This document shows positions 1 through 64,000 of a stretch of DNA of 64,000 nucleotides, one piece after another. Made by a program: the position numbers and the translations under genes. This stretch comes from Bryocella elongata (GTDB lineage: Bacteria > Acidobacteriota > Terriglobia > Terriglobales > Acidobacteriaceae). Position 1 is the stretch's first letter, and each line of letters starts with the position of its first letter. A model generated the notes under the pieces. It was given only the letters and a program-made list of their open reading frames with translations, did no database searches and was not told the origin of the DNA. The DNA lies in assembly GCF_900108185.1 (NCBI RefSeq), contig NZ_FNVA01000004.1:310001-374000 (forward strand), given 5' to 3'.

Positions 1-1102
1 CACCTCGTTCCACGTCGTTGAGCAGTTCCTGCCCATGATCGGCACGGAAGGGTAGTCTTCGATCATCACCCGAGAGTTGGCGCCGCCGGCTCTCTCGGAC
101 AACTTCGATCACGAGAGCGATCAGGTCCGCATCTCCCTCCAGGTGAGCCGCCTCGAGGAACGACTCAATCCCGCCAAGACCCGTGTCTCGTTGCGTGGAA
201 CGGAGATGCAGAAACCCAATCCCGGCAGCGAACTCCCTCAGCATGGCCAGCAAATCATTGTCGGCACGGACGCCGAGCGCTCCTGAGCAGAAGGTCAGTG
301 AGTTTGCCTCACTCTCGTACTGATTGAGAATCCAACGCAGATCATCGGCCGTACTCACCACTCTTGGCAAGCCGAGCAATGGACGAGGCGGATCATCGGG
401 ATGAATGCACAGCCTCACGCCGCACTCATCCGCTACAGGGCCAACGCACTTCAGGAAATCACGAAGGGTACCGCGGAGGTCCTCGCGCGTTAGCCCCTGA
501 TAAGCCTTTAGAGTCTCCGTGGTGCTTTCCAGTGTCAGGCGCTGATGACCTCCCGGGAGGCCATCGAGGATCGTCTGTCTCAGCGCCGTCTGCTCCTCAA
601 TGGACAACGCCGCGAAGTACTCCTTGGCTTCCGAGCATGCCTGCTCGCCCCAATCTCCGACGGCGCCCTCGCGACGCAGCATAAAAAGATCGAAGGCTGC
701 GAACGACCGGGCATCGAACCTGGTGGTATAGCCTCCGTTCGGTGCAGGCTCGCGCAGGTGAGTCCTCGTCCAGCTGAAGAGCGGCATCCAGTTGTATGCG
801 ATCGTGTGCAGTCCACAGTGGGCAAGATTGCGGATCGATTGTGCGAAGTTCTCCACGTCCTGCTGCCATCCCGCAGCGCGCGTCTTGATCCGCTCTGTTA
901 CCTCCAGGCTCTCGACGACGGTCCACTCCAGCCCCGCTGTGCGCACCTCAGCCTGGCGCTTACGAATGGCATCTGGAGGCCAGACCATACCTGCTGGTAC
1001 GTCGTGCAGGGCCGTCACGACGCCAACGGCGCCCGCCTCTCTGGCGTCTCGCAATGTGACACGGTCCTCAGGACCGAACCAACGCCACGTCTGCTCTAGC
1101 AA
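1..1102 (-). CDS. uxuA: Mannonate dehydratase, C-terminus cut by window edge
   Basis: Translating the minus strand gives an unbroken 367-residue reading frame that matches UxuA from its N-terminus (LEQTWRWFGPEDRVTL) through the central GLHTIAYNWMPLFSWTRT and CIHPDDPP segments to FCSGALGVRADND and FLHLRSTQRD. UxuA proteins are about 390-400 residues, so roughly 30 residues lie beyond position 1. The enzyme dehydrates D-mannonate to 2-keto-3-deoxygluconate in cytosolic glucuronate catabolism. The best start is a TTG at 1102-1100, preceded 8 bases upstream by GGAGAGGA; no in-frame ATG is nearby. It diverges from the IclR-like/sugar-binding regulator, which makes that protein its likely regulator (inference). 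Confidence 0.93.
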   Translation of the reverse strand, partial: MLEQTWRWFGPEDRVTLRDAREAGAVGVVTALHDVPAGMVWPPDAIRKRQAEVRTAGLEWTVVESLEVTERIKTRAAGWQQDVENFAQSIRNLAHCGLHTIAYNWMPLFSWTRTHLREPAPNGGYTTRFDARSFAAFDLFMLRREGAVGDWGEQACSEAKEYFAALSIEEQTALRQTILDGLPGGHQRLTLESTTETLKAYQGLTREDLRGTLRDFLKCVGPVADECGVRLCIHPDDPPRPLLGLPRVVSTADDLRWILNQYESEANSLTFCSGALGVRADNDLLAMLREFAAGIGFLHLRSTQRDTGLGGIESFLEAAHLEGDADLIALVIEVVRESRRRQLSGDDRRLPFRADHGQELLNDVERG

Positions 1103-1223
1103 TCTCTTGTCCTCTCCAAATGTGCATCGTCTGGACCCGATGCGGTGCGCCTCTTCGTTGCGTGTTAAGGAGGCTTTGCGGTAACGTTCCGGTGCGCCTC
1201 CCGGGAGCCGGGTGGCATCGTGT

Positions 1224-1271
1224 CAACAGTTTCCCGATGCTACGGCGCAGGAACGTCACTTGAAACAGTTG
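1224..1271. promoter_or_regulatory. Inverted repeat in uxuA/regulator divergent region
   Basis: CAACAGTTTC at 1224-1233 faces GAAACAGTTG at 1262-1271, a 9/10 inverted match with 28 bases between the arms. It lies between two divergent genes, so it may be an operator for the neighbouring regulator. No binding evidence is available from sequence alone. Confidence 0.35.
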
Positions 1272-1284
1272 TCTAGCCATAGAC

Positions 1285-1311
1285 GCAGCGTTTCGCATCA
1301 TGAGACGCTGC
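1285..1311. promoter_or_regulatory. Palindromic element upstream of the regulator gene
   Basis: GCAGCGTTTC at 1285-1294 pairs with GAGACGCTGC at 1302-1311 (9 of 10 positions, the outer 7 perfect) across a 7-base centre. It lies about 55 bases before the regulator's start codon and could be an operator or a transcript hairpin. The position fits autoregulation, but this is inference. Confidence 0.4.
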
Positions 1312-1366
1312 GGAAAGATCAAAGCCGTACACAACGGACGGTACCGATGCCGGTTTGGAGAAGCGA

Positions 1367-2533
1367 ATGAAGTCGCCATCAAAGGGTGCGCACAGTGTGA
1401 ACGGGACAAAACGTGGATACACGATTCAGGCGGTGGTGCGCGCCGCGTCCATCCTCAACGCCTTTCAGTCCACGTCGGAAGTTCTCGATCTGCGCGACGT
1501 TGCAGCGCGCGTTGGACTTCACAAAGCGACGACCTTCCGGCTGCTCGAGACCCTCGTCGAGACCCACCTTCTCGAAAGGGCAGGAAAGCAGGGTTACCGT
1601 TGCTGCATTCAGCCTGCGCGCACGAAGCGCTTCCGCATTGGTTATGGTTCGCAGACCAGCCTGCTTCCGTTTACCGCCACGGTGAGCGATAGCCTGGTTG
1701 TAGCAGCCAACGCAGCCAACGTGGATCTGATGGTGTTGAACAACGGCCTGAGCCCTCGAATCGCACTCCAGAACGCGGATGCGTTCGTATCCGAAAAGGT
1801 CGACCTCGTCATCGACTCTCAGATCAACATTGGAGTGGCGGCACAGATCGCAGTCAAATTTTCAGAGGCCCGGATCCCTTTCATCGCGCTTGATATCCCG
1901 CACCCCGGAGCGATTTATTTCGGAGCTGATAACTACAAGGCTGGGCGTATCGCAGGCCGCCACCTTGCTCGATGGTCTGCAAAGAACTGGAAGAGCGGAC
2001 CGGAGCAGATCATGCTCCTCGGTGTCGATGCCGCGGGTCCACTGCTCAACGCGCGATTGACGGGCGTCCTCGATGGGATCAACGAAGTCAGCACCTTCGG
2101 TCACAACATCCCGGCGCATCATTACGACACCAAAGGCGGCCAGTTCGAAGCCACGCTTGATATCGTCCGGCGTCACATTCGGCGGAGGAGGCCGGAACGG
2201 GCGCTCATCGGCGCTGTCAATGACTCCACAGCGCTGGCGGCGTTGCAGGCCTTCCGCGAAGCGGGCATCGAGCGTGCCTGCGCGATTGCCGGCCAGGATG
2301 GAAGTCTTGCTGCGCGTGAAGAGATGCGGCGCACCTCTTCACGCCTGATCTGCTCCGTCGCTTACTTTCCCGAGTCCTACGGCGAGAGGGTGATCCGTCT
2401 GGCGCTGGATGTCCTAAAGCATAAGCCGGTTCCCCCCGCAGTCTTCGTTCAGCACGAACTGCTGACGGCGCAGAACGTCGACAAGGTCTACCCCAATGAC
2501 ACCTGGATGAAGTCTCCCCCGGAACGGCTTTGA
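1367..2533 (+). CDS. Transcriptional regulator: IclR-type HTH fused to sugar-binding (Peripla_BP_4-like) domain
   Basis: The first ~65 residues resemble the IclR winged HTH: VVRAASILNAF, then LDLRDVAARVGLHKATTFRLLETLV. Instead of an IclR effector domain, the remaining ~310 residues resemble type I periplasmic sugar-binding proteins (KVDLVIDSQ, GADNYKAGRIAGRHLA, AIAGQDGS). There is no signal peptide, so it should work in the cytosol as a sugar-responsive DNA-binding protein, in the manner of LacI but with a different DNA-binding head. I prefer the ATG at 1367 (GGAG six bases upstream) to a TTG at 1355. It is divergent from uxuA and points toward the TonB receptor/GH cluster, either of which it may control. 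Confidence 0.85.
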   Translation: MKSPSKGAHSVNGTKRGYTIQAVVRAASILNAFQSTSEVLDLRDVAARVGLHKATTFRLLETLVETHLLERAGKQGYRCCIQPARTKRFRIGYGSQTSLLPFTATVSDSLVVAANAANVDLMVLNNGLSPRIALQNADAFVSEKVDLVIDSQINIGVAAQIAVKFSEARIPFIALDIPHPGAIYFGADNYKAGRIAGRHLARWSAKNWKSGPEQIMLLGVDAAGPLLNARLTGVLDGINEVSTFGHNIPAHHYDTKGGQFEATLDIVRRHIRRRRPERALIGAVNDSTALAALQAFREAGIERACAIAGQDGSLAAREEMRRTSSRLICSVAYFPESYGERVIRLALDVLKHKPVPPAVFVQHELLTAQNVDKVYPNDTWMKSPPERL

Positions 2534-2857
2534 ACGCGAAAATGCGATGAATGTGGGGCGTTCTCCATTTCATGGCACGAGACGAATGTCGCGCATTTGA
2601 TAGCCGTACTCTGTCCTCCAGGGCGGATCCGTATACGGCAATTCACGCTTGAAAATGGCCGAAACGGTGCGTGAGGGCGATGTTCGTGGCTGTGCGGTGT
2701 GTATCACAATGCGAGACGTATGTCGGATCACATTTTGACAGATCTCGACCATTGACACCCTCTTTGGCCAGCAACTACAAAGCTGCTCGATTCGGTCAGC
2801 CAACAATCTTCCAGTTTGGCGACCGCAGCACGTGGTTTCGTTTCTCTTGGAGGCTTC
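2534..2857. other. Non-coding stretch before the TonB receptor gene
   Basis: No reading frame here looks protein-like. The stretch holds the candidate promoter at 2752-2780 and the ribosome binding site GGAGG at 2849-2853. A leader of about 75 bases would precede the receptor. No terminator hairpin for the upstream regulator gene was seen. Confidence 0.6.
2752..2780 (+). promoter_or_regulatory. Candidate sigma-70-like promoter for TonB receptor
   Basis: TTGACA at 2752-2757 is followed after 17 bases by CTACAA at 2775-2780 (TACAAA with 18-base spacing also possible). A second TTGACA lies at 2735-2740. The position 80 bases before the start codon is suitable, but the -10 match is only moderate. 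Confidence 0.4.
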
Positions 2858-5800
2858 ATGCAAGTTCGTAAGCAGTGGTGCAGCAAGGCATTCCGGAACG
2901 CGTTGTCGAGCAGATGGCATGCTTTGACAAGCGTAGCGTGTGTTGTTCCCTGGGTGTTTTGCGGCGTCACCATCATGATGTTCATGTGTGCGATGGGTGT
3001 CTCTGCGCAGACTGGGCAAGGTGCCATTGGCGGGACTGTCCATGACAAGTCTGGTGCGGTCGTCTCCGGAGCAGAGGTAGATGTTGTTAGCCAGGCAACG
3101 GGAGTCAAGCAGAGTACGACGACGAATCGAGATGGATTGTTCGAGGTGCAGTCCCTCAATCCAGGGCTCTATGAAGTGGTCGTGCAGAAGGAAGGCTTTG
3201 AACGCACGACGACGAAGGCCGTCAATGTATCCGGCGTCGGCACCACGCCGCTCGACATCGGTCTGACTGCTGGCGCGGTAACGGCATCGATTACGGTGAC
3301 TGCCGACGCTGACCTGCTCAACAAGACGGACTCTAACGTCACCACCACGGTAGACCACGCTATCGTCGAGAATCTGCCCTACCCCGAACGCAGCTCTCTG
3401 GAAGCGGCACTTCTTGTGCCCGGCGTAGTTGGAGACCCATTGCAGCCCGGTGGTATCTCTACAGAGAATCCTGGCGCCTACACAAGCTACGTGACGCCCG
3501 GCGCCGGCATCGTCGTGGGAGGCGCGCCTCCTGGGACGAGTTCTATCGTTGTGGATGGCTCCGACGTGACGCAGCCCAGTCTCGCCCGGACCGGTGTCAA
3601 CCTATCCGGCCGCGAGGTGCAGGAGACAACCGTCATCGTCACCGGGCTCTCCGCCAAGTACGGAAGAACCGGAGGTGGCGTCATCGTCCAGAGCAGCACT
3701 GCGGGCACAAGCCGGTATCATGGGGCCGTCACCTACAGTCACACGGATCCTTATTTCAACGCGTTCCCCGACGGCAACACGGCCCCGAGTGCATTGCATG
3801 AGAACTTCTACGGGTTCTATCTCGGCGGCCCGATATGGTTGCCAAAGATCTATCCGCACAAAGACAGAACGTTCTTCTTTATCGGCGGTGAGCCCGCGCG
3901 TCTGCAGAACGCGTTCGGCTTTCGTGGCATTTTCCCCACCCCCGATGAGCTCGCCGGCCATCTCCAAAACTCTTTGACGCTGCTGAATCAGAGCATCCTC
4001 AAGAGCTCGGGCTACGCGGCTGCCCTCGCAGCGCCGCGCATCGGCGCGATCAATTACCAGTCCACCACGAATGCAAACGGCTTTCCGAATGGACCATATG
4101 ACAGCTCGCAGATTCGCGCCGTGGCGAATAACGACGTCTCGTCACAGCTCGCACAAAACCCCTTCGCTCAATTTGTGCTCTCCCAGTTTCCAACGCCGAG
4201 CAATCCCGGTCCTTACGTCAAGTTCGACAACTCCCAGGCTACGCCGCAGAACGACGGTACCAATGCAACCTACAAACGCGGCGTTCTAAATACGGACAAT
4301 CGCTACTCGATCCGCATCGATCAACACTTCAACGATAGCAATCAATTCTTCGTTCGCTACACGGTCATACCAGTGGGTGCTGCTCGCTTCTTTGCGGTCG
4401 CCCCCTCCAATCCGCTGACGATCGTCCCCACGGATTCTGCTGCCACACATGACATCGCGCTGGGATACACGCACGTGTTTTCGAGCGACATCGCCAACAA
4501 CTTCCATTACTCGTTCATGCGGGTCAATCAGCAGAGGCTCGCGCCTCCCAGCACACGCTCGAAGGACTACGCGGCGGCGTATGGCCTCACGCCGGCGTCC
4601 TTTGGCTATGGCTTTCCCAGTCTTGGCAACCTGAATGCTAACGGCGTCTCCTACACCATGCAGATGGGCCTCTCCAATGCGGCGATTCAGATCGACCAGA
4701 ACTTCATTGCAGGGGATGATCTGACGTGGACTCACAATCGCCATCTCTTCCAGTTCGGTGGTGAGGTGCGCTGGATGCAGTCGAGCCAGTACGACCTCGG
4801 TGGCGCCACAGGTGGCCGCTATACCTTCTCTGCGGCGCAAACGAATAATGGTTCCACGGGAGGCGCACCGCTGGCGACCTTGATCCTGGGCACAATCTCC
4901 ACCTTCACCAACACGCCCGTCGAAGTCCCCGGTTACTACCGCTGGCGCTACTACGCGGGGTACTTCCAGGATGATTGGAAGATCCTGCCGAACTTCACGA
5001 TCAACGCCGGCCTGCGCTATGAGCTTGAGACCCCGAGGATGGAGAAGTTCAACAACCAGGCATACGTTCGTCTGAACACTGCTGGCAACCTCAACGGGCT
5101 CGCGACATCCACCGCGCTCTGCTTTTCTGGAGCCTGCGGCAATCCTAAGTCACTGTGGCCGATTAACTACGCGGGCTTCGAGCCGCGCGTTGGCTTTGCA
5201 TACTCCCCAACGCAAAAGACCACAGTGCGAGCTGCGTACACACTGCAGCGCCTTCCGTTGACGGGCTATGAAAATATCCCCGATCCTGACTTCAACGTTG
5301 CATCGCAGGCGGTGGGGAACCAGAGTGGTGGCGTGACCGCAAACTCGACGGTCAACTACATCACAAATCCGGTCGGTACGCTTACGTCGGCGTATACGGC
5401 GCTCAACGGAAATCGAGGGCCGATCCTTTATTCCAACGGCCTCGCGCCGATCTACGTCAATCAGAGCAGCAAGGTGCCCTACACGCAATTCTGGTCTCTC
5501 ACCGTGCAGTACCAACCAGCGGCGCGAACCGTGCTTCAAGCTTCCTATAACGGAGCCAAGGGCACCCATCTTATGGGCGCGTTCGGCAGTGCGGGATATG
5601 AGAGCTCGCTGAACATCCCGGATCTGGGGACGGTTATCAACGCAATCCAAACGCATCAGAACCTTGGCGCATCGGCACCGAATCAATGGGGTATCACCCA
5701 GAACGGAGCTCTGGTCTCTGAGACGGGACTCCAACTGCTGAATCCCTATCAGAACTTCTTCAACCAGTCGATCAACGAGGCTTACCCACGCGGCGGAACG

Positions 5801-6703
5801 ATGGAATATAACGGGATGTACCTGAGCGTGAACCAGCGCGTCGGTGCTGGCCTGTCCGTGCTCGCGAATTACACGTGGTCCAAGACGCTCGACAATGTTC
5901 CCGATACGAACACGGGAGCGAGCGGCGGTGGATTTGGCTACGTGCTTCCTCAGAATCCGCGTAGTCCCTACAGCGACTGGTCGGTAGCGAGTTTCGACCA
6001 GGCAAGCCGGCTCAAGGTTGGTTACACCTACGATCTGCCGACGGGAGAAGGTCATTGGCTTAGCCTGCATAACCATGTTCTCGATAACCTGATTGGACAA
6101 ATCTCCACTTCGGGCATTGCAACCTACGCGGACGGCCTGCCAAACTCGGTTGTCCTGGGCACGGTGGGCTATTTCGTGTCCGTAACCCCTACGGGAGTGA
6201 ATGGTTGTACAGCGAGTGCTGCTAATAAGTACTGCACCGCGAATGCGCTCCCGACGGGCTACACGCTGCGTCCCAACATTGTTCCCGGGGTTCCGCTACT
6301 CAACAAGAATTGGAAGACGAATGCCCTGAACTCGAACTTCACTCCGTATCTGAATCCAGCGGCCTTCTCCGTACCTGGCTCGCTGAACAACCCCCAGCTG
6401 GGGAACGCACCGCGTCTGCTCTCCAATGCGCGCTCCCCAAGGGAGGCCTTGTTCGACATGCGTTTCAGCAAAGGCTTCAAGATCAGCGAGCGATATGATC
6501 TCAAGATCACAAGTACGTTCGTGAACGCGTTCAACCATCCCGTCTATTACGGTGTGAATCACTCGCTGCTGAGTTCGAACACAGTCTCCAATGTAACCGG
6601 AACGGTGACTCCTGTGGCAACGGCGAACTTTGGTCAGTTCAACCAGTCGCAGACAGCAGGCATGTCCCGCGTCATCCTAATTGGAGGAGAGTTTACCTTC
6701 TAA
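2858..6703 (+). CDS. Large TonB-dependent receptor with carboxypeptidase-regulatory-like N-terminus
   Basis: An outer-membrane, TonB-energised importer of about 1,281 residues, of the type common in acidobacteria. After a long signal segment ending near SAQTG comes a carboxypeptidase regulatory-like beta-sandwich (GAIGGTVHDKSGAVVSGAEVDVV to ~residue 120), a plug domain (VENLPYPERSSLEAALLVPGV, GAGIVVGG) and a long beta-barrel ending in the aromatic FTF typical of barrel proteins. ATG 2858 has GGAGG four bases upstream; an in-frame TTG at 2816 lacks such support. No SusD-like lipoprotein follows. The downstream GH92-GH2-GH27 genes suggest it imports mannose- or galactose-containing oligosaccharides (inference). 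Confidence 0.92.
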   Translation: MQVRKQWCSKAFRNALSSRWHALTSVACVVPWVFCGVTIMMFMCAMGVSAQTGQGAIGGTVHDKSGAVVSGAEVDVVSQATGVKQSTTTNRDGLFEVQSLNPGLYEVVVQKEGFERTTTKAVNVSGVGTTPLDIGLTAGAVTASITVTADADLLNKTDSNVTTTVDHAIVENLPYPERSSLEAALLVPGVVGDPLQPGGISTENPGAYTSYVTPGAGIVVGGAPPGTSSIVVDGSDVTQPSLARTGVNLSGREVQETTVIVTGLSAKYGRTGGGVIVQSSTAGTSRYHGAVTYSHTDPYFNAFPDGNTAPSALHENFYGFYLGGPIWLPKIYPHKDRTFFFIGGEPARLQNAFGFRGIFPTPDELAGHLQNSLTLLNQSILKSSGYAAALAAPRIGAINYQSTTNANGFPNGPYDSSQIRAVANNDVSSQLAQNPFAQFVLSQFPTPSNPGPYVKFDNSQATPQNDGTNATYKRGVLNTDNRYSIRIDQHFNDSNQFFVRYTVIPVGAARFFAVAPSNPLTIVPTDSAATHDIALGYTHVFSSDIANNFHYSFMRVNQQRLAPPSTRSKDYAAAYGLTPASFGYGFPSLGNLNANGVSYTMQMGLSNAAIQIDQNFIAGDDLTWTHNRHLFQFGGEVRWMQSSQYDLGGATGGRYTFSAAQTNNGSTGGAPLATLILGTISTFTNTPVEVPGYYRWRYYAGYFQDDWKILPNFTINAGLRYELETPRMEKFNNQAYVRLNTAGNLNGLATSTALCFSGACGNPKSLWPINYAGFEPRVGFAYSPTQKTTVRAAYTLQRLPLTGYENIPDPDFNVASQAVGNQSGGVTANSTVNYITNPVGTLTSAYTALNGNRGPILYSNGLAPIYVNQSSKVPYTQFWSLTVQYQPAARTVLQASYNGAKGTHLMGAFGSAGYESSLNIPDLGTVINAIQTHQNLGASAPNQWGITQNGALVSETGLQLLNPYQNFFNQSINEAYPRGGTMEYNGMYLSVNQRVGAGLSVLANYTWSKTLDNVPDTNTGASGGGFGYVLPQNPRSPYSDWSVASFDQASRLKVGYTYDLPTGEGHWLSLHNHVLDNLIGQISTSGIATYADGLPNSVVLGTVGYFVSVTPTGVNGCTASAANKYCTANALPTGYTLRPNIVPGVPLLNKNWKTNALNSNFTPYLNPAAFSVPGSLNNPQLGNAPRLLSNARSPREALFDMRFSKGFKISERYDLKITSTFVNAFNHPVYYGVNHSLLSSNTVSNVTGTVTPVATANFGQFNQSQTAGMSRVILIGGEFTF

Positions 6704-6712
6704 CTCGTAGGG

Positions 6713-6737
6713 ATGCGGGGCATCTCATGTCCCGCAT
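6713..6737 (+). promoter_or_regulatory. Hairpin between receptor and GH92 genes
   Basis: ATGCGGG at 6713-6719 pairs perfectly with CCCGCAT at 6731-6737 around an 11-base loop, eleven bases after the receptor stop codon. No T-run follows, so it is more likely an mRNA processing or partial-stop element than a full terminator. It could lower expression of the enzymes relative to the receptor. Confidence 0.4.
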
Positions 6738-6852
6738 TCTGCGTGGCATGTTATTGGCTCGCGTTTGGGCAGTGTAGCCCGATAGTTGCAGCAAGAGAAT
6801 GGCGCAGTGATCGAGATGAAACCGTAGCCATTGAGGATAGTACGGATGGAAG

Positions 6853-9138
6853 ATGCACGATAAGAGGGGCTCCGCAACAAGCCACCACGTTCGTTGCCCG
6901 GCGCTGCGCGGCTTCATCGCTACGGCATGCATCATCGCAGGAATGGTTGGAACGGGTGCAGCGCAAGAGCGAGTCACCGACCCGCTGCGGTTGGTTGATC
7001 CCCGTATCGGAACAGCTCACGACGGCCAGACCTATCCCGTCGTTGGGATGCCGTTCGGCATGACCGGCTGGACGCCGGAGACGCGCAGTACAGAGGCGAA
7101 GTGTATCGCACCGTACTACTACAACGATGCGAGGATCACCGGCTTTCGCGGGAGTCACTGGCTGAGTGGGAGCTGCACTCAGGACTACGGCAGCGTGACG
7201 ATCATGCCCACGGCAGGGGAGCTGAAGGTTGATCCGGACCAGCGTGCGTCACGCTTTCAGCATGCCTCTGAGATCATGTCGCCGGCCTACTACTCAGTTC
7301 ATCTTGACGACTCCAACGTCACGGTGGAGCTCACCGGTACAACGCGCGCCGGCATGATGCGAATCTCGTTTCCACCTGGTGGTCCCCGAAACCTCATCAT
7401 CGAACCGAACGTGCATCCGGGCCAGGGATTCATTGAGGTTCGACCGGGCGTGCACGAAGTCGTCGGATTCAACCCCGTTGTTCGCATGTATCAGGGGGAG
7501 GGGAAGCCGGCAGGCTTCAGTGGCTACTTTGTGATGCGACTCCAGGACCCGATGGTGGAGTTCGGCACCTGGTGCGATGGTGTGATCTCGAAGGCCTCTC
7601 AGCAGCACGGTGCGGGGTGCCAACGCCTGGGAGCTTATGTGAAGTTGCAACCGGGCGCATCTGCGACGCGGCCCGTCGTCGTTCGCATTGGAACATCGTT
7701 CACGAGTCTGGCCGAAGCCGAGCGCAATCTCTCCACGGAGGAGCCCGGATGGGACTTCGATGTCGTTCGCGCACGCGCCGAGGCGGCATGGCGACATCAT
7801 CTCGCGCGCATTGAGGTTCAGGGGGGAACCTCTGCCGAGCAGACCACCTTTTACACCGCCCTGTTTCATGCCTCACTTGCTCCGCGCATCGTGAGCGACG
7901 CCGATGGTACATACAACGGGTTTGCGAATGACGGGCACCTGCGCCACACGGCGCGTGGCACCGACTACTACGATGACTTTTCGTTGTGGGACACCTTTCG
8001 AGCACTTCATCCACTGCTCACGATATTGGATCCGCATCGTGATGGGGAGATGATGCAGAGTCTCGTGCTCAAGGGGGAACAGCGCGGCTTCCTTCCCATC
8101 TTCCCTACCTGGAACAGCTATACCTCCGAGATGATTGGCGATCACTCGGTGGCGGTGATGTATGACGCCTACGCGAAGGGAATTCGCAATTTCGATATTC
8201 GCGAAGCATACCGGCTTGTGCGCCAAAATGCATTCATCACGCCACCCCACGATCAATACGTGGACGGCAAGGGGCGACGAGCCCTGACCTCGTACGAGAA
8301 GTACGGCTACATACCGCTTGAGGACCAGGTTCAGGATGCGTATCACCCACGGGAGCAGGTATCCCGGACGCTCGAGTACGCGTATGACGACTACGTCGCG
8401 GCGCAGTTCGCGGCAGCGCTCGGACACAAGGACGACGCGGCGATTCTGTTTCAGCGATCGGCAAGCTGGAGGAATGTCTTCGATCCCGAGACGAGGTTTG
8501 TGCGGGGGCGACATGCGGACGGCTCGTGGATCACGCCGTTTGATCCGGCCATGGCGGCGACCTACGTCACAGAGGCCAATCCGTGGCAATATACGTTCTT
8601 TGTACCCCATAACGTTGAAGGACTGATGGAGGCTGCTGGCGGCAGCAGCGCCCTTATCGCGAAGCTTGATGGCCTCTTCGACGCGGGCCTCTATGACCAG
8701 GGCAACGAGCCCAGTCACGGCATCGCGTATCTGTATAACTTTGCGGGCTCTCCGGAGAAGACGCAGGAGCGAGTTCGAGGGCTCTTGAAGACACAGTTCG
8801 GCCCTCGCCCTGATGGGCTCCCTGGCAATGACGATGCCGGTCAGATGTCCGCATGGTATGTCCTCAGCGCGATGGGCTTTTTTCCGGAGTGTCCTGGCAA
8901 GCTCGATTACAGCATTGGTTCGCCTCTGTTCACTCGAATTGTGATTCATCTTTCGAATGGAAGGCGCTTCACAATTGCGGCGCCATCAAACTCGGTCGAG
9001 CGGATCTATGTGCGGTCTGTGCAGCTCGATGGTCACCCGCACCCGGGCTGGACCTTCACCCATCGTGACATCGTCCGCGGCTCGAAGCTGAGCCTGGAGA
9101 TGATAGCCGCCAGGCCTTCGCCGCAGGAGAAAGAATGA
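6853..9138 (+). CDS. Secreted GH92 alpha-mannosidase
   Basis: A 761-residue GH92 family protein. The N-terminus carries a hydrophobic export segment (FIATACIIAGMVGTGAA) followed by the family's opening VDPRIGTAHDGQTYPVVGMPFGM. The C-terminal half has the hallmark GNEPSHGIAYLYNFAG (from ~617) and PGNDDAGQMSAWYVLSAMGFFP (from ~657), then DYSIGSPLF. GH92 enzymes are calcium-dependent exo-acting alpha-mannosidases, most often alpha-1,2, that trim mannan or N-glycan arms; exact linkage cannot be read here. Its stop codon overlaps the GH2 start (ATGA), so the two are probably translationally coupled. Confidence 0.92.
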   Translation: MHDKRGSATSHHVRCPALRGFIATACIIAGMVGTGAAQERVTDPLRLVDPRIGTAHDGQTYPVVGMPFGMTGWTPETRSTEAKCIAPYYYNDARITGFRGSHWLSGSCTQDYGSVTIMPTAGELKVDPDQRASRFQHASEIMSPAYYSVHLDDSNVTVELTGTTRAGMMRISFPPGGPRNLIIEPNVHPGQGFIEVRPGVHEVVGFNPVVRMYQGEGKPAGFSGYFVMRLQDPMVEFGTWCDGVISKASQQHGAGCQRLGAYVKLQPGASATRPVVVRIGTSFTSLAEAERNLSTEEPGWDFDVVRARAEAAWRHHLARIEVQGGTSAEQTTFYTALFHASLAPRIVSDADGTYNGFANDGHLRHTARGTDYYDDFSLWDTFRALHPLLTILDPHRDGEMMQSLVLKGEQRGFLPIFPTWNSYTSEMIGDHSVAVMYDAYAKGIRNFDIREAYRLVRQNAFITPPHDQYVDGKGRRALTSYEKYGYIPLEDQVQDAYHPREQVSRTLEYAYDDYVAAQFAAALGHKDDAAILFQRSASWRNVFDPETRFVRGRHADGSWITPFDPAMAATYVTEANPWQYTFFVPHNVEGLMEAAGGSSALIAKLDGLFDAGLYDQGNEPSHGIAYLYNFAGSPEKTQERVRGLLKTQFGPRPDGLPGNDDAGQMSAWYVLSAMGFFPECPGKLDYSIGSPLFTRIVIHLSNGRRFTIAAPSNSVERIYVRSVQLDGHPHPGWTFTHRDIVRGSKLSLEMIAARPSPQEKE

Positions 9139-11471
9139 ATCGACGACACTTCCTCAAGTCCACGGGCTTCGCAGCAGGAGCAGCACTCATTGGTTCCACG
9201 CCGCAGGGTCACGCGGAGCCTGATTCGCAAAATGCAGCAATTGGTGTGCCGCGGCACATCCCGATCAATCGCGGCTGGCTCTTTCATCCTTCAATTGCAG
9301 TCGGAGATACCGATCCGAACTTCGACGACCGCGAGTTCACTGCCGTCGTATTGCCGCATACCAACAAGGTTCTTCCCTGGCACGGATTCGACGACACGGA
9401 GTATGAGTTCGTCTCCACGTACCGTCGTCATTTCCGTCTTCCTGCTGCTGCTCGTGGCAAGCGCGTGTTCGTTGATTTTGAAGGGGCCATGACAGCAAGT
9501 GCCGTCTGGATCAACGGTCACGCGCTGGGCGAATACAAGGGTGGTTACACACCGTTCTCCTTTGAGCTCACCACGTACCTGCGTTGGGATGATCCCAACG
9601 TGCTTGTCGTGCATCTCGATTCAACCGAACGCAAGGACATTCCTCCGTTCGGCTATGAGGTCGACTACATGACCTTCGGCGGCATCTACCGCGAGGTCAA
9701 TCTGCGTGTCGTCCCAGACCTGTTTCTGGAGAATATTGTGGCTCGCGCGATCGACCCGCTCAGCGCGACACCTTCGCTGGCGGTGGAGAGCTTTTTCGAA
9801 AACCTCAAGAGCGAATCTGGAGTTGCGCTTGAGGTGGAGCTTCGCGATGGAGATCGGAGTGTTGCCCAGGAAAGCGCAGCGTTGGCCATCAGCATCGGAG
9901 CTACGGGGGCGCCATCACAGGTTGTACGGCTCGAACTCCCAACGGGGATCGAGTTGTGGGATCTTCGAAAGCCGAAGCTCTACACGGTACACGTTCGGCT
10001 GCTTCGGAATGGTCACGTGATTGACGAGGACTCACGGCGCATTGGCATTCGGGAGGCACGCTTCACGCCTGCAGGCTTTTCGCTCAATGGCCGCATCATC
10101 AAGCTGCGCGGGCTCGATCGCCATCAGACCTTTCCGTTCGTTGGACAGGCAATGCCGGCCCGGGTGCAGCGGCGAGATGCCTACGTCCTGCGTCACGAAT
10201 TGAAATGTAACATCGTCCGCACTTCGCATTACCCGCAGTCGCGCCACTTCCTCGATGCCTGTGATGAGCTAGGCCTTATGGTGCTCGAAGAGATCCCTGG
10301 CTGGCAGCACATTGGCGATAAAGACTGGCAGGATGTCTCGGTGGACAACGTTGCGCGCATGATTCGCCGCGACTGGAACCATCCATCGATCATCCTCTGG
10401 GGAGTGCGCATCAACGAGTCGAAGGACGATCACGACTTCTATGTGCGCACTAACGCCGCAGCGCATGCTCTCGATACGACGCGCCAAACTGGAGGCATTC
10501 GCTCCAATCTTCATTCCGAACTGCTCGAGGACGTCTATACCAATAACGATTTTGGCTTCCCGTTGCAGCCGCCCGTCGCACCTCTGTATCTGAATACCGA
10601 ATTTGTGGGTCACACGTTTCCCACCCGCTCTACGGATAACTCCGCGCGTCAGCGAGAGCATACTCTGCGCCACGCGAGGATCCATGATCAGATTGCGTCG
10701 GATCCAAAGTACTCCGGGGGGATTGGCTGGTGTGCCTTCGACTACAACACGCACTTCAACTTTGGTAGTGGCGATCGCATCTGCTATCACGGCGTATCCG
10801 ATATCTTCCGTCTGCCCAAGGCCGCTGCCGGATTCTACAAATCCCAATGCGATACGGACGAAGAGATTGTGCTCGAACCCGCATTCCATTGGGCCCGGAA
10901 TGATGAAGACACTGGCTTCACGACTGCCCTCATCTGCTCAAACTGCGACCACGTAAAGCTGTTCCTCGACAGCGGCAACGGGTTTCAGCAGATCGCAGAG
11001 GCGAATCCCGACAGGGAAGAGTTCCCACATCTCCGCTACCCTCCGTTTTCGGTGTTGCTCGAAAAAAGCGCTATTCGCAATTGGGGAGACCTACGCATCG
11101 AAGGCTTTCTCCAAGGGAAGCAAGTCATCTCGAAGAGTTTCTCCGGTCGCGGCGTCGATCGACGCTTTGAGCTCGCGGCGGACGACCACACACTCATCGC
11201 AGACGGTGCTGACTGTACGCGCGTTGTTTTCCGTGTGACCGATGAGTTTGGCGCCATCCGTCCCGTCGCCAACGATCCCATCCAGTTCGAGATCACGGGC
11301 CCGGCAACGCTTATCGGGGACAATCCTTTCTCGCTCGTCGGTGGCACTGGCGCTGTGTGGATCCGCGCGCAGGAACGACCCGGCAAGGTCGTTCTCAAGG
11401 CAAAGCATCCTCGCCTGGGCACACGCGAAGTCGAGCTTACGTTCGCTGCTGCGAGTATGGAAATGTTATGA
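9135..11471 (+). CDS. Tat-exported GH2 glycoside hydrolase (beta-galactosidase/beta-mannosidase-like)
   Basis: 778 residues with a twin-arginine leader (RRHFLKSTGFAAGAALIG), hence folded export is likely. The GH2 order is seen: jelly-roll sugar-binding domain (INRGWLFHP, YRRHFRLP, VWINGHALGEYKGGYTPF), immunoglobulin-like domain, then a TIM barrel with KLRGLDRHQTFPFVG. The acid/base is probably E428 in GVRINES and the nucleophile E489 in LYLNTEF. A further C-terminal beta domain follows (~residues 570-775). It sits in an operon with GH92 and upstream of GH27. Substrate could be beta-galactoside or beta-mannoside; sequence alone does not decide. Confidence 0.88.
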   Translation: MNRRHFLKSTGFAAGAALIGSTPQGHAEPDSQNAAIGVPRHIPINRGWLFHPSIAVGDTDPNFDDREFTAVVLPHTNKVLPWHGFDDTEYEFVSTYRRHFRLPAAARGKRVFVDFEGAMTASAVWINGHALGEYKGGYTPFSFELTTYLRWDDPNVLVVHLDSTERKDIPPFGYEVDYMTFGGIYREVNLRVVPDLFLENIVARAIDPLSATPSLAVESFFENLKSESGVALEVELRDGDRSVAQESAALAISIGATGAPSQVVRLELPTGIELWDLRKPKLYTVHVRLLRNGHVIDEDSRRIGIREARFTPAGFSLNGRIIKLRGLDRHQTFPFVGQAMPARVQRRDAYVLRHELKCNIVRTSHYPQSRHFLDACDELGLMVLEEIPGWQHIGDKDWQDVSVDNVARMIRRDWNHPSIILWGVRINESKDDHDFYVRTNAAAHALDTTRQTGGIRSNLHSELLEDVYTNNDFGFPLQPPVAPLYLNTEFVGHTFPTRSTDNSARQREHTLRHARIHDQIASDPKYSGGIGWCAFDYNTHFNFGSGDRICYHGVSDIFRLPKAAAGFYKSQCDTDEEIVLEPAFHWARNDEDTGFTTALICSNCDHVKLFLDSGNGFQQIAEANPDREEFPHLRYPPFSVLLEKSAIRNWGDLRIEGFLQGKQVISKSFSGRGVDRRFELAADDHTLIADGADCTRVVFRVTDEFGAIRPVANDPIQFEITGPATLIGDNPFSLVGGTGAVWIRAQERPGKVVLKAKHPRLGTREVELTFAAASMEML

Positions 11472-11556
11472 GAACACGCGGGTGCGGCATGAAGCATTCC
11501 AATGATGGCAAGAAAGCCGCGGCGGTCTCGTCGCTTTCACTTAGGAGATAATTTCT

Positions 11557-12747
11557 ATGTTCAGCGTGTTCTCGCAGCGTGCTTCCTGCGTCCTGTTCGC
11601 ACTTTCGGCCATCACCCAGTTCGGTTGTGCGCAATCGGATCTTGCGCCACGTCCGCCGATGGGTTGGAATAGCTGGAATCACTTCTATCAGCATGTGACG
11701 GACGCCGACGTGCGTGCGGCAGCGGATGCCATGGTTGCCAATGGCATGCGCGATGCCGGCTACGTGTACGTCAACATTGACGACGGCTGGCAAGGAACAC
11801 GCCGCCCGGACGGAACGATTGAAAGCAATAATCGCTTTCCAGATATGAAGGCTCTAGCCGACTACGTGCACGCGCGCGGTCTGAAGCTGGGAATCTATTC
11901 CTCGCCTGGACCCAGAACCTGCGCGAAGTTCGAAGGGAGTTATGGCCATGAGGCACAGGATGCGAAGACCTATGCCTCTTGGGGCATCGATTATCTCAAG
12001 TATGACCTATGCAGCTTCGGTGACGTCCTGACCAAGGCCGGCAATGGAGACCAGTCCTCGCCCGCGGCATTTGCTGCCCAGCGAGATGCCTATCGCAAGA
12101 TGCACTACGCTCTTGTTGCCACGGGGCGCCCCATCGTCTTCAGCCTTTGTCAGTACGGCATGAGCAATGTCTGGGAGTGGGGCCCCAAGGTCGGAGGCAA
12201 TCTCTGGCGCACCACTGGCGATATCAGCGACAAGTACGACCGCATGGCTCTCATTGGTTTCTCACAGGCCGGCCTCTCGCGCTTCGCGGGGCCTGGTCAT
12301 TGGAATGATCCCGATATGCTTGAAGTGGGAAATGGTGGCATGTCGCTCGACGAATACCGAACCCATATGAGCCTCTGGGCCATCCTTGCCGCGCCCCTAC
12401 TTGCTGGCAATGATCTCAGCCAAATGAAGCCTGAACATCTGGCCATCCTCGAGAACAAAGACGTCATCGCCATCGATCAGGATGCTCTCGGCAAACAAGG
12501 GGATCGTTTCTCGGCAGTCGGCCCGTATGAGATTTGGACCAAGCCCTTGACGCGCAATCGCATGGCCGTTGCATTGTTCAACCGGGCTGAACTGGCTCAC
12601 ACCGTCGAGGTGAACCTTCGTCAGCTTGGAGTGCCAACCGGCGCAACGATCCGCGACGTGTGGACGGGTAGGGAGATGCAGGATAGCGAGACCCTCAATC
12701 CTATCGTTCCCAAGCACGGCGTCGTACTTCTCCTGATCTCGCGATAG
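11557..12747 (+). CDS. Secreted GH27 alpha-galactosidase
   Basis: 396 residues with a signal peptide (VLFALSAITQFGCA). Family features are PPMGWNSWNHF, YVNIDDGWQG and LKYDLCSFG, where D150 is the expected nucleophile, and WRTTGDI, where D222 is the expected acid/base. GPGHWNDPDMLEVGNGG and the C-terminal beta-sandwich are also present. It releases terminal alpha-linked galactose, e.g. from galactomannan. It is separated from the GH2 gene by 85 bases and a good AGGAG ribosome site precedes the ATG. With GH92 and GH2 it suggests breakdown of a galactose- and mannose-bearing glycan. Confidence 0.93.
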   Translation: MFSVFSQRASCVLFALSAITQFGCAQSDLAPRPPMGWNSWNHFYQHVTDADVRAAADAMVANGMRDAGYVYVNIDDGWQGTRRPDGTIESNNRFPDMKALADYVHARGLKLGIYSSPGPRTCAKFEGSYGHEAQDAKTYASWGIDYLKYDLCSFGDVLTKAGNGDQSSPAAFAAQRDAYRKMHYALVATGRPIVFSLCQYGMSNVWEWGPKVGGNLWRTTGDISDKYDRMALIGFSQAGLSRFAGPGHWNDPDMLEVGNGGMSLDEYRTHMSLWAILAAPLLAGNDLSQMKPEHLAILENKDVIAIDQDALGKQGDRFSAVGPYEIWTKPLTRNRMAVALFNRAELAHTVEVNLRQLGVPTGATIRDVWTGREMQDSETLNPIVPKHGVVLLLISR

Positions 12748-12777
12748 CCGAACAACAAGGAGTTGGCTGGGTGTTTC

Positions 12778-14262
12778 TTACCAACCTCCGCCGAGGGCAA
12801 TATAGAGCTGCACGAGGGAGTTGGCTTGTTGTTCGCTCGCCTGGGCGAGGTTGACTTGTGCATCATATAGATCTGTATCGGTGGTGAGGACTTCCAGGTA
12901 GCTGGTGTTGCCTCCGGCATAGCGAAGGCGAGCGAGTCGCACTGCTTCGGCGGCAGATGAGACGAGGCGAGCTTGCTCCTCGCGATGGATCTGCGTCTGC
13001 TGATATGCCGTGAGTGCGTTGGATGTGTCCCTCAGGGCCCCCAGGACTGCCTTCTGGTACTGCGCGACCATCTCTTGTTGCTCGGCCTGCGAGTACTTAT
13101 AGTTACTCCGAATGCGGCCACCTTCGAAGATCGGTTGTGAGAGCGAGCCTGCAGCGTACCAGTACGCATTCTTGCCTGAGAAGATGCCTTGCAACTGGTT
13201 ACTCGCGGCACCACCCATGGCGGTAAGCGAGATCTGAGGGAAGAACTGTGCCTTGGCGACACCGATCCTCGCATTGGCTGCGATCAGCGCCGCCTCGGCC
13301 TGGCGTACGTCGGGCCGGCGTTCGAGTAGGTCCGACGGCAATCCCGTGGGCACGTTTGCAGGATGGGGCTGGTCGTCAATATTGCTGCCGCGATCAACGT
13401 CTTCCGGCGTGTGGCCGAGAAGGATACTGATGGCGTTTTCCTGCGCCGCGATCTGTTGCCGAAGTACAGGCATGTTGGCTCGTGCCGCGTGCAGCAGCTC
13501 TTCCGCCTGGCTGGTGTCAGCCCTCGAACCCGCGCCATAGTTCTCGAGGGACTGTGTCAGTGTGAGCGATTGCTCGCGGGCCTGGATGGTGTTCTGTGTG
13601 ATTGCGAGTTGTGCGTCGAGGCTTCGAAGCTGAAAGTAGCTTGTTGCGACGTCCTGAATTAATGTGGCGCGTGTGGCGCGTTGCGCCCACTCTGACTGAA
13701 GCAGCTCTGCGCGAGCCGCCTCGGTTTGTCTGCGATACAGCCCCCAGAAGTCGAGGTTCCATGCGGCCGAGGCACTGAAGCCGCCACCGCGGATGAAGTC
13801 GTTCTTGCTCCCGTCAGAGTTGCTTGGGGCAAGTCCTGCGGGGAGCTGCAAAGCGGAGAAGCTGCCGCCTGCGCCGAGTGTTGGGAGCTGTTGCGAGCGG
13901 ACCACCCCAACCTGGGCCTGGGCCTCAAGCACTCGTTGCGCCGCGACCTTCAAATCGAGATTGTTCGCTAGAGCTTCCGCAATGAGCTTCTGCAGGGTCG
14001 GATCTGTGAAGACGCTTTGCCACTTCTGGTCTGCGACGGACGGCTCCTGGAGGCTTGCATGATCGATCGCTGGAGCGAGTGCTCCGCGAAAGGTCGGGGG
14101 GACGGCCGTAGCAGGACGCTGATAGTTAGGCCCAACTTCGCAGCCGGCGAGAGTAAGCACCAGCACGAAACCGGACAGTGCCAAGAATTCTCGGCTGACC
14201 CACCAAGATTTCCGAACAGCAATTGCATGCGGTGTGTGACTGGTCTTAACGGAGCTCGACAT
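12778..14262 (-). CDS. RND efflux outer-membrane lipoprotein (NodT/OprM type)
   Basis: About 494 residues with a lipoprotein signal (VLVLTLAGC) followed by EVGPNYQRP, the standard opening of NodT-family channel proteins. It has two related alpha-helical halves, including VGVVRSQQLPTLGAGGSFS and IGVAKAQFFPQISLTAMGG, and ends in the family's SLVQLYIALGGGW. Function: outer-membrane channel of a tripartite pump. I chose the ATG at 14262, with GAGGG just upstream; a GTG at 14274 is also possible. The gene overlaps the adaptor gene by 17 bases and converges on the GH27 gene with only 30 bases between stops. Confidence 0.93.
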   Translation of the reverse strand: MSSSVKTSHTPHAIAVRKSWWVSREFLALSGFVLVLTLAGCEVGPNYQRPATAVPPTFRGALAPAIDHASLQEPSVADQKWQSVFTDPTLQKLIAEALANNLDLKVAAQRVLEAQAQVGVVRSQQLPTLGAGGSFSALQLPAGLAPSNSDGSKNDFIRGGGFSASAAWNLDFWGLYRRQTEAARAELLQSEWAQRATRATLIQDVATSYFQLRSLDAQLAITQNTIQAREQSLTLTQSLENYGAGSRADTSQAEELLHAARANMPVLRQQIAAQENAISILLGHTPEDVDRGSNIDDQPHPANVPTGLPSDLLERRPDVRQAEAALIAANARIGVAKAQFFPQISLTAMGGAASNQLQGIFSGKNAYWYAAGSLSQPIFEGGRIRSNYKYSQAEQQEMVAQYQKAVLGALRDTSNALTAYQQTQIHREEQARLVSSAAEAVRLARLRYAGGNTSYLEVLTTDTDLYDAQVNLAQASEQQANSLVQLYIALGGGW

Positions 14263-15499
14263 GTTGTCCCTCACTCAGGAGATCACTGGGGCTTGCTACG
14301 AGGGATTCACTGCCGGTCAGTCCTGCAAGGATCTCGATCTCCTTACCCAGATCCTTGCCAATTGTTACCGGTATGAAGTGAAGCTTGTTTGTAGAGTCAA
14401 CCGTAACGACGTGCATGCCGCTGTGGTCGATCACGAGAGAGCTTGTGGGGATGATGAGCGATGCGCGCTGTTGGGACAGCGTGAAGTGCACCTGCGCATA
14501 CATCCCAGGCAAGAGCGAACCGTCGCGATTGTCGACCTGTACTTCCGTGCGCATGGTGCGCGCCGCGTCGTTGAGGGCCGAAGCGTTGCGCGTGATGGTT
14601 CCTGTGTAAGTGCGTCCGAGGCGCTCTGTGACATTGATGTTCGCCGTCTGGCCATCGTGAATGTCGACGGCCTGAGACTGCGGGACATCCACATACACTC
14701 GCAGCGTGCTGCTCTGCGCGATACTGAACAAAGGCTTGCTGCCTGCGGATGCGGAGGCGTTTACGAGATCGCCACGCTCGACGTTGCGCTGCGTGATAAC
14801 GCCATCAAATGGCGCCACGATCCGCTCGAAGCCCTGCATCTTCTCAAGACGCGCGACGTTCGCCTGGTTGGCCGCGACCGTGGCTTGAGCCGCCACGATA
14901 TTAGCTTCCGAAGCGGTCACGTCAGCGAGCCGGGCGTTGTGACTTTGCACTGCGCTATCGACGATCTGCTGAGAGATTGCGTGCTCCTGGCCGAGTGGGA
15001 TGTCACGCTCCTTGGTCAAGCGGGTAAGCTCTGCATTCGCCCTGGACTGCTCGAGAGAAGCTCGTGCCTGTAGGAGGGCAGCCTGGGATTGTGCGACCGT
15101 CGCACGAGCTTCGCTGAGCTGCTGGTCCAGCTCGGGGGATGAGATTACAGCGAGCACTTCGCCGGCGTGTACCCGTGTGCCGATGTCGACGTTGCGGCGA
15201 TCGATGTAGCCATCGACACGCGCGAAGAGGTCCGCCGAGTACAGCGGTTCGATGTTGCCAGGCAGAGACAGGTCCGAAGTTGGTTCGCCACGAGTGGCGT
15301 GAATGATGGTTACGACGGGATGCGTGACCGGGGCCTGGGTCGTTGCCGCCAGAGCTTCGCGATGGCTGATGACGCGAGGAACTGCGCCGATGGCGACGAG
15401 GGCAAGGAGGACGACAACACCCACCCCGATCATCTTGATGTGGCCTCCTGACGTGGCCTGAGTGCGGTCGCGGGTGGGAGTCTTCTGTGTGCTGATCAT
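14246..15499 (-). CDS. RND efflux periplasmic adaptor (membrane fusion protein)
   Basis: 417 residues with one N-terminal membrane helix (MIGVGVVVLLALVAIGAV). It has the split lipoyl/biotinyl-like motif around a long coiled coil: GYIDRRNVDIGTRVHAGEVLAVI, then the alpha-hairpin (~140-215), then APFDGVITQRNVERGDLV. A beta-barrel segment follows (LRVYVDVPQSQA, LLPGMYAQVHF). It bridges the inner-membrane permease and the outer-membrane channel. It overlaps the permease gene by four bases (ATGA), which fits co-translation in the order permease, adaptor, channel. Confidence 0.94.
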   Translation of the reverse strand: MISTQKTPTRDRTQATSGGHIKMIGVGVVVLLALVAIGAVPRVISHREALAATTQAPVTHPVVTIIHATRGEPTSDLSLPGNIEPLYSADLFARVDGYIDRRNVDIGTRVHAGEVLAVISSPELDQQLSEARATVAQSQAALLQARASLEQSRANAELTRLTKERDIPLGQEHAISQQIVDSAVQSHNARLADVTASEANIVAAQATVAANQANVARLEKMQGFERIVAPFDGVITQRNVERGDLVNASASAGSKPLFSIAQSSTLRVYVDVPQSQAVDIHDGQTANINVTERLGRTYTGTITRNASALNDAARTMRTEVQVDNRDGSLLPGMYAQVHFTLSQQRASLIIPTSSLVIDHSGMHVVTVDSTNKLHFIPVTIGKDLGKEIEILAGLTGSESLVASPSDLLSEGQHVELR

Positions 15500-18400
15500 G
15501 CGGCCTCCTGGGCTGAGCTGCGTTCGTGGATAAGGGTGAACATCAAGGGGACGAAGAAGAGTGTGGCGAAGGTCGCAACGCTGAGTCCGCCGATGACAGC
15601 GCGTGCCAGCGGGGCATTCTGCTCACCGCCTTCGCCGACGCCCAGCGCCATCGGCAACATGCCGATGATCATGGCGCATGCCGTCATGATGATGGGGCGC
15701 AGTCGAGTGAAGCCCGCAGTTACCGCGGAACGAAGCGGAGTTTCACCATTGGCTCGCAGCTCATTCGCGAAGGTAACCAACAGAATCGAGTTGGCCGTAG
15801 CCACGCCGATCGACATGATGGCCCCCATCAAAGAGGGGACGTTGAAGGTTGTGTGTGTGAGGAACAACGCCCAGACGATGCCGCAGAACGCACCAGGGAG
15901 GGCACAGATGATGATGAAGGGATCGAGCCAGCTCTGGTAGTTCACGACCATCAGCAGGTAGACGAGAAGTGCGGCGAACGTAAGGCCGATGCCAAGGCGG
16001 TTGAATGCCTCGTTCATGCTCTCTACCTGGCCGCGAACTACGATCTTCGTTCCGGGCGGGAGGTTTGCGCTCTCTTCCTTAACGATTCGGTCGACCTTTG
16101 CGGCTACAGAGCCAAGATCACTGTCCTGCGTGTTTGCATACACGTCATAAACGGGTGCTCCGTTGTGGTGATTGATGACCACGGGCATCACTGCCGGCTT
16201 CAGCGTGGCAATGTTGCCCAGGAGCTCCGTGCGGTTCGCAACGGTATGCAGCGGAATAGGCGTGTTCTGAAGAGCGTTGATGGAGTCGATGGTGTACTGC
16301 GGTGTCTGGGCGGCGACCGTATAGGTAATACCCATCTTCGGATCGAGCCAGAAGTTTGGCTGCACCGCAGCGCTCGAGCTCAGAGAGATATAGAGGCTGT
16401 TCGCCACGTCCTGTTGGGTAAGACCGAACTGCGCGGCACGGACGCGGTCGATGTCGAGATGAAGGTCTGGAGCATCGACGACCTGGTGCATGTGGACATC
16501 CACGGCGCCGGGGACCGTTGCCAGACGAGTGCGTAGCTTACGCGCGATGTCGTAGTTCGCTGGATCATATCCCTGAACCTGAATGTCGATGGGGGCGGGC
16601 AGGCCGAAGTTCAGGATCTGGGTAACCATGTCCGCAGGCTGGAAGAAGAACGTCTCGTCAGGAAACTTCCTGGTGAGAGCGGTGCGCAGCTGGCGGATGT
16701 AGCCCTCTGTGGAGTGATGCTTTGCGTTCAAAGCGATCAAGACTTCACCATCAGCGCTACTGATGGTCGACCCATCACCGAAGGCATAGTTGAAGGTTTC
16801 AGGCGTGAGCCCGATGTTGTCGAGCATCAACTCGGTCTCGTCTGCAGGGATCGTCTTGCGGATCTCATCCTCGACCTGACTGAAGATCACTTTGGTGCTC
16901 TCGATGCGTGTTCCCGGCCGGGCTCGGATGTGTAATTTAATTTGTCCTGCATCGACGCTGGGAAAGAAGTCACGGCCCACGAAGGGAACCAGCGCGAAGG
17001 CTGTGAGCATCAGGATCACGGAACCAGTGAGTGCGGCGCGGCGACTGGCGAGGAAACTCTCGAGTGCCGCGATGTAGTGGTTCTGCAGCCAGCTATACCC
17101 CTGGTTGAATCGCTGATTGATAACACGGAAGAGTGATGGGCCTTGAGGCTCAGCCGTCTCGCCGATATCGTTGCCTTCGAATTGGTGTTCCGCTCCGAGC
17201 AGGAAGTTGACCAGCACCGGCACTAGGGTCCGCGAAAGTACGTACGATGCGAGCATCGCAAAGACGACAGCCAATGCCATCGGGGTGAAGAGGAACTTCG
17301 CCGGGCCCGTGAGGAAGACGACGGAGACGAAGACGATGCAGATGGTGAGCGTCGATACGAGCGTTGGTGTCGCGATCTCGGAGGCACCGATGAGAACGGC
17401 CTCACGCAGAGACTGACCATGCATGTGTCTGTGGATGTTCTCGATGGTGACGGTTGCGTCGTCGACGAGGATGCCGATGGCGAGTGCGAGGCCGCCAAGG
17501 GTCATGGTGTTCATCGTCTCGCCAAGTGCGCTGAGGATGATGATGGAGCTCAGGATCGACAGCGGGATCGAGACCGCGATGATGAGCGTGCTGCGCCAGC
17601 TTCCAAGGAAGAGGAAGATCATGAGCGCTGTAAGAGAAGCGGCGATGAAGCCCTCGCGCAACACGCCTACGATCGAGGCCTTTACGAAGATCGACTGGTC
17701 AAAGAGCTCGGTGATCTTCAAGCCTTTGGGTGCCGCGGCGCGTGACGCTGGCAGGACGTCGTCCTTGATCTGCCGCACGATATCGAGCGTTGAGACGGAG
17801 CCGGTCTTCATGATGGTCAGAAGCGCGGCGGGCTTGCCATTGGCTCGGGCTACATTCTGCTGCACCGACCAACCATCGCGTACATGCGCCACGTCGCGCA
17901 TGAAAACCATGGAGCCATTCACTTCCTTTACGGGAACGTCATTCAGTGAAAGGGCATCAATGGGGCTCGAGTTCGTGCTGACGGTGTACTCTGTGTTGGC
18001 AACCTTCGCTGTTCCTGACGGGAGCGTCACGTTCTGCGCATTGATCGCATTGGTGACATCGATTGGCGTGAGGCCCTTCGCTGTCAGTGCATTCTGGTCG
18101 AGGTCGACCATGATCTGGCGGGCGACGCCACCATAGGGCGTTGGGAGCAGGGTGCCTGGAACCTTGGTCAGTTGCTGGCGGACGCGGAAGAGACCGTAGT
18201 CGTAGATCTCTGATTCAGACAGCGTGTCACTCGATAGCGAAAGCTGAATGATTGGCACGGTCGACGCGCTGAAACGCAGGATCCACGGGGGATTTACACC
18301 GGGTGGCATACGAAAGCGAATTGAGTTGACCGCTGCATCCACCTGGGACATCGCTGCGTCGATGTGTACCTGTGGCTGAAACGAAATCTTGATGACTGCG

Positions 18401-18663
18401 GCTCCGTTGGTCGTCTGCGAATCGATGGCCTTGACGTCGTTGACGACGGCCATCACGAACTCGCTGAAGGTGGTAACGCGCTGTTCCATCTCCTTTGCGG
18501 GAAGGCCCGAGTACGACCAGATGACGGTGACCTGCGGTATATCGATGTTGGGAAAGATGTCTGTCGGCGTGGTTGCGATGGACGCGGAACCGAGGATGAG
18601 GATGAGGATCGCCGTTACAATGAACGTGTAGGGTCGATCGAGTGCAAGTTTGACTATCCACAT
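15496..18663 (-). CDS. RND-family efflux permease (HAE1-like)
   Basis: 1,055 residues, the usual length for AcrB-like pumps. Two repeats of one plus five membrane helices with large periplasmic porter loops are visible. ALAIGILVDDATVTIENIHRH carries the paired aspartates of the proton relay in helix 4, which points to a drug/hydrophobe pump rather than a metal pump. The N-terminus MWIVKLALDRPYTF and TDIFPNIDIPQVTV are typical. The substrate is unknown. It is the first gene of the operon and diverges from arsR by 128 bases. Confidence 0.94.
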   Translation of the reverse strand: MWIVKLALDRPYTFIVTAILILILGSASIATTPTDIFPNIDIPQVTVIWSYSGLPAKEMEQRVTTFSEFVMAVVNDVKAIDSQTTNGAAVIKISFQPQVHIDAAMSQVDAAVNSIRFRMPPGVNPPWILRFSASTVPIIQLSLSSDTLSESEIYDYGLFRVRQQLTKVPGTLLPTPYGGVARQIMVDLDQNALTAKGLTPIDVTNAINAQNVTLPSGTAKVANTEYTVSTNSSPIDALSLNDVPVKEVNGSMVFMRDVAHVRDGWSVQQNVARANGKPAALLTIMKTGSVSTLDIVRQIKDDVLPASRAAAPKGLKITELFDQSIFVKASIVGVLREGFIAASLTALMIFLFLGSWRSTLIIAVSIPLSILSSIIILSALGETMNTMTLGGLALAIGILVDDATVTIENIHRHMHGQSLREAVLIGASEIATPTLVSTLTICIVFVSVVFLTGPAKFLFTPMALAVVFAMLASYVLSRTLVPVLVNFLLGAEHQFEGNDIGETAEPQGPSLFRVINQRFNQGYSWLQNHYIAALESFLASRRAALTGSVILMLTAFALVPFVGRDFFPSVDAGQIKLHIRARPGTRIESTKVIFSQVEDEIRKTIPADETELMLDNIGLTPETFNYAFGDGSTISSADGEVLIALNAKHHSTEGYIRQLRTALTRKFPDETFFFQPADMVTQILNFGLPAPIDIQVQGYDPANYDIARKLRTRLATVPGAVDVHMHQVVDAPDLHLDIDRVRAAQFGLTQQDVANSLYISLSSSAAVQPNFWLDPKMGITYTVAAQTPQYTIDSINALQNTPIPLHTVANRTELLGNIATLKPAVMPVVINHHNGAPVYDVYANTQDSDLGSVAAKVDRIVKEESANLPPGTKIVVRGQVESMNEAFNRLGIGLTFAALLVYLLMVVNYQSWLDPFIIICALPGAFCGIVWALFLTHTTFNVPSLMGAIMSIGVATANSILLVTFANELRANGETPLRSAVTAGFTRLRPIIMTACAMIIGMLPMALGVGEGGEQNAPLARAVIGGLSVATFATLFFVPLMFTLIHERSSAQEAA

Positions 18664-18791
18664 AACGGCATCTCCACTTCGCAGGACTTCCTGTTGCGAG
18701 TATTTCGATGCGCGTCAAAATAGTTGGATTCAGCTTTCGTGATTTCTGGCGGGATTCGCGTCGATTTGGCGTGAGTTGCGTCTAACCAGGT
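18664..18791. promoter_or_regulatory. Divergent promoter region with three GCGTC repeats
   Basis: Between the RND operon and arsR, GCGTC occurs at 18712-18716, 18758-18762 and 18778-18782, the last two 20 bases (about two helix turns) apart. Repeated half-sites at helical spacing would suit a small dimeric repressor, but no clean palindrome is visible. Confidence 0.3.
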
Positions 18792-19076
18792 ATGGGTAAG
18801 ATGAAGGAAAAAGAGGCGATGCAGATTGCGAAGGCGCTCGGCGACGCGCACCGTTTCGCGATCTACTCGCAGATTGCCCAGAGCGATGAGTTGTTTTGCG
18901 GTGAGATGTGCGCCAAGCACACCATCTCGCCGGGCACGCTCTCGCACCACCTCAAGATCCTGACGGAGCTGGGGTTAATTACGTCCCGCAAGGAAGGACT
19001 GAACGTCTACTACAGGGTGATCCCAGAGACGTTTGCCGCGTACTTGAAATACCTGACAGGCATGAGCGCAAGGTAG
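18792..19076 (+). CDS. ArsR-family winged-helix repressor
   Basis: 94 residues forming a complete ArsR winged helix: AKALGDAHRFAIYSQIAQ, then the recognition helix SPGTLSHHLKILTELGLI and the wing SRKEGLNVYYRV. C36 and C40 in ELFCGEMC could bind metal or sense thiol chemistry, but the classic ELCVCDL box is absent. Divergence from the RND operon suggests it represses that operon. An ATG at 18801 is an alternative start. The downstream region contains no intact gene on plus. Confidence 0.88.
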   Translation: MGKMKEKEAMQIAKALGDAHRFAIYSQIAQSDELFCGEMCAKHTISPGTLSHHLKILTELGLITSRKEGLNVYYRVIPETFAAYLKYLTGMSAR

Positions 19077-19149
19077 GAGTGACTTCGCTTCCAGGTCTCC
19101 GCGATATCCTGACCGTCTGGGCTACGCCAAATCGCTTACGCCTGTCTCG

Positions 19150-19608
19150 ATCGATGGTAAGCTCAGCGCGCACATGGACGGTGCCGCGCTCTGTGAACTT
19201 GAGGGCGTTCGAGATGAAGTTGCGCAGGATCTGCGCGAGCTTGCCTTCGTCGGTGTAGAGGGTCGTGCCGATAAGAAGAGAGCTCTCTTCGATGAGGAGC
19301 TGCACGTTCTCGTTCGTAACCAGCGGCCGGAACATGCCACGAAGCGCGGCAAAGAATTCTGCGATGGTGAACTCGCTGGGGCGGGCTGTTACTTTGGCCA
19401 CGGCTGGTCTCATGCCGACAACGACTGTCTGCGCATCGAGGATGCGGGACATGGAGGCGATGTTGCCCAGCATCCGGCCGATGAACGAATCCACGATTTC
19501 CAGCGCGGAGATATCGATCAAAACGCCGCGTGAGCTGTGCTGCACGATCTTCTCGGTCAGGTCATCCTGAAGTTGAAGCGCGAGGCGATCGTGCACCATT
19601 CCCGTCAT
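19150..19608 (-). pseudogene. Chimeric remnant: RsbS-like STAS fragment joined to histidine-kinase ATPase fragment
   Basis: Residues 5-71 of this frame match an RsbS-type STAS domain (LQDDLTEKIVQHSSRGVLID, EIVDSFIGRMLGNIASMSRI, TVVVGMRPAVA), but the usual first beta-strand and the C-terminal helix are missing. Directly after, residues 73-150 match part of a sensor-kinase ATPase region (FFAALRGMFRPLVTNENV, LYTDEGKLAQILRNFISNALKFTERG) and stop before the D-x-G-x-G box. The frame then runs on as non-protein-like sequence under arsR to 18979. This looks like an internal deletion that fused two neighbouring genes of a stressosome-like cluster and removed the rest. Confidence 0.72.
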
Positions 19609-19774
19609 CTTTCATTCGGCGACGCATGACACGCAGTCAGCGCGGGAACGCGTGATCGATCTGGGAGCTACATCTTTTCTCAGCTATCCGATCAATATCG
19701 AGCATCTGGTGAGCGTTCTGAACGGCGCGCTGATCCGGTCTCGCGCTGACAGCAACGGAAACTCCGCGCGATAG
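19598..19774 (+). pseudogene. C-terminal fragment of a response-regulator receiver domain
   Basis: Reading from ATT at 19598 gives IPVIFHSATHDTQSARERVI, then DLGATSFLSYPINIEHLVSV and a stop. This is the beta4-alpha5 tail of a CheY-like receiver; the phosphoacceptor half is gone and the usual Lys before Pro is Tyr. It has no start codon and overlaps the start of the opposite-strand STAS remnant, so it marks another broken edge of the same decayed locus. Confidence 0.65.
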
Positions 19775-19996
19775 GGCTCCGACGCTGTGGGGCGCGGGCC
19801 GCATTCTGATCTCTTACGAATTTTCCAGGCTCCGACCCGCGCGGTGTGCGGGGGACAACTGCCTGCGCATTGGCAGGAAGTCGTTGATCCGCGAATGAAC
19901 TCTGTCGGAAGCCGAAACATTCGCGCTACACTCGTACCATTCTCGCAATCCAACCTGGGCTCCCCTGACGCCGTACCACGGAGGTAAGGAAACGCT

Positions 19997-22597
19997 ATGC
20001 GCTTGCTTCGCTCTTGCGCCCTGCTTGCTGCGTTCGCAGCGACGACGACTGCAGGTCTCTCGCAGTCGGTCACATCCCCTGAAAAATTCTTTGGCTTCCA
20101 GCTCGGCGCCGACCGCAAGATGGCGCGCTGGGACAAGATCGTCGATTACTACGCCGTTCTCGAGAAGGAGTCCGGCGGCAAGATGAAGGTGATCAACATG
20201 GGCCCCACGGAGAACGGCAATCCGTTCCTCATGGTGATCATCACCTCAGCCAAGAATCTTGCAGACATCAAGACGATCCAGAAGAACAACCTCACCCTGG
20301 TCCATCCGCAGAACACGCCCGAAGCGGAGATCAAGAAGATTATTGCTACGGGCAAAGTCGTCATCGTGCAATCGATGTCCATGCACGCCACCGAGATCGG
20401 CGGCACGCAGATGGCCCCGGAGCTCGCCTATGACATGATCAGCCGCACCGATGAGGACACCAAGCGCATCCTCGATAACGTCGTCCTCATCGAGGTTCCC
20501 TGCTTCAATCCTGACGGTGAGTTGATGGTCACAGACTGGTACAACAAGACCCTCGGCACACCGTACGAAGGCTCGAACTATCCTTCGCTTTACGCGAAGT
20601 ACATCGGCCACGACGACAATCGTGACGCCCTGCTCACGTCGATGCGTGAGTCCCAGTACATGGCCAGCCTGCTCTTCACCGACTGGCGGCCTGAGGTCTA
20701 CGTCGACCACCATCACATGGGCAGCTATGGCCCGCGTATCTCGCTGCCGCCCTACGCTGAACCGAGCCGCCCCTACGGTGATCCGCTCATGTGGCGCGAG
20801 ATTGCTTGGTATGGCGCGCAGATGGCTTACAAGGAGACCGAAAACGGCTACACCGGAGCCATCAATAACGCGATCTACTCTGGCTGGGGACACTTCGGCT
20901 TCCACTGGATTACGCCGTTCCACAACATCGATGGCATGCTCACCGAGTCAGCTTCCGCCAAGCTCGCCACACCGCTTTATGTGCTTCCCGAGCAGCTGCA
21001 GGGCAACACCCGTGGCCTGCCGAAGTATGAAGAGGAGACGATCTTCCCGGATCCCTGGCCCGGTGGCTGGTGGCACCTCCGCGACATCGTGAACATGCAG
21101 AAGACCGCGGCCTGGGCTGCGATGGACATTGCTGCGCGCAATCGCGAGACAGTCCTCTACAACGCCTACCAGAAGGCGATTAACCAGACGAAGCGCGGCG
21201 CGGCGAATCCTCTCAACGAGTACGTCATCCCTGCGAACCAGTTCGATCCCATTACCGTCAACTTCATGATCCAGAAGCTGCTGGTGCAGGGCATTGATAT
21301 CCAGAAGACCGAGAAGCCCTTCACCACGCCGGACGGACACTATTACGAGGCGGGCACGTTCATCATCCCGCTCGCCCAGCCGAAGATGGGCCTCATCCGG
21401 AATCTGCTCGACAAGAACTTTTTCCCCGATAACGACTGGACGCGCGACAAGAACGGCGATCCCATTCGGCCCTATGATCTGTCCACCGACGCGCTCAACG
21501 AGTTCATGGGCGTCCGCGTGGATCACATCTCCGGGCCGCTCAAGGTGGACGCCAAGTTCATTACTGAAGCCCCAACGCCAGCAGGAAAGCTCGAGCCCGG
21601 CAAGGCTGGCTATGTGCTGAGCGCGAAGCTCGACGCGACGTTCCTTGCGGTGAACCAGCTCCAGCAGAAGGGCATCAAGGTCAGCCGCATCGATGCGGAT
21701 ACGACCGGCCTCACGAAGGGTGACTTCCTTGTCACCGGAGGCGCTGAGGCTGACCTGAAGAGCATCGCCAAAGAGACCGGTGTTGACTTCAACCCCGTCA
21801 CGGCTGTTCCGTCTGTGGGCACGCATGCGCTGAAGCGGCTGCACCTGGGCCTTTATCAGCGTTACTACGGCGGCAACGTCGACGAAGGCTGGACCCGCTG
21901 GCTGCTTGAGCATTTCGACTATGACTACAACAACATCTTCGATCCCGAGTTGAAGAAGGGTGACCTGAACGCCAAGTACGACGTGATCATTCTCCCCGAC
22001 GACGCGACGTCCACCCTCACCGGCGAAGCTGCGGCGGGCGGTGGTGGCCGTGGCGGTGGTGGCGGGTATGGCCCCAATCCGTCCGAGTTTCCGGCGGAGT
22101 ACCGCTCGGGCTTCGGCGAAGAGGGCGTCAAGGCGCTCAAGGACTTCGTCCAGAAGGGCGGCACTGTGATCACGCTGGGGCAGGCCAGCAACTTTGCCAT
22201 CGACAAGCTGGGCGTTCGTGCACGCAACGCCATCGCGAGCCTTCCCACCAAGCAGTTCTGGTGCCCGGGCTCGACGCTTAAAGTCACGGTCGACAACTCC
22301 AACCCGCTTGCCTACGGTATGCCGTCCGATGCGCTCGCTCTTTACCTCCAGGGCGATCCCGTCTTCGACATTCCATCCAACAACTCGAGTGAGAAGTACT
22401 CCGTTATCGTGAGCTACGGCAAGCGCGACATTCTCCAGAGTGGATGGCTTGTCGGTGAGGGCAACATCACCGGCAAGGCGGCCATGCTCTCTGCGGAGAT
22501 GGGCAAGGGCAAGGTGGTGCTCGTCGGCTTCCGTACGCAACATCGTGCGCAAACCTACGGCACGTTCAAGCTGCTGTTCAACAGCCTCGTGAACTAG
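19997..22597 (+). CDS. Secreted M14-family zinc carboxypeptidase
   Basis: 866 residues with a signal peptide (LLAAFAATTTAGLSQS). The M14 zinc site is visible as H130-A-T-E133 (MSMHATEIGG), with the third ligand in the His cluster 238-240 (YVDHHHMGSYG). E317 in GMLTESASAKL is the likely catalytic base. The catalytic domain ends near residue 400; the large C-terminal part contains a glycine-rich linker (GGGGRGGGGGYGPNP, ~residue 680) before a glutamine-amidotransferase-like segment (GVKALKDFVQKGGTVITLG). GGAGGTAAGGAA precedes the ATG. It probably hydrolyses peptides outside the cytoplasm for nutrition; true substrate unknown. Confidence 0.88.
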   Translation: MRLLRSCALLAAFAATTTAGLSQSVTSPEKFFGFQLGADRKMARWDKIVDYYAVLEKESGGKMKVINMGPTENGNPFLMVIITSAKNLADIKTIQKNNLTLVHPQNTPEAEIKKIIATGKVVIVQSMSMHATEIGGTQMAPELAYDMISRTDEDTKRILDNVVLIEVPCFNPDGELMVTDWYNKTLGTPYEGSNYPSLYAKYIGHDDNRDALLTSMRESQYMASLLFTDWRPEVYVDHHHMGSYGPRISLPPYAEPSRPYGDPLMWREIAWYGAQMAYKETENGYTGAINNAIYSGWGHFGFHWITPFHNIDGMLTESASAKLATPLYVLPEQLQGNTRGLPKYEEETIFPDPWPGGWWHLRDIVNMQKTAAWAAMDIAARNRETVLYNAYQKAINQTKRGAANPLNEYVIPANQFDPITVNFMIQKLLVQGIDIQKTEKPFTTPDGHYYEAGTFIIPLAQPKMGLIRNLLDKNFFPDNDWTRDKNGDPIRPYDLSTDALNEFMGVRVDHISGPLKVDAKFITEAPTPAGKLEPGKAGYVLSAKLDATFLAVNQLQQKGIKVSRIDADTTGLTKGDFLVTGGAEADLKSIAKETGVDFNPVTAVPSVGTHALKRLHLGLYQRYYGGNVDEGWTRWLLEHFDYDYNNIFDPELKKGDLNAKYDVIILPDDATSTLTGEAAAGGGGRGGGGGYGPNPSEFPAEYRSGFGEEGVKALKDFVQKGGTVITLGQASNFAIDKLGVRARNAIASLPTKQFWCPGSTLKVTVDNSNPLAYGMPSDALALYLQGDPVFDIPSNNSSEKYSVIVSYGKRDILQSGWLVGEGNITGKAAMLSAEMGKGKVVLVGFRTQHRAQTYGTFKLLFNSLVN

Positions 22598-22630
22598 ACG
22601 CGGAGCGCTCTATCACGCACCAACGATATT

Positions 22631-22678
22631 GGGCGAAGTAACCGAGAGTCAGCCAGATGACTTTCAGTTACTTCGCCC
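22631..22678. terminator. Bidirectional hairpin between M14 and ROK genes
   Basis: GGGCGAAGTAAC at 22631-22642 and GTTACTTCGCCC at 22667-22678 are perfect 12-base complements. The inner GAGAGTCA/TGACTTTC extends the stem with one mismatch to a 6-base loop. TTTCCGTTT follows on plus. It lies between convergent genes and probably ends transcription from both sides. Confidence 0.8.
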
Positions 22679-22711
22679 TTTCCGTTTGTCGCTGCGGACA
22701 ATCACTGCACT

Positions 22712-23380
22712 TCAGCTGAAGCCTTTGTCACTCTTCCAGAGCAGGAACCCGCCTTTGAATGCGTTTTCGTTCGCTCCGAGGGTTGCCCCCTTCGGCAGCG
22801 GGTCGACGAGGGGAGCGTTGCCACCGCCAAGTACGATCGAGTCGGCTTCGAGCGCCTGACGAAGCGAATCCGTGACCTCGACGACATTCTTCGTCCACTT
22901 CTTCTTGCCGTGTCGCTTCAGTCCAGCGGCACCGAGGTAGTCCTCGTAGGTGCGGCCTTTCTTCCACGGGAGATGGGCGAGCTCCATCGGTTGGACGATG
23001 CCGTCTGCCACCATCGCTGATCCGAGACCTGTACCGAGACCGAGGAAGAGCATTCGCCCCTTGCGATAGCTTCCAAGTGCCTGCAGGGCAGCATCGTTCA
23101 CGATGCGCGTGGGCTTTCCTGAGAAGGCCTGCTCGAAGTCGAACTTCACCCAACCGGAGCCGAGGTTATAGGGCTCATGGAGAATCCTGTTGTGGATGAC
23201 GGGGGCGGGGAACCCGAGACTGACGCGTTCGTAGTCCCAGTCACTGGTTGCCTCCAGGAGCTGGGCCATCATCATCTTCGGGGTCATCTTGGGCCCGGAG
23301 TCGAACTTGACCGGTACACGGTGCTTTTGGGTGCGGAACTTGATATGGGTTCCGCCAATATCAACAACGAGAATGTTCAT
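22712..23380 (-). CDS. ROK-family sugar kinase (polyphosphate-glucokinase-like)
   Basis: 222 residues. MNILVVDIGGTHIKF is the first phosphate-binding motif, RIVNDAALQALGSY contains the probable catalytic Asp, and MLFLGLGTGLGSAMVADG is the second phosphate motif; IVLGGGNAPLVD completes the nucleotide site. It lacks the zinc-binding cysteines of classic ROK glucokinases and is shorter than them, closer to bacterial polyphosphate glucokinases. It likely phosphorylates glucose or a related hexose in the cytosol. The ATG at 23380 has AGGAAAG upstream; an upstream in-frame start adds 20 residues without homology. Confidence 0.8.
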   Translation of the reverse strand: MNILVVDIGGTHIKFRTQKHRVPVKFDSGPKMTPKMMMAQLLEATSDWDYERVSLGFPAPVIHNRILHEPYNLGSGWVKFDFEQAFSGKPTRIVNDAALQALGSYRKGRMLFLGLGTGLGSAMVADGIVQPMELAHLPWKKGRTYEDYLGAAGLKRHGKKKWTKNVVEVTDSLRQALEADSIVLGGGNAPLVDPLPKGATLGANENAFKGGFLLWKSDKGFS

Positions 23381-23507
23381 CGGTTCTTTCCTGGATTCTG
23401 TTTCATGGTGAGCCTGACCAATACCTGATGAGGCTGTCACCTGTTCTCTGATATTCGATGCTGATTTTGGCCAGGTGTCAGCCGCATGGGCGCGTCAACG
23501 ACTTATC

Positions 23508-24410
23508 TTACCGTTCGGAGTCAGTGATTCGGAGACGTTTGCGTGCGAGTTGCACAAAGGTCTGGATTGCGGGGTTGGGATTCGTCCGGCTCCAGAGCAG
23601 GTACAGGTCGGCGAAGACCGGCGTCATTCTCACGCGGCGTAGCACCACGCCGTCGAAGTGCAGAGCTTCCGCCGTCTCTGGAACGAACGCTACGCCCAGC
23701 CCGGCGTTGACCAGGGCAAGGATGGAGTGGATCTGGCTCACATGCTGGACGTATTGCGGCTGCAGGTTGTTCTGCCGGAAGATGCTGTCGATCAGAGCGT
23801 AGAAGTAGAAGCCATCCTGCGGTGAAAAGCTGATGATGGGCATACCGCGTAGATCTTCAATCCGCAGGGAGGTCTGCTGCGCCAGCGGATGGGTCGAAGG
23901 TACGGCAAGCAGCATGCGCTCGCGTGCGATCCGGATGCCACCGATCTCCGGCGGATTTGGTGGTTGCCGGCCGAGGCCTACGTCGATCTGATGGGCATTG
24001 AGCGCCTCCATCTGCTGTGTCGTCACCATCTCCCGCAGCACAATCTCCAGCTCTTTGAGCTCATGGCTTGCGAAGGAAAGCAACTTCGGTAGATGGCGGT
24101 AGCTGGAGCCTGCTGTGAAGCCCATACGGAGTCTGCCCGCGCGGCCCTGAGAGTGATGGCGAACGACCGTGACGGCGTTCTCGGCGAGCGCAAGGATCTG
24201 CCGCGCCTCGTGCCGAAACGCCAGTCCAGCGGGTGTGAGCTGCACGTTGCGGTTGTTGCGCTTGAAGAGCGGGGACTGCAGCGAGTGCTCGAGCAGCTGA
24301 ATCTGGCGACTCAACGGCGACTGTGTCATGTGGAGGCGTTTGGCCGCTCTGCCGAAGTGCAGCTCTTCGGCGAGAACGAGGAACGAGTGAAGCTGCTTGA
24401 GTTCGAACAT
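23508..24410 (-). CDS. LysR-family regulator of the glucarate/galactarate operon
   Basis: About 300 residues. The N-terminal LysR HTH is clear (LKQLHSFLVLAEELHFGRAA, MTQSPLSRQIQLLEHSL) followed by the two-lobed effector domain (GRLRMGFTAGSSYRHLP, IDVGLGRQP, GLGVAFVPE). The ATG at 24410 is preferred; a TTG three codons upstream is possible. It diverges from kdgD with 111 bases between, the normal LysR arrangement, so it probably activates that operon in response to glucarate, galactarate or the keto-deoxy intermediate. Confidence 0.92.
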   Translation of the reverse strand: MFELKQLHSFLVLAEELHFGRAAKRLHMTQSPLSRQIQLLEHSLQSPLFKRNNRNVQLTPAGLAFRHEARQILALAENAVTVVRHHSQGRAGRLRMGFTAGSSYRHLPKLLSFASHELKELEIVLREMVTTQQMEALNAHQIDVGLGRQPPNPPEIGGIRIARERMLLAVPSTHPLAQQTSLRIEDLRGMPIISFSPQDGFYFYALIDSIFRQNNLQPQYVQHVSQIHSILALVNAGLGVAFVPETAEALHFDGVVLRRVRMTPVFADLYLLWSRTNPNPAIQTFVQLARKRLRITDSER

Positions 24411-24423
24411 TGAGTCCAATCCT

Positions 24424-24437
24424 GCATCAATCGATGC
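24424..24437. promoter_or_regulatory. Candidate LysR operator
   Basis: GCATC-AATC-GATGC is a perfect 5-base-arm inverted repeat between the LysR and kdgD starts. It lies about 35 bases upstream of the candidate kdgD -10, where an activator's recognition site is expected, and would also permit autorepression. Confidence 0.4.
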
Positions 24438-24471
24438 TCAATATGATTCCACAACGCAACGTTACCGGGAC

Positions 24472-24477
24472 TATAGT
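24472..24477 (+). promoter_or_regulatory. Candidate -10 element of kdgD operon
   Basis: TATAGT at 24472-24477 is a good -10 hexamer, but no recognisable -35 stands 16-18 bases upstream. A weak -35 is what an activator-dependent promoter would show. The start codon follows 45 bases later with AGGAG upstream. Confidence 0.4.
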
Positions 24478-24521
24478 GTTTTCCGCGAGGTTACAGACCA
24501 AACCGCCGCACAGGAGAATGC

Positions 24522-25436
24522 ATGGCGAGGATGCTTCCGACAGAGCTGGCCGAGATCATTGGCAGCGGCCTGCTGTCATTTCCGGTGACTCACTTCACCA
24601 CGGAAAATGCGTTCGATGAGAGCGCCTACCGCTCGCACATCGGTTGGATGCTCGAGCACAAGCCCGCGGGCCTCTTCGCGGCAGGCGGGACTGGTGAGTT
24701 CTTCTCGCTCACGCTGGGTGAGTACGGCCGAGTGGTGAAAGCTGCGGTGGAAGAGAATTCCGGGCGCGTTCCTATGCTTGCCGGTTGTGGCTATGGCACG
24801 GCCATGGCGATCGAATTCGCCCACGCTGCCGAGGCTGCCGGCGCCGATGCTCTGCTCCTGTTGCCTCCGTACCTGGTGAACGCGGAGCAGTCAGGAATGA
24901 TCGCGCACGTCGAAGCCGTGTGCGCAGCGACGAAGCTGAGCGTGATTGTCTATAACCGCGACAACTTCATCCTGAACGAAGACAGCCTCGAGCAGATATG
25001 CGAGCGCTGCCCGAACCTGATTGGCTTCAAAGATGGTGTCGGCGACATCGAGATGATGACGCGGATCTACTCGCGCATGGGCGATCGGCTTGTATACGTA
25101 GGCGGCCTTCCTACGGCGGAGACCTTCGCGTTGCCGTACCTGGAGATGGGCGTGACAACCTACTCGTCGGCGATCTTCAATTTCGTTCCGAATTTCGCGA
25201 ATACCTTCTATGCCGCGGTTCGACAACGTGATCGCGAGACGGTGTACCGGATGCTGAAGGAGTTCGTGCTGCCGTACATTGCGATCCGTAACCGTAAGAA
25301 GGGATATGCGGTCTCGATCGTAAAGGCCGGAATGGCGGTTGTGGGACGCCCTGCGGGCCAGGTTCGGACGCCGTTGATGGACCTGGGGCCAGAAGAATTT
25401 GCAGCGTTGAAAACGCTCATTGGAGACAGGAGCTGA
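24522..25436 (+). CDS. kdgD: 5-dehydro-4-deoxyglucarate dehydratase
   Basis: 304 residues of the DHDPS/NAL aldolase superfamily. [15 protein letters not shown] is the family's substrate-carboxylate motif, Y144 lies in VIVYNRDN and K170 in [10 protein letters not shown] is the Schiff-base lysine. SFPVTHF near the start and the length match KdgD rather than DapA. It converts 5-keto-4-deoxyglucarate to alpha-ketoglutarate semialdehyde with loss of water and CO2. First gene of the operon; its TGA shares one base with the next ATG, so the genes are translationally coupled. Confidence 0.9.
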
Positions 25437-26782
25437 TGAGCGCCGCTCGCGTGGACTCCATTGATCGAATGACTCGCGTTCGCTATGTCATTGTCGCGAT
25501 GCTGTTCGTCGCGAGTTGCTTCAGCTATGGGGATCGAGCCGCACTCTCCGTGGCTGGCGTTGCGATGCAGAAGTCGCTGGCGATCTCGCCGCTACGTTTC
25601 GGATGGCTGTTGTCGGGCTTTGGCTGGGCTTATGTGCTCGGACAGCTGCCGTCGGGCGGACTTCTCGATCGCTATGGATCGAAGGCCGTCTATGGTGTCA
25701 GCATTATCTGCTGGTCGGTATGCGCGTTTCTCGTTGCTCTTGCGGGATATCTCCCCTTGGCCTGGGTGTTCACTGCGATCTTTGTCATCCGGTTGCTGTC
25801 GGGACTTGCACAATCGCCAGTCTTTCCCGGAAACGGCCGCATCGTTGCTGCCTGGTTTCCGGCCGCGGAGCGGGGACGGGCTTCTTCGATCTTCAATGCT
25901 TCTCAGTACTTCGCGCTTGTCGCCTTTGCGCCCCTATTTGGTTGGCTTACGTTTCATCATGGATGGCAGAGCTGCTTCTGGTTTATCGGTGGGTTTGGCC
26001 TCCTGCTCGCGTTTGCATGGAAGAAGCTCGTCTATGACGTGAAGGAACATCCGCGTATCTCCGAGGCGGAGATCAGTCATATCGAACTTGGTGGCGGCCT
26101 CGTCAATACAGGCCGATCCCCTGCGAGCGGGTTCACCGGCGGCCTCACATGGTCAATCGTTCGCCAACTGCTCAGCCAGAGGATGCTGGTGGGGATTTAC
26201 CTCGGGCAGTTCTGCATTAACACCCTCACCACGTTCTTTCTCACCTGGTTTCCAAGTTACCTGGCGGAGGCCCGTCATCTTTCCATCGTGAAGGTTGGAG
26301 TTCTTGCCGCATTGCCCGCGTTATGCGGCTCCGGTGGAGGCGTGCTGGGCGGTATTGTCTCGGACAGTCTCCTCAAGAGGGGGCGGTCGTTGAGTTTTGC
26401 GCGTAAGGCACCGATCATCCTCGGGATGTTGCTGTCCATGACAATGATCGGGTGCAACTACACCAATTCGCAGGTTGTTGTGATGGTGCTGATGTCGCTT
26501 GCGTTCTTTGGGAAGGGGTTTGGTGCGCTCGGCTGGACGGTCATAGCAGACGTATCGCCGCGCACGATGATTGGCATGAATGGCGGGGTGTTCAACTTCT
26601 TCGGCAACCTCTCCAGCATCAGCACTCCGATCATCATTGGCCTGATCAAGAGCTCAACCGGCTCCTACAATGGTGCGCTCGTCTTTGTCGGCATCACAGC
26701 ACTGATGGCGATCTTCAGCTATGTGGTGATTGTGGGCGAGATCAGGAGGGTTGATCTGGTGCCAGTGAGCGGATCACGATGA
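25436..26782 (+). CDS. MFS transporter, probable glucarate/galactarate uptake (ACS family, GudP-like)
   Basis: 448 residues with about twelve membrane helices. It resembles the anion:cation symporter branch: [14 protein letters not shown] in helix 1, [13 protein letters not shown] between helices 2 and 3, and [18 protein letters not shown] in helix 4. Family members such as GudP carry hexarates, glucuronate or related acids with protons. Its place between kdgD and gudD, overlapping both, makes aldarate uptake the natural role; the precise substrate is inferred from context. Confidence 0.87.
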
Positions 26783-28140
26783 TCGTCGATTCAATAGAGC
26801 AAGAAGGGGCACCGCGCATCACGTCGATGCGCGTGATCCCGGTTGCGGGGCAGGACAGCATGTTGCTGAACCTGAGCGGAGCACATGCCCCATGGTTCAC
26901 GAGGAATCTCCTTGTGCTGACGGACTCTGATGGCAAGACCGGCGTCGGCGAGGTTCCGGGTGGCGAGAAGATTCGCGAGGTGCTCGAGCGCTCTCGCGCG
27001 ATCGTGTTGGGATGCTCCATCGCTCACTTCCAGGCAGTGATCCAGAAGGTGCGGACGGCCTTCGCTGACCTCGATGAAGGTGGCCGAGGTGTGCAGACCT
27101 TTGACCTTCGGGTGACGATCCATGCCGTTACTGCCATCGAGGCCGCGATGTTGGACCTGCTCGGGCAGTTCGTGCAGCTTCCAGTAGCGGCGCTGCTTGG
27201 CGAAGGACAGGTGCGATCAATGGTGCAGGTGCTTGGATACCTCTTCTACATCGGAGATTGCAAGCGCAGTGATGATGGATATCGTGACGAGTCCGGTGCT
27301 GACGATCCCTGGTTGCAACTTCGAAATATAGAGGCGCTGACCGCCGATGCGATTGTGAAGCTAGCCGAGGCCGCACAGACACGCTATGGCTTCCACGACT
27401 TCAAACTAAAAGGCGGCGTACTGGACGGGGTCGCGGAGATCGAGGCGGTGACGGCGCTCTCCGAGAGGTTTCCGCACGCACGGATCACGCTTGATCCCAA
27501 CGGAGCGTGGTCATTGGATGAGGCAGTGCGCTTGTGCAGCGGGAAGAGCCGTGTGTTGAGCTACGCCGAAGACCCTTGTGGTGCAGAGCATGGATTCTCC
27601 GGCAGGGAAATCATGGCCGAGTTTCGCAAAGCGACCGGCCTTCCTACTGCTACGAACATGATTGCGACAGACTGGCGGCAGCTGCACCATGCGCTGCAGT
27701 TGAATGCGGTCGACATCCCGCTCGCAGATCCACATTTCTGGACGATGCAGGGATCGGTGAGGGTCGCGCAGGTATGCCGCGACTGGGGACTGACGTGGGG
27801 TTCGCATTCCAACAATCACTTCGACGTCTCGCTGGCGATGTTTACTCACGTTGCAGCAGCCGCTCCAGGACGCGTAACGGCGATCGATACGCATTGGATC
27901 TGGCAGGACGGCCAGCGACTCACCACTGAGCCATTGCAGATCAAAGACGGAGCCATTGAAGTTCCGACTCGTCCCGGGTTGGGGATTGATCTTGACCTGG
28001 AGCAAATTGAGGCGGCCCATGCGTCGTACCTACGGTTGGGACTGAGCGGGCGCGACGATGCCCGTGGCATGCAATGCCTCATGCCTGGATGGGTCTTCGA
28101 TGCAAAGCGTCCGTGCCTGCTCCCACGAGTCATCCGATAG
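26779..28140 (+). CDS. gudD: Glucarate dehydratase
   Basis: 453 residues, enolase superfamily. All residues expected for GudD are visible with a +4 offset from the E. coli enzyme: K209 and K211 in FKLKGG, metal ligands D239 (TLDPNGAW), E264 (YAEDP) and N293 (ATNM), and H343 in [10 protein letters not shown]. It dehydrates D-glucarate (and L-idarate) to 5-keto-4-deoxyglucarate, the KdgD substrate. The start overlaps the transporter gene by four bases. Confidence 0.94.
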
Positions 28141-28175
28141 CTGGCACGACCCAGAGCTACATGATGGAGGTCGAA

Positions 28176-29768
28176 ATGAGCGAGGGACAAATCGGGGATT
28201 CACAGATGAAGTTGAGAGGGAGAATCGACCCAAATGAACCTCGATATGTCCGCGTCCATCCGAATGACAACGTTGCAATCATTGTGAACGCTGGTGGTCT
28301 GGTCGCGGGAACTCGGTTTTCCTCGGGGCTCGTTCTCACAGACGACGTTCCAGAGGCCCACAAGGTCGCGTTATCTGCCATCGATGAAGGTAGTCCTATC
28401 GTGCGCTACGGTGTGGTCATCGGACACGCGGCACGCGCGATTCACGAAGGGGACTGGGTGATGGAGGATGACCTCGTGGCTCCGCCCGCACCAGACCTCG
28501 ATAGCGTACCGCTGGCGACGCAGACTCCCGCATCGCTGCCACCGCTGGAGGGCTACACCTTCCAGGGCTATCGCAACGCCGACGGCACGGTGGGGACGCG
28601 CAATATCCTTGGCATCAGTACAACGGTGCAATGCGTCGCGGCGACGGTTGGCTATGCAGTGCGGCGAATCAAGGCAGAGCTCCTGCCACGGTATCCGAAC
28701 GTCGACGACGTCATTGCGATCACGCATAACTACGGTTGCGGTGTCGCGATGAACGCGCCGGGCGCCGAGATTCCGGTGCGAACACTTCGCAACTTGAGTC
28801 TCAACCCGAACCTTGGAGGAGCGCCGATGGTGGCAAGCCTCGGTTGCGAGAAGTTGCAGCCCGCGCAGATGCTCCCCGCGAGCCTGCTCCCGATCCTCCA
28901 GGAGAATCCCTATGTCGTTCGTCTTCAGGATGAGCAGCACATGGGGTTCGAGGATATGGTCGCTGCCTTGATGGAGCTTGCTGAACGACGGTTGATCGCC
29001 CTGAACGACCGCAGGCGCGTGACATGCAGCGCTTCGGGTCTTGTCGTAGGGATGCAGTGCGGAGGAAGCGATGCGTTTTCGGGAGTCACTGCAAATCCGG
29101 CTGTCGGGTTCGCATCCGACCTCCTAGTCCGAGCTGGCGCGACGGTCTTGTTCTCGGAGGTCACGGAAGTAAGGGATGCGGTGCATCTCCTGACGGCTCG
29201 TGCCGCGGATCACGACGTTGCCTTGAGGCTGGTCCAGGAGATGCGCTGGTATGATGAGTACCTTTCGCGAGGTTCTGCGGACCGCAGCGCGAATCCTTCG
29301 CCTGGAAACAAGAAGGGCGGTCTGGCGAACATCGTTGAGAAGGCCATGGGTTCAGTCGCGAAGGCCGGGGTCAGTCCACTAACCGCCGTCTCTGGCCCAG
29401 GGGAACGCGTCACGACAAAAGGACTCGTCTTCGCGGCGACGCCTGCGAGTGACTTCATCTGTGGGACGCTTCAGTTGGCGGCCGGAATGAACATGCACGT
29501 CTTTACCACTGGCAGGGGCACGCCTTACGGTCTGGCCATGGTTCCGGTGATCAAGGTGGCAACGCGTACCTCCCTGGCAGAGCGGTGGCACGACCTGATC
29601 GATGTTGACGCAGGTCGGATTGCGACTGGCGATGCCACGATTGAGGAGATCGGTTGGGAGATCTTCCACATGATCCTGCGGTCAGCCAGCGGGGAGCACG
29701 AAACGTGGGCGGAGCACTGGGGGCTGCACAACGAATACGCACTCTTCAATCCCGGGCCTGTGACTTAG
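28176..29768 (+). CDS. garD: Galactarate dehydratase
   Basis: 530 residues, close to GarD over the whole length: [20 protein letters not shown] with the N-terminal SAF-like domain, [57 protein letters not shown] and [19 protein letters not shown]. It dehydrates galactarate to the same 5-keto-4-deoxyglucarate made by GudD. The ATG at 28176 has GGAGG five bases upstream and leaves 35 bases after gudD; an earlier frame opening inside gudD gives no homologous sequence. Confidence 0.95.
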
Positions 29769-30162
29769 TCGATCGCGGCACGTTCGTCGCTTGTTGTCAG
29801 TGACGCGCGTCACATAACCAATGGCAAATGTGCGGCGCTGCATCTCCACATCCGACATATATCGAGTGATTGTGACGTGTGTGCGTGGCGTCTTCTCGAC
29901 CACGAGTCGATACAGACGGCTGGATACCGCTATGGCCGCGGAAAAGTGCAAGTAATAAAGATTCCCACCTAGACGCAATTTGCCTGCAGCCGATAGAGAC
30001 GCGAGATCGCATCGCAGGATTGCGTGTGCGTCGCGTCGCGTTGTTTCATTGCCGAACAACATCCCATAGCGGGTTGTAATTCTGTCGCACCTCGCGTTGA
30101 GCTGCTCTCGCGACTCGAGCGTGCACAAGTTTGGATGAATCATTCGTGGGGCTGGAGGAACT
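29769..30162. other. Intergenic region before the chemosensory cluster
   Basis: 394 bases without a credible reading frame. It contains the sigma-28-like promoter at 29969-29996 and a GGAGG ribosome site at 30154-30158. No terminator for the garD operon with a T-run was seen. Confidence 0.6.
29969..29996 (+). promoter_or_regulatory. Sigma-28 (FliA)-like promoter
   Basis: CTAGA at 29969-29973, fifteen bases, then GCCGATAG at 29989-29996. The consensus for flagellar/chemotaxis sigma factor is CTAAA, fifteen bases, GCCGATAA, so each box differs at one position. It stands 167 bases upstream of the first gene of the chemosensory cluster. Confidence 0.5.
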
Positions 30163-31893
30163 GTGGGGTTGTTGGTGCGCCGAAAGACCGGGGACGACAC
30201 ACGCACTCATGTTGCGTCCGCCCTTGGCCATCTGCAGCGCATCATGGGTAGGTGCGAAAGAGCGATTGCCGATCTGTCGCAATCCTTTCAGGCGCTGGCT
30301 CAAGACTGCGATCAATTGATGGCGAATACGCGGGAACTAGTGACTGCGACGCAGTCAAGCTGCGCGAGAGAGGTGCTCCCTTCTTTGCGGCGAAACTACA
30401 GCGATTGCGAACGGGTTCTCCAACTTCGCCTGGAAGCCGCCGGTGGTGTCGCCGAGCTCCTCACACGGGAGCAGGAGTTACTCGAAGAACTTGAGAGGCC
30501 GTCGCGCGCACAGCAATCGACGTCACGAACGGCGAGAATCCTCGCGGTCATGCTCCGCATTGAGATAGCCCGACTTGGCAGGGACGGAGAGGGCTTCACC
30601 TATATGTCGGGGGAGCTCGAACAAGCCTCATACAGGATCTCTCAAGGGGTGGATGTTCTTCAGGAGATGATCCGGGCGCGCCATGCGAGCACGCCCGCGA
30701 GAAAGCTTCGTGTCGATGAATCGAGAGCACAAGCGCGCAAGAACCTCGCTCTCATCGAGAGTGGAAGGGAATTGGCCCTGGATCGGGCCGACCGCGCGCT
30801 GAATGATTTTGAGAGGCTTCCTCTCTCTCTTGATGAGTGTGTGCAGGAGGCTTCGACAAACATTGCTCGCGTCACCTCAGCCGTTCAGATGCAGGACCTG
30901 ACGCGGCAACAGACCGAGCATGTGGAGGCTGTGCTGCAAGCAGTTATGGGAGCACCTGGCTCATCAAATCTTCATCCCACGCACGTGGCAGCAGTTCTGC
31001 GTGTGCAACTGGAACAGATGGAGAACATCCGACGAACGACGTCAAATTGGTTTGAGGAGATTGAGCAGTGTGTATCGTCGATCCTTCGCCTGGGTGACAC
31101 AGAGCTCCTTGCAATCATGGAACAGATCGTGTGCCTCCAAAACTCCATCGAAGAGCAGGGACTATGGGTGGCTAAGTTTGAGGGGGAGTTTGAGCAACAC
31201 GATCGCGTGAACGAGGAAGAGCTCAGCGAATTTGAATCGATGATGTCGATGGTTCGCGGTCATCTGGACCAATCGCAGAAGACCAGCGAACATCTTCAAC
31301 TGCTCAACCTGAACTCGATGGTTGCAGCACACAACGTTGGATCACAGGCCGCCTCGGTGCTCCAAATTACGAATAGCATCAGTCGCCTCGCAACCGATTG
31401 GCGGGGGCTGACCCTGCGGTCGGTGCAATCGATGGAGCACATGATTACCGCCGCGACGTCCCGGGGCGACCGTGCTCGTGAAGCTTCTGACAGCACACGA
31501 ACGGCCATAGCAGCAATGCAGCAGGAGAGCAAGTCAACCCTGGATGCTCTTCGGAGCGTGTCAGAGCTCGGTGTGCGGTGCCAACATGAAGGGCAGCAAT
31601 CGGTGCTGCAGATGCAGGGGCGCGTTAACCAGGTCAATCAGAGCATGCGGGAGCTCCGGAATGTGCTCGATGGAATCGTCGCTGCTTCAGAAGATATTGC
31701 GCATGCCGTGAAGCTCTCGGAAAGTCGTCATCCGTTGCAGCTCCCTGAATCAGACCGGCGCGAGATTGAAGCGTATTGCGAAGGTTCTTATACAAGCGAG
31801 ATTGAGCGGCACGTGATGCGAGCGGTGTTATTCGGTGAAGATATTCCACCTCCGGTTCCTAGCGCCAACGAAGGGGCCATAGAGCTCTTCTAA
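30163..31893 (+). CDS. Soluble MCP-like coiled-coil protein with CheZ-like DxxxQ motif
   Basis: 576 residues, almost wholly helical, no signal peptide or membrane span. Two stretches resemble degenerate receptor signalling tips: residues 125-158 (RIEIARLGRDGEGF) and 379-412 (LLNLNSMVAAHNVGSQAASV). Each is followed 105-120 residues later by a related segment: VQMQDLTRQQTEHV (241-254) and LQMQGRVNQVNQSM (482-495), implying an internal duplication. D245-L-T-R-Q249 equals the CheZ phosphatase signature D-x-x-x-Q; the second copy has lost the Asp. GTG start at 30163 with GGAGG four bases before it. It leads the che cluster, which has no CheC, CheX or normal CheZ, so dephosphorylation of CheY is a plausible role (inference). 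Confidence 0.7.
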   Translation: MGLLVRRKTGDDTRTHVASALGHLQRIMGRCERAIADLSQSFQALAQDCDQLMANTRELVTATQSSCAREVLPSLRRNYSDCERVLQLRLEAAGGVAELLTREQELLEELERPSRAQQSTSRTARILAVMLRIEIARLGRDGEGFTYMSGELEQASYRISQGVDVLQEMIRARHASTPARKLRVDESRAQARKNLALIESGRELALDRADRALNDFERLPLSLDECVQEASTNIARVTSAVQMQDLTRQQTEHVEAVLQAVMGAPGSSNLHPTHVAAVLRVQLEQMENIRRTTSNWFEEIEQCVSSILRLGDTELLAIMEQIVCLQNSIEEQGLWVAKFEGEFEQHDRVNEEELSEFESMMSMVRGHLDQSQKTSEHLQLLNLNSMVAAHNVGSQAASVLQITNSISRLATDWRGLTLRSVQSMEHMITAATSRGDRAREASDSTRTAIAAMQQESKSTLDALRSVSELGVRCQHEGQQSVLQMQGRVNQVNQSMRELRNVLDGIVAASEDIAHAVKLSESRHPLQLPESDRREIEAYCEGSYTSEIERHVMRAVLFGEDIPPPVPSANEGAIELF

Positions 31894-31936
31894 ACGCGTC
31901 AATTTGAGTCGCCGATAGTGGAGGCAGCAGAAAGGG

Positions 31937-32305
31937 ATGATGATGAAACGAATTCTGGCAGTCGATGATTCGTCGAGCGTGCGCGAGATGATCAGCTTCA
32001 CGCTGAAGAAGGCGGGCTATGACGTGGTTCAAGCCAATGACGGACAGGATGGCCTGCAGCGCAGCGCTTCCTCCAAGTTCGACCTGGTGATTACCGACCT
32101 CAATATGCCCCGCATGGATGGGATTCAGATGATTACGGCCATGCGTAAGCAACAAGGGTACGGCTTCGTCCCGATCCTGATGCTTACGACGGAATCACAG
32201 CCCGAAAAGAAGGCAGCCGGTCGCAATGCGGGGGCCACCGGCTGGATTGTAAAGCCCTTTAATCCTGAACAGCTCGTTTCTGTCATTCAGAAGCTAGTTC
32301 GCTAA
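31937..32305 (+). CDS. cheY: CheY-type single-domain response regulator
   Basis: 122 residues, receiver domain only. Acidic pocket D10-D11 (AVDDSSSVREM), phosphoacceptor D54 (LVITDLNMPRMDG), the conserved Thr in MLTTES and the Lys-Pro in WIVKPFNPEQL are all present. It should receive phosphate from CheA and carry the output. Its immediate neighbour upstream has the CheZ-like motif. Three adjacent Met codons leave the exact start open by two residues. Confidence 0.93.
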   Translation: MMMKRILAVDDSSSVREMISFTLKKAGYDVVQANDGQDGLQRSASSKFDLVITDLNMPRMDGIQMITAMRKQQGYGFVPILMLTTESQPEKKAAGRNAGATGWIVKPFNPEQLVSVIQKLVR

Positions 32306-32427
32306 ATCTATAGGCTCAAGTTCGCGCAGGCCAGAACATTTTATGACCGATGCCGATAGTGGCGCTGCGTCCTCTTTGATAGATCGCTCCAGGCTCGAAG
32401 AAAATATTAGTAATAGCAGGTAAGTCC

Positions 32428-32760
32428 ATGTCGCTCGAATGGAGTCGCGAAGACGGCGTATCTCAAGTCAGTCTCTCCGATCAAGCAGATCTATCGATTG
32501 CAACGGAGCTGAAAGCGGCATTGCTGCAGGCTTTTGCTCCGCCAGCTACTGCGCTGACGATTGACCTCCGCAATGTCTCTGAGCTGCACATCACCATCAT
32601 TCAGCTGGTATGGGTCGCAGCGCGGGAGGCTTGTGCGAAGAAGGTCGCATTCGACCTTCTTCGTCCCAACGACACGGATGTCATCAACTCACTTATCGAT
32701 TGTGGCCTGACACTTCCTTCGAACAACGCACCCGAACCCGCGCAGGAGCCTGCCGCATGA
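32428..32760 (+). CDS. Small STAS-domain protein within the che cluster
   Basis: 110 residues. Strand/helix pattern fits an STAS (anti-anti-sigma) fold: DQADLSIATELKAALLQAF, then LTIDLRNVSELHITIIQLVWVA. The phosphorylated D-S-[ST] of SpoIIAA-like proteins reads H-I-T here, so regulation by Ser phosphorylation is doubtful although a Thr remains. Its stop overlaps the cheA start (ATGA), so it is made together with CheA. STAS proteins of this kind are found in chemosensory clusters; the partner is unknown. Confidence 0.75.
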   Translation: MSLEWSREDGVSQVSLSDQADLSIATELKAALLQAFAPPATALTIDLRNVSELHITIIQLVWVAAREACAKKVAFDLLRPNDTDVINSLIDCGLTLPSNNAPEPAQEPAA

Positions 32761-34982
32761 GCGTCGTCGCGATTCAGGCCCCCGGAAGTGATCAATTTCG
32801 CGCAGCCTTTCGCGAAGAGGCCGTCGAGCTCCTGCGCGACCTTGAAGCGTCCCTGCTCAATCTCCAGGATAGTAACGAGGACCCCGAAGCCGTTGCCGGA
32901 ATCTTCCGGAACCTGCACACCATCAAGGGTTCCGGCGCCATGTTTGGCTTTACGATTCTGGCCAGCTTTACACATCACCTGGAAAACGCTTTTGACGCGG
33001 TGCGGGATGGCCGGGTGACGTTGAGTCGTGAGCTCATCGATCTGGCGTTGCAGGGCATCGACCACATGCGGGGTCTGATCCTCAATGCTCATGCCGGTGA
33101 CCGCCGACCGCGCATGGCGCTCGTCGACAAGGTCACGCGGCTTATAGCTTCCGGTACGCCCGGCACGAGCGTTGTGGAAGGAGAAGCAACTCCTACCCCG
33201 CAGGTGGTGCCGTTTGGCGATTCACGAGTGTGGGGCATTTCGTTTACTCCCGGGCCAGACATGATGCGTTTCGGATCCGATCCGGCATTGCTGATCCGGG
33301 AGCTTGCAGGCATGGGGCAGCTCGAGGCACGAGCGGATCTGTCACAACTCCCGTCGCTCACAGAGATCGATCCCGAGCGCTGCTACGCTTCATGGGAGCT
33401 GGCTCTTTATACGGGCGCCGATGAAAACGTGATTCGTGACGTATTCATCTTTGTTGAGGATCTATGCTTTCTTCGCATCTGTTCGGAGGATATCGAGGAA
33501 GCTGTGGCCGTGCCAGCCGTCGCTCAGACCGTGCCTGATTCTCCGGAGCCCAGGGCAGAGGTTGATCCTATCGTGCGTGTGGACGCTTCAGCTTCTCCTG
33601 CAGCGATCAAGGACCGTGGTCCTGTTGAGGCGGGATCGACGTCGATGTCCCCTCAACAGGCCAAGGAGGCCAAGTCATACGACGGCGGAGACAGGGGAGG
33701 GATTCGCGTCGCTGCTTCCAAGCTCGATCAACTCATCAATCTCGTTGGAGAGCTTGTCACTGTGCAGGCGCGGCTCAGTGAACTGGCATTGCGTCGCGAT
33801 GACAATGAGATCAGCTCAGTGGCGGAAGAGGTTGAACGACTCACGTCTTCATTGCGCGAGAGCTCGATGAATGTGCGGATGATGCCGGTCCGGAACACCT
33901 TCGAGCGCTTCCGCAGGCTGGTCTATGACCTCGCGCGAGACCTGAGCAAGAGTGTGAATCTGACGATTGAAGGCGCCGAGACTGAGCTCGATAAGACTGT
34001 ACTCGACCAGCTCAGCGATCCCTTGCTTCACCTCATCCGCAACAGCATGGACCACGGGCTGGAGACGACGGGCGATCGGCTGCGGGCTGGCAAATCGGAA
34101 CAAGGGCACCTGCATCTGAGCGCTAGGCACTCCGGGGCAAGTGTGTTGATTGGTGTATCGGATGATGGCCGTGGTATTGACATCGCGCGGGTGCGACAGC
34201 GCGGAATTGAGCGGGGCCTTATCTCGGCGGATGCTGTTCTTAGCGAAAGCGAGATCTTCAGTCTTATCTTCGAGCCTGGCTTCTCGACAGCAGTTGAAGT
34301 AACAGATCTTTCCGGCCGTGGCGTTGGCATGGACGTGGTGCGGCGCAACATCGAGAAGCTGCGTGGGAACATCGATGTCGCGAGCAAGCCGGGCAAGGGA
34401 ACGACGGTCACTCTGCGAATCCCGCTCACTCTGGCGATTATTGATGGCCTTCTCGTTACCATCGGTGATCAGTACTTCGTCCTTCCGCTTGCACACACAC
34501 TCGAGTGCATCGAACTCAGCCGAGCCGAGATCGATCGGTCGGAGGGCAAACAGCTCATCAACGTTCGTGGCGAACTCATCGCCTACATACGGCTGCGCGA
34601 GTACTTCGGTATCGAGGGTGATCTGCAGGAGTTTGAGCAGGTGATGCTGGTCGACACCGATTCTGGCCGCTTCGGTCTCGTGGTGGACCGGGTCCTTGGC
34701 GATTGCCAGACGATGGTGAAGTCGCTGGGCCATCTCTATCAGAAGATCAACGAGCTCTCGGGTGCGACCATCCTCGGAAACGGTTGCGTGGCGCTGATCC
34801 TCGACCCTCACCGTCTCGTGCAGGAATGCATTCGGTCTCTGCACCCTTCAGCACGCGCGGTAGCACGAGCCCCTGCTGGGGCACGCGCGAGCCTCCGGGC
34901 GGGTCCTGGTTCTGACATCGCTGACGCTAATTCGAACAAGATCGTTCCCATTTCAAGATCATCAGCGCCTGTGGGCGCGTAG
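32757..34982 (+). CDS. cheA: Chemotaxis histidine kinase CheA
   Basis: 741 residues. P1 phosphotransfer domain with H54 in FRNLHTIKGSGAMFGF. A region around residues 155-245 (VVPFGDSRVWGISFTPGPDM) is a P2-like regulator-binding part. P3 dimerisation (KLDQLINLVGELVTVQARLS), P4 ATPase (LLHLIRNSMDHGLE, GVSDDGRGID, GRGVGMDVVRRNIEKL) and P5 CheW-like domain (YFVLPLAHTLECIEL onward) follow. It autophosphorylates under receptor control and passes phosphate to CheY and CheB. Start set at ATG 32757, overlapping the STAS gene; the longer open frame upstream is not homologous. Confidence 0.95.
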   Translation: MSVVAIQAPGSDQFRAAFREEAVELLRDLEASLLNLQDSNEDPEAVAGIFRNLHTIKGSGAMFGFTILASFTHHLENAFDAVRDGRVTLSRELIDLALQGIDHMRGLILNAHAGDRRPRMALVDKVTRLIASGTPGTSVVEGEATPTPQVVPFGDSRVWGISFTPGPDMMRFGSDPALLIRELAGMGQLEARADLSQLPSLTEIDPERCYASWELALYTGADENVIRDVFIFVEDLCFLRICSEDIEEAVAVPAVAQTVPDSPEPRAEVDPIVRVDASASPAAIKDRGPVEAGSTSMSPQQAKEAKSYDGGDRGGIRVAASKLDQLINLVGELVTVQARLSELALRRDDNEISSVAEEVERLTSSLRESSMNVRMMPVRNTFERFRRLVYDLARDLSKSVNLTIEGAETELDKTVLDQLSDPLLHLIRNSMDHGLETTGDRLRAGKSEQGHLHLSARHSGASVLIGVSDDGRGIDIARVRQRGIERGLISADAVLSESEIFSLIFEPGFSTAVEVTDLSGRGVGMDVVRRNIEKLRGNIDVASKPGKGTTVTLRIPLTLAIIDGLLVTIGDQYFVLPLAHTLECIELSRAEIDRSEGKQLINVRGELIAYIRLREYFGIEGDLQEFEQVMLVDTDSGRFGLVVDRVLGDCQTMVKSLGHLYQKINELSGATILGNGCVALILDPHRLVQECIRSLHPSARAVARAPAGARASLRAGPGSDIADANSNKIVPISRSSAPVGA

Positions 34983-34991
34983 GAGACCATC

Positions 34992-37433
34992 ATGAGCCAC
35001 GCAGTTCAGGCATCCATCCCCAAGGCAACCCTTCCTCCCCGTCGGCCAGCTTCCGCTATCAGTGCAAAAAAGAAGAAGGCGGACTCACACGCAATTGAAG
35101 CGCGATATAAGTCAATGCTGGAAAACAGCCCCGCCAATATCATGCTGGCAGACCTTGACTACAACATCATCTACATCAATCCCGCATCGCTGCGTACGCT
35201 CAAGTCGATCGAGCAGCACCTGCCTGTGACGGCGGATAACGTCGTTGGCTCCAATATCGACATCTTCCACAAGTTCCCTGGTCGCGTTCGCCAGCTTCTG
35301 GCGGATCCGCGAAACCTGCCTCATATCGCGAATGTCCAGGTTGGGCCGGAGTATGCCCGCCTTGAAGTGATCGCGGTGTATGACGAAGCCGGTAATTGGG
35401 ACAGCGTTATGGTCAGCTGGGATGTTGTTACGGAGCGGCTGCGCCTTGAGGCGGTGGCCAAGTCCAATGCAGAGACCATTGCAAGCTTTACCGAGTTCAC
35501 GAAGCAGCTCAACGAGATGTCGCACCAGCACGATCTCGGCGACATTGATGTGTGCCTCACTCCGGAGTCATTCAAAGGCGACTTGAAGGCAGTTGCCGAG
35601 GCTGTCAACGGGATGGTCAATGGCCACATTGCGGTGAAGAAGAAGGCGATGGCCTGCGTGGCAGAGTTTGGCCGCGGCAACTTCGAGGCCCCGCTTGAAA
35701 AGTTCCCGGGCAAGAAGGCTTTCATCAACGACACCGTCGAGCGCCTGCGCGACAACGTGAAGTCGTTCATCTCCGAGATGAAGCATATGTCGGACGAACA
35801 CGACGCCGGTGATATCGACGTCTTCATCCCGGCGGACCGCTTCGAGGGCTCCTACCGCGTGATGGCCGAGGGCGTCAACGGCATGGTCAGCGGCCACATC
35901 CAGGTGAAGAAGAAGGCGATGGCTTGCGTGGCGGAGTTTGGTCGCGGCAACTTCGAAGCTCCGCTGGACAAGTTCCCGGGCAAGAAGGCGTTCATCAATG
36001 ACACCATCGAACAGGTCCGCAGCAATCTCAAGGGCCTCATCGTCGATACCGATGATCTGGTGAAGGCCGCTCTTGCAGGACGCCTTGAGACTCGTGCTGA
36101 TGTAGCGCGGCATGAAGGGGATTTCCGCAAGATCATCCTGGGCATTAACAACACATTGGATGCGGTGATTGGACCGCTCAGCGTGGCGGCGAAGTACGTG
36201 GAACAGCTCTCACGCGGCCAGATGCCTGCGTTGATAACCGATACCTATCATGGCGATTTCAATACGTTGAAGGAGAGCCTGAATCGTCTCATCCACGCGA
36301 TGCAGGATGTGACGAATGTCGCCGAAAAGATGGCGACCGGTGATCTGACGGTTAGCGTTACGCTGAGGTCTCAGGAAGACAACCTCATGCGCGCGTTGAA
36401 GACCATGATCGCTTCCATGCAGGAGATCTCCGTGGCCGCCGAGCGGATTGCGGAAGGGGATCTCACCGTGAGTGTGACCCCACGTTCGGCAGAAGATCGG
36501 CTGATGCATGCGTTGCAGTCGATGGTCGGTGGACTTACCCGCACTGTGGGCGAGGTACGATTCATTGCGAGTGAAGTCGCTGCGGCGAGCCAATCGATCT
36601 CGACAGCATCGGTCCAGGTGTCCAAGGGTGCAAGTTCCCAGGCTGCGGCTGCCGAAGAGGCTTCGTCTTCGATGGAGCAGATGGTTTCCAACATCAAGCA
36701 GAACGCAGATAACGCACTGCAGACGGACAAGATCGCGAACAAGAGCTCCAAGGATGCGCAGGAGAGCGGCAAGAGCGTCAATGAGGCAGTGGCCGCAATC
36801 AAGGAGATCGCGAACAAGATCTCAATCATTGAAGAGATTGCTCGCCAGACCAACCTGCTCGCTCTGAATGCGGCGATTGAAGCCGCCCGCGCCGGAGAAC
36901 ACGGCAGAGGATTCGCCGTGGTCGCCGCGGAGGTGCGCAAGCTGGCCGAGCGCAGCCAGAAGGCGGCAGGAGAGATCAATCAGCTCTCGACCGCGACGTT
37001 GAAGGTCAGCGAGAAGTCCGGTGAGATGCTCACGCGGCTTGTCCCGGACATCCAGCGTACAGCCGAACTGGTGCAGGAGATCTCTGCTGCCAGCCGCGAG
37101 CAGGATACAGGCGCCGAGCAGATCAACAAGGCTCTGCAGCAGCTCGAACAGGTGATCCAGCACAATGCTTCAGCGGCTGAAGAGATGGCTTCGACCACTG
37201 AGGAATTGACCGGCCAGGCCGAGAACCTTGTAAGTGCGCTCTCGTTCTTTCGGACCGGTAGCGAAAATGCCGCTCCAGTGAGGACTCCGGCACGCACTGC
37301 AGTTGCCAAGACTGCGGCGCCGGTGGAGAAGCGCCACGCCGGCCACGCTCAGAACAGCAGTTCGCGGGGCGGATTTTCGCTGCGAATGAATGATCGCACA
37401 GACAGCCTTGACGGCGAGTTCGAGCGCTACTAG
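34992..37433 (+). CDS. Cytosolic methyl-accepting chemotaxis protein, PAS plus poly-HAMP
   Basis: 813 residues without a signal peptide or membrane helix. A PAS-like sensor covers ~42-155 ([20 protein letters not shown]). Next come HAMP-like modules including two 90-residue near-copies (176-265, 266-355) and later [10 protein letters not shown] and [14 protein letters not shown] pairs. The signalling hairpin tip is canonical ([38 protein letters not shown]). The last five residues EFERY fit the x-[FYWH]-x-x-[FYWH] CheR/CheB docking pentapeptide. It probably senses an internal cue such as redox or a small ligand and controls CheA through CheW. Confidence 0.92.
35517..36056 (+). repeat. Tandem 270-bp intragenic repeat in the MCP gene
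   Basis: Copy one 35517-35786, copy two 35787-36056. Both encode MS..HDxGDIDV, VNGMV, [20 protein letters not shown] and [11 protein letters not shown]. The core at 35622-35731 and 35892-36001 is strongly similar at nucleotide level, including long identical runs, so the duplication is recent or kept homogeneous by conversion. Confidence 0.85.
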
Positions 37434-37502
37434 CAGCCAGAGCAGGCGATATCGCGGAGCCCTGAGGGGCTCTGCGGCCTGCGCACAGGAAAGGAGTAAG
37501 AG

Positions 37503-38006
37503 ATGAGTATGGCTGAGATGACCGATATGCGGCAGTACCTGACCTTTCGCCTGGGCAGCGAGATCTTCGCGATCGATGTAGCCAAGGTGCGTGAGGTGCT
37601 GGACCTGACAGCGATCACGCCGATCCCGAGGACGCCTGAACTTATGGCTGGGGTCATTAACCTTCGTGGCAGCGTGGTACCCGTTGTTGACTTGAGACAG
37701 TGCCTCGACATGGCGAAGACGGTAAGCACACGCAACACCTGCATCGTTGTGGTGGAGGTTGTGCTGGACGGTGAGTCGACGATCATTGGAGCACTGGCCG
37801 ATTCCGTCGAGGAGGTCATCGATCTCGACTCGGCGCAGATTCAGCCGGCGCCTCGCATTGGCATGCAGGTCCGGGTCGACTTTATCCGCGGAATGGGCAA
37901 GCGCGAGAACAGCTTCATCATGATCCTGGACATCGATCGGGTCTTCACTGCCGAAGAACTGCGCGGCACGTCCACTGAAAATACCGCTACGGAAGCGGCC
38001 GCTTAA
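37503..38006 (+). CDS. cheW: Chemotaxis coupling protein CheW
   Basis: 167 residues, a single CheW domain. QYLTFRLGSEIFAIDVAKVREVL opens the first beta-barrel, MAGVINLRGSVVPVVDLR is the family signature, and GALADSVEEVIDLD and FIRGMGKRENSFIMILDID complete the second. It links receptor tips to CheA P5. A short Ala/Thr-rich tail ends the protein. AGGAG precedes the ATG; 69 bases separate it from the receptor gene. Confidence 0.95.
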   Translation: MSMAEMTDMRQYLTFRLGSEIFAIDVAKVREVLDLTAITPIPRTPELMAGVINLRGSVVPVVDLRQCLDMAKTVSTRNTCIVVVEVVLDGESTIIGALADSVEEVIDLDSAQIQPAPRIGMQVRVDFIRGMGKRENSFIMILDIDRVFTAEELRGTSTENTATEAAA

Positions 38007-38014
38007 GGAGCTTC

Positions 38015-38857
38015 ATGATGGGGGCATTGGGCGTTGCGCATGAAGACCGGCTTACGCGGCGCGACTTCGACCGTGTGCGCGAGCTTGTCCGTGAGCAGTG
38101 TGGAATCCAGCTTGGTCCTGACAAGCACACGATGGTCGAGGTCCGCCTCAAGCGACGACTGCGTGCTCTAGGGCATGCGACCTATACGGATTATTGTGCG
38201 CATTTGTTTGAGAGCAGATCGAAGGCTGAGCTTGTCTCGTTGATCGACGTGATCACGACGAACAAGACGGACTTCTTTCGCGAGTCCAACCACTTTGACT
38301 TCCTCACTGAACGAGTTCTTCCGGAGCTCAACCGTCGAGCAGCGCCGATGCTGATCTGGAGTGCGGCTTGCTCCAGCGGAGAAGAGCCGTACACGATGGC
38401 GATGGTGCTGAGCGAATTTGCGGAAAAGCATGAATCCTTCCGCTTCAGCATTCTCGCCACGGATATTTCGACCGAAGTGCTGGAGCGGGCCGAGACTGCT
38501 GTTTATACGAAGCAGGTCGTAGAACCGATATCCGCTTCGATGCAGCGCAAGTATCTAATGCGCAGCCGCGATCGAAGCAACGATCGCGTTCGGATTGTTC
38601 CAGAACTGCGGTCGAAGGTTGAGTTTCGCCGGCTGAACTTCATGGATGAGGCCTACGGCCTTCCGGTGGCGCCTCAGGTCATCTTCTGCCGCAACGCGCT
38701 CATTTACTTTGACCGTGTGACTCAGGAGAGCATCGTTCGGAAGCTCATTCGTGAGCTTGAACCGGGCGGATACCTGTTCATTGGACATTCCGAGACCCTG
38801 AGTCAAATGGATCTTCCCGTCACAGCTGTCGCATCAACGATCTATAGGAAGATCTAA
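38015..38857 (+). CDS. cheR: Chemotaxis receptor methyltransferase CheR
   Basis: 280 residues. The N-terminal helical domain includes VEVRLKRRLRALG and TTNKTDFFRES; the SAM-binding domain has IWSAACSSGEEPYTMAM and ILATDIS, followed by FCRNALIYFD and GYLFIGHSETL. It methylates receptor glutamates using S-adenosylmethionine. The neighbouring receptor ends in a docking pentapeptide, so tethered methylation is likely. Its stop shares one base with the cheD start. Confidence 0.95.
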   Translation: MMGALGVAHEDRLTRRDFDRVRELVREQCGIQLGPDKHTMVEVRLKRRLRALGHATYTDYCAHLFESRSKAELVSLIDVITTNKTDFFRESNHFDFLTERVLPELNRRAAPMLIWSAACSSGEEPYTMAMVLSEFAEKHESFRFSILATDISTEVLERAETAVYTKQVVEPISASMQRKYLMRSRDRSNDRVRIVPELRSKVEFRRLNFMDEAYGLPVAPQVIFCRNALIYFDRVTQESIVRKLIRELEPGGYLFIGHSETLSQMDLPVTAVASTIYRKI

Positions 38858-39375
38858 TGGCAGTACGCCATGAGTTCACGTTGCAGCCCGGCGAGTCGAG
38901 ACTCGTCCGAACTCCCTCTGTGTTGAAGACGGTGCTGGGCTCGTGTGCCGGGGTGACCTTTCGCGTGCAAAGGCTTGGGCTTGGAGCGATGTGCCACCCC
39001 ATGTTGCCTACGATTCGGCCCGGCCGGGAAAGTTCGGAGACAGTCTTGACCCGTTACGTGGATCTCGCGCTCAAGGGCATGATCCATCGGCTCGAGAAGC
39101 TTGGAGCTCAACGGGGAGAGATTGAAGTCAAGCTCTTTGGCTGTTGTGACGTGCTTGACTTCGACGTCAACCGCATCACCGTCGGGCGGATGAACGCCGA
39201 GATGGCAATGAAGGTGTTGTCTGAGGAAGGTGTCGTGTTGGCTGCTCGTCAGACCGGCGGCCCGGTAGGAATGTACATATATTTCACGACGGATTCCGGA
39301 GAGGTCTTGTTGCGCCGATTGGCCCCTCTGGAAACTGGACTGCGAAAAGAGGCAAAGCTTGCTGATGGACGGTAA
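38857..39375 (+). CDS. cheD: Chemoreceptor glutamine deamidase CheD
   Basis: 172 residues. The catalytic Cys is C30 in [11 protein letters not shown] and the His is H47 in GAMCHPMLP. The family's FGCCDVL and [13 protein letters not shown] segments are present, along with [21 protein letters not shown]. It deamidates receptor glutamines to methylatable glutamates. In Bacillus-type systems CheD also activates CheC, but no cheC is found here. The start overlaps cheR (TAATG) and the end overlaps cheB. Confidence 0.92.
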
Positions 39376-40435
39376 GAAACGTCAGGTTCGAGTTCTGGTC
39401 GTCGATGACTCGGCAGTTGTACGTCAGGTTCTGAGCAGCCTGCTCGAGAGCGATCCCGACATTCGGGTGATCGCTACAGCTTCAGATCCGTTCGTCGCGG
39501 CGGAGCGAATCGCGGAGGAGATTCCCGATGTGATTACGTTGGACATAGAGATGCCCCGTATGGACGGGCTCACCTTCCTGCGCCGCATCATGGAGCAGAG
39601 GCCAATCCCTGTTGTGATCTGCTCATCGTTGGCGGCGGAGGGTGCGCACAGTACCCTGGAGGCAATGAGCGCCGGCGCTGTCGACATCATCACTAAGCCG
39701 CGGATCGGTACTCGGCAGTACCTTGAGGAGTCGCGCGTACAGATATGCGAGGTCGTGAAGGCCGCAGCGCAATCCAAACCACGCGCTCGCGCCACCGCAC
39801 ATGCAGTGGAACCGAAGTTGACTGCCGATGTAATCCTTGCGCCGTCGCAACACTCTATGGCGGAGACCACAGAGAAGGTCATCGTGGTGGGTGCATCGAC
39901 CGGGGGGACCGAAGCGCTTCGTGAGCTCCTCGAGCCATTACCAGAAAACGCTCCTGGCATCGTCATCGTCCAGCACATGCCGGAGCTCTTCACGCGCAGC
40001 TTCGCGCAGCGTCTCAATGGGCTTTGCGCGATTGAGGTGAAGGAGGCCGAGAGCAACGATACCGTGTTGCCTGGCCGCGCGTTGATTGCTCCGGGGAATC
40101 ATCACATGCTGCTTCGTCGCAGCGGGGCGCGTTACTTCGTGGAGATCAAGGACGGCCCATTGGTGTGCCGGCATCGGCCATCTGTGGACGTTCTCTTTCG
40201 TTCGGCCGCACGTTACGCCGGCCGCAACGCGGTTGGTGTGATCCTGACCGGCATGGGAGACGACGGAGCCCGCGGCATGCTCGAGATGAAGCAGGCGGGC
40301 TCGTATAACATCGCTCAGGACGAGGCGAGCTCCGTGGTTTACGGTATGCCAAAGGAAGCTCTCCGACTTGGTGGAGTCGACAAAGTTCTGTCATTGGAGC
40401 AGATCCCGTCTGCCTTACTCCCATTCCGCGCTTAG
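39359..40435 (+). CDS. cheB: Chemotaxis methylesterase response regulator CheB
   Basis: 358 residues: receiver domain with D62 ([12 protein letters not shown]), linker ~120-170, then the methylesterase with the S180-H206-D302 triad ([21 protein letters not shown]). It removes receptor methyl groups when phosphorylated by CheA. The start is either TTG 39359, with GAGG about seven bases upstream, or ATG 39365; both lie inside the end of cheD, so coupling is strong. Last gene of the cluster, convergent to the histidine-kinase operon. Confidence 0.95.
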
Positions 40436-40512
40436 CATAGGATGCAGGGATCCACTGCTCTCAAAGAGAAGGAACTCGTGGTGGGTCGAGTCAATCCCGG
40501 GGGGCGGTCGAA

Positions 40513-42075
40513 TCATGCAGCTTCGGTCAATGAGTCAGAAATCGTCGTAACCACGGGGATGTGAATGGAGAAGGTAGATCCCTGTCCAAGCGCGCTCTCG
40601 ACGCTGATGAAGCCCCCCATGGCCTGGCACAGCTGCTGACTGATCGCGAGTCCAAGTCCGCTGCCACCGAAGCGTCGGGCGTTGGAGTCGTCTACCTGGC
40701 TGAATGTCTTGAAGAGGCGATCAAGGTGCTCCGGAGCAATGCCGATGCCAGTATCCGTCACGGACCATACGACGTAGTCCCGACCTGCCTGCGTGTCGAT
40801 GGCTGTCCGCAGCGTGATGGTGCCGCGTTCGGTGAATTTGCAGGAGTTACTGACGAGATTTAGCAGGCATTGCCGCATGCGTAGCGCGTCGACCTCTACC
40901 ATCACCTCGTCTATTGTGCCTTCGACGCGAAGGGCATTCTGGTTCTGGCGGGCGAGAACCTCGGCGGTGGGCTGTACGTCGTGCAGCAAGGCATTCGCAG
41001 CGGCGAGGGTCGGCGTCAGCTGCAGCTTTCCGGCCTCGATCTTCGAGAGGTCCAGGATATCGCTGATCAATGTGAGAAGGTGGCGGGCGGAAGAGACGAT
41101 CTTCTCCAGATCGCTTGCCATCTGCAGATTGCAGTCGGCCACAGCATCCTCATGGAGGATTTCGCTGTACCCAATGACAGCGCTCAGCGGTGTGCGGAGC
41201 TCGTGACTCATGTTGGCGAGGAAGGCGCTCTTGGCCCGGCTCGCATTTTCAGCGTAGATTCGAGCGGTCTCAAGGTCCCGCTCAATGATTTTGCGTTCCG
41301 AGATCTCGCGTTCAAGGTCCTGGGTGCGCGACCGGACTTTGTCTTCGAGCCCATCTTGTGCGCGCTTGAGCTCGGCGTCACGTTCTTCAATGCGTTCCAT
41401 CATGGCATTGAATTGATCGATCAGAACTCCGGTTTCATCGTTCGAGAAACGTCGGGCGCGAAGAAGATAGTTGCCGTCTTCTGAAACCTTGGTCGCCACC
41501 CTCGTTAGATGCAGGATGGGCCGCGAGATAACGCGTTGCAGTGTCGACGAAAGCAATGCCGCGATGCTCAGGGCGATAAGAGCACTGAGGATCGTAGTCT
41601 GCGCAAACCGGAGGAGAGAGTGGTACATATCTTCGAGGCTGATCTGAAGTATGAGCACGCCTACGGTCTCGCCTTTGGTGGTAACGGTCCGGTGCACGAA
41701 AAGGCGTCTGGCCTGGAAGGAAAATGGCGCACCGGTAGCATCGGGACATCCCTGTGCGGCTTGCATCGAAGAGAAGCGTGCAAAGAGATTGCCGGCCTTG
41801 TCGAAGAGGCAAGCTTGTTCAACGTGTGGGTCCTCTCGAAGCTGAGCCAGAGCTTCACGGGCTACGCCACTGTCATTGAAGAGGAGTGCTGCTGCAACGT
41901 CGTCTGAGATGAGTTGTGCCGTAGCAGTTTCCTGCGCGACGAGCATATTGCGATAGTGCTGCAGCTGGTATATCCAAAGCAGCGAGCCCGAGATGATAAG
42001 AGTCGTGAAGGCGGTGCCCACCAACAGAACAACCAACTTGGTACGGATGGAAAGCGATAGGAAGAAATGCGTCAT
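40513..42075 (-). CDS. CHASE8-like membrane histidine kinase
   Basis: 520 residues. Membrane helices at ~13-36 and ~160-180 enclose a ~120-residue periplasmic domain whose start (LVAQETATAQLISDDVAAALLFNDS) is typical of CHASE8 sensors like YfiN. HAMP (~180-233), coiled coil, HisKA with H291 (FLANMSHELRTPLSAVIGYSE) and HATPase (NLVSNSCKFTERG, VTDTGIGI, FGGSGLGLAISQQL) follow. It has no receiver, and the first gene of this operon encodes one, a natural phosphotransfer partner. It overlaps the YfiR-like gene by four bases. Confidence 0.9.
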   Translation of the reverse strand: MTHFFLSLSIRTKLVVLLVGTAFTTLIISGSLLWIYQLQHYRNMLVAQETATAQLISDDVAAALLFNDSGVAREALAQLREDPHVEQACLFDKAGNLFARFSSMQAAQGCPDATGAPFSFQARRLFVHRTVTTKGETVGVLILQISLEDMYHSLLRFAQTTILSALIALSIAALLSSTLQRVISRPILHLTRVATKVSEDGNYLLRARRFSNDETGVLIDQFNAMMERIEERDAELKRAQDGLEDKVRSRTQDLEREISERKIIERDLETARIYAENASRAKSAFLANMSHELRTPLSAVIGYSEILHEDAVADCNLQMASDLEKIVSSARHLLTLISDILDLSKIEAGKLQLTPTLAAANALLHDVQPTAEVLARQNQNALRVEGTIDEVMVEVDALRMRQCLLNLVSNSCKFTERGTITLRTAIDTQAGRDYVVWSVTDTGIGIAPEHLDRLFKTFSQVDDSNARRFGGSGLGLAISQQLCQAMGGFISVESALGQGSTFSIHIPVVTTISDSLTEAA

Positions 42076-42644
42076 GGGGTCACCGAAGCAAGGCGCAAGA
42101 TGCGCGAGCTGATGCGCAGGCTGCTCTGCTGCGCAAGAGTGAGATTGATTTCGATCCTTACGTGGTCTCCATCTACGGGAAGTCCCACGATCTGATCGGG
42201 CGTAAGGTTGTTGCTGAGTTCGGAGACGCTCAATACCGCCGCCTTCGTCAGCTCTGCTTTGGAGTGGGTCAGGAACTTCCTATTTGCAACGCTGGTGTAA
42301 AGAATGTGACAAGGCTCCACCGGTTCGCCGGGCTTGAGGTGGCGTACGCTTACCGGCTTATCGTTGATCGTCTGGTGGTCAAGGATCTTGTCTGCGTAAC
42401 GGTCGATCGGATCTGCACCGAGGAAGCAGATCAGGAATTGAGGGTGCTCTGCGTCCATCTTCCAGGTGGGCCAGTCAGTAAAGCGCGCTACGTTGAGTAG
42501 CATGGCAGCGCGGATGGCGGCCTCGTCCGCGGAGCCCTGCGCGCGAACAGCAACTCCGGGAGATGCAATCGCAAGGATGCCCGACAGGGCAGCTGCCAGG
42601 GTGTGACGGCGGAAGCACCATGCGCGAAGTGGGAGTGCAAGCAT
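42072..42644 (-). CDS. YfiR-family (DUF4154) periplasmic protein
   Basis: 190 residues with a signal peptide (TLAAALSGILAIASPGVAVRA). YfiR-type features: AAMLLNVARFTDWPTWKM, FLICFLGADPI, CHILYTSVANRKFL and LSVSELSNNL. In Pseudomonas, YfiR is a periplasmic inhibitor of the CHASE8 diguanylate cyclase YfiN. Here it lies between a TonB receptor and a CHASE8-like kinase, overlapping both, so it probably binds the kinase's periplasmic domain (inference). Confidence 0.87.
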   Translation of the reverse strand: MLALPLRAWCFRRHTLAAALSGILAIASPGVAVRAQGSADEAAIRAAMLLNVARFTDWPTWKMDAEHPQFLICFLGADPIDRYADKILDHQTINDKPVSVRHLKPGEPVEPCHILYTSVANRKFLTHSKAELTKAAVLSVSELSNNLTPDQIVGLPVDGDHVRIEINLTLAQQSSLRISSRILRLASVTP

Positions 42645-44665
42645 TAGAAGCTCACCTTCGCCTTGACGTAGAGCGAGCGGGGCACTTCCAGGCAGGTGTT
42701 GAGGCCGGAGTTATCTCCAAACTCAAGATGGCGCGGTGACAAGAGGTTGGTGCCACCGGCGTCGAGGTCGAGGTGGCGTCCGAGACTGTGCGACAGGTGC
42801 AGATCGAGCCGAGCGTAGCCGCCGATCTCCTGGCCCGGGGTCGAGCCGTGAAAGCTTGGGGAGGTGTCTGTGAGCTTCTCCACATACTGAAGAAAGCTGT
42901 TTGCGCGCCATCCGCGCGGGAGGGCCCATGACGCTGATAGGCTGCCACTGTTTCTCGGGCTGCTCCAGCTGTTGTTGATCTGCAGATCTCCGGCGGTCGT
43001 CTGTTTTCCGTGCGCCTGCATCCAGGTGTAGCTTCCTGCCAGGTCAAGGTGGCGGGAGGGCTTCCATGACATCGCGGCCTCCAGGCCTGCGCTTCGGGCA
43101 CTATAGCCGTTGACGTAGGTGGTTGGAACTTCGACATCGGGGCCGTACTGCATGCCGGGTTGCGGGGTCCCGGAGATGGTGCCGATCAGCCGCGAATTGA
43201 CGTTATAAAAGGCGGCGAAGTCGAGTGAAAGATCATGACGAAGATGGGTACGATATCCCGCTTCGTAGGCATCGACGAATTCAGGCTTGATGGCTGGATT
43301 TCCGTCGAGAAGGGATACAACGGGGAGCCCATTGCTAGTGCCAACGATCTCGTCGAGATCAAGTCCTATTTCGGCAACCGGCGTATCCACAGCAGCATGT
43401 GATGCTGCTGCCCAGAGCGACTGTCCGGTGACTGGCGCCCACAAGAGTCTCACGCTTGGCTGGGCCTGAAACCCGGCAAGCGTCCCGTCCTGCACCTTTG
43501 TGCCGACGGTCGCGAAGAGTTTGTTCGGAACAAGCGTGATCTCGTCCTGCGCGAAGGATGCGACGAGGTATGTGTTGTAGACCGGCAGAAGCGTGACGCG
43601 AGGAGAACCATTGAATTGGTTGGACCCGAGGCGAAGCTCTCCGCCGAAGACAATGTCGTTCTTCGCTCCCGCGTGGAAATGGTTCTGGACATCCAGGTCG
43701 CCGGTCTGCGTGACGCCGTGATTGTTCAGCTCGAATAGGACTTGCCGATCGTAGTATGCCTGGAATACCAACTCCGACGTAGCGGCCTTGCGTTCCCAGC
43801 GGCTGAGTATGAATCCACCAGACAGCGCCTGGCTGTAAAACTGACTTGAGCTGCTGGCCAGCGGCTGGAGTAAGTCGGCATGCTGTGTTTCACGATAAAG
43901 ATCCCCGGAGATGGAGACCGTGTCACGCAGATTCGGCTGCCAGTCGATATGACCGCCGAGCCTTTGCGCGTGTTGGCCGTCAAACGCTTGTACCCCGTCA
44001 GAGTCCACTAACGCACGACGATGGTTGCCAGTCAGATCCAGACTGAACTGGGAGCGCTCCGTGAGAGCTCCTGCATAGTGAATCGTGGTCTCTTGGAGGA
44101 GGTTCGAGGCCTGTGATGTGACGCTCGTGCCAATGGTATGGCGAACCGGCTTCGTGATGATATTCACGACGCCGTTCACAGCGTTCGTGCCCCAGACCGC
44201 AGCACCAGGTCCGCGAACGACCTCGATGCGATCGATCGTGCTGAGAGGAATATCGATCTCATCCCAGTTCACACCGTAGAAGATCTCCGAGTAGATGGTG
44301 CGTCCATCTAACAGCACGAGAAGTCTGTCGGCGAACTGGTTGTTGAAGCCCCTGGCCGTGACGGCCCAGGTGTAGGCGTTGATCTGCGCGACCTGGACTC
44401 CGGGCACCATGCGAAGCAGATCCGGGATGCTGGCAGCGGCTGAGTGCTCAATTTGTTCGCTGGTGATCACGTAGACAGCGGCAGGAGTCTTCTCCAGATC
44501 TTCGGAGCGGCGTGCGAAGGAGCTGACGCTGATCTGCATCTGCGTCAGGTCTTCGAGGCTGCTTGCCTTGAGCTGGTCTGCGCTGCTCGTCTGTGCAATG
44601 GAAGGAAGTGTCGCCCCAAGGAACACTGAGAGCAGTACGGCCTCTGCAATGCCAATCCCGTTCAC
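42644..44665 (-). CDS. Small TonB-dependent receptor in a signalling operon
   Basis: 673 residues with a signal peptide. The plug is clear: LEDLTQMQISVSSFARRSED, then TPAAVYVITSEQIE, IPDLLRMVPGVQVAQI, RLLVLLDGRTIYSEIF and IEVVRGPGAAVWGTNAVNG. The beta-barrel ends in KAKVSF. There is no N-terminal sigma-factor signalling domain. It overlaps the GGDEF-EAL gene at its start and touches the YfiR-like gene at its end, so a role in signal input rather than bulk nutrient uptake is suggested by context. Confidence 0.9.
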   Translation of the reverse strand: MNGIGIAEAVLLSVFLGATLPSIAQTSSADQLKASSLEDLTQMQISVSSFARRSEDLEKTPAAVYVITSEQIEHSAAASIPDLLRMVPGVQVAQINAYTWAVTARGFNNQFADRLLVLLDGRTIYSEIFYGVNWDEIDIPLSTIDRIEVVRGPGAAVWGTNAVNGVVNIITKPVRHTIGTSVTSQASNLLQETTIHYAGALTERSQFSLDLTGNHRRALVDSDGVQAFDGQHAQRLGGHIDWQPNLRDTVSISGDLYRETQHADLLQPLASSSSQFYSQALSGGFILSRWERKAATSELVFQAYYDRQVLFELNNHGVTQTGDLDVQNHFHAGAKNDIVFGGELRLGSNQFNGSPRVTLLPVYNTYLVASFAQDEITLVPNKLFATVGTKVQDGTLAGFQAQPSVRLLWAPVTGQSLWAAASHAAVDTPVAEIGLDLDEIVGTSNGLPVVSLLDGNPAIKPEFVDAYEAGYRTHLRHDLSLDFAAFYNVNSRLIGTISGTPQPGMQYGPDVEVPTTYVNGYSARSAGLEAAMSWKPSRHLDLAGSYTWMQAHGKQTTAGDLQINNSWSSPRNSGSLSASWALPRGWRANSFLQYVEKLTDTSPSFHGSTPGQEIGGYARLDLHLSHSLGRHLDLDAGGTNLLSPRHLEFGDNSGLNTCLEVPRSLYVKAKVSF

Positions 44666-46806
44666 GCGGCATCCTCCATGGACCGTGACGCGTTCCCTTC
44701 CAGCAACGTCTTCATCTGACCGGCTTCGATTGGCCGAGAGAAGTAGAAGCCCTGACCGAGCTTGCAGCCCAGGCGTTGTAGCGTGGAGCGATGTGGCTCC
44801 GTCTCGACGCCTTCAGCGAGGACCTTCATGCCAAGTGTCTCGCCCATCGACACGATGGTGCGAATCAGTTGCTCCGAAGAGGGCTCGTCCGGGTTGAGTG
44901 CGAACGTGAACTCGCGGTCGATCTTGATCAGGTCGAAGGGAAGCTGGCGGAGATAACGGAACGAAGAGTAGCCCGAACCAAAGTCATCGAGGTCGAGACG
45001 CACACCGAGGTCCTTCAGGCTGCGGAGCACCTGTGCTGCCGCATCGATGTCTTCGAAGAGCACCCCCTCTGTGATCTCCAGATGCAGGCACGAGGCTGGG
45101 AAGCCCGTCGTCTCGAGCACGTGAGCCACACCTGCGACGAGATTCTGCTGGCGGAACTCGCGCGGCGAAAGGTTGACGGAGAGTTCCAGCAGGGGGCCGT
45201 CCGGCGTCTGATCGTGCCACAGCTTTACCTGGGCACACGCTTCATGCAGGATCCAGTGGCCGATTTCAACGATGGTGCCATTTTCTTCGGCGATGGGGAT
45301 GAAGAGGCCGGGGCTGATCAGTCCCCTCCGCGGATGTCTCCAGCGAAGAAGGGCTTCAACGCCATAGAGGTGGCATGATTTGAGGTCTGCCTTTGCCTGG
45401 TAGAAGACCTCGAGTTCATTGCGCTCAATGGCTCCGCGCAGATCGTTCTCGAGTTCGAAACGCTCCTGCGCCTGGGCGAACAGGCTCGGATCGAAGACAA
45501 CCGCGCAGCCTCGCCCACGAGCCTTCGCGGCATAGAGTGCGGCGTCGGCCTCGCGGAGCATGTCCTCAGCGCCCTCCTGGGCCGGTGTGTAGTACGAAAC
45601 GCCGATACTGAAGGCACAGTGGAGCTGGCGGCCCTCCAGGCGGAATGGCTTCTTCATCGTGGCCTGCAGGGCTTGAACGAGAGGCTGTGTTGAGGTCAAG
45701 TCTGCGTTGGAGCGAAGCAGAAGTGCGAATTCATCACCACCCATACGGGCGCAGATCGACTCGCTCCCCACGGGAGCGTATTGCGCTGTGACTTCTTTCA
45801 GACGGTTGGCCACCTGGCGAAGCAAGTCATCTCCAGCGAGATGTCCCAGGCTATCGTTGACTACCTTGAACTTGTCCAGATCGATGAACAGCACGGCATG
45901 GGAGATGCTGCCCTCGCTGCAGGCGAGCCCCAGGTAACTCAGCAGAAGTGTGCGATTTGCAAGACCAGTCAGGGCGTCGCGGGTCTTTTCCTCTGTGACA
46001 TCGCTTTGCGATCCTGCAAGGCGAACAAGTTTTCCAGCATTGTCGCGGGTAGCAACGGCACGACAGGACATCCACCGCAGCGTGCCGTCCGGATGGAGCA
46101 CGCGGTAGGAGCAGTGGAGTACGTCGCTGGCTCCATGCCGGATGAGCTCGAGTTCACTCGTCACCTCATCCTGGTCGGCGGGGAGAATATGCTCGAACCA
46201 GAGCTGCTCGTTGGGATTGGCAGGAGCTTCCGTCAGTCCCATGATCTCGAGCCAACGCGGCGAGTAATAGACCATGTTGGTCGCCAGGTCCCAGTCCCAG
46301 AGGCCGTCTCGCGAAGCCTGTGCGGCGAGAGCATAGCGCTCTTCGCTCAGCCTCAGGGCTGCTTCGGCTTTCTTGCGCGACAACTGGACCCTGATGCGGG
46401 CGAGCGCAACCTGATAGTCGATGGGCTTGGTGATGTAGTCGTTGGCGCCGGCTTCCAGCGCGGAAGCGATCTTGTCGCTCTCGGCAACGGCGGTGACCAT
46501 GACCACGGGAAGTTGTTCGGGGCTGTATTGCTCGCGCCAGTGCCGCAGAACCTCCGAGCCGCTCATGCCCGGCATCATCTGATCCAGCAAGACAAGGTCG
46601 AAGGGCTTCGCTGCTACCTCAGCGATGGCCTTTCGGCCGGTGGACGCAACGGACACGGTGAAGCCTGAGCGTTGAAGCCGACGAGACAACATGTCGAGGT
46701 TCAGCTGCTCATCGTCGACGATGAGGATGTGCGAGGTGGCCGGAGGGGCGACGCCGTGGAGAGCAGGCGTTGTTTCCGGCGAGGTCAGTTCGGGTAGCTC
46801 GGACAT
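44662..46806 (-). CDS. Receiver-PAS-GGDEF-EAL c-di-GMP enzyme
   Basis: About 714 residues from the ATG at 46806 (a longer frame opening at 46923 is not homologous). Receiver with D75 (LVLLDQMMPGMSG), PAS/PAC (~160-275), GGDEF domain with an intact MGGDEF but no RxxD inhibitory site before it, and EAL domain with VEALLRWRHP, ELSVNLSPREFR, ITEG, DLDDFGSGYSS, KIDREF and AEGVETE, all consistent with an active phosphodiesterase. It may make and break c-di-GMP under control of phosphorylation. No clear ribosome site precedes the chosen ATG. First gene of a four-gene overlapping operon. Confidence 0.92.
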   Translation of the reverse strand: MSELPELTSPETTPALHGVAPPATSHILIVDDEQLNLDMLSRRLQRSGFTVSVASTGRKAIAEVAAKPFDLVLLDQMMPGMSGSEVLRHWREQYSPEQLPVVMVTAVAESDKIASALEAGANDYITKPIDYQVALARIRVQLSRKKAEAALRLSEERYALAAQASRDGLWDWDLATNMVYYSPRWLEIMGLTEAPANPNEQLWFEHILPADQDEVTSELELIRHGASDVLHCSYRVLHPDGTLRWMSCRAVATRDNAGKLVRLAGSQSDVTEEKTRDALTGLANRTLLLSYLGLACSEGSISHAVLFIDLDKFKVVNDSLGHLAGDDLLRQVANRLKEVTAQYAPVGSESICARMGGDEFALLLRSNADLTSTQPLVQALQATMKKPFRLEGRQLHCAFSIGVSYYTPAQEGAEDMLREADAALYAAKARGRGCAVVFDPSLFAQAQERFELENDLRGAIERNELEVFYQAKADLKSCHLYGVEALLRWRHPRRGLISPGLFIPIAEENGTIVEIGHWILHEACAQVKLWHDQTPDGPLLELSVNLSPREFRQQNLVAGVAHVLETTGFPASCLHLEITEGVLFEDIDAAAQVLRSLKDLGVRLDLDDFGSGYSSFRYLRQLPFDLIKIDREFTFALNPDEPSSEQLIRTIVSMGETLGMKVLAEGVETEPHRSTLQRLGCKLGQGFYFSRPIEAGQMKTLLEGNASRSMEDAA

Positions 46807-47039
46807 AGGGGCTCGGCAGCGAAGGGATGCACATACGAACGCTGTCGAGGTTTCGCCCGTGACGCCATCCCGCTGATCAGTCCATCTATCGGCAGAGGAA
46901 GAGATTTGCGTAGGATGTCGCAAGCGGGGGCAGTGCTGACGAGATCCACCACCTTTGTGGGATGGCGAGGGCGCGGTGCCGGTGGTCCACGGTGCGTCTT
47001 CTGGCGCAGGAACTTAGCGAGGACCTTCCCTTGTAACGA

Positions 47040-48431
47040 TTACGTGAGTGGCTTCAGGTCGCCCGCCACAGTCGGCAGCAGTTCTGCCACGGTGGGATGG
47101 ATGTGCACCGCGTGCTGGAGCGTTGTGTACGGAGCCTTCGCATACATCAGATCGACGATTGCGTGGATGGCCTCGTCCCCGCCGACGCCGAAGATGGTGG
47201 CGCCGAGGATCTCTTTGCTGTCGGCGTCGGCAAGGATCTTCATGAAGCCGAAGCTCTCGCCCTTCTCGACCGCGCGGCCTACACGAGTCATCGCGCGGCG
47301 TCCGACGAGTGCGTTGCGTCCTGACTTCTTCACCTCGACTTCGGTCATTCCAACCTGTGCCACAGGCGGATCGGTATAGAGCGCATGGGCCTGTATGCGG
47401 TCCGTGACGCGCCGCTTGGCTCCATCGATCAGGTTGTCGGCTACGATCTCGAAGTCGTTGTAGGAGGTGTGCGTGAACGCGCCGCGCTTATTGCAATCTC
47501 CGAGCGCGTAGATGTGAGGCACGTTGGTCTGCAGCTCATCGTTGACGGGTGTGTAGCCCCGGTCGTCGACGATCACCCCCGCAGCTTCGAGGCCAAGATC
47601 CTGTGTGTTGGGAGTTCGCCCGACCGCGAGGAGAACATGCGAACCTTGCACAGCTGGTTCGCCCTCATTGCAATTCACATGGACCTGCACACCGCCTTTG
47701 GCCCCGGGAGCCATGGCGATGCACTCCGCATTGAGGCGAAGGCCGATGTCCTCCTGCGTGAACAACTCGATCAGGGCATCCGTAACGTCGGGATCCTCGT
47801 GTGCTGCAAGGCGGGGTCCCATCTCGACCACGGTGACCTTACTGCCGAAGCGGCGGAACATCTGCGCGAACTCCAGGCCGATATAGCCACCACCTACGAC
47901 GACCAGATGGTCAGGGACCTCCTGCATCGCCAGCAACGTGGTGTTGGTGAGGAAAGGAACGTCGTGCACACCCTTGAGGTCGGGGACAGCCGCCCGGGTG
48001 CCGACGTTGAGGAAGATACGCTCGCCTTCGATCTCAGCGGTGTCCTCGCCCTTGACATTCAACGTGGTAGGTGACGTGAAATGGGCGGTGCCTTTAAAGA
48101 CAGTGATGTTTGGCGTACTGCGCAGCATTTTCTCGATACCGTTTCGAGAGGACATTACGACCTTCTGCGTGCGCAGCTGAACCTCCGGCATGGACACGGT
48201 GACCTCGCCGGCGTGGTGCACGCCCCAGCGGACGGACTCGCGAACACGGTGTGCAGTCTCGGCGCTGGCAATCATCGTCTTCGTGGGGGTACAGCCGACG
48301 TTGACACACGTGCCCCCGAAGAACTTCCGCTCGACGATCGCGACGCGCCTTCCTGCGTTCGCCAACCGCACAGCCAGAAAAGGGCCAGCCTGGCCAGAGC
48401 CCACCACGATGTCATCGAAGCGCTGCGTCAT
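47040..48431 (-). CDS. FAD-dependent pyridine nucleotide-disulfide oxidoreductase (mercuric-reductase-like)
   Basis: 463 residues. FAD site DIVVGSGQAGPFLAVRLANAG, redox disulfide C42-x4-C47 (GGTCVNVGCTPTK), NAD(P) site VVVGGGYIGLEFAQMFRR, GD motif in IYALGDCN and a C-terminal dimer domain with HIHPTVAELL. The full-length fold matches the lipoamide-dehydrogenase/MerA group, but there is no MerA N-terminal metal domain and no C-terminal vicinal cysteines. Substrate not known. It overlaps the DUF4126 gene by four bases. Confidence 0.88.
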   Translation of the reverse strand: MTQRFDDIVVGSGQAGPFLAVRLANAGRRVAIVERKFFGGTCVNVGCTPTKTMIASAETAHRVRESVRWGVHHAGEVTVSMPEVQLRTQKVVMSSRNGIEKMLRSTPNITVFKGTAHFTSPTTLNVKGEDTAEIEGERIFLNVGTRAAVPDLKGVHDVPFLTNTTLLAMQEVPDHLVVVGGGYIGLEFAQMFRRFGSKVTVVEMGPRLAAHEDPDVTDALIELFTQEDIGLRLNAECIAMAPGAKGGVQVHVNCNEGEPAVQGSHVLLAVGRTPNTQDLGLEAAGVIVDDRGYTPVNDELQTNVPHIYALGDCNKRGAFTHTSYNDFEIVADNLIDGAKRRVTDRIQAHALYTDPPVAQVGMTEVEVKKSGRNALVGRRAMTRVGRAVEKGESFGFMKILADADSKEILGATIFGVGGDEAIHAIVDLMYAKAPYTTLQHAVHIHPTVAELLPTVAGDLKPLT

Positions 48432-48898
48432 AAAAGAAACCTCACGATCAGAATGGCACTGCCGACTGTGATGCAGTCTTCGAGCAAGGCGATGGGGAGA
48501 TCTTTTCCGCCGATGGCCCGGACGAGACGGCCGCGGAACTCCGCACCGCCCAGGGTTCCCACTACGGCTCCGCCAGCTCCCAGCAATGCCCCCGCGACGG
48601 TTGCTGCGTGAGCGGTGCCAATCGCGGCTCCTGAAAGTGCTCCTGTAAGCACGCGGGTGATGAACTGCGGCGGTACCTTGCGGCTGGGCGTGTTTGGGAG
48701 CTTGTCATTGATGATCTCGCCGAGTGCCGCGACGGTGAAGATCCATGGCGTCCACTGGTACCCAAGCCAGCCTAGCCACGTGCCACCCAAGGAGAGGAGC
48801 CCAAGCCGCGTAGCCCAGCTCACGGCTGCAGGGGCGGAAATGGCACGGAGTCCTGCGACGACGCCGATCAGAAATGCAGCAATAAGAATGTTCATCAT
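48428..48898 (-). CDS. DUF4126 family membrane protein
   Basis: About 156 residues with four or more hydrophobic segments (LIAAFLIGVVAGLRAISAPA, WIFTVAALGEIINDKLP, VAGALLGAGGAVVGTLGG). GLR-A near the N-terminus, E-I-N-DKLP and the final IALLEDCITVG are conserved with the paralogue at 50.2 kb. Function unknown. It is the first gene in a two-gene operon with the flavoprotein. Start Met 1 or 2 cannot be separated. Confidence 0.8.
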   Translation of the reverse strand: MMNILIAAFLIGVVAGLRAISAPAAVSWATRLGLLSLGGTWLGWLGYQWTPWIFTVAALGEIINDKLPNTPSRKVPPQFITRVLTGALSGAAIGTAHAATVAGALLGAGGAVVGTLGGAEFRGRLVRAIGGKDLPIALLEDCITVGSAILIVRFLL

Positions 48899-49128
48899 TC
48901 CTCCGAGTTACTTACAGCCGGTTGCTCGTCACGGATAGGAGTCTAATGCCGCCGCTTAGGTTCTGGAAGGGTTGAAAAGAGAGGCATCTTCCACTCATTT
49001 CGAGGTGTATCCAAATGCAACCGGGGAGCTAAGGCTCAGGCGGAGCAGAGAAAATTCGCGTGAAGCTGAAACTGTGAGTCGGGCGGGGCATCGAACGCAC
49101 GTGGTCGTGTCATCGGAGGATCTGGAGA

Positions 49129-50058
49129 GTGAAGGCGCTGGAATTTGTCGATGCAGCTACGGATGTTCGACTGGTGCAGACGGATAGGGAGCGTCCGGCC
49201 CCCGGGGACGGTGAGCTTCTGATTCGCGTTCGCGCGGCTGGCATCATTCCCACCGAGCGGCTATGGTATCCGACCCTCTGTACGCAGGACGGTGTTCCGC
49301 GCCGGCAGGTGATTCCTGCTCATGAGTTTGCCGGTGAAGTCGTGGAGGATGCTGGCGGGTCGCGAGGATTCAAGCCGGGAGACCTGATCTTTGGAATGAA
49401 CGGCTGGTTCAAGGACGGCGCCCTGGCCGAATACACGCTGGCCGTACCGGGCAGCCTCGCGAAGATTCCACCGGGAATTTCGTTGGAGCAGGCGGCAAGC
49501 GTTCCGATCAGCGCGCTGACCGCATGGCAAGGGCTGTATGAGAGGGCTAACGTACGTGCCGGGGAGCGCGTGCTGGTCCTGGGGGCTGCAGGGGCAGTGG
49601 GACTGTATGCGGTTCAACTGGCTGCGATTCGTGGAGCAAAGGTGGTAGCGACGCTCTCCGCGCAGGACTTTGCTGTCGTGGAGGCGTTAGGCGCGTCCCA
49701 ACTCATCGACTACAGGTCGCAAAGGTTCGAGGAGCTCGCAGGTCCGGTGGACGTGATCTTCGATACCGTGGGTGGAGACTCGCTCGAGCGCTCGTGGAGC
49801 TTGCTCAAACCGGGCGGGCGGGTCATCACCATCGCCTCGAGCAGCGGGAGTTCGACCGATCCCCGGACCCGTGAAGCCTTTTTGCTTGTGAAGCCAATCT
49901 CCTCGCAACTTTCGGAGATGGCAGGTTGGTTGCACGCTGGTCGGCTGAAAGCCTTCGTGAAGTCGGTCGTCCCGTTCTCCGAAGCGAAGTCGGTCTTTTC
50001 TGGAACGGAGATTCCTGGCTCCCGGAGGCTCGGGAAGATCGTGGTTACTACAACGTGA
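49129..50058 (+). CDS. Zinc-less MDR oxidoreductase (quinone-oxidoreductase-like)
   Basis: 309 residues. GroES-like N-terminus (GELLIRVRAAGIIPTERLWY, IPAHEFAGEV) and Rossmann domain with VLVLGAAGAVGLYAVQLAAIRGAKVV. No structural-zinc cysteines or catalytic zinc ligands are present, which places it with NADP-dependent quinone or enone reductases. GTG start at 49129 with GGAG upstream. It is followed 110 bases later by a DUF4126 gene. Confidence 0.87.
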   Translation: MKALEFVDAATDVRLVQTDRERPAPGDGELLIRVRAAGIIPTERLWYPTLCTQDGVPRRQVIPAHEFAGEVVEDAGGSRGFKPGDLIFGMNGWFKDGALAEYTLAVPGSLAKIPPGISLEQAASVPISALTAWQGLYERANVRAGERVLVLGAAGAVGLYAVQLAAIRGAKVVATLSAQDFAVVEALGASQLIDYRSQRFEELAGPVDVIFDTVGGDSLERSWSLLKPGGRVITIASSSGSSTDPRTREAFLLVKPISSQLSEMAGWLHAGRLKAFVKSVVPFSEAKSVFSGTEIPGSRRLGKIVVTTT

Positions 50059-50168
50059 TAGTCGTCTGAACCCGCCAAAAGGGTCGTTTTTACACGGTCT
50101 CTCCAGGGCTTTCGAGTTTTGGCTCTGCGACATAACCTCCGTGAGCGGCGTCTTCGGTGGGGGGCTCC

Positions 50169-50639
50169 ATGTTTCTGCTTTTTCTCGCGCTCTGTGAGGG
50201 ATGCCTCGCGGGCCTCCGTCCATTCACGACCGCAGCAATCCTCAGTTGGGCTATTCATTTCAGTGCACTTGAGCTGTCGGGGACCTCGCTGGCCGTATGT
50301 GGCACATGGTGGCTGCCGATCACGCTTTCCGTCTTAGCGATAGCCGAGTTGATTCGCGACAAGCTCTCCACGACGCGTTGTCGTCGCTCGCGAGCGCAGT
50401 TCGCACTCCGTTTGTGTGTTGGTCTCTTCTGCGGGGCTGCGCTGTCGATGCCACACAGCGTTCCCTGGTGGCCCATGGTGATCGGGGCTGTAGGGGCGAC
50501 GATCGGAACCTTTGCGGGGTCAACGCTCCGGCGCGCACTGTCGCGGGCTCTCGACGGAGACATGCCGATTGCCTTCCTGGAAGACGCCGTAGCGATCTTC
50601 GGCGGACTTAGCATCCTGAGTCAGATTTGTTACAAGTGA
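50169..50639 (+). CDS. Second DUF4126 family membrane protein
   Basis: 156 residues from the ATG at 50169 (a GTG at 50157 is possible). It repeats the pattern of the 48.4 kb protein: GCLAGLRPFTTAAILSWAI, LSVLAIAELIRDKLSTT, GAVGATIGTFAGSTLRRALS and DMPIAFLEDAVAIFGG. It ends by overlapping the stop of the opposite-strand kinase gene by ten bases. Both family members sit next to a redox enzyme gene; no function is known. Confidence 0.78.
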   Translation: MFLLFLALCEGCLAGLRPFTTAAILSWAIHFSALELSGTSLAVCGTWWLPITLSVLAIAELIRDKLSTTRCRRSRAQFALRLCVGLFCGAALSMPHSVPWWPMVIGAVGATIGTFAGSTLRRALSRALDGDMPIAFLEDAVAIFGGLSILSQICYK

Positions 50640-53600
50640 GTGGGGCGTCCCGACGGGGGTAAACTCTCGTCCCCGGTGCGGCCTGGGGCGTCACTGCGAT
50701 GAGTGTCCCCGACCGCGGTAGCTGAGCCAAGCTTGACGAGATAGCGCCACAAGGTGATCCACGGAGCCAGCCAGGACTGGTGATGGGTTCGTGCATGCGA
50801 TTCGTAGATCAGCGGAGCATCCAGCTTCACGTCCACCAGGGTGCCCGTATCGGGACGGGTGTGCAGATGGAAGTTGGCGCCGATTTTCCTCGCACGTTCC
50901 CGCATGCCGGTTAGGCCCCAGTGTCCTTCACGGGCGCCGAAGCGCATCACGGCATCCGGGATACCTTGTCCGTTGTCGGAGATGATGATCCGGAAGCGTT
51001 CGGGCTTGTAATAAAGCCACACCTCGATGCGCGTAGCCTTGGCGTGCCGAAACGCATTGTTGAGAGCTTCGCGGCCAAGGTAGGCAAGCTCTTCCTGAGC
51101 GATGGCCTGCATGGCGCGCGGCTCGCCCTGCACGGTGATTGTGTACTCGCAGGGGTACAACTGGTAGAGAGTCTCGCAGGCCGCCGCGAAGATACGATTC
51201 AGCTCTGGCGAAGCCATCGTCGCGCGCAGGCTTACGAGACGTTCGCGGCCTTCGCGCATGATGTCGTCAGACTGCTTCAGTGCATCTTCCAGCAGGCCAC
51301 GTGCTGCGGTGTCTTCCGGGATCTGATCGACACCCATCTGGAAGAAGAGGATGAGGGCGTGGAAGCTCTGCAGCAGTGTGTCGTGGAGTTCACGGGCGAT
51401 GGCCGTGCGTTCAATCAGCCGCTCTTCTGAACGCATGTTTGCCTGGGAGATGAGGAAGTGGATGCGGGCGCGATAGATCCAGACGCCAAGCAGAAGGAAC
51501 GAGACGAAGAAGGCGATTTTGAATGGCCAGCTCTGCCATAGCAAGGGGCGTACCGTGATGGTCTGTGTGCTGTCAATTGCGTCCCAGCTGCCGTTTCCGT
51601 TCGTCGCCATGACGCGGAAGCGATAGGTTCCCGGAGCCAGATTCGTGTAGACCGCCGCGTGTTCGCCCGTTGGCGCGCTCCAGCCCTCGTCGAAGTTTTC
51701 GAGCTGATATCGAAACTGAATTCGCGTGGGATCCCGCAGGTAGATGCCGGTGTAGTGGAAGACGACGCGGCGGGAGCCCGCCGGGATGAGTGCCCCGGAG
51801 CCCATAGGGACGGGGCCGGCGTCCGTTTCGACACTCTGGATCTGCGGAGCTGCGGGTTGCAGGTCCTGGTCAGGTAGTTGGGCTCCAGCTCCAATGCCGG
51901 AGGCAGTCGAGAACCACGTCCGGCCGTGGCTGTCCGCAACCATCACCCGCGAACGGACATCTCCTTCCGAACTCTGAAGGCCATCGGGAGGACCAAACAG
52001 GCGAACCTGCTCCTGTCTCACGCGGCCTTCGATGAGAATTGCCGCCGGCACGGACAGCAGCTGCGTTCTCGTTGCAATCCACAGTCGCCCCTGAGGGTCA
52101 CGCAGGACACCCCTTACAGGCCCCTCAAGAGTCGGCACGATGACGCTCCGCAGTTGGTCCCCTTGCATCATGGCGAGGCCGGAACTTGTACCGATCCAGA
52201 GGATTCCGGTGGGATCCTCCGCAAGAGAAGTGATCTCGGACGAAGGCAAGCCGTCTTGGTACTTCCACGTCTTCCATGAGAGACCATCCCACAGGCTGAG
52301 GCCCTCCGGCGTGCCGATCCATAGCCGATGACGGGCATCTTCCTCGATCGCAGAGACTGCTTTCGACGCCAGACCGTCCGAGCGGGTGAAGGTGGTGAAG
52401 TGGCCATGGTCGAAATGGCTGAGGCCCCGGGTGAGAGTTCCCGCCCAGACGCTGCCATCGTGAGCCGTCCTCACTGCGAAGACATTGTCTTCTGAGAGTC
52501 CATCACGGGTGGTGAACGTTGTCGGAGCAAAACCCTCACCCTCAAAGCGCAGACGCGTGAGTCCTCCTCGTTGCCTGCCGATCCATAGGCCGTCGCGGTC
52601 GCCGTCGATCGAATACACCACGTCATGGTCCAGCCCGGCGAGTGTCACCGGATGGGGGACGCCGTCGCGTTCCCAGTACAGGCCGCCGTCGATCGGGGCG
52701 AACCAGGTGCGGTCGTGAGTATCGGCGTACACGGGACCATAGCGGCCAGAGGGGAAGCCATCCTCTGCGCCGAAGTGGAGGATCGGGGTTTCGGAGATGC
52801 GCTCGAGTGCGTCGCCGTCACCGAACCAGAGATCGCCTTGCTGATCCTCAAAGAGTGCGGTGATGGCCACTTGCCCCTTGGCCTTTGCGAGCCAGGCGGC
52901 GGTGCTGCCGTCATAGTGGATCAACCCATGCTGAGTACCGATCCAGAGGTGGTGCTCGTGGTCCTGGGCCATCGAGAGCACCTGCTCATGTTGCATGTCC
53001 GGAGGGAGCAAGGGGATGACAACCCGTTGGCCGTTCCAGAGGGCCACACCGTTGTCGGTGCCGATCCATACCGTTCCATCCTGCATCGGGAGGAAGCAGT
53101 TCACCTTCAGGTCGGGCACGCCCTCGGTGATCGGCGTGGCGACATTGTCCTTCCAGGTGATGATGCCGCTTTCCCTTGTTCCGATCCAGAGGCGACCGTC
53201 GGCGGCCTGAGCCATCGCAATGAGAAGCGCCGTAGTGTGGAGTGGGAACTGCTCGATCGTTCCGCCTTTTAATCGCATCAGTCCATGGAATAGCCCGACG
53301 GCGTAAAGGCCTCTGTCGTTAGCGGCGGCCATCGACGTAATCGCAGGCTCGCGATGTGAGATCGAGAGCGCAATCTCAAACTGCCCGTTGGTGTAATGAA
53401 TCAGCCGTGCATCCTGGCAATAGATCCAGAGCGAGCCGTCGCGATCGAGAGTGAGGCTGAGCACGTGGCGGATCGGCGCCATCGTGCGCACCGGAGGTTG
53501 CATGGTCTGGAACGTAAATCCGTCGAAGCGCTGCAGCCCGTTGTCAGAACCCGTCCACAGATATCCGTCCGGAGTCTGTGCAATCGCATTGATGCGTCCT

Positions 53601-53776
53601 CCGTACAGGCCCTCTGTGCTGCTCCAGCGGTGTGTCAGATACTCTCGCATGGAGGCGTGCGCCGCTGCCGACGGAGCTGGCATCACCTGGGCTGCAAGTG
53701 ACCCGGACATCAGCCAGAGGAGCATCAGGAAAGGGAAGCGCCGCTCCGTCCTAAGGAAGAAACTGGAACTGATCAA
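50630..53776 (-). CDS. Beta-propeller two-component histidine kinase (Y_Y_Y, HisKA_3)
   Basis: 1,048 residues. After a signal segment come about a dozen propeller repeats of the form DGYLWTGSDNGLQRFDG across ~residues 45-625, a Y_Y_Y-like domain (IQFRYQLENFDEGW), one membrane helix (KIAFFVSFLLLGVWIY), HisKA_3 with H798 (RELHDTLLQSFHALILFF) and HATPase (LNNAFRHAKAT, ISDNGQGIP, GLTGMRERARKIG). A 60-residue basic tail follows. The TTG start has a strong GGAGGTGA six bases upstream. It overlaps the lipoprotein gene by 26 bases. It should phosphorylate the NarL-type regulator encoded first in this operon. Confidence 0.92.
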   Translation of the reverse strand: MISSSFFLRTERRFPFLMLLWLMSGSLAAQVMPAPSAAAHASMREYLTHRWSSTEGLYGGRINAIAQTPDGYLWTGSDNGLQRFDGFTFQTMQPPVRTMAPIRHVLSLTLDRDGSLWIYCQDARLIHYTNGQFEIALSISHREPAITSMAAANDRGLYAVGLFHGLMRLKGGTIEQFPLHTTALLIAMAQAADGRLWIGTRESGIITWKDNVATPITEGVPDLKVNCFLPMQDGTVWIGTDNGVALWNGQRVVIPLLPPDMQHEQVLSMAQDHEHHLWIGTQHGLIHYDGSTAAWLAKAKGQVAITALFEDQQGDLWFGDGDALERISETPILHFGAEDGFPSGRYGPVYADTHDRTWFAPIDGGLYWERDGVPHPVTLAGLDHDVVYSIDGDRDGLWIGRQRGGLTRLRFEGEGFAPTTFTTRDGLSEDNVFAVRTAHDGSVWAGTLTRGLSHFDHGHFTTFTRSDGLASKAVSAIEEDARHRLWIGTPEGLSLWDGLSWKTWKYQDGLPSSEITSLAEDPTGILWIGTSSGLAMMQGDQLRSVIVPTLEGPVRGVLRDPQGRLWIATRTQLLSVPAAILIEGRVRQEQVRLFGPPDGLQSSEGDVRSRVMVADSHGRTWFSTASGIGAGAQLPDQDLQPAAPQIQSVETDAGPVPMGSGALIPAGSRRVVFHYTGIYLRDPTRIQFRYQLENFDEGWSAPTGEHAAVYTNLAPGTYRFRVMATNGNGSWDAIDSTQTITVRPLLWQSWPFKIAFFVSFLLLGVWIYRARIHFLISQANMRSEERLIERTAIARELHDTLLQSFHALILFFQMGVDQIPEDTAARGLLEDALKQSDDIMREGRERLVSLRATMASPELNRIFAAACETLYQLYPCEYTITVQGEPRAMQAIAQEELAYLGREALNNAFRHAKATRIEVWLYYKPERFRIIISDNGQGIPDAVMRFGAREGHWGLTGMRERARKIGANFHLHTRPDTGTLVDVKLDAPLIYESHARTHHQSWLAPWITLWRYLVKLGSATAVGDTHRSDAPGRTGDESLPPSGRPTHL

Positions 53777-54794
53777 TGATCACCTCCGTCTCTTTTTGCT
53801 CCGGCACGGGTGCATACGGAAAGACACACAGGGTGATGTAGGCCTTTTCTATACCTGGGCTGGGAACGTTGGTCGTAAATCGCCACGCGGAGATCGACGC
53901 TTTGTCATTGCTGGCGTCGCGGTCGGTGCGAAAGTCCACGCTGCCCGGTGACCAGTGGAAGGACATTGTCACGGGACCGGAGGGGATCTCGAACCGGTAG
54001 ACGTTGGAAGGGATATAGAAGGGCTGAGTGACGTACTCGCCGTTCTTACTGTTGGGCACACCCCAACGGCTCACGTGGACGTCGATCTCGTGGTGGCTGT
54101 CGCCATCGCGCTCATCCTGCCAGGTGTTGAGGCTCAGCATTGTGGCTGGCTCAAGATGCCCGATATCCCGTATATGGAACAGGTAGGTCCCGTAACCCAG
54201 GGTGCGAAGCGTGCGAACCTCCGCACAGCTCCAGTCCGACCCTTCTCGTCGCACGGCGAGGTGTAGGGAGCCCCGATCGTCCAGCCACACATTCTGGGGG
54301 CGATATTGGTGCGTTCCTCCGCCGTTGGGGCTGCTGACCGCTCGGACGTCCCAGTCGTACCCGCTGAAGGACAGCGTGTAGGTTCGGCGGGGCGACGGCG
54401 TGCCTGAAACCCGGCGCAGGCCGAGCACGTCGGCTCCGACCGGGGGGAGATCCGGGCGCACGTCGAGTGGTTTGTATCCCGGAGCCACGAGCAAAGCTGC
54501 ATACTCCATCCCGAGGTGCGTTGGGCTGGTCCAGGAACCGTCTTTCGAGATCGCGGTGAAGGGATGCTCAGCCTGCGGCTGCACCCACCAGCGGTCTCCC
54601 GAGTGCGCGTACAGAACGATGCGACTTTTGCGAGGAGCGGCTGTGACCTTTCCCGAGAGGATGCCGGCTGAGTCGGCTCCGCCGCGATCCGCAATCGGGA
54701 CCGCAGTAAAGTCGACGCTGCAGGGAGCCGTGTGGCAGCTGCTGAGCAGGAAGGATACGGAGATTACGACGATCGCGGCCCAGCGGCGCATCAT
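53751..54794 (-). CDS. GH16-like lipoprotein lacking one catalytic residue
   Basis: 347 residues with a lipobox ending at C20 (VSFLLSSC). A ~100-residue N-terminal part is unrecognised. The second half looks like a GH16-type jelly roll: YRPQNVWLDDRGSLHLAVRR, CAEVRTLRTLGYGTYLFHIR, then E236-I-D238-V-H240 where GH16 enzymes have E-x-D-x-E. The nucleophile-type Glu is kept but the acid/base Glu is His, so it may bind a glycan without cutting it. Sitting between the response regulator and the propeller kinase genes, it may present a ligand to the kinase (inference). Confidence 0.7.
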   Translation of the reverse strand: MMRRWAAIVVISVSFLLSSCHTAPCSVDFTAVPIADRGGADSAGILSGKVTAAPRKSRIVLYAHSGDRWWVQPQAEHPFTAISKDGSWTSPTHLGMEYAALLVAPGYKPLDVRPDLPPVGADVLGLRRVSGTPSPRRTYTLSFSGYDWDVRAVSSPNGGGTHQYRPQNVWLDDRGSLHLAVRREGSDWSCAEVRTLRTLGYGTYLFHIRDIGHLEPATMLSLNTWQDERDGDSHHEIDVHVSRWGVPNSKNGEYVTQPFYIPSNVYRFEIPSGPVTMSFHWSPGSVDFRTDRDASNDKASISAWRFTTNVPSPGIEKAYITLCVFPYAPVPEQKETEVIIDQFQFLP

Positions 54795-54800
54795 CGCATC

Positions 54801-55430
54801 TTAGCCCTCAATGATGCCCCGGCGCAGGCCGATCATCACCGCGTGCGTACGGTCGCTCGCATTCAACTTGGAAAGAATATTCCGGACGTGGCCCTTCACC
54901 GTGTGCTCGGAGACCCGAAGGCAGTCTGCGATGAGCTTGTTCGAGTTTCCCGAGGCAATCGATTCGAGCACATCCACCTCTCGCTCGGTAAGCAGATCGT
55001 CGCCGGCGTGCTCGGCCATCGTGGTGGCAATCTCTGACGGAATGCGTCGATGGCCCGAGTGAACAAGCCGGATCGTGTCGACGAGCTCGGTGCGCAGCAT
55101 GCTCTTGAGCAGGTAGCCGGAGGCTCCGGCCTTGAAGGCCCGCAGCGCCTGGACGTCGCCGCCGTAGGTCGTCAGCACGATGATCCTGGCAGTCGGGAAG
55201 TCGCGACGGATCTCCGCGATGGCCTCGATACCGTTCTGCTTGGGCAGACGCAGGTCCATCAAAGTTACGTCGGGCCGGTGCGCGCGATAGGCCGCGACAG
55301 CCTCCTGGCCATCGGAGGCTTCGGCGACTACGGTCATGCCTGACTGGGTGTTGATCGAGGCCGAGATCCCGGCGCGGAGCAGCGGATGATCGTCCACGGT
55401 AAGCACGCGAATCGGTTGCGTAGAAGTCAT
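54801..55430 (-). CDS. NarL/FixJ-family response regulator
   Basis: 209 residues: receiver with D59 (VTLMDLRLPKQNG) and Lys in YLLKSML, and a LuxR-type HTH at the C-terminus (LTEREVDVLESIASGNSNKL, VSEHTVKGHVRNILSKLN). AGGAGG stands seven bases before the ATG. It is followed after six bases by the GH16-like lipoprotein and then the propeller kinase, its probable partner. Confidence 0.94.
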   Translation of the reverse strand: MTSTQPIRVLTVDDHPLLRAGISASINTQSGMTVVAEASDGQEAVAAYRAHRPDVTLMDLRLPKQNGIEAIAEIRRDFPTARIIVLTTYGGDVQALRAFKAGASGYLLKSMLRTELVDTIRLVHSGHRRIPSEIATTMAEHAGDDLLTEREVDVLESIASGNSNKLIADCLRVSEHTVKGHVRNILSKLNASDRTHAVMIGLRRGIIEG

Positions 55431-55835
55431 AGCGCCTCCTTACTAAAGGACCGACCGATAATGCAGGATATATCGGAAGGTATGGCTCCAGAAGCCCCGA
55501 AAGTATTGGCAGTTGGCTGCCCATGCCAGTAGTTCGGGCTATGGCCTCCAGCTTGCGCCGGTTTCGGGCCTCTGATCTAATTGCGGCGTGAAGCTTTTGC
55601 TCAGGCTCTGTTGTTGCTGCGCTCCGTCTTGTGACGTCGAGCGCGGCTGCCTGTGTTGTTGCTAGCCGCTTCACTCCTCTCACAACCTCGGTGCTCGCAA
55701 GCCTGCTGGCCTGCGTCTGAAGCCAGCGCTGCGTGAGCGCTGCTTCAGGGATTCCCGGGCTTTGCCAGCGCGGAAATCCAATTCCTCCCAGATTCCATCA
55801 CGTTGTGCAGCTCCTGTGCTGCGCATGGAGCCATT
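55431..55835. other. Divergent intergenic region with two structured elements
   Basis: 405 bases between the NarL gene and the TlpA-like gene without a credible coding frame. CCGATA at 55455-55460 and TATCGG at 55471-55476 form a 6-base inverted repeat close to the regulator start, a possible operator. A longer hairpin lies at 55717-55748. GGAG before ATG 55836 serves the thioredoxin gene. Confidence 0.5.
55717..55748. repeat. 13-bp-stem hairpin upstream of the TlpA-like gene
   Basis: CTGAAGC-C-AGCGCT, loop GCGTG, AGCGCT-GCTTCAG: thirteen pairs with one bulged C. It lies 88 bases before the start codon. It could be a leader structure, an attenuator or a dispersed repeat element; no T-run follows. 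Confidence 0.5.
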
Positions 55836-57113
55836 ATGAAGATCTCGCTTGCCGTGTTTGCCCTTGCCGGGCTCCTGACCGCCTCCTCGACCTTGCAGGC
55901 CGAAGATTGGCGCGGTACTGCAACCGTGCATGAACAGCCCGTCCCGGTGCATCTTGTGCTTTCTGATCCTGCCGCCGACGGCTCCGTGACCGGAGCGTTT
56001 ATCAATGGTCCGGAGAAGCAGGTCTCGACCAGTGGAGAGTTGAAGGACGGCCATCTCGTCCTGCGCTTCGACTACTTCGCGCGCAAGCTCGAAGGCGACA
56101 TCAAAGATGGCAAGCTGGAGGGCACCTTTGGTGGGGCCCGGGGCGGCTACGTGCCTCTCACTCTCCAGCGCGATCCGAAGCCGGCCGAGGAGCTGAGCGC
56201 GTCGCAGGTCAAGGCGATTGCGGGGGACTGGGAGATCGCCGTGCAGTCGCCGAAGGGAGAGTCCGCCTGGACACTTCGCGTCACGCCGGCGTCCGGCAGG
56301 AGCGCCGAAGCCAAGGCGGTCATCCTTCGCATCGATGGCGACACCGGCGGGCTCTACGGGGGCTATGACGCTGCGGCGAAGGCATACCAGTTTACCCGAT
56401 TTGGCGCCTCGGGATCCGCCGTCTACACCATCACCAGCAACGCGGATGGCACGCTGACAGTGGTAAATCCGTTGGCCAAGTCCCAGCAGTGGAGCGCCCG
56501 GCGCCCGGCTGAGGCTCGCAAGGAGAACCTCGCACCCCCGACGCAGAGCAGCCAGCAGACTTCGGTGATCGACCCCAGCAAGCCGCTCGCGTTTACGGCG
56601 ACCGACCTCGACGGTCACACCGTAACGAATCGCGATCCGCGGCTCGAGGGCAAGGTCGTCATCGTGGCGATCGGTGGAAGCTGGTGCCCGAACTGCCACG
56701 ATGAGGCGCCGTTCCTGGAAGAGCTCTACAAGCGCTATCACGACAAGGGCCTCGAGATCGTGGACCTCTCGTTTGAGGAGCCCGACCAGCTGAAGAACCC
56801 GACGCGGCTTCGTGCCTTCCAGAAGAAGTACGGGCTGGAGTATCCGATCCTGCTCGCTGGCACGCCGGATCAGCTTAACGAGAAGCTGCCCCAGGGCAAG
56901 AACCTGAACTGCTGGCCGACGGCATTCTTCATCGGCCGCGATGGCCTGGTGAAGGAGGCTCACGCTGGCTTCTCCGGCCCGGCGACAGGCAAGGCTTATG
57001 TCGATCTCAAGGCGGAGACCGAGGCGCTGATTGAGCGTCTGCTGCGCGCGCGGCCTGCGCGCAAGCTGGCTTCTGCCCGCTCCGGCTCGACGCTGCAGCA
57101 CGCAGGACGTTAG
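55836..57113 (+). CDS. Exported TlpA-like thioredoxin-fold protein
   Basis: 425 residues with a signal peptide (ISLAVFALAGLLTASSTLQA). The C-terminal ~160 residues are a TlpA/ResA-type thioredoxin fold with active site C284-P-N-C287 (GGSWCPNCHDEAPFLEELY), LEIVDLSFEE and the cis-Pro region WPTAFFIGRDG. The N-terminal ~240 residues form an unrecognised beta-rich domain of two similar parts. It probably reduces disulfides in the periplasm or reads redox state. ATG 55836 is preferred to an upstream start lacking homology. Confidence 0.87.
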   Translation: MKISLAVFALAGLLTASSTLQAEDWRGTATVHEQPVPVHLVLSDPAADGSVTGAFINGPEKQVSTSGELKDGHLVLRFDYFARKLEGDIKDGKLEGTFGGARGGYVPLTLQRDPKPAEELSASQVKAIAGDWEIAVQSPKGESAWTLRVTPASGRSAEAKAVILRIDGDTGGLYGGYDAAAKAYQFTRFGASGSAVYTITSNADGTLTVVNPLAKSQQWSARRPAEARKENLAPPTQSSQQTSVIDPSKPLAFTATDLDGHTVTNRDPRLEGKVVIVAIGGSWCPNCHDEAPFLEELYKRYHDKGLEIVDLSFEEPDQLKNPTRLRAFQKKYGLEYPILLAGTPDQLNEKLPQGKNLNCWPTAFFIGRDGLVKEAHAGFSGPATGKAYVDLKAETEALIERLLRARPARKLASARSGSTLQHAGR

Positions 57114-57122
57114 GTGGGCGAG

Positions 57123-57167
57123 ACCGCCCAGTTGACGATGCGCGATGCGGATGGTTGACTGGGCGGT
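57123..57167. terminator. Inverted repeat spanning the kinase start codon
   Basis: ACCGCCCAGT at 57123-57132 is perfectly complementary to ACTGGGCGGT at 57158-57167, ten pairs, starting ten bases after the thioredoxin stop. No clear T-run follows. The loop contains the annotated ATG of the next gene, so the stem could also hide that start. Confidence 0.5.
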
Positions 57168-60027
57168 ATTGCATTGCTGCGCTCCATCGCGATGGTTCCT
57201 TGTGCTGGTGAGCATGCTGGCATCGGTGTTTTCTGCCGGCGATGCTCTCGCCCAGGATCCGCGCTACCTTCGTGACCAGTCCTGGAGCACGGCGGACGGC
57301 CTGCCGCAGGCCAGCGTCCATGCCATCGCGCTGACCCCGGACGGCTTCCTCTGGATCGCCACGGAGCAGGGGCTCGCGCGCTATGACGGCGCGCAGTTTA
57401 CCGTCTACGATCGGACCTCGACCCCGCAGCTCCCTAGCAACGACCTATGCTGCCTCGCCGTTACCGAAGATGGCACACTGTGGGTTGGCTCGGGAGATGG
57501 CCTGCTCGCACTGCAAGACGGCCGGTCCGTCCCGATTCCGGCTGGACCACCGTATCAAGGCACACCCATCCTGGAACTGCATGCATCCGGCCAGTCCGAG
57601 GTTGCGGTGCTTTCGGGAGCAGGGCACTTCGAGGCCGGGCTCCGCGGCTCTCGCGCCCTGGGCGACAGTGAACTGCTGGCGAGCCACATTCCTGTGGTTG
57701 CGGCTTCAACCCCGGATGCGAACGGATGGAGTGCGACCGCTTCAGAGGTGACGGCCCGCGAAGGACATGGCATCTCGGTCTGGTCTTCGGGACACGAGCT
57801 TCCTCGAGGCCGGGTGCAGACGGTCTTTCTGGCACGCGACCACACGGCGTGGATTGGCATGAGCTCCGGTCTCGCCAGACTCGATCCGGCGACGCGCCGC
57901 GCGCAGATCATGCCGCACTTCGTCGGGCGGTCCGTCCTTACAGTCTTCGAAGACCGCGAGGGCGACCTGTGGATCGGCACCGAGACTGCGGGGCTGCATG
58001 AGCTTTCCCGCACTGCCTTTCGCACGGTCGAGGGAACGTCCGATGTTGGAATTACGGCCATCACCTCGACTGCACTGTTTGGGCCCGTGCTTGGTACACG
58101 CGACGGGGGGCTGCTGCGTTGGAAGGATGGGCGCATCGAGCCCATGCTGGCGGCGGGGCTGGAGCCCAACGACACGATTCTGTGTCTTGATAGCTCTGCG
58201 GATGGCACAGTATGGGCCGGTACGCCGCATGGCCTGATCCGCATCGATGCACGCGGTGTGGCTCGGCTCCTGACCTCCACCGAAGGCCTTCCGGACGATT
58301 CGGTACGAAGCGTCGCAGCGATCTCTGCGACGCAGGCTTGGGTTGGCACGGCCCACGGATTGGCGTACGTGGACGGAGACCACTTGCGATCCTTCGGCCC
58401 CCAGGATGGCCTGGGTGGCAATCTCGTCGGCACGCTGATGCTGGCTCGCGAGAGCTCATCGCGCAATGCCGTGTGGGCTGCCACCGATGGGGGGCTTTCG
58501 CTGGTCAGCCCCGACAAGGTTCAACGTACCTATGGCAAGGCCGAGGGGCTCAGCACTCCTGTGGTCGCCGCGATGACCTACGACGGAGCGGCGCAGCTAT
58601 GGCTGGCAACGGAGGATGCCGTGCTGTGGCGGATTGAGGGTAATCAGCCGCGGCGCGTGTTGGAGTTGTTGCCGCGACGGAATCGTCCGCAGCACGTTGT
58701 CTCGATGAGGGTTGTATCGAACACGTTGTGGCTGCAGACGGCGGACGGCATCCTGAGTGCCGATCTGCAAAGACTCTCAGCTTGCGTCGCTGCAGGTTGC
58801 AGCGACGTGGCGCGGCTTCTAACTCCCTATGGCGAGGCGCAGGGGATGCCGAGTGCCGAGACCCTGGCGTTGGCCAGCGGAGGTCCGTTACTGCGCGCGG
58901 ACGGTGAGCTCTGGTTTCCCACGCGCGGCGGCATTGCGGCTACGGCTGCGAATGTCGGGCTCGGGCCGCCCGCGGCGCCCATCGCGCTCGAGCGCGTCTT
59001 ACAGGATGACCGCGAGCTGGAGTTGTCACCGCAGCTGGAGCTGCCGTATGGCCGCAGCCGCATCACGTTCGAGTTCGCCGGCCTGAGCCTGCGCGATCCC
59101 CGAGCCGTTCGCTATCGGTATCGTCTCGATGGCTTCGATCGGGATTGGATCGAGGTAGGGCAGCGACGCTTTGCTACATACACATCGCTCCCGGCGGGCG
59201 GCTACGCCTTTCACGTGGAAGCCGCCCTCGAGGGCCAGCCGTGGAGTTCGCAACAGGCGATGCTGGCGCTGCGGATCTCGCCGCCGTTCTATCGGCGCTG
59301 GTGGTTCATCCTGCTGATCTTCGCGTGCGGGGCCGCATGCCTTGGTGCCGGGTACTTCTATCGCCTTCGCTTTCTGCGGCAGCGCTTTGCGGTGACGCTT
59401 GCAGAGCGTAACCGGATCGCCAGGGAGGTGCATGACACCCTGGCCCAGGACCTCGTCAGCGCGACCCTGCAGCTTGACCTGGTGATGATGCAGCTCAACC
59501 ATCGTCCGCTTCCCGATGGCCGCCTCGACCGCGCCGTGATGCAGCTGCGCAGCCTCCGCAAGTTCGTGGGAGAGGGCCTTGCCGAGGCGCGACAAAGCAT
59601 CGCCGAACTTCGCGACGGCTCCGTGAACCTTGATCTACCGTCGCGAGTGCGGGGACTTGCCCTGCGCAATGCGTCGATCGCAGAGATCACTCGCGTTGTG
59701 GTTGACGGTCCGGTACGACCGTTGCGCCCTGGAGTGGAGCGCGAGACGACACGCATCGTCGGCGAGGCTCTGTCGAACGCCGCTCGCCATGCGCAAGCGA
59801 AGGCCATCGCCGTCACGTTGCGTTACCTGCCGCAACAGCTGAAGGTCGTCGTTCACGACGACGGACGCGGCTTCTCGCTGGACACGCAGGCTCGCGAAGA
59901 AGGACACTTCGGTCTGCAGGGCATGCGGGAACGGGCGGAGACGCTGGGTGCGGAGCTTCAGGTGGAGAGCTCCCCCGGCAACGGTACGACCGTTACGCTC
60001 GTAGTGCTCTATGGGGAAGGTGTGTAG
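57145..60027 (+). CDS. Second beta-propeller two-component histidine kinase
   Basis: Up to 960 residues. Signal segment (WFLVLVSMLASVFSAGDALAQ), propeller repeats (DGFLWIATEQGLARYDG, DGTLWVGSGDGLLAL and others to ~600), Y_Y_Y-like domain (AVRYRYRLDGFDRDWIEVG), membrane helix (FILLIFACGAACLGAGYFY), HisKA_3 with H763 (RNRIAREVHDTLAQDLVSAT) and HATPase (EALSNAARHAQAKAI, HDDGRGFSLD, GLQGMRERAETLG). The start is uncertain: ATG 57145 lies inside a hairpin loop and TTG 57169 also gives a full signal peptide. It pairs with the NarL regulator six bases downstream. Confidence 0.9.
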   Translation: MRMVDWAVLHCCAPSRWFLVLVSMLASVFSAGDALAQDPRYLRDQSWSTADGLPQASVHAIALTPDGFLWIATEQGLARYDGAQFTVYDRTSTPQLPSNDLCCLAVTEDGTLWVGSGDGLLALQDGRSVPIPAGPPYQGTPILELHASGQSEVAVLSGAGHFEAGLRGSRALGDSELLASHIPVVAASTPDANGWSATASEVTAREGHGISVWSSGHELPRGRVQTVFLARDHTAWIGMSSGLARLDPATRRAQIMPHFVGRSVLTVFEDREGDLWIGTETAGLHELSRTAFRTVEGTSDVGITAITSTALFGPVLGTRDGGLLRWKDGRIEPMLAAGLEPNDTILCLDSSADGTVWAGTPHGLIRIDARGVARLLTSTEGLPDDSVRSVAAISATQAWVGTAHGLAYVDGDHLRSFGPQDGLGGNLVGTLMLARESSSRNAVWAATDGGLSLVSPDKVQRTYGKAEGLSTPVVAAMTYDGAAQLWLATEDAVLWRIEGNQPRRVLELLPRRNRPQHVVSMRVVSNTLWLQTADGILSADLQRLSACVAAGCSDVARLLTPYGEAQGMPSAETLALASGGPLLRADGELWFPTRGGIAATAANVGLGPPAAPIALERVLQDDRELELSPQLELPYGRSRITFEFAGLSLRDPRAVRYRYRLDGFDRDWIEVGQRRFATYTSLPAGGYAFHVEAALEGQPWSSQQAMLALRISPPFYRRWWFILLIFACGAACLGAGYFYRLRFLRQRFAVTLAERNRIAREVHDTLAQDLVSATLQLDLVMMQLNHRPLPDGRLDRAVMQLRSLRKFVGEGLAEARQSIAELRDGSVNLDLPSRVRGLALRNASIAEITRVVVDGPVRPLRPGVERETTRIVGEALSNAARHAQAKAIAVTLRYLPQQLKVVVHDDGRGFSLDTQAREEGHFGLQGMRERAETLGAELQVESSPGNGTTVTLVVLYGEGV

Positions 60028-60033
60028 GCAGGA

Positions 60034-60660
60034 ATGACAGAGACGATTCGAGTAATGCTGGTCGAGGACCACCACATCGTGCGGCAGGGATTGCGCATGT
60101 TGCTGGAGGAGGATGCCGGCATGCAGGTAGTCGCGGCGGTGGGAGACGGCATGGATGCAATTCCCGCGTACGACCGCGAACGCCCTGATGTTGTATTGAT
60201 CGATCTGCAGCTGCCGCGCATGGGTGGCGCGGAGACGATCCGCAAGGTGCGCGAGAAGCATGCTGAAGCGCGGTTCCTTGTGCTCACCACGTTCGATGGT
60301 GATGAAGATATCTACCGTGCGTTGCAGGCGGGAGCTCGCGGATACATGCTCAAGGGCATGCCTCCCGAGGAGCTGATTGCGGCGATCCGGGCGGTGCATG
60401 CGGGGCGGCGTCATATACCGCAAGCCGTGGCTGAGAAGCTGGCACAGCGCGTTGGGGACCAGCAACTGACAACGCGTGAGCATGAGGTGCTGGAGCGCAT
60501 CGCCGCAGGACGCAGCAACAAGGAGATCGCGTCGGACCTGTTCATCTCGGAGGCTACAGTAAAGACGCACGTGAACAGTCTCTTGTCGAAGCTTGGCGTA
60601 CCCGACCGCACACGAGCTGCGGTGGTGGCTATCGAACGCGGTCTGGTGAACCATCGATGA
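60034..60660 (+). CDS. NarL/FixJ-family response regulator
   Basis: 208 residues. Receiver with D57 (VVLIDLQLPRMGG) and Lys in YMLKGMPPEE; C-terminal HTH LTTREHEVLERIAAGRSNKE, SEATVKTHVNSLLSKLGV. Six bases after the propeller kinase and overlapping the next gene by four bases, so all three are probably one operon. The targets are not visible from sequence. Confidence 0.94.
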   Translation: MTETIRVMLVEDHHIVRQGLRMLLEEDAGMQVVAAVGDGMDAIPAYDRERPDVVLIDLQLPRMGGAETIRKVREKHAEARFLVLTTFDGDEDIYRALQAGARGYMLKGMPPEELIAAIRAVHAGRRHIPQAVAEKLAQRVGDQQLTTREHEVLERIAAGRSNKEIASDLFISEATVKTHVNSLLSKLGVPDRTRAAVVAIERGLVNHR

Positions 60661-61190
60661 AGCTCTTCGCCATCACGTTGATGCTGTTGGCGGTTGCGTG
60701 TTCGCCGATGACGGCTCGTGCTCAGCGTTCGCACAAGGACCTGGCTGCTCTATGGCGCACAGCGACTGCCGATGAACTCGCGGAGGTGCTTCCGGCGCGA
60801 GCCCCAGTCCTGCAGGAACGCATCGAGACGGAAGCCACTGCCAACAGTGGCATCACCGATACGCATGGCCGGGTGATCGCCGTGACAGTGCTCATCACGG
60901 CGGGCTACGCGGCCCACGGCAAGTACTCGCAGTACCTCGTCGCAGGCGCGCCGGTGGAGTTCGGTGCAAGCGTCGCGCTGAAGCCGGGAGCCTACCTCCT
61001 CGGCTGGACGCGCGACGAAGCCGGGCTTCATGTGAGCTTCTACGAAGCTGCCAACGGCAATTTGATTGGCTCCGTGGAGGCACTGCCGTCGAATCCGCCG
61101 CTGCGTGTCGTGCCGGTTCGCTTGTGGCCCCCGGTGCAACGGAGCATCCTGCAGATCGGCCGTTTCGTTATCCCTTACGAACTCCGCTGA
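60657..61190 (+). CDS. Small secreted protein of unknown function
   Basis: 177 residues with a signal peptide (FAITLMLLAVACSPMTARAQ). A short helical part (HKDLAALWRTATADELAEVLP) is followed by a beta-rich domain (VIAVTVLITAGYAAHGKYSQ, PGAYLLGWTRDEAGLHVSFYEA). I do not recognise the family. A Cys at residue 15 falls near the signal end but the surrounding residues are a poor lipobox. Overlap with the regulator gene ties it to the kinase-regulator pair, possibly as a periplasmic accessory. Confidence 0.7.
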   Translation: MKLFAITLMLLAVACSPMTARAQRSHKDLAALWRTATADELAEVLPARAPVLQERIETEATANSGITDTHGRVIAVTVLITAGYAAHGKYSQYLVAGAPVEFGASVALKPGAYLLGWTRDEAGLHVSFYEAANGNLIGSVEALPSNPPLRVVPVRLWPPVQRSILQIGRFVIPYELR

Positions 61191-61219
61191 GAACTCCGGG
61201 GTAGGGTGAGCGACGTATT

Positions 61220-61237
61220 CTCCACCTTTTGGTGGAG
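61220..61237. other. Short perfect hairpin
   Basis: CTCCACC at 61220-61226, TTTT loop, GGTGGAG at 61231-61237. It lies 30 bases after the stop of the small secreted protein gene. No T-run follows directly; it may protect the mRNA 3' end before the terminator further on. Confidence 0.4.
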
Positions 61238-61310
61238 GTAGATTCGTCCCTTTGGCCGACGCGCGGTCGGCATAGGATGCCTAGTCTTGTTCATGAAAAC
61301 ACCCCTCCTG

Positions 61311-61348
61311 GACCGGGCGCGCGCCATCGCGACCCGGTCGATCTTTTT
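61311..61348 (+). terminator. Rho-independent terminator of the kinase/NarL/secreted-protein operon
   Basis: GACCGGG at 61311-61317 pairs with CCCGGTC at 61333-61339 around a GC-rich loop, and TTTTT at 61344-61348 follows. Orientation suits the plus-strand operon ending at 61190. Confidence 0.65.
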
Positions 61349-61378
61349 AACCGTGCATCCGGAGTGGGCAAACAAAAT

Positions 61379-61405
61379 GCCCGGCTGGGCAGGAGCCAGC
61401 CGGGC
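61379..61405 (-). terminator. Rho-independent terminator of the GH105 operon
   Basis: GCCCGGCTGG and CCAGCCGGGC are perfect 10-base complements with a 7-base loop. Read on minus, ATTTTGTTTG follows. It lies 22 bases past the GH105 stop codon. Confidence 0.85.
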
Positions 61406-61426
61406 CTCGGAAACTGTAGGGATGAA

Positions 61427-62506
61427 TTAGCGGAGTAGTGCGGTCGCGGCCCAGAGCACCGGAGCCTGGCCATGGAAGTCGCCCGTGCGGCGGCGGCGCA
61501 TCAGGTAGTAGTCAAGGCTGTTGAGCTTGCCTGTACCTTCGCACACGCTGGTGATGTTGTCGTTTTGATCGATGTAGCCAGCGATACCGATCCAGGCGCG
61601 TCGGGCAGCAGGGCCGTAGGTCGGCCCGTCGAGCCAGCCGTTCTTCACGCCGCTGATCAGCGCATAGGCAAACATCGCGGAGCTCGAGCTCTCGGGCCAC
61701 GCATCGTCGTGATCGATCAGTTGACGCCACATGCCATCCTTGCCCTGGTACTTGAGCAGCGCAGCCATCATCGTGCGGTAGCCCTTGAGGATGCGAGGGC
61801 GCTGCGGATGATCCGCCGGAAGCTCGCCCAGGACCTCGGCCATGCCGGCTGCGACCCAGCCATCACCGCGTCCCCAGAAGAACGGCACATCGGGCGCATG
61901 GTAGAAGAGCCCGTTGGGCTGCTGCAGCTTGTCGAGATAGGCCGCCATCTCCTTGGCGTCGCGATCGAGATACTTGCGATCATGCGTCGCGCGATAAGCC
62001 TCGAGCTGCAGGATCGTGAGCATGTACATGTCGTCGATCCAGTAGCGGGTCTCGCCGGAGAGACCGTCGGGCTGTGGATGCTCCCACTGACGATCGGCGA
62101 AGTGCAGACCCATAGCCTTGTACTTTGCGTCGCTGGTCTCGATGCCGATCTCCATCGGCACAATGCCGAAGATCTCATCGTCGACGTGGGCCCGGGGCGG
62201 AATGATGCCAACCTCGCTGCCGCCGGGAAGCAGGGGATCGAAGCGATGCACGAGCCCCTGGCGAAGCGCATCGTCGTGTGTAACCGTCGCGAAGGTGAGG
62301 GCACCGTACCAGGTGGCGGCTTCGGAGTAGTGAATTGTCGTGGGCTGCTGATGTGGACTGGTGACGAAGTGTTCTGCGACACGCTTGCCTACCTGCTGCG
62401 GGGCATAGCCTTCGGGCCAGTTGGTAAACCAGGACTGCTGTGCCTGCGCGGCGACGGAGCCACCCAGCAGGCACAGCGACGTTGCGATCAGGATTCCGTT
62501 CTTCAT
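61427..62506 (-). CDS. Secreted GH105 unsaturated uronyl hydrolase
   Basis: 359 residues with a signal peptide (ILIATSLCLLGGSVAAQAQ). Features of the (alpha/alpha)6 barrel GH88/GH105 group: HVDDEIFGIVPMEIG, RYWIDDMYMLTILQLEAYRA, where D158 aligns with the catalytic Asp of YteR, LFYHAPDVPFFWGRGDGWVA and WPESSSSAMFAYALISGV. Such enzymes hydrate and release the 4,5-unsaturated uronic acid left by polysaccharide lyases, often from rhamnogalacturonan. Seven bases downstream of the unknown enzyme gene, so co-transcribed. Confidence 0.9.
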   Translation of the reverse strand: MKNGILIATSLCLLGGSVAAQAQQSWFTNWPEGYAPQQVGKRVAEHFVTSPHQQPTTIHYSEAATWYGALTFATVTHDDALRQGLVHRFDPLLPGGSEVGIIPPRAHVDDEIFGIVPMEIGIETSDAKYKAMGLHFADRQWEHPQPDGLSGETRYWIDDMYMLTILQLEAYRATHDRKYLDRDAKEMAAYLDKLQQPNGLFYHAPDVPFFWGRGDGWVAAGMAEVLGELPADHPQRPRILKGYRTMMAALLKYQGKDGMWRQLIDHDDAWPESSSSAMFAYALISGVKNGWLDGPTYGPAARRAWIGIAGYIDQNDNITSVCEGTGKLNSLDYYLMRRRRTGDFHGQAPVLWAATALLR

Positions 62507-62513
62507 GGGTGCG

Positions 62514-64000
62514 TCACTTCGATTCGGGGATCTCGAGCCGCATGTGGTGCAGCCCCGTATAAGTCACGTAGAGGTTATCTGAGTCTCCCGTGACCGTGAA
62601 GTCCTTTGCGTCGGCGCTGGTCTTGATCTGGAGTCCGGGCAAGGACCAGCTGCCGCGCAGGAGCTTCGCTTTGTCCGTGCCTTTGGCATGGATCTGGATC
62701 TTAATCGTGCTGTTGGCGTCCTTCGTGTCGATGCTGAGGCCGTGCTCGTCGGCGCTGGCATTGATGGGCGGGCATTCGACGATCAGCACCCAGCCGATCT
62801 GTCCTGACGGTGTGCGCCATTGCACCGTCGCCGGATGGAACTGCGAGGTGGGGCCGGCATCCTTGGTGAAGCTGGTGATCTCGCCACCGAAGATAACGTT
62901 GTTGCCGATCCACGCGGTTGCCGTCCGCTTGTCGTCGATCTCCTGCCGCACCAGATGTGGTCCGGAGAAGTGTGTCATCTTCGCCCGAGCATCGTCCGGC
63001 ACGTTGAGGCCCAGGATCGCGATGTGCGGAGCGAACCAGAGGTCAGGCAGGTGGTCAGTTGTGGCAACCAGCGGAGGCAGTGGAGCGTGTTTCGCATCGA
63101 GCATCGTGCGCATCCACACGCCGACGACGCTGACGTAACTTTCCATGTCCATGCCATAGGAACGGTCGAATGGGCCGCTGAGGTTGCGCAGCGATGGCTG
63201 GTAATACTTCATCAGATCGCGCCACAGGGAGATCTCCATGGTGCTGCCCATGTCGCGCAGGTGCGCCGACGAGCCGTAGTTGCGCCACAGAGCGAGGCCG
63301 TAGAGATCGACTCCGCAGTACGTCGGCGAGTTGTACTCGAAGAATGCATGATGTGCGGAGAAGAGGTTGTTGACCGCGTCGTTCCAGTCAGCAGATTGCT
63401 TCAGCCAGTCGGCGCGATGGTCATGCACCGCGGCGAAGTCCCACAGGAAGCCGTACATCAGGGCGATGTTGGTGTAGGACGGCACGAGCCGGCCCTCCTG
63501 CATCTCTCCCACTACGGCCAGGTCGATCGCCTTGTACATGCGTTCGCGGAGAGACGCGGGGACACGATCCGGGTACTCGATCAGGATCATCGCGAAGGTG
63601 GTGCCGATGAAGTGTCGCCAGTTGGGGTCGTAGCCGCGCCACATAACGCTCTTGCCCGTGGGAGTCGGCTCCTCGGGTGTGCGTTTATAGGTGCCATACC
63701 AACGAACTCCGGGAACGGTGTACTGCTGATCGAGCACCTTCTCGATCACCTGCGCCGCGCGGCCGCGATCGCCGTCCTGGTCGCGAAAGAGCAGGCCCAG
63801 AGCGTACCAGCTGGACTCGCGGACCATGTAGCGACCCGCTGAGCCATGGGCGCCCGCCGCGCCCGTCGAGTAAGGACTGCGCACAAGCTTGGCGCCGTCG
63901 TCATAAAAGTGGTCGCTCCATTGCATCGACTGCTCAAAGAGCTCGCGGGTGTTGGCATCCATCGATGTCGGCAAGAAATGGCGGGCAACAGGTAAAGACT
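62514..64000 (-). CDS. Unrecognised secreted enzyme-like protein, N-terminus beyond window
   Basis: At least 495 residues; the frame stays open to the window end (VARHFLPTSMDANTRELFEQ), so the true start and any signal peptide lie outside. The first ~330 residues look all-helical, like an (alpha/alpha) toroid (RYMVRESSWYALGLLFRDQD, SYTNIALMYGFLWDFAAVHD, YGMDMESYVSVVGVWMRTML), and the last ~150 look beta-rich, an arrangement common in polysaccharide lyases of the heparinase/alginate-lyase type. I cannot name the family. Its operon with GH105 supports a uronic-acid polysaccharide lyase role (inference). Confidence 0.65.
   Translation of the reverse strand, partial: SLPVARHFLPTSMDANTRELFEQSMQWSDHFYDDGAKLVRSPYSTGAAGAHGSAGRYMVRESSWYALGLLFRDQDGDRGRAAQVIEKVLDQQYTVPGVRWYGTYKRTPEEPTPTGKSVMWRGYDPNWRHFIGTTFAMILIEYPDRVPASLRERMYKAIDLAVVGEMQEGRLVPSYTNIALMYGFLWDFAAVHDHRADWLKQSADWNDAVNNLFSAHHAFFEYNSPTYCGVDLYGLALWRNYGSSAHLRDMGSTMEISLWRDLMKYYQPSLRNLSGPFDRSYGMDMESYVSVVGVWMRTMLDAKHAPLPPLVATTDHLPDLWFAPHIAILGLNVPDDARAKMTHFSGPHLVRQEIDDKRTATAWIGNNVIFGGEITSFTKDAGPTSQFHPATVQWRTPSGQIGWVLIVECPPINASADEHGLSIDTKDANSTIKIQIHAKGTDKAKLLRGSWSLPGLQIKTSADAKDFTVTGDSDNLYVTYTGLHHMRLEIPESK

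Follow-up and report, generated by a model that had tools for sequence, protein, structure and literature searches.

The window analysed here, a 64,000-nt stretch of the 5.67 Mb genome of Bryocella elongata, raises the question of what a receptor-like protein with a CheZ-type motif does at the head of a chemotaxis gene cluster. The cluster opens with an ORF of 576 amino acids (30163..31893; coordinates written with two dots are on the forward strand), which starts with GTG 4 nt after a GGAGG ribosome-binding site (30154..30158). It is followed by cheY (31937..32305), a STAS-like gene below the Pfam cut-off (32428..32760), cheA (32757..34982), a cytoplasmic-type MCP with PAS and several HAMP domains (34992..37433), cheW (37503..38006), cheR (38015..38857), cheD (38857..39375) and cheB (39359..40435). 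Pfam scans of seven cluster proteins, the 576-aa protein included, returned receiver, sub-threshold STAS, CheA, MCP, CheW and CheD domains and no CheC, CheX or CheZ; cheR and cheB were named from sequence. The ORF is as an earlier note had described it, with QMQDLTRQ at residues 242-249 and QMQGRVNQ at residues 483-490. The window cheD shares 17 bases with the listed cheB ORF, pointing either to translational coupling or to a later cheB start. Upstream, the region 24522-29768 appears by eye to hold a sugar-acid catabolic set (dihydrodipicolinate-synthase-like, MFS transporter, enolase-superfamily and altronate-dehydratase-like genes).

The cluster had been taken to lack CheC, CheX and a canonical CheZ. 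This holds for the seven scanned proteins, and for CheZ and CheC it extends to the whole genome, in which neither gave a match; one CheX-domain protein is encoded elsewhere in the genome (G000:C4:737051-737326, L084; E 5.3e-9), and its ELTN fits the CheX signature, ExxN. CheX is present in 18 of the 20 searched genomes that carry a relative of the window gene, and 14 of 48 such genomes also hold an over-cut-off CheZ, so the family protein need not be the only phosphatase of its cell. A study of Geobacter describes genomes without CheZ and states that a CheZ-independent mechanism is needed there (PMC2577667). From the evidence below, the window protein is probably the missing off-switch of clusters of this kind.

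Within the window's order the gene is patchy. Of 200 genomes, 7 gave a match at E<=0.001. Besides the genome of the window itself, these yielded three full-length orthologues (25-30% identity) and three weak hits over part of the length, at least two of which are ordinary receptors. A contig scan with two search patterns, one of them TRQQxEHV, gave 47 loci from Acidobacteria, Geobacteraceae/Desulfuromonadaceae, Desulfovibrio-type bacteria and other Proteobacteria, the closest named relatives being acidobacterial MAGs. Because TRQQxEHV served as a search pattern, Q249 is biased in this set and D245 is unbiased. A set of 38 proteins was found by BLAST or whole-length profiles, independently of any motif search, and comprises 27 gammaproteobacterial proteins, seven from the window's phylum, the three orthologues and the window protein. 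The gammaproteobacterial search returned 30 loci, which became 27 after removal of L107 (identical to the query, L043), L110 (internal stop in the match) and L130. The phylum search returned 30 rows including L001, the window itself; the five best others (L055-L059) and then L078 and L081 were used, L070 was taken at first and removed when it proved to be an ordinary receptor, and the other 21 rows were left aside. L078 and L081 are not an unbiased draw, the tail of L081 having been known before its selection. For work on the double-hairpin form we used 40 sequences, leaving out L022 (truncated), L038 (a near copy of L037) and six single-hairpin loci. Starts of the relatives were set at the first ATG of the open frame, with the whole frame used for L012 and L059.

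Several features of the window protein point to a receptor ancestry. Its sole Pfam match is a receptor domain at residues 125-243, with 17.3 bits against an MCP (PF00015) cut-off of 34.6 bits, and in the PDB it matches a receptor fragment best (E 7.5e-4). Among the relatives, MCP matches were obtained for 37 of the 40 double-hairpin members at E<=0.01 (best 7.2e-24) and for all 12 single-hairpin members at E<=0.05 (best 3.5e-29). The window protein has no strongly hydrophobic stretch, its top 19-residue mean hydropathy being 1.23; top values are 0.8-1.7 in double-hairpin members and 1.5-2.9 in 28 single-hairpin ones. Single-hairpin members are about 340-600 aa long and mostly have a clear receptor tip. 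Two segments align with receptor tips, at residues 124-152 (30532..30618) and 379-410 (31297..31392), and both are eroded, reading MLRIEIARLGR and NSMVAAHNVGS at the equivalents of the tip motif. The two halves of the window protein alone have no significant BLAST match to each other (best E 2.0). Family-level profiles from the 40 double-hairpin sequences align half 1 with half 2 at 98.6% (E 6e-16, 226 columns); part of this score is coiled-coil composition, since a reversed profile, run as a control, still scores 48% (E 1.8e-4). Compared singly, the halves match ordinary receptors at 97.9% and 97.5%, and the single-hairpin family at 99.8% each. The two degenerate tip segments proposed previously are thus borne out at the family level.

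The second half of that proposal, which paired QMQDLTRQ with QMQGRVNQ as related helices, fails. In the profile alignment QMQGRVNQ (31609..31632) lies 13 positions upstream of the place equivalent to the first motif, and the orthologues keep only its MQ (MQGT, MQST, MQTH), so we discard it as an Asp-less second active site. Against CheZ, half 1 scores 69% and half 2 scores 7%. In a YTSEIER segment (residues 543-549; 31789..31809), Y543 and E548 are invariant in 40/40 double-hairpin members. An AlphaFold model of the window protein, made with 39 relatives, consists of long helices throughout (mean pLDDT 82.9, pTM 0.61) with a one-residue break at 244. In the model of the single-hairpin L043 (pLDDT 75.7, pTM 0.35) the intact tip lies inside one continuous helix, so the secondary-structure strings cannot separate hairpins from straight helices and we draw nothing from them. 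Foldseek with the predicted structure gave zero matches at E<=0.001, VIA-align matched chiefly generic coiled coils and helical toxins, and the absence of CheZ among the best 50 matches listed for each is uninformative.

The segment that stands out is the helix QMQDLTRQQTEHV (residues 242-254; 30886..30924). Q242, D245 (30895-30897) and Q249 (30907-30909) are identical in 38/38 relatives, and in 36/36 when L078 and L081 are set aside, while T247 and R248 vary (QFEDIVRQ, QFQDRVGQ and similar). Among 366 scored columns, the tip residue F145 alone outranks these three in conservation. In the four full-length proteins of the order the densest invariant block falls here as well (A240, Q242, D245, T247, R248, Q249, Q250, E252, H253 and V254), and D[ILMV]TRQQ occurs in 47/47 contig-scan loci, a count in which Q249 is biased by the search pattern. 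Loss of D245 and Q249 among orthologues had been named as a result that would speak against the motif; both residues are invariant there. The position of the motif is fixed too: as QxxDxxxQ, its Asp falls +116 to +118 from the tip in 27/27 gammaproteobacterial members. For comparison we took 32 ordinary receptors from the loci, 31 after one proved to have no recognisable tip, and QxxDxxxQ at +105..125 occurs in 0/31. When the motif was allowed anywhere 85-150 residues past the tip, 22/31 had it, in every case as a separate motif at +94 that aligns elsewhere. This is the ordinary receptors' conserved QQLDQVIQQ, which holds a DxxxQ of its own (e.g., L027 6833-8614), and for this reason DxxxQ alone proves nothing. 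Taken with its conservation and its fixed position, the D245-x-x-x-Q249 helix is not, by sequence, a chance pattern.

The earlier note had read this DxxxQ as the active-site signature of CheZ and proposed a profile comparison. Against 16 CheZ proteins of the family-bearing genomes, hhalign gave 92.5% for 12 single-hairpin members, 84% for 33 members found by profile and 49% for the 40 double-hairpin sequences, with the motif in register with the CheZ Asp and Gln: the alignment sets FQDITRQ on FQDLTGQ. Controls ranged from 0.4% (ordinary receptors) to 0.6-8.4% (reversed profiles). The reading of QMQDLTRQ as a CheZ-type DxxxQ is upheld, in that a D-x-x-x-Q on the active-site helix, the catalytic feature of CheZ, is recovered both by conservation and by profile register. 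E. coli CheZ reads AQDFQDLTGQVIKRM at its active-site helix. With the motif masked, the similarity to CheZ falls to 2.3%; since the resemblance, though specific, is confined to the active-site helix, convergence is possible and homology cannot be separated from it.

With hmmscan, the Pfam CheZ model matches 6/12 single-hairpin members (best E 3.4e-8) and 4/40 double-hairpin ones (best 9.5e-6), and the NCBIfam model Phos_CheZ matches 8/12 single-hairpin members (best 8.3e-6). Run over the 48 genomes, the CheZ Pfam model picks out seven family genes at per-genome E values of 3.1e-6 to 4.3e-4, all sub-cut-off; two more matches, likewise under the cut-off (E 1.1e-4 and 8.8e-4), fall at the opposite end of the model, and the second of them is the ordinary receptor L102. 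Coiled-coil proteins draw chance profile matches: Baculo_PEP_C, an unrelated coiled-coil model, matches 9/40 double-hairpin members (best E 2.3e-7). In Pfam the window protein does not match CheZ even at E<=1 and so falls short of the whole-protein cut-off of PF04344, 30.7 bits. Like CheZ, it has the in-register D-x-x-x-Q helix, a site beside cheY and a C-terminal peptide with a hydrophobic end; unlike CheZ, it is below the family score, about twice as long and equipped with receptor-type tips, its similarity stops outside the active-site helix, and its family ends in VELF where CheZ ends in DDLLDSLGF. Because the family score was tested and lies above what the protein attains, we do not file the family as CheZ.

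The neighbourhood of the gene points to CheY. A cheY-like ORF (>=44% identity) lies <=700 bp away in 35/48 loci, and some che gene lies <=3 kb away in 47/48, the exception, L022, being at a contig end; these counts are based on identity to the window's own Che proteins. A cheY is close by in 7/7 members from the window's phylum. The order cheY-family gene-cheA is seen in L047, L048 and L051, and the family gene follows cheR-cheB-cheD in L036, L043 and L046. In the 27 gammaproteobacterial loci, inspected with 1.5-kb flanks, cheB lies just upstream in ten and, weakly, in an eleventh (L133), a cheY at 54-62% identity is present in six, and no che gene is visible in five. The window's CheY has Asn and Glu at the positions of E. 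coli N59 and E89, and the chosen CheYs have them in 51/51 cases, as against 3 and 5 of 52 aligned (of 61) other receivers in the loci. This signature fits CheZ-type chemistry but, as these CheYs were picked by their identity, may be no more than the mark of one CheY clade.

We therefore arrive, with moderate confidence, at a candidate function: the window protein would be a receptor-derived CheY-P phosphatase working like CheZ, with the adjacent CheY as its proposed substrate. CheZ and CheC/CheX are described as inserting two side chains into the active site of the receiver, an amide that orients a water and an acid that forms a bridge to the active-site lysine (PMC3035606). By analogy, Q249 would enter the CheY active site and orient water to attack the phospho-aspartate, as Gln147 of CheZ does, and D245 would contact the active-site lysine like the acidic residue of CheZ. 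The C-terminal peptide may dock the protein on CheY or another Che protein, and the hairpins may let the protein self-associate or bring it to the array; single-hairpin relatives whose tip is intact could act in the same way while seated in the array. The phosphatase prediction rests on two residues. Of the earlier idea, a receptor-like protein with a CheZ-type D/Q pair acting on the adjacent CheY, the main part has gained from conservation, CheZ profile similarity and synteny and has lost its second, Asp-less copy; the suggestion of a phosphate-sink controller gained no evidence.

The alternative that survives best, though we think it unlikely, is that the D/Q helix and the tail bind CheY-P or another receiver and that the protein is a scaffold, buffer or output effector devoid of catalysis. 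It accommodates the same conservation and synteny, receptor-type hairpins suit a scaffold and the genome's CheX could do the dephosphorylation, but it fails to explain why D and Q are strictly kept at a spacing of four while the residues between them vary, and why they are in register with the catalytic pair of CheZ. Less probable still is a structural role in the array, in which the protein would space or bridge arrays and the D/Q helix would be a packing motif. The model for it would be DosM, described as a receptor with two signalling domains that spans two baseplates in an F9 system (PMC7534058) and which, compared by description only, shares with the window protein two receptor signalling hairpins in one cytoplasmic chain; unlike DosM as described, the window protein has eroded tips, a CheZ-like helix and a terminal peptide, and the motif is equally invariant in single-hairpin members. 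That the motif is no more than the altered C-terminal end of the signalling domain of an ordinary receptor, with no CheY role, is very improbable. The alignment of ordinary receptors with the single-hairpin family does run as far as the beginning of the motif helix, where 'NFF' at their end lies opposite QFQD, and 22/31 have a DxxxQ, but that one sits at +94 rather than +116, none of the 31 has QxxDxxxQ at the family position, and ordinary receptors show no similarity to CheZ (0.4%).

The putative phosphatase ends in AIELF (residues 572-576; 31876..31890), a candidate docking peptide. Ends of the form [VI]x[LFI]F occur in 38/38 relatives, and a slightly wider pattern is found in all 40 double-hairpin sequences and in 0/31 ordinary receptors. 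The loci contain 2,808 ORFs of >=100 aa, and [VI][EDTSKV][LFI]F is the end of 88 of them; those not recognised as family genes are six CheD rows (L107 repeating L043) and one unassigned ORF. The CheD proteins ending in [VI][ED]LF are L036 7248-7862, L043 7258-7866, L046 4418-5059, L052 16600-17265, L117 2-343 and L140 6100-6744, and in L036, L043, L046, L117 and L140 they lie beside or near a family gene. The peptide is missing from 23/29 CheD rows and from the window's own CheD. The tail looks like a docking peptide common to the family and some CheD proteins, which suggests a docking site common to CheD and the family protein; as these CheD proteins end in the same peptide, it need not be a CheY tether. 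Taken together, the relatives constitute a real class, recognised by sequence: proteins of receptor descent that combine a CheZ-type active-site helix with a putative terminal docking peptide. A search of open-licence PubMed Central papers, by listings and passages, gave no report of a receptor-borne CheZ-like site.

Two described systems come close to this class. CheT of Sinorhizobium meliloti, a DXXXQ protein outside CheZ, is reported to dephosphorylate one of two CheYs (PMC12654446); compared by description only, it resembles the window protein in having DXXXQ outside CheZ and differs in not being receptor-derived in that account. The second is the McpA-like receptors. As described, mcpA-like genes sit behind cheB in stage-1 F7 clusters, clusters of stages 1 and 2 have cheY and no cheZ within the cluster, and the McpA terminal pentapeptide has valine at position 2 in place of W (PMC7184735); the McpA C-terminus is called strikingly conserved, with a role that is important yet unclear (Ortega et al. 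2020, PMC7184735). In a Vibrio cluster with F7 order, the McpA-like place is taken by L140 7788-8984, whose product has the tip, carries QFTDIIVQ at +116 and terminates in EVELF, by which the gene is assigned to the family; the CheD of that cluster ends in DDDVELF. The likeness to McpA-like proteins of the PA0180/VCA1088 type rests on this gene and on the published description, in which the Val fits xVxLF, not on the PA0180 and VCA1088 sequences. The Vibrio relative has a single intact hairpin and a hydrophobic stretch near its N-terminus, whereas the window protein is cytoplasmic and both of its hairpins are eroded; the window gene precedes cheY rather than lying behind cheB, and the AIELF end of its product was compared with the McpA pentapeptide V by description only. 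The gene order in L140 is an aer2-like receptor (ending in EEWEEF), cheR, cheD, cheB, the family gene and then a receiver-PP2C-type gene.

A broader reading can be offered tentatively, and we regard it as rather doubtful as a whole: that a receptor-derived class spanning phyla, McpA-like proteins included, supplies the CheY-P phosphatases where che systems have no dedicated CheZ, that CheZ is descended from a receptor of this kind whose tip was lost, and that the VELF-type peptide recruits the phosphatase and, in some clusters, the deamidase CheD to one hub. The weight given to this and to the phosphatase reading allows for chance matches of the kind seen with the CheZ model and Baculo_PEP_C. 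If these receptor-like proteins are the phosphatase, a single polypeptide would join a sensing scaffold to signal termination. The conservation of the McpA C-terminus and the puzzle of what McpA-like receptors do would then have an explanation open to test, and CheZ would have a possible origin. Two named members of the family are annotated in the databases as 'methyl-accepting chemotaxis protein', WP_149505502.1 of Sphaerotilus sulfidivorans, with QFQDINRQ and the end PKIELF, and WP_157926100.1 of Methylosinus trichosporium OB3b, with QFQDIVRQ and the end PRIELF.
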